In this document: positions 1-11,993 of the stretch, one piece after another
Layout of the letters: the number at the start of each line of letters is the position of its first letter
How positions within the stretch are numbered: position 1 is the stretch's first letter
DNA from: Verrucomicrobiota bacterium
GTDB lineage: Bacteria > Verrucomicrobiota > Verrucomicrobiia > Opitutales > Opitutaceae
NCBI GenBank assembly: GCA_003694825.1
Contig: RFJS01000058.1
Location: 1 to 11,993 of the forward strand
DNA length: 11,993 nucleotides
Reading direction: 5' to 3'
The notes under the pieces: model-generated
The model's database searches: none
What the model was told of the DNA's origin: nothing
Seen by the model: the letters and a program-made list of their open reading frames with translations, nothing else
Made by a program: the position numbers and the translations under genes

Positions 1-19
1 AACCAATAACCACCCCCCC
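1..19. repeat. Edge of a heptad array (TAACCAA orientation), cut by window start
   Basis: The window opens with AACCAATAACCA followed by seven C residues that run directly into the ATG of the sugar transferase. It is the complement of the TTGGTTA heptads seen downstream. The reverse complement of bases 1-18 matches bases 644-661 at 17 of 18 positions. The array probably continues upstream of the window. There is no Shine-Dalgarno-like sequence between it and the start codon. Confidence 0.75.
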
Positions 20-643
20 ATGAAGCGCCTGTTCGACATCATCGTGGCCCTGCTGGCGCTGGTGGCGCTGGCGCCGGTGCTGTTGGTGGTCGCGGTCGTG
101 GTGCGCGTGGGGCTGGGGTCGCCCGTGCTCTTCCGGCAGCGGCGGCCGGGATGGAAGGGACGGATCTTCGAGCTCGTGAAATTTCGCACCATGACCGGTG
201 CCCGCGGGCCGGATGGCGCTTTGCTGCCGGATGTGCAGCGGCTGACCCGGCTCGGGCGATGGCTGCGGGCGACGAGCCTCGATGAACTGCCGGAGCTGTG
301 GAACGTGCTCAAGGGCGACATGAGCCTGGTGGGGCCGCGGCCGCTGCTGGTGCAGTATCTCGATCGCTACACGCCCGAGCAGGCGCGGCGTCACGAAGTG
401 CGGCCGGGGCTCACCGGCTGGGCCCAGGTCCATGGGCGCAACGACCAGAGCTGGGAGGAGCGTTTCGCGCTGGATGTGTGGTATGTCGACAACCGGTCGT
501 TCTGGCTCGATCTGAAGATTCTGGCGATGACGGTATGGAAAGTGTTGGCACGCGAGGGCATCAGAGAGAAAGGCGCGGCGACGAAGGTCGAGTTTCGCGG
601 GTCTGCCGACGGTGGAGGGCGCGGGATAGCGCGGGGTGGGTGA
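20..643 (+). CDS. Polyprenyl-phosphate sugar-1-phosphate transferase (minimal PglC-type)
   Basis: Predicted membrane enzyme that moves a sugar-1-phosphate from a nucleotide sugar onto undecaprenyl phosphate, the first step of lipid-linked exopolysaccharide assembly on the cytoplasmic face. It has 207 residues and matches the short catalytic form of the bacterial sugar transferase family, without the extra multi-helix N-terminus of WcaJ-type enzymes. Residues 1-33 begin KRLFD and form one hydrophobic membrane segment with a central Pro19. FRQRRPG lies at 38-44 and KFRTM at 54-58. The catalytic Asp-Glu pair is SLDELP at 86-91 (Asp88, Glu89), followed by GPRP at 105-108 and RPGLTGWAQV at 128-137. 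The last 15 residues are Gly/Arg-rich and not typical of the family. The ATG directly follows a C-run repeat edge with no ribosome-binding site. The sugar substrate cannot be read from sequence. Confidence 0.93.
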   Translation: MKRLFDIIVALLALVALAPVLLVVAVVVRVGLGSPVLFRQRRPGWKGRIFELVKFRTMTGARGPDGALLPDVQRLTRLGRWLRATSLDELPELWNVLKGDMSLVGPRPLLVQYLDRYTPEQARRHEVRPGLTGWAQVHGRNDQSWEERFALDVWYVDNRSFWLDLKILAMTVWKVLAREGIREKGAATKVEFRGSADGGGRGIARGG

Positions 644-732
644 GGGGGGTGGTTGTTGGTTATTTGTTATTGGTTATTGGTTACTTGTTATTGGTTGATG
701 GTTATTGGTTATTTGGGGCTGGTTGTTGGGGA
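644..732. repeat. Heptad array A (TTGGTTA orientation)
   Basis: A tandem array starts immediately after the TGA of the sugar transferase. A G6 run and TGGTTG (644-655) lead into 7-bp units at 656, 663, 670, 677, 684, 691, 698 and 705 (TTGGTTA with variants such as TTTGTTA, CTTGTTA and ATGGTTA). More degenerate units in the same register run to about 732. No unit is longer or shorter than 7 bp. It is much more AT-rich than the flanking genes. It lies opposite in orientation to array B, and the two flank the ACP gene. Confidence 0.9.
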
Positions 733-741
733 GGTATGACT

Positions 742-750
742 GGAGAAGGG
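742..750 (+). promoter_or_regulatory. Ribosome-binding site of the ACP gene
   Basis: GGAGAAGGG lies just upstream of the ATG at 752, with GGAG ending 6 bases before the start codon. It follows the end of array A by about 10 bases. It contrasts with the sugar transferase and SDR starts, which lack a clear Shine-Dalgarno sequence. Confidence 0.6.
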
Positions 751-751
751 T

Positions 752-1066
752 ATGCGTGAATTGGAAGAGAGGGTGCTCGAAATTGTTTGCCGGGTTGCCG
801 ATGTGACGCCCGGCCGGGGGGAAATCCTTTTTGGGCCCGGCGGGCGGCTGGACAGCCTCGGGCTGGTCAACCTTCTGGCTGATGTCGAAATGGCGGTGTC
901 GGAAGAATTTGGATGCGAGATCGTCCTCGCCTCGGAGCGCGCCATGAGCCGGCAGCACTCGCCGTTTCGAACCGCGGAGGCGCTGGCGGCGTTTGCCGCG
1001 GAACTGGTCGCGGAAGAACAGGGGAGGCACCAGGGAGACTCGGAGCCTGCCCCCGGCGACCCTTGA
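752..1066 (+). CDS. Acyl carrier protein (phosphopantetheine-binding)
   Basis: Small carrier protein that would hold an acyl group as a thioester on a 4'-phosphopantetheine arm in the cytoplasm. It has 104 residues. The attachment motif is LDSLGLVN at 33-40, with Ser35 the predicted modified serine. The preceding FGPGGRL and following LLADVEMAVSEEFG fit the loop and helix II of the ACP fold. It is longer than a fatty-acid-synthesis ACP (about 80 residues) because of an Ala/Glu-rich helix and a loose polar tail after residue 90. The start is supported by a good ribosome-binding site. The nearby AMP-forming ligase (2351-3730) is the likely loading enzyme and the SDR at 1401 a possible modifying enzyme. 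That link is inferred from neighbourhood only; ACPs and AMP-ligases are known companions in exosortase-associated polysaccharide loci. Confidence 0.85.
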   Translation: MRELEERVLEIVCRVADVTPGRGEILFGPGGRLDSLGLVNLLADVEMAVSEEFGCEIVLASERAMSRQHSPFRTAEALAAFAAELVAEEQGRHQGDSEPAPGDP

Positions 1067-1214
1067 CGATGCGCGCTCCGGCAAGCGGCAGCCGGGGGGG
1101 GCGCGCTCAGCCCGCATCCGAGACATGGCAGGCCAGCCGCAAAGCCCGCCGCCGGCCATCGACCGACTCTCGAAACCCCATTCCCCAACAACATCCCGCA
1201 AAAGAAACACCGCC
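1067..1214. other. Non-coding spacer between ACP gene and array B
   Basis: About 150 bp of GC-rich sequence with no convincing gene. Complementary hexamers GATGCG (1068-1073) and CGCATC (1113-1118) could close a GC-rich stem just after the ACP stop codon, but no T-run follows, so I do not call a terminator. Towards the 3' end the sequence becomes C- and A-rich and grades into array B. Confidence 0.4.
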
Positions 1215-1354
1215 CCAACCACCAATAACCAATAACGAACAACAAGTAACCAATCCCCAAGCCCCAATGCCCAATAACCAGTAACCAATAACCAGTAACC
1301 AATAACCAATAACCAATAACCAATAACCAGTAACCAATAACCAATAACCAATAA
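1215..1354. repeat. Heptad array B (CCAATAA orientation)
   Basis: Twenty consecutive 7-bp units with no insertion or deletion. Positions 1271-1354 are twelve units that are either CCAATAA or CCAGTAA. Positions 1215-1270 are eight units, two of them perfect (1222 and 1229) and the rest diverged (for example CGAACAA, CAAGTAA, CCAAGCC), all in the same register. It is the reverse complement of the TTGGTTA family. Its right edge (AACAACCACCCCC, 1353-1365) mirrors the left edge of array A (GGGGGTGGTTGTT). In this orientation the unit carries TAA, so all three + strand frames are closed every 21 bases. Confidence 0.93.
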
Positions 1355-1374
1355 CAACCACCCCCAAAAACAAG

Positions 1375-1388
1375 TGAAACAGGAAACA
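1375..1388. repeat. Left arm of 14-nt inverted repeat flanking the SDR gene
   Basis: TGAAACAGGAAACA here is the perfect reverse complement of bases 2233-2246. It contains two tandem GAAACAG heptads (1376-1389), so it belongs to the same 7-bp style of repeat. It sits between array B and the ATG of the SDR gene. Confidence 0.8.
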
Positions 1389-1400
1389 GACCGCAGGGTC

Positions 1401-2087
1401 ATGCTGATAACGGGCACCCGCAAGGGAATCGGACGCGAGCTGGCCCTGCGCTACCTCGAAGCGGGGTGGCGGGTGGCCGGTTGCAGCCGCGGGGCCGGCA
1501 CCATCGACAAGCCGGAGTATCGGCACTTCGAGGTGGATGTGGCGGACGAAAAGGCGGTCGTGAGCATGGTTCGCGCCGTCTGGCGCGAACACGGACGCAT
1601 CGATGCGCTGCTGAACAACGCCGGCATCGCTTCGATGAATCCGGCGCTGACGACACCGGTGGCATCGATGCGGCGCATGCTCGAAACCAACGTCGTCGGG
1701 ACATTTCTGCTGTGCCGCGAGGTCGGCAAGCTGATGGTGCGGCGCGGCGGCGGGCGCATCGTGAATTTCTCATCGGTGGCCGTCCCGCTGGCTCTGGAGG
1801 GCGAGGCGGCTTACGCCGCGAGCAAGAGCGCGGTGGAATCGCTGACGCGTGTGCTGGCGCGGGAGCTGGGCGGCAGCGGGGTGACGGTGAACGCCATTGG
1901 TCCGACGCCGGTGGATACCGACCTGGTGGCGGGGGTGCCGGCGGAGAAGCTCGAGGCGCTCGTCGCCCGGCAGGCGATCCGGCGGATGGGCACGGTCGAT
2001 GATGTGCAGGCGGTGGTCGATTTTTTTCTGGCGCCGAGTTCGGACTTCGTGACCGGGCAGGTCGTGTATCTCGGTGGTATCGATTGA
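1401..2087 (+). CDS. Short-chain dehydrogenase/reductase, FabG-like
   Basis: NAD(P)-dependent oxidoreductase of the classical SDR family, 228 residues from the chosen ATG. The dinucleotide-binding motif TGTRKGIG is at 4-11, NNAG at 72-75, a conserved Asn at 97, the catalytic Ser in NFSSVA at 122-127, and the YxxxK pair at Tyr138/Lys142. The C-terminus TGQVVYLGG is typical of 3-oxoacyl-ACP reductases. With an ACP upstream and an acyl ligase downstream, it may reduce a carrier-bound ketoacyl group, but a sugar or other substrate is equally possible. A GTG at 1374 would add nine residues, all encoded by the repeat, and no homology-type sequence; the ATG at 1401 begins the normal family N-terminus (MLITGT). 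AGGAAAC at 1381-1387 is a distant possible ribosome-binding site. The gene is bracketed by inverted 14-nt repeats. Confidence 0.9.
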   Translation: MLITGTRKGIGRELALRYLEAGWRVAGCSRGAGTIDKPEYRHFEVDVADEKAVVSMVRAVWREHGRIDALLNNAGIASMNPALTTPVASMRRMLETNVVGTFLLCREVGKLMVRRGGGRIVNFSSVAVPLALEGEAAYAASKSAVESLTRVLARELGGSGVTVNAIGPTPVDTDLVAGVPAEKLEALVARQAIRRMGTVDDVQAVVDFFLAPSSDFVTGQVVYLGGID

Positions 2088-2223
2088 GCGTTGAGGGCGG
2101 CGCAGTGCGCGGGCGAGCGGCCAGGGCTATGGGCGAGGGAGGATGGGCGGCTGCGTCGCTGTATGCAGTTTCAAGTAGCCGGCGTTCCGACGAGGCGCGA
2201 GTTCTCGGTTTTCCGTCCTCGAT
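2088..2223. other. Spacer between SDR gene and array C
   Basis: About 135 bp of GC-rich sequence following the SDR stop codon, with no supported gene, terminator or promoter. Short open frames run through it, but they carry no recognisable motif and continue into the repeat. Confidence 0.4.
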
Positions 2224-2307
2224 CCTGTATCTTGTTTCCTGTTTCATCTTTTTTCTGCCCTCTGCCCTCTGCCCTCTGCCCTCTGCCCTCTGTCTTCTGT
2301 CTTCTGC
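2224..2307. repeat. Heptad array C (CTCTGCC family)
   Basis: Twelve 7-bp units in unbroken register: CCTGTAT, CTTGTTT, CCTGTTT, CATCTTT, TTTCTGC, four CCTCTGC, CCTCTGT, CTTCTGT and CTTCTGC. The + strand is almost all pyrimidine with a G once per unit. The sequence differs from the TTGGTTA family but has the same period and the same type of position, a gene junction. Its left part contains the inverted partner of 1375-1388. It ends about 40 bp before the start of the acyl ligase gene. Confidence 0.92.
2233..2246. repeat. Right arm of 14-nt inverted repeat flanking the SDR gene
   Basis: TGTTTCCTGTTTCA is the exact reverse complement of 1375-1388. It is embedded in the degenerate left part of array C. 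The two arms lie about 845 bp apart and enclose only the SDR gene and its immediate flanks. Confidence 0.8.
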
Positions 2308-2350
2308 GGTTTCGAGGCGGTGATCAGGTCCGGAAAAATGTATTGCGACT

Positions 2351-3730
2351 ATGAAGACATGGTTGGCGCATTGGCGATCGCTGGGTGAGCGAGTGGCCTT
2401 CGTTGGAAGCGGCGGCGCTGCCGTGTCCTTCGCCGAGCTGGCGCAGCGGGCCGAGGCGGCCGTGGCGGAGGGTGTCCTGGCGGACGGCGAGGCGGCGCCC
2501 GGCGGCGCGGTCGTGGCCTTCCCGATCGAGTATTCGGCCCGGGCGGTCGTGGCGTTGCTCGCGATGGCGCGGGCGGGGGCGATCGTCGTGCCCTGCGAGC
2601 GGGCGCTGGACATGAATGGCGCGGTCGAACGGCTGGAGGCGGCGGGCGGCGGCCGCGTGCTGGCCTGGGCGGATCGCGACCGGCTGGCGACAGCGGGTAT
2701 CGTGACGGGGACGGGCGAGCGCTCGGCGGCCCTGGCAAGGCTGGCGGCCGCGCGCGAGGCGGGCCTGGTGTTGTTCACCGGCGCGTCCACGGGCGCGGCG
2801 AAAGGCGTGCTGCACCGGCTCGGCGCGTTCCTGGACGACTTCGCTTTGCGTCGCGGCGAAGGACGGCGGTTTCTTCCCCTGATGGCGCCCGACCACCTCG
2901 GCGGCCTCGATATGCTGCTGCGGACCATGGCCACGGGCACGACGGTCGTGGATCCCGGCGATCGCGACGTGCGAACCGTGTGCGGCGTGATCGAGCGGTG
3001 CCGCCCGGATATCATCGGGGGCACGCCGGCCCTGTTGAACCTTCTGGCGCTGGCGATCGACGGCGAGCCGGGCGGGGTGCGGGGCGCCGAAGCGGTGCGG
3101 GTCGTGGTGTGCGGCGCGGACCGCCTCACCGAGGGCGGGCGGACGCGGATTGCGAGGGCCTTTCCCAATGCCGTGATCGTGTCGCGGTTCGGCACGACCG
3201 AGACCGGGGCGGTGCGGATGGCCTACGACACGGCGGAGCGGTGTTTTCGCCCCGATGGCACGGAGCAGGCGCCGGTGGCTGTGCGCGACGGCGAGTTGTG
3301 GGTGCGCCTGCCGCGGAGCTTCGCGGGGTTTCTCGACGAGGCGGCGGGGCGGGGGCGCATCGTCGATGGCTGGTATCGCACGGGTGACCGGGCCGAGATG
3401 ACGGCGGATGGGTCGCTGAGAATTCTGGGGCGCTCCAGCCATGTCATCCACGTGGGCGGCGAGAAAGTCATGCCGGAGGTGGTGGAGGATGTGGTGAGCC
3501 AGCATCCCGACGTGGCATGGTGCCGGGCCTACGGCGAGGCGCATGTTCTCATGGGCGAGGTCGTGGCGCTCGATGTCGTGTGGCGGCGTCCCGGGGCTTC
3601 GGCGCTGGCGGTGAAGCGGGAGATCGACGGTTTCGCAAGAGAGAGGCTTGCCCGCCATGCCCGTCCGGTGCAGGTCCGTCTCGTCGAAACGGTGCAACTG
3701 ACGCCGGTGGGCAAGACGAGCAGACGATGA
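2351..3730 (+). CDS. AMP-forming acyl-CoA/acyl-ACP ligase (ANL superfamily)
   Basis: Adenylate-forming enzyme that would activate a carboxylic acid with ATP and pass it to CoA or, given the ACP two genes upstream, to a carrier protein. It has 459 residues, somewhat short for the family. The phosphate-binding loop is TGASTGAAKG at 143-152, with Ala where Pro is usual before the Lys. The FGTTETG motif is at 280-286 and WYRTGDRAEM at 341-350 with the ribose-binding Asp346. The hinge region LGRSSHVIHVGGEKV spans 359-373. The C-terminal catalytic Lys is Lys455 in TPVGKTSRR, only four residues from the end. Core motifs are intact, so activity is likely. The ATG has only a weak GGAAAA stretch upstream. 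The stop overlaps the next start as ATGA, implying translational coupling with the EpsI-like gene. Substrate is unknown. Confidence 0.9.
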   Translation: MKTWLAHWRSLGERVAFVGSGGAAVSFAELAQRAEAAVAEGVLADGEAAPGGAVVAFPIEYSARAVVALLAMARAGAIVVPCERALDMNGAVERLEAAGGGRVLAWADRDRLATAGIVTGTGERSAALARLAAAREAGLVLFTGASTGAAKGVLHRLGAFLDDFALRRGEGRRFLPLMAPDHLGGLDMLLRTMATGTTVVDPGDRDVRTVCGVIERCRPDIIGGTPALLNLLALAIDGEPGGVRGAEAVRVVVCGADRLTEGGRTRIARAFPNAVIVSRFGTTETGAVRMAYDTAERCFRPDGTEQAPVAVRDGELWVRLPRSFAGFLDEAAGRGRIVDGWYRTGDRAEMTADGSLRILGRSSHVIHVGGEKVMPEVVEDVVSQHPDVAWCRAYGEAHVLMGEVVALDVVWRRPGASALAVKREIDGFARERLARHARPVQVRLVETVQLTPVGKTSRR

Positions 3731-4437
3731 AGCGAACAGCCAGGTATCGGTGGACGTTGGGGGGCGCGCTGGGCGTGCTGGCCTTTGCCGTGGGTATCCA
3801 GTTTGTTGATCCGATTCGCGAGGAGGCCGCGCCGCGTCCGCCGCATCTGTCGGCCCTGTTTCCGGAAGTGCTGCCGGGGTGGCAGGTGCGGGATCTCCCG
3901 CTGGGCGCCACCGAGTATCAGAGCGAGGTCGTTTCGCGGGTGCTCAATTACGACGATGTTCTCTACCGGGAATACCGGCGGGGGGAGGTGCGCTTCGCGG
4001 TGTATGTGGCCTATTGGGGCGCGGGGCGGATGCCGGTGCGGCTGGTGGCCTCGCACACCCCGGACCGGTGCTGGACGGAAAACGGCTGGCAGTGCACGGC
4101 CATGCGTTTTGACGAGCGGATCCCGCTGGGGGACGGCATGAGCGCCCCGGGGGACTGGCGCCGTTTTCGCGACCCGAACGGCGATACGATGTATGTGATT
4201 TTCTGGCACCTTATCGATGGCGAGGTCCACGATTACGGCGAGCGCTTCAACGCGGTGCCGCATCCACTGGAGTGGTGGAAGGATGCGATCGATCAGGCGA
4301 TGCACGGAAGCCGCGAGCAGTATTTCGTGCGCCTGACGGCGAATGTGCCGCTCGAATCGCTATGGCATGAGCCGGGAATCCGGAGCGTGGTGGACCGGTT
4401 GCGGGAGTTGGGATTGGCGGCGAAGATGGAGCGGTGA
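3727..4437 (+). CDS. EpsI-family (DUF3485) exosortase-associated protein
   Basis: EpsI-domain proteins accompany exosortases and exopolysaccharide loci; their biochemical role is not firmly settled. This one has 236 residues. Residues 8-27 form a single N-terminal membrane anchor or uncleaved signal, leaving the rest outside the cytoplasmic membrane. The family signature H-x-P-x-x-C-(5)-W is visible as SHTPDRCWTENGWQ at 109-122 (His110, Pro112, Cys115, Trp121). The typical FPEVLPGWQV opening lies at 45-54 and an Arg/Tyr-rich strand, DVLYREYRRG, at 77-86. I chose the ATG at 3727 because it overlaps the ligase stop codon and begins the membrane segment; an open frame continues upstream but inside the ligase gene. 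No exosortase or PEP-CTERM-type protein is visible in the window, so the partner, if any, must lie elsewhere. Confidence 0.85.
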   Translation: MKRTARYRWTLGGALGVLAFAVGIQFVDPIREEAAPRPPHLSALFPEVLPGWQVRDLPLGATEYQSEVVSRVLNYDDVLYREYRRGEVRFAVYVAYWGAGRMPVRLVASHTPDRCWTENGWQCTAMRFDERIPLGDGMSAPGDWRRFRDPNGDTMYVIFWHLIDGEVHDYGERFNAVPHPLEWWKDAIDQAMHGSREQYFVRLTANVPLESLWHEPGIRSVVDRLRELGLAAKMER

Positions 4438-4454
4438 GGGGGGCGCTTTGGGTG

Positions 4455-4517
4455 GCGGTTGTTGGTTATTGGTTATTGGTTATTGGTTATTGGTTATTGG
4501 TTATTGGTTATTGGGGG
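4455..4517. repeat. Heptad array D (TTGGTTA orientation)
   Basis: Seven perfect tandem TTGGTTA units occupy 4462-4510, flanked in register by GCGGTTG (4455-4461) and TTGGGGG (4511-4517). It lies just downstream of the EpsI-like gene. The stop codon and following G-run of that gene (GGTGAGGGGGG, 4433-4443) are identical to those before array A (639-649). This is the most homogeneous array in the window, suggesting recent expansion or homogenisation. Confidence 0.95.
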
Positions 4518-4660
4518 AGGGGGAGAGCGGGGGCTGAGGTATTCAACGGTTTAAATGTCGCTTGCGCCTGGGCGCGGCAGACGTTCGATTGTCGTCGGAA
4601 AGGCCTCCCGGCCTCGGCTGTGCCCCGATACCGATCCTGATTCACCTGTTCTGATTGCCC
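4518..4660. other. Leader region upstream of the GT4 gene
   Basis: About 140 bp between array D and the glycosyltransferase start. It begins with a purine-rich stretch (GGAGGGGGAGAGCGGGGG) that continues the array edge, followed by ordinary mixed sequence. I see no convincing promoter, terminator or ribosome-binding site for the downstream gene. Confidence 0.4.
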
Positions 4661-5845
4661 ATGCGAGTGGCTGTTGTCACGACCCGCCGTTACCACCTGC
4701 TGGATCTGGCCCGAGAGCTGGATGCGCAGGGGCACCGGGTGCAGTTCATCGGGTGCGTGACGCGGGCCGAGGCTGAGCGGCACGGTCTGCCCGCCCATTG
4801 CCTGTGCAGTGTGCGGCGGCGGGTGTGGCCCCATCTGTGGCTGGAGCGCCGCGGGCCGGCCTGGCTGCGCTGGCATCTGGAGCCGCGCATTGCGGCGGCG
4901 GTGGATCGGGCGGCGGCGCGGCGGCTGGCGCGTTGTGATGTGTTGATCGGGCTTTCCGGCGTGTCGGTGCGCGTCGTGCACAAAGCGCAGTGGCGCTTTG
5001 GCGCGACCGTGTTTCTCGAGCGCGGCGGGCGACATATTCTCTCGCAGAAGGATTTGCTGGAGAAAATCCCGACCATGCGCCGGCCGGCGATCCCGCACGA
5101 GGAGATCAAGCGGGAGTTGTGGGGCTATAACCATGCCGATGTCGTGGTGGTGGCGTCGCGGCATGCCCGGGCGAGTTTTCTCGAGCGCGGCGTCCCGTCG
5201 GAGCGGCTCTTCCGCATTCCCTACGGGGTGGATCTGGAACGGTTTGCGCCGACCATGCGGCGCGCCTCGCCGCAGCAGACGGTGATGTTTGTCGGGCGCT
5301 GGTCGCTGACCAACGGATGCGACCTGCTCACTCTGGCGGCACGGGGGCAGCCCTGGCGGGTGATCCACGTCGGACCCCAGGGCGACGCGCCCTGGCCGGG
5401 CGGGCGGCAGTTCGAGCGCAGGGGGATCGTCGAGGATTGGGAGATGGCGAGCGTGTTTCGAGAGGCGGATATCCTCGTGCGGCCGTCGCGCGGAGAGGGG
5501 ATGGCCATGGTGCAGGCGCAGGCGTTGGCCTGCGGGGTGCCGGTGGTGTGTTCCGACAAGAGCGGCGGCGAGGATTTGCGGGACTTTCTCGATGATCCCT
5601 CGTGGGTGACGGTGGTTCCGGCAGGGAGTCTCGAGGCCCTGCGCGAGGGCATCGCGGTCGGTCTGGAGCGGGCGCGCTCACAGATCGGGCGCCGCTCGAT
5701 CCTCGAGCGGCAGCGGGAGAGGCTGTCGTGGCGGGCTTACGGAGAGCGTTATGCGGAGGAAATCGTGCGTCGCGTGCCGGAACCGGCAGAAAAGGTTTCA
5801 GACGTGGTGCCGGGAGTCGTCCCTGTTGAGGATCCAGCCCGTTGA
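4661..5845 (+). CDS. Family GT4 glycosyltransferase
   Basis: Retaining GT-B fold glycosyltransferase expected to add a sugar from a nucleotide donor to the lipid-linked glycan on the cytoplasmic side. It has 394 residues from ATG 4661. The N-terminal acceptor domain starts MRVAVVTTRR and has no membrane segment. The linker RIPYGVDLERFAP at 185-197 is typical of the family. The donor-binding domain starts VMFVGRWS (208-215) and contains RPSRGEGMAMVQAQALACGVPVV at 274-296 in outline. The first Glu of the usual E-x7-E motif is Glu279, but the second position is Gln287. A TTG at 4655 would add two residues; ATG gives the standard N-terminus. The stop TGA shares its last base with the next gene's ATG, so the two are probably coupled. 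Donor and acceptor cannot be assigned. Confidence 0.9.
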   Translation: MRVAVVTTRRYHLLDLARELDAQGHRVQFIGCVTRAEAERHGLPAHCLCSVRRRVWPHLWLERRGPAWLRWHLEPRIAAAVDRAAARRLARCDVLIGLSGVSVRVVHKAQWRFGATVFLERGGRHILSQKDLLEKIPTMRRPAIPHEEIKRELWGYNHADVVVVASRHARASFLERGVPSERLFRIPYGVDLERFAPTMRRASPQQTVMFVGRWSLTNGCDLLTLAARGQPWRVIHVGPQGDAPWPGGRQFERRGIVEDWEMASVFREADILVRPSRGEGMAMVQAQALACGVPVVCSDKSGGEDLRDFLDDPSWVTVVPAGSLEALREGIAVGLERARSQIGRRSILERQRERLSWRAYGERYAEEIVRRVPEPAEKVSDVVPGVVPVEDPAR

Positions 5846-6858
5846 TGTCCACCTCTGATCCTGACGCATCCGCAAGCGAAGCGAAGACCGCCCTGGTGAC
5901 CGGCGCTACGGGGTTTATCGGACGGCGCCTGGTGCCGTATTTGCGCGCGCGGGGATGGCGGGTGGTCGCGCTGGTGCGGTCTGTCGAGGCGGCGAAGAGG
6001 CAGTTGGAGGCGGACGGATGGGTGGAGTGCGATCTGTGCGGGCCGGAGCCGGTCGGGATCCCGCGCGGAGTGGACACGGTGTTTCATCTCGCGGGAAAGG
6101 CGCACGCGATTCTCGAGGTCGGCGAGGAGGAGGCGGCGTATCGCCGGTTGAACACCGAGGCGACGGCCCGCCTGCTCGAGGCGGCGGGGCGGGCCGGGGT
6201 GCGGGCGTTCGTGTATTTCAGTTCGGTCAAGGCGGTCGCGGATCCGAGGGGATTGGCGGGACCGGCGGACGAATCGTGGACGCGGGAGCCGGGGACGGCC
6301 TATGGGCGGTCCAAGCTCGAGGCCGAGCGGATCGTCCTGGCAGATGCCGGCGTGCCGCACCGGGTCGTGCTGCGGCCGACACTCGTCTACGGACCGAATC
6401 CCAAGGGCAATCTGCGCAAGATGGCCGATGCCGTGCGGCGGGGGCGGTTTCCGCCGCTGCCGGAAACGGGCAACCGGCGGTCCGCCGTCCATGTCGACGA
6501 CGTGTGCCGGGCGGCGTTGGCCTGCGCCGTGTGTGAGGCGGCGAATGGGCGAGTCTACATCGTCGCCGATGATCGGCCGTTTTCGACCCGGATGCTCTTC
6601 GAGTGGATGAGCGAGGCGGTCGGGCGGCCCGTGCCGGGATGGACGCTGCCGCTGTGGGTGCTCCGGCTGCTCGGGCGCGCGGGCGATGTCATCGGCCGCG
6701 TGCGGGGACGCCGGTTCGTCTTTGACTCTCAGGCCCTGGATCGGCTCACGGAGAGTGCCTGGTATTCGGCAGAACGCCTGAAGCGCGATGTGGGCTGGCA
6801 ACCGAGCCGAACGCTGCGCGACAGCCTCAGGGATATGGTGAGGGAAGAGGCGGGTTGA
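5845..6858 (+). CDS. NAD-dependent sugar-nucleotide epimerase/dehydratase (extended SDR)
   Basis: Extended SDR enzyme acting on a nucleotide sugar or a related glycan precursor. It has 337 residues. The Rossmann motif GATGFIG is at 20-26, HLAGKAH at 81-87, the catalytic Ser in FSSVKA at 125-130, and YGRSK at 153-157 supplies Tyr153 and Lys157. RPTLVYGPNPKGN (177-189) and SAVHVDDVCRA (213-223) are typical of the WbpV-like UDP-GlcNAc 4-epimerase/dehydratase group in O-antigen loci. The extra 14 residues before the Rossmann fold (MSTSDPDASASEAK) look disordered. The ATG overlaps the GT4 stop codon by one base and lies directly after an in-frame TTG, which I reject as start. It probably supplies a sugar for this locus and is the last gene of the + strand run. 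The exact reaction is not determinable. Confidence 0.87.
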   Translation: MSTSDPDASASEAKTALVTGATGFIGRRLVPYLRARGWRVVALVRSVEAAKRQLEADGWVECDLCGPEPVGIPRGVDTVFHLAGKAHAILEVGEEEAAYRRLNTEATARLLEAAGRAGVRAFVYFSSVKAVADPRGLAGPADESWTREPGTAYGRSKLEAERIVLADAGVPHRVVLRPTLVYGPNPKGNLRKMADAVRRGRFPPLPETGNRRSAVHVDDVCRAALACAVCEAANGRVYIVADDRPFSTRMLFEWMSEAVGRPVPGWTLPLWVLRLLGRAGDVIGRVRGRRFVFDSQALDRLTESAWYSAERLKRDVGWQPSRTLRDSLRDMVREEAG

Positions 6859-7080
6859 TCGCACGGGCGCGGTGCCGCGTGGGCCGGTTTTCGGCTCGTG
6901 GCACCCGAAACGCGGGGTTTGGCGTGCGACGAATCAACCCGAACCCCATCGCGCGAGTAGGTGTTTCCCCTAAATCACCACCGATGGAGAACCGGGCATT
7001 GCCTTCCATCTGTGAAAAAGATGTCATGAAGCATCACGCCAAGCGGCGTCGATGCCCGCCATCTCAACCCTTCAATCAAC
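6859..7080. other. Intergenic leader with a hairpin before the 40-aa gene
   Basis: About 220 bp without a supported gene. The clearest element is a hairpin at 7031-7055: GCATC-ACGCC pairs with GGCGT-(C)-GATGC around an AAGC loop, ten base pairs with one bulged C. It lies about 40 bases before the start codon of the microprotein and has no T-run, so it would be a 5'-UTR structure rather than a terminator. I see no known riboswitch and no clear -35/-10 pair. Confidence 0.4.
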
Positions 7081-7087
7081 GGAGGAG
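7081..7087 (+). promoter_or_regulatory. Strong Shine-Dalgarno sequence of the 40-aa gene
   Basis: GGAGGAG ends 9 bases before the ATG at 7097. It is the best ribosome-binding site in the window and the main reason to accept this very short frame as a gene. Confidence 0.75.
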
Positions 7088-7096
7088 AGCAACGCC

Positions 7097-7219
7097 ATGA
7101 TTCCTGAACACATCGAGATTTCCAGCGCCGTGACTTATGGCATGGCGCTCGTGGTCATCGTGGCTGGGTTTCTTGTCATGCGAACGCTGATCCAGCGTTT
7201 CCGCAGGCGGACGCGCTGA
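7097..7219 (+). CDS. Single-pass membrane microprotein, 40 residues
   Basis: I do not recognise this protein. It starts MIPEHIEISSAVTYG, has one hydrophobic helix at about residues 13-33 (AVTYGMALVVIVAGFLVMRT in outline) and ends in a strongly basic tail, QRFRRRTR. By the positive-inside rule the C-terminus would be cytoplasmic. The evidence that it is real is the near-ideal GGAGGAG ribosome-binding site, the balanced membrane-protein composition and the strong terminator 62 bases after the stop codon, which together make a compact monocistronic unit. It is too short for most gene finders. Subunit-like small membrane proteins of respiratory complexes have a similar shape, but no motif supports that here. 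Confidence 0.65.
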   Translation: MIPEHIEISSAVTYGMALVVIVAGFLVMRTLIQRFRRRTR

Positions 7220-7280
7220 AAACGCTCGCCATTGCGACAGCGGAGAGAGTCCAGCGACGCGGGCGATCGATCCGAATTCG

Positions 7281-7322
7281 AAAAAACGAGGACTGCCGGT
7301 CAGGGCAGTCCTCGTTTTTTTT
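7281..7322 (+). terminator. Strong intrinsic terminator, likely bidirectional
   Basis: A perfect 12-bp stem (ACGAGGACTGCC at 7286-7297 with GGCAGTCCTCGT at 7304-7315) encloses a 6-base loop and is followed by T7. A6 precedes the stem on the left, so A-T pairs extend it and the structure can end transcription from either strand. It lies 62 bases after the microprotein stop codon. Confidence 0.93.
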
Positions 7323-7415
7323 AATCTGTCGGAAGATGCGCTCGGGCGGCGGTGGAGGGCGCCGCGATGGAGGCGGGAGCAATCGGGCCGAGGCGCGAGC
7401 GTGCGCAATGGCCGG

Positions 7416-7544
7416 TCAGGGGTGCAGCGAGCAGCCGTGCAGGACAACCACGAGAGTCGGCAGAACAGAAAGCAGCCAGACCACGAGGACGATGACGGGT
7501 CGCGGAAGGCGGGGCAGGGTGCACCGATGGGTCATGTTGTGCAT
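7416..7544 (-). CDS. Possible 42-aa hydrophobic peptide
   Basis: A short minus-strand frame reads MHNMTHRCTLPRLPRP, then a hydrophobic segment at about 17-35 (VIVLVVWLLSVLPTLVVVL) and ends HGCSLHP. The Cys after the hydrophobic stretch is loosely lipobox-like, but the -2 residue is His, so I do not call a lipoprotein. Third codon positions are mostly G or C, as in real genes of this DNA. It would converge on the bidirectional terminator 94 bases downstream. Against it, there is no ribosome-binding site before the ATG and no recognisable family. A second ATG lies three codons in. Confidence 0.3.
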   Translation of the reverse strand: MHNMTHRCTLPRLPRPVIVLVVWLLSVLPTLVVVLHGCSLHP

Positions 7545-7929
7545 GCGTTTTGGCAAACCAGAGCCGCGAGTTTACCAGAGCCGAGGGGGGCTGTCTTTCG
7601 GGGATGCCGGGAAACCTTCATCCGCGGTTTGCAACGGGGTGGGACCGGTGGATCTCTTAGAGGAAATCCGCAGGCCGGCACCGTTGGCCGTTCCCGAGGC
7701 ATCGGCCGGGCGGCGTGGCCGGCGGCCGGGGCGCGGGGAGGGGCGGCGCCACCCGGTTGGCCGGCGGGGGCGGGATCGCCTCGGCGCGTCCGGAAGGCGG
7801 GGGTGACGCGGCGAACGCTCTCGGGGGCGGCGAGGCGACGACCACGATTGGAAGAAATCGGGAGCGGCCGGGTGGGGGGCGCCGACCTTCGGCGTTGATT
7901 TCCTTCGGGGGCGTCCAACCGTGATCGCC
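7545..7929. other. About 385 bp with no supported gene
   Basis: Very GC-rich sequence with many short G and C runs. Open frames on both strands are Pro/Arg/Gly/Ala-rich and lack any domain motif. A run of five G (7907-7911) precedes the epimerase gene and could serve as its ribosome-binding site if a GTG at 7921 were the start. Nothing else stands out. Confidence 0.4.
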
Positions 7930-8892
7930 ATGATTCTTGTCACGGGCGCAGCGGGGTTCATCGGCTCGCATCTCTGCGAACGGCTCCTCGCAGACGGGCG
8001 GACGGTCGTCGGCATCGACAATTTCGACCCCTACTACGACCGTGCGATCAAGGAGAGGAACCTCGCGGGCCTGCGCGGGCACCCGCGCTTCAGCCTCGTG
8101 GAAGTCGACATTTGTGACGCGGACGCGCTCGCGGACGCCCTCGCGCCCCATGCCGGGTCGGTCGAAGCGATCGTGCACCTCGCCGCGCTCGTCGGTGTGC
8201 GCCCGTCGCTGGATGCGCCGGTCCGGTATCACGAAGTCAACGTCCTCGGCACGACCCACTTGCTCGAGCTGGCGGCCGCAAACGGCATCGGACGCTTCAT
8301 CCTGGCCAGTTCCTCGAGCGTCTATGGGGTCAATCCGCGGGTGCCGTGGCGGGAGGACGACCGCGATCTGTTGCCGATCAGCCCCTACGCCAGCAGCAAG
8401 CTCGCCGCCGAGATGGCGGGCCATGTCTACAGCCACCTGCACGGGATCCGCTTTCTGGCACTGCGTTTCTTCACCGTCTATGGCCCGCGCCAGCGTCCGG
8501 ATCTCGCCATCGCCCGGTTCGCGCGGGCGATCCGCGAGGGGCTGCCGATCCCTGTCTTCGGCGATGGCACGACGCGTCGCGACTACACGTATGTCGGTGA
8601 TATCGTCGAGGGCATCGTCCAGGCGCTGGGCTATGAGGACGAACGCTACGCGCTGTTCAATCTGGGCAACGACAACACCGTCGCGCTCGCCGACATGATC
8701 GAGGTGCTGGGGGAGACTCTGGGGCGCGCCCCGATCATCGAGCGGCGGCCGCTCCAGCCCGGCGACGTTCCGCAGACCTGGGCCGATATCTCGCGTGCGC
8801 GGGAGCGCCTCGGCTGGCGTCCCGCCACGAGCTTTCCCGAGGGCATCCGCGAATACGTGCGCTGGCTCGAGGGCGGCAGCGGCGAGGAGTGA
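7930..8892 (+). CDS. UDP-glucuronate/UDP-glucose 4-epimerase-like protein
   Basis: Extended SDR that inverts the C4 hydroxyl of a UDP-sugar in the cytoplasm, giving precursors such as UDP-galacturonate or UDP-galactose for surface glycans. It has 320 residues from ATG 7930. The NAD-binding GAAGFIG is at 6-12, with DNFDPYYDRAIKERNL at 30-45, a signature of the UDP-glucuronate 4-epimerase branch. ASSSSVYG lies at 126-133 and YASSK at 153-157 gives Tyr153/Lys157. RFFTVYGPRQRPD (179-191), FGDGTTRRDYTYVGD (210-224) and QPGDVPQTWADISRA (276-290) complete the family pattern. A GTG at 7921 would add three residues and lies 9 bases after a G5 run; the ATG matches the family N-terminus better. It stands alone, about 1 kb from the polysaccharide cluster. 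The UDP-glucuronate assignment is likely but not certain. Confidence 0.9.
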   Translation: MILVTGAAGFIGSHLCERLLADGRTVVGIDNFDPYYDRAIKERNLAGLRGHPRFSLVEVDICDADALADALAPHAGSVEAIVHLAALVGVRPSLDAPVRYHEVNVLGTTHLLELAAANGIGRFILASSSSVYGVNPRVPWREDDRDLLPISPYASSKLAAEMAGHVYSHLHGIRFLALRFFTVYGPRQRPDLAIARFARAIREGLPIPVFGDGTTRRDYTYVGDIVEGIVQALGYEDERYALFNLGNDNTVALADMIEVLGETLGRAPIIERRPLQPGDVPQTWADISRARERLGWRPATSFPEGIREYVRWLEGGSGEE

Positions 8893-9084
8893 GAATGCGC
8901 CCGACAAGCCCGGAGGCTGTCGCGGGCGGGCGTGGAGACGTGGTGTCGGCGGCGGGGCGGCCGAGGGCGAGGCGCACGGGCGGGGGAAAGAGTGTGGAAT
9001 GGCGCAAATTTTTTGTTGCGCAGCGCGACGGATTTGAAAAACGTCTGCCGCTCTCAAGGGCACGGTAGCCAGTCCGGCCCGAGT
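8893..9084. other. Intergenic region with hairpins before the tRNA gene
   Basis: Just after the epimerase stop codon a GC-rich interrupted stem spans 8899-8927: GCCC/GGGC, GAC/GTC and AGCC/GGCT around a CGGA loop. It has no T-run, so it is at best a weak or Rho-aided terminator. A second small stem is GCGCAA/TTGCGC at 9002-9021 with a T-rich loop. A promoter for the tRNA is expected here, but I cannot pick one with confidence. Confidence 0.35.
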
Positions 9085-9161
<77 letters not shown>

Positions 9162-9178
9162 TTTTTTTTGTACGCGTC

Positions 9179-9652
9179 ATGGCGAGACGGCGTTTGGTGC
9201 GGATGGGGGGAGTGTCCATCGAAAGGGCGAAATCGGGAGCAGCGGGGCGTATGTTGCGATACATCGCGATGAGTCTGGTGTCTTTGGCGGTGGTGGCGGT
9301 TTGCCTGGTGGTGATCGTCTGGCTGCTTCGCGATGGAGAATTCGGGGGCGAGGCGCCGCTGCTGCTGGCGGATGCCGGCCGGGCCATCGAGGATACCGTG
9401 GACCTGGCGCGGGAGGCGCAGACGGGGCTCGAGCTTCTTGCCGCCCAGATGTCGGGGGCGCCGCAGGCGCGTGATTGGACGCACATCGACGGCCGCATCG
9501 TCCGGGCGGTGTTGGTCGACGCCAACACCCGCGAAGTGACGATCCGGCGGGAAGCCGACGGACGGGTTTTCCGCGTTGCCCTCACCGCCCTGAGCAAGGC
9601 CGATCGCGACTACGTCCGGGCCTGGCTCAGCCGCCGGGAGCTGCAGCCGTAG
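9179..9652 (+). CDS. Membrane-anchored protein with SHD1-like domain
   Basis: Function unknown. In the longest form it has 157 residues: a basic N-terminus, one membrane helix at about 28-50 (ending VIVWLLRDG), an Ala/Leu-rich probable helix at 60-92 and a C-terminal domain at about 98-150. That domain reads RDWTHIDGRIVRAVLV, then EVTIRREADGRVFRV and LTALSKADRDYVRAWL. This is the pattern of the SLA1 homology domain 1 (SHD1)-like repeat, (R)xWT...G(R/K), V-x-(L/I)-R-x-x-DG, LS-x-x-D-x-x-Y, which is abundant in Planctomycetes and Verrucomicrobia. The start is uncertain: ATG 9179 has no ribosome-binding site and follows the T-run after the tRNA by nine bases, while ATG 9251 (MLRYIAMSL) has GGAG 11 bases upstream and keeps the membrane helix. 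Coding capacity before 9251 may therefore be illusory. Confidence 0.75.
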   Translation: MARRRLVRMGGVSIERAKSGAAGRMLRYIAMSLVSLAVVAVCLVVIVWLLRDGEFGGEAPLLLADAGRAIEDTVDLAREAQTGLELLAAQMSGAPQARDWTHIDGRIVRAVLVDANTREVTIRREADGRVFRVALTALSKADRDYVRAWLSRRELQP

Positions 9653-9691
9653 CGGGGCTCCGCGGACCGTGGAGGCGAGGCAGCGGGGGCG

Positions 9692-10273
9692 TCAGCTGCC
9701 CGGCTTCACGGCCGGAATCACGGCGAGCTCGGGCGGGAGCTGGTCGGCCGGATAGGTGGGAAAGCTCATCTCGAGCAGGGAGATCAACGGAACCGCAAAG
9801 CGGGCCTTGCCCTGACTGCGATCGACCATGACGGCGACGCCGACCGGCACGGCCTCCGCCTTCCCGAGAATATCGAGGCATTCCTGGACGCGCCCGCCCC
9901 GGGTGATCACGTCCTCGACCACCAGAACCTTCTCGCCCGGTTCGAACGTGAAGCCGCGGCGCATCACGAGGCGGTCGTTCTCCTTTTCGGCAAAGACAAA
10001 GCGGACGCCGAGGCGGCGGGCGACCTCCTGCCCGATCACCAGGCCGCCGATGGCCGGGGCGAGCACCGTCTGCGGTGCCGGGAGGTCGGCCTCACGGATG
10101 CGGGCGACGAGCATTTCGCCGAGGCGCTCGACCTCCGGCATGTATTGGCAGACCTTCGCGCACTGAAAAAAGTGCCCGCTGTGCAGGCCGGAGCGCAGGA
10201 TGAAATGGCCGGTGAGCAGCGCGCCGGTGCGCTCGAAAATATTGAGAACCTCCTTGTCGGTGGATGACGGCAT
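9692..10273 (-). CDS. pyrE: Orotate phosphoribosyltransferase
   Basis: Joins orotate to PRPP to give orotidine 5'-monophosphate in de novo pyrimidine synthesis, in the cytosol. It has 193 residues from the chosen ATG, a normal length. The N-terminal helix NIFERTGALLTGHFIL (11-26) and SGLHSGHFFQCAKV (28-41) form the orotate side. The PRPP-binding motif is VLVVEDVITRGG at 116-127 with the acidic pair Glu120/Asp121, and the flexible loop Glu96-Lys97-Glu98-Asn99-Asp100 is present. The frame stays open for 67 codons upstream of 10273, but those codons lie under the promoter side of the divergent gene and do not resemble PyrE, so ATG 10273 (MPSSTDKEVL) is preferred. No clear ribosome-binding site is seen. 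It converges with the SHD1 gene, with 39 bases between stop codons. Confidence 0.93.
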   Translation of the reverse strand: MPSSTDKEVLNIFERTGALLTGHFILRSGLHSGHFFQCAKVCQYMPEVERLGEMLVARIREADLPAPQTVLAPAIGGLVIGQEVARRLGVRFVFAEKENDRLVMRRGFTFEPGEKVLVVEDVITRGGRVQECLDILGKAEAVPVGVAVMVDRSQGKARFAVPLISLLEMSFPTYPADQLPPELAVIPAVKPGS

Positions 10274-10382
10274 GGGCGAGAGGTTGGCGGTCGAGCCGGG
10301 CGCGCCAAAACCTTTTTTGCAAGACGGCGGAAATTCGCCAACGCTCTCCCTCGTGATCCCGACCGCACCGCTTGAAGACGAA
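10274..10382. promoter_or_regulatory. Divergent intergenic region pyrE / HTH-MBL gene
   Basis: 109 bp between two divergent start codons; both promoters should be here, since the genes point away from each other. The start choices rest on protein similarity rather than on ribosome-binding sites, which are poor for both genes. I cannot name -35/-10 boxes. Because the divergent protein begins with a DNA-binding-type HTH domain, an operator in this region is a reasonable guess but not visible as a clear palindrome. Confidence 0.35.
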
Positions 10383-11198
10383 ATGGGCGATGTCCTGGAG
10401 AAGGCCATGAAACTGCGTGGCCTCAGCGAGAGCGCGCTCGCGCGGAAGACGGGTATCGACATCAATCGAATCAAGGACGCGATCCTCTATCGCTACGACT
10501 TCTCCAGTGAGGAAATCACGACCCTGTCCGACGCACTCGGCCTGAACGAACCCGGTTTTCGTGCCTTGATCGAAGGGCGTTACCCGGTGCCGTGTCCGTG
10601 CGGGCTGCCTTTTCAACTGCACGTGCTGGCGATGCCTTATGGGGTCGGCGTGGTCAATGCCTACATCGTCGCCGAGTGTGGTGCCGACACCGGGATCCTT
10701 ATCGACAGCGGATGCTGCTGCGAGGCGTTGCAGCAGGTCTGGCCGGCGTGCATCCGGCATCTCGACGCCCACCTGGTCACGCATTGGGATTCCGATCATG
10801 GCGGTGGATGCGAGGGCACCCGGGCCCGCTTCGGGCTCGCGCATTGCTTCGGTCCAGGCCCCGAACGGCCGGGTGTGCGGGTGCTGGCGGAAAGCGAGAC
10901 AATGGATATCGGCGCATTTCGTATCGAAGTGATTTCGACGCCGGGGCCGGCTGCGGAACACTATTGTTATCTCATTCGCCGCCGATCGGCGCAGCCGTCG
11001 AAGGCCGTGCTGTTTACCGGGGATTTATTCTTCTGCGGATCCATCGGGGGCGGGTTTTTCGATGACCGTTCCGTGCTCGAACATGCCCGGCGCCTGTGGA
11101 CGACCCTGCCGAGTGATACCATCGTGGCGCCGGGGCACGGGCCGTTGACGACCATAGGCACCGAGCGCGAATTCAATCCGTTCAGCACCGGATGTTAA
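10383..11198 (+). CDS. HTH domain fused to metallo-beta-lactamase-fold protein with altered metal ligands
   Basis: A 271-residue, two-part protein. Residues 1-65 look like an XRE-type helix-turn-helix (KAMKLRGLSESALARKTGID, then INRIKDAILY). Residues 75-260 have the metallo-beta-lactamase fold order: VVNAYIV strand (90-96), ILIDSG (105-110), THWDSDHGGG (133-142), STPGP (185-189), FTGDLFF (211-217) and APGHGP (249-254). Two usual metal ligands are changed: HxHxDH is His134-Trp-Asp136-Ser-Asp138-His139, and the His of TPGH is Pro189. Asp214 and His252 remain. It is Cys-rich, with CPC at 71-73 and CCC at 111-113. ATG 10383 is chosen because it begins the HTH domain; an open frame extends upstream into pyrE antisense. 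The substrate is unknown, and a sensor or regulator role is possible. Confidence 0.8.
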   Translation: MGDVLEKAMKLRGLSESALARKTGIDINRIKDAILYRYDFSSEEITTLSDALGLNEPGFRALIEGRYPVPCPCGLPFQLHVLAMPYGVGVVNAYIVAECGADTGILIDSGCCCEALQQVWPACIRHLDAHLVTHWDSDHGGGCEGTRARFGLAHCFGPGPERPGVRVLAESETMDIGAFRIEVISTPGPAAEHYCYLIRRRSAQPSKAVLFTGDLFFCGSIGGGFFDDRSVLEHARRLWTTLPSDTIVAPGHGPLTTIGTEREFNPFSTGC

Positions 11199-11313
11199 AG
11201 CCGCGCCGATGGGGCCGGATGTGGAGCGCGGGGCGCGGGCGATGCCGTGAAATCGGTCGGGAACGGCCTAACCCGCCATTGCATTTCGCGCTCGTGTGCG
11301 CACTTTCGCCGCG
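11199..11313. other. Short intergenic region
   Basis: 115 bp between the HTH-MBL gene and the transporter gene, with no terminator hairpin followed by a T-run and no clear ribosome-binding site. The distance suggests the downstream gene may have its own promoter, but none is identifiable. Confidence 0.35.
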
Positions 11314-11993
11314 ATGGCCATGCAACGACTGTTCAAAATAGTGCTTGTTACCGCATTCGTCCTTTGCGGCTGGGGATGCCGACGCTCCGGTGAAACCGGT
11401 ATGGAAACGCCGTCGGCATCCGCGCCGACGAAGATTACCGTGCAGCTCGATTGGTTTGCCGAGCCGGAGCATGGCGGATTCTTTCAGGCTGAGGCGCGTG
11501 GCTATTACCGCGAGGCGGGGCTCGATGTCGAACTGCTGCCCGGCGGCCCCAATGCCAATGTGCATCAGAAGCTCGCGACCGGCCAGGTCCAGTTCGGGCA
11601 GTCGGACTCCACCAATACCATCATGGCGATCGCCCGGGGACTGCCCCTGGTCAATGTCATGGCCGTGTTTCAGGACGACCCATCCGTGCTCATGTTGCAC
11701 GCGTCCAACCCGGTCGAGCGTTTCGAAGATCTCGATGGCAAAACGATCATGGCGCGCCCCGAGTGGGTCTTTCTCGCTTTTCTGCGCCAGAAATATGGCA
11801 TCGATTTCAAACTCATTCCGCAGACCTTCGGCCTCGGCCAGTTCGTGGCGGATCCTGAATTGATTCAGCAGGGTTTTTATATCGCCGAACCCTATTTTCT
11901 CGAGAAAGAGGGGGTGAAGACAAAGTTTCTGCACACGTGGCAGGCCGGGTATGAGCCCTACATTGTCATCGTGGGCAATCGCCCCTGGGTGGA
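11314..11993 (+). CDS. ABC transporter substrate-binding protein, NMT1/THI5-like (partial, 3' end outside window)
   Basis: Extracytoplasmic binding protein of an ABC importer; the family binds thiamine-pyrimidine precursors, nitrate, taurine or alkanesulfonates. 226 residues are present and the frame is open to the window end. A signal segment (MAMQRLFKIVLVTAFVLCGWGC) ends in a Cys at 22, followed by a polar Ser/Ala/Pro linker, so it is probably a lipoprotein, although GWGC is not an ideal lipobox. The mature domain starts KITVQLDWFAEPEHGGFFQA (40-59), then GYYREAGLDVELLPGG, the family hallmark. LATGQVQFGQSDS, GLPLVNVMAVFQ and FEDLDGKTI follow in the expected order. WFxxPEHGG resembles the pyrimidine-binding ThiY/THI5 group, but substrate is not settled by this. 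A second ATG at 11320 is equally possible as start. Permease and ATPase genes would be expected beyond the window. Confidence 0.87.
   Translation, partial: MAMQRLFKIVLVTAFVLCGWGCRRSGETGMETPSASAPTKITVQLDWFAEPEHGGFFQAEARGYYREAGLDVELLPGGPNANVHQKLATGQVQFGQSDSTNTIMAIARGLPLVNVMAVFQDDPSVLMLHASNPVERFEDLDGKTIMARPEWVFLAFLRQKYGIDFKLIPQTFGLGQFVADPELIQQGFYIAEPYFLEKEGVKTKFLHTWQAGYEPYIVIVGNRPWV

Follow-up and report, generated by a model that had tools for sequence, protein, structure and literature searches.

The window analyzed here, 11,993 nucleotides from a genome of the family Opitutaceae (Verrucomicrobiota), opens with a sugar transferase (ST) gene framed by two inverted repeats, one touching its start codon and the other its stop codon. 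The first-pass annotation offered two readings of this frame, a cassette moved by recombination between the repeat ends, or repeats that expand up to the codon at which selection stops them, and the question raised by the locus is which of these, if either, accounts for so exact a bracket. Heptad repeats have long been known, and we know of no settled explanation either for the length of seven bases or for the adjacency to genes. We found that the repeat neighbors of ST are real, non-random and of a known kind, while the general polarity and turnover of such repeats are the more interesting part of the answer.

The bracketed gene and the arrays of its locus

The window is a complete contig (C464) of a 3.2-Mb genome assembled in 601 contigs and 80.6% complete. 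A Pfam scan of ten window ORFs identified its first 7 kb as a polysaccharide-type, exopolysaccharide-like locus (Table 1). ST looks like an ordinary initiating sugar transferase of such a locus, and its start codon is backed by homologues, whose alignments start at query residue 1 or 2 in 118 of the 119 listed and stop at residues 194–206 of 207. The short-chain dehydrogenase (SDR) more likely starts at the ATG than at the GTG, and the protein with a DUF3485 domain, which we take to be tied to exosortase systems, is presumably an EpsI. The AMP-binding ligase, used as a query against the genome contig collection, gave no match. Further right, a 40-aa ORF without a Pfam match (7097–7219) is followed by what by eye is a terminator-like inverted repeat with a T run (7285–7322), and a tRNA-Pro (CGG) lies at 9085–9161. 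Mis-binning of the contig was rejected: GC content is 0.660 in the window and 0.657 in the genome sample, and pyrE has one match in this genome and is consistent with the family.

Table 1. Genes and heptad arrays in the first 7 kb of the window (TRF, tandem-repeat call).
Feature	Position	Strand	Remarks
Cut end of (GGTTATT)n array, G7-TGG edge	1..19	-	5′ end of G strand touches ATG at 20
Sugar transferase (ST), 207 aa	20..643	+	PF02397, 225 bits; several homologues named EpsL in their source records
G6-TGG edge and (GGTTATT)n array	644..713	+	Directly after ST TGA; TRF 650-713
104-aa ORF	752..1066	+	No Pfam match; acyl-carrier-like from position and look only
(GGTTATT)n array, ~19 copies, G5-TGG edge facing start of next gene	1215..1366	-	TRF 1221-1355
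Short-chain dehydrogenase (SDR)	1374..2087	+	PF13561/PF00106; start GTG 1374 or ATG 1401
TCTGCCC heptads (G strand, GGGCAGA), 44 nt before ligase start	2254..2306	-	TRF 2254-2307
AMP-binding ligase	2351..3730	+	PF00501, PF13193
EpsI-like protein	3727..4437	+	DUF3485, PF11984
G6 run right after EpsI-like TGA, 13 more bases, (GGTTATT)n array 4457-4514	4438..4514	+	TRF 4457-4514
Group-4/1 glycosyltransferase	4661..5845	+	Pfam scan, ORF 4655-5845
NAD-dependent epimerase/dehydratase	5845..6858	+	Pfam scan, ORF 5842-6858

The inverted arms are as first described: bases 1–18 read on the minus strand (GGGGGGTGGTTATTGGTT) and bases 644–661 (GGGGGGTGGTTGTTGGTT) are identical at 17 of 18 positions, with the C run (13–19) against the ATG (20–22) and the G run beginning at 644 directly behind the TGA (641–643). 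The bracketing is therefore exact in its contacts with both codons, but the arms have counterparts elsewhere in the locus, each being the gene-facing edge of a heptad array. Five arrays, four of GGTTATT and one of TCTGCCC, occupy gene junctions in the first 4.5 kb, with period 7 confirmed by TRF at the four complete ones. All five lie outside the ten scanned ORFs, the cut array having no visible left neighbor. The contig starts at base 1 of the window, which makes the left arm the truncated remainder of a longer array. Sequences resembling the arms (up to 3 mismatches) occurred at 6 places in the window against 0.01 expected from 200 dinucleotide shuffles, namely at the edges at 1, 644 and 1346, at 4450 beside the fourth edge, and twice within arrays. 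A control with the reversed pattern gave similar counts and was uninformative, the reversal of GGTTATT being a rotation of the same heptad. A G run of 5–7 bases, not part of the heptad, stands at or near the gene-facing edge of all four GGTTATT arrays; among the codon-proximal array edges listed from other genomes, a run of at least 5 Gs was found at 0 of 57.

The arrays share an orientation. A polarity rule of this kind, in which the 5′ end of the G-rich strand faces the nearer gene, is described for GGGNATC-type heptads of Xanthomonas and Nostoc in the part of Rehm et al. drawn on here (Rehm et al., 2015; PMC4692102). In the window, the 5′ end of the G-rich strand faced the nearer visible gene end in 5/5 arrays, at distances of 1 nt (ST start), 6 nt (ST stop), 19 nt (EpsI-like stop), 18 or 45 nt (SDR, from the GTG or from the ATG) and 44 nt (ligase start), and the gene at that end was the nearer one in all four arrays with both neighbors visible. 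A gene with an array on each side is in this way made to look bracketed by inverted repeats at both codons; since the polarity rule and one array per side suffice, the inverted bracket around ST follows from them.

It was also claimed that the bracket leaves ST without a ribosome-binding site, which is true yet normal for this genome. Shine-Dalgarno-like tetramers preceded 10 of 108 genes, compared with 12 of 108 for a control interval farther upstream, and the complete Opitutaceae genome G013 gave 47/364 against 43/364. Given that such sites are at background level in both genomes, a gene probably loses little by having an array against its ATG. A similar situation is reported for TAACTGA repeats, which, in the excerpted text of MacGregor (2015; PMC4679880), overlap the expected ribosome-binding site of genes that mostly have no obvious one.

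Polarity and turnover across genomes

A genome-contig scan for (GGTTATT)4 returned at least 120 stretches, of which 80 named loci were used; hosts among the matches listed were mainly cyanobacteria and Bacteroidota, with single Planctomycetes, Verrucomicrobiales, Acidobacteria and other records. These 80 loci of at least 120 contained 95 GGTTATT arrays, and we kept the 74 intergenic ones, leaving out 14 at edges and 7 within genes. The gene on the 5′ side of the G strand was nearer in 59 of the 74, the median distance being 8 nt on that side and 104.5 nt on the 3′ side. Contacts within 10 nt were frequent on the 5′ side (23/31 stops, 20/43 starts) and rare on the 3′ side (4/52 stops, 0/22 starts), again in the 80 of at least 120 loci. 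Gene ends came mostly from our own ORF caller, and CCAATAA has TAA in all frames whereas GGTTATT has no stop, which could bias calls on the start side; we therefore ran a null in which arrays were inserted randomly in gaps and genes re-called with the same caller. This null did not reproduce the close contacts (within 10 nt, 5′ stop 30/389, 5′ start 41/436, 3′ stop 23/427, 3′ start 20/398), and its 5′-nearer fraction was 0.54 against 0.80 observed. Counted by genome over the listed loci, the majority of arrays was 5′-nearer in 32 of 40, opposite in 7 and tied in 1 (sign test, 3.5e-5).

The close contact between the 5′ end of the G strand and ORF ends holds for GGTTATT and for other units. Among other heptads in the same 80 of at least 120 loci, the 5′-side gene was nearer in 76/99 arrays, with contacts within 10 nt at 29/55 stops and 10/44 starts on the 5′ side and 5/52 stops and 3/47 starts on the 3′ side. 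These loci, chosen by a heptad, contained 235 period-7 arrays and only 2 to 9 for each other period from 4 to 11. A gradient of purity, such as growth from one end could produce, was absent from the arrays: among 94 cores, more degenerate units were attached 5′ in 45 and 3′ in 34, and the rest were equal.

We then compared seven gene boundaries in up to twelve cyanobacterial genomes, dropping duplicates, short stretches and alignments below 120 bases. An array lay within 60 nt at 43 of 64 orthologous boundaries, or 36 of 57 without the 7 reference rows, which had been picked for having one. The expected polarity was found in 32 of the 43 (26/36 without reference rows) and the opposite in 11 (7 at boundary D, 3 at B, 1 at E), some of which, in our reading, are two facing arrays merged by the scan. 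Boundary C, whose anchor is 86–100% identical to the reference, had arrays in 8/10 genomes, all with the expected polarity and with 7 distinct dominant units among the 8. The place of an array is thus often kept while its heptad unit changes, and the polarity extends to units of no usual quadruplex potential such as GTTGACT and AGTCATT.

In cyanobacteria and other bacteria, heptad arrays likewise tend to run up to start and stop codons, and they can overlap or replace the outermost codons of genes. At a gene that we presume to be minC-like from the MinD-like sequence that follows it, five of the 8 readable orthologues had the stop codon within the array, two had an array beginning 2 or 8 nt behind the stop, and one had none; four of the 12 rows (L263–L266) were left out because they were in the wrong frame. 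At another gene, by motif presumably an ABC-type ATP-binding protein, four close array-free orthologues (4/4) begin MS[QK][SC]ILEF, and in all five array-bearing ones the ATG is inside or touching the array: in L269 and L270 it lies in the array, in L274 it touches it, and in L276 and L277 the ATG comes from the array, which extends to the ILEF codons. A remote orthologue (L278, 67%) has no array and a different start. These boundaries agree with the earlier idea that repeats extend as far as the codon at which selection halts them.

The gaps themselves vary in other ways. By eye, a unique spacer between the minC-like and minD-like genes is common to L258, L260 and L262 and absent in L257 and L259, where arrays fill most of the gap. 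Array-free gaps in L286, L308, L271 and L273 contain MITE-like inverted repeats (by eye; e.g., GTAGTGAGGACTTTAGTCC), as if such gaps accepted either kind of repeat, heptad or MITE-like. A 20-base palindrome-like sequence, CCCTTCGACTNCGCTCAGGG, was present in 8/353 loci, and in L263, L276 and L300 it stands between heptad stretches.

Within the Opitutaceae, support for the polarity is weaker than across the listed loci. In G006, a genome of the same family, the 5′-side gene was nearer in only 15 of 26 arrays, with contacts within 20 nt at 8/13 stops on the 5′ side against 2/17 on the 3′ side and at 2/13 starts against 1/9. In a loose set of 48 family arrays, the rule was weak, with 4 sense and 7 antisense arrays within 50 nt of starts and 6 sense and 2 antisense within 50 nt of stops.

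The distribution of arrays also differs among these genomes. In the window's own genome, 24 of 25 genome-wide matches to GGTTATTGGTTATTGGTT-like GGTTATT 18-mers fell in the window contig. Of 44 other contigs sampled, 15 consist of N throughout; the remaining 29, with 197,163 readable bases (~6% of the genome), gave no heptad array. G013 had 17 heptad arrays in a contiguous 400 kb, all within 60 kb around the ST locus, and none in a further 400 kb taken as 20 scattered pieces. Period-8 arrays were no less frequent than heptads in that contiguous 400 kb (22 versus 17), and all 22 fell within these 60 kb; the stretch is thus enriched in short tandem repeats generally, and the process there is not limited to seven bases. 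Several of the 20 ORFs scanned in it are PEP-CTERM, polysaccharide, glycosyltransferase, epimerase or IS21 genes; the array-rich region (L086–L088, 5.32–5.38 Mb) is of polysaccharide/PEP-CTERM type and includes an IS21-type transposase and IstB pair. In G006, heptads were scattered over 13 of 20 blocks (34 arrays in 388 kb), and period 6 was as frequent as period 7 (33 versus 34). Concentration at a polysaccharide locus was therefore seen in two family genomes and not in all. Three GGTTATT units (up to 2 mismatches) were found in 6 of 57 genomes searched, that of the window included.

How the arrays may have come to lie at the codons

Given that the polarity recurs in several phyla and with several units, and that place is kept as the unit changes, a mutational mechanism appears more fitting than a fixed signal. 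The reading that we favor, and consider reasonably probable, is that the inverted ends around ST are the gene-side edges of intergenic heptad arrays that tend to run to codons and keep their place while units turn over, through slippage and loss of DNA on the 5′ side. Slippage would grow and homogenize the arrays, sequence on the 5′ side of the G strand would be lost until only what the gene needs remains, and selection would halt the loss at the codons. By itself, slippage adds DNA without narrowing the gap to a codon, so this putative loss step is needed. Such a mechanism gives a clear prediction, loss of DNA on one side only. The arrays are probably tolerated rather than needed. A wider version, which we offer tentatively, is a strand-polar process largely blind to the unit, in which mostly seven-base arrays would consume 5′-side intergenic DNA up to or into codons, with place and polarity inherited and the Opitutaceae locus as a local outbreak.

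As to what might drive the loss, a ratchet of stalled replication is possible, if somewhat doubtful. Here the G-rich template would fold into a two-tier quadruplex or another structure, and the nascent strand would either slip back, adding heptads, or skip ahead, deleting sequence on the 5′ side, with the deletions accumulating until the codon is reached. This predicts the polarity seen in the GGTTATT loci and is consistent, by eye, with the spacer kept between the two arrays of L258, L260 and L262 and with the near meeting of the arrays in L257. It also has a precedent in geometry: G-quadruplex deletions in worms without DOG-1 have a 3′ junction adjoining the motif and a 5′ junction ~50–300 bp away, according to the part of the source used here (PMC4654259). 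The analogy comes from worms and not from bacteria, and the polarity of GTTGACT and AGTCATT arrays, which have no usual quadruplex potential, speaks against it. In the worm model, the motif itself is reportedly deleted too, which also counts against the ratchet.

We consider it unlikely that the arrays are kept by selection for a function, as putative binding sites or structures on gene-end transcripts that would act in termination, stability or control of translation. That place and polarity are often kept despite changes of unit would agree with a function, and translational control is proposed for TAACTGA repeats beside start codons of Beggiatoaceae in the excerpt of MacGregor (2015; PMC4679880). 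On the other hand, the unit is not conserved, as the seven dominant units in eight genomes at boundary C demonstrate, no array lay within 60 nt at 21 of the 64 orthologous boundaries, and Rehm et al. could identify no role in gene regulation, as far as the consulted part of their paper goes (PMC4692102).

It seems improbable that a mobile element, or copying from arrays elsewhere, placed ready-made arrays at gene ends. The G run at or near the gene-facing edge of all four window GGTTATT arrays, 5–7 bases long and matched by none of the 57 edges listed elsewhere, counts in favor of this reading. Against it, the ten scanned window ORFs include no transposase, and single-base differences among units, seen by eye both within an array and from one array to another of the same site, resemble drift.

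Exchange, insertion or inversion of ST by recombination between the inverted arms is very unlikely, and ST is probably not a movable cassette. The exact bracketing speaks for this reading, as does gene order, which is ST, 104-aa ORF, SDR, ligase and EpsI in the window's genome; in G013 it is an ORF (L057, 10525–11709), ST and EpsI, and the upstream neighbors of ST differ. Given these differences, the locus is modular. The ten window ORFs scanned, all to the right of the cut left arm, include neither a recombinase nor a transposase. The comparison among relatives proposed by the first-pass annotation, in which a gene swapped, missing or inverted between unchanged ends would favor a cassette, gave that idea no support. 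We read eight loci of 15–20 kb in other genomes, the best 8 of many ST-domain matches, with ST homologues 51–71% identical: the gene was present in 8/8, the ends were changed or absent, and no swapped, missing or inverted gene stood between unchanged ends. Five of the eight had no heptad array in the 15–20 kb, and two had a remote one (~180 nt away in L060, ~950 nt in L059). The annotation had also named relatives with the same gene in the same place and no repeats as evidence against a cassette; the repeat-free homologue is there in these five loci, on a comparison of gene presence alone. In G013, an array of another unit, GAAGCAA-type on the coding strand, contains the ST orthologue's stop codon; a further array, ~300 nt from the ST start, begins 9 nt behind the stop codon of the ORF that precedes ST. 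In G003, the ST-domain gene is longer and different (478 aa), and on its coding strand a GAGAGTT-type array begins no more than 3 nt past the TGA. The ends thus change or vanish while the gene is present, the window has arrays at several junctions and not only around ST, and the same array geometry is found beside the minC-like and other cyanobacterial genes whose orthologues stay put. The repeats can themselves give rise to the start codons, stop codons and gene brackets found beside them, so bracketing is not evidence of a cassette.

An assembly artefact is extremely improbable: the contig does end in an array, but three GGTTATT arrays are complete within it, as is the TCTGCCC array, its GC content and its single, family-consistent pyrE match fit the genome, and the complete genome G013 has arrays of the same kind.

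Comparison with known heptad repeats

Our literature search, with subscription papers mostly outside its scope, found no paper on heptad arrays in Verrucomicrobiota or Opitutaceae. The short tandemly repeated repetitive (STRR) heptads of filamentous cyanobacteria are known mostly as fingerprint markers. They resemble the window arrays as mixed heptads in intergenic gaps, and (GGTTATT)4 itself is present in many cyanobacteria among the matches listed. The hosts differ, being filamentous cyanobacteria for STRR and a member of the Verrucomicrobiota for the window.

TAACTGA heptads are described from marine Beggiatoaceae, cyanobacteria and Bacteroidetes in the sections of MacGregor considered here (MacGregor, 2015; PMC4679880). 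According to the same sections, that system differs from the window in having one unit, with 2–6 copies per set in the Guaymas genome, and its orientations in Microcystis are mixed, in a small sample. As TAACTGA has one G and one C, a G-strand rule cannot apply to it.

The closest resemblance is to the GGGNATC, or GGGGA(C/T)T, repeats, here again as characterized in the part of Rehm et al. (2015; PMC4692102) drawn on. That text reports variation in length and sequence between two species, which hints at turnover of units in a kept place; in the same part, we found no statement of such turnover as a rule. Like the window arrays, these repeats are tandem units of seven bases, mostly intergenic, with the G strand coding after stop codons and non-coding before start codons and with the 5′-side gene nearer, and the window arrays have an ORF within 50 nt of the 5′ end of the G strand, as a Rehm-type definition states. 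Unlike them, the window arrays have the unit GGTTATT (and TCTGCCC). In the sampled part of the genome, arrays were found in one locus only; the repeats of Rehm et al. are genome-wide. With two Gs per unit, GGTTATT is predicted to form a two-tier quadruplex at best. Given this unit, which is not GGGNATC, the arrays around ST are placed like Rehm-type repeats but are not that repeat.
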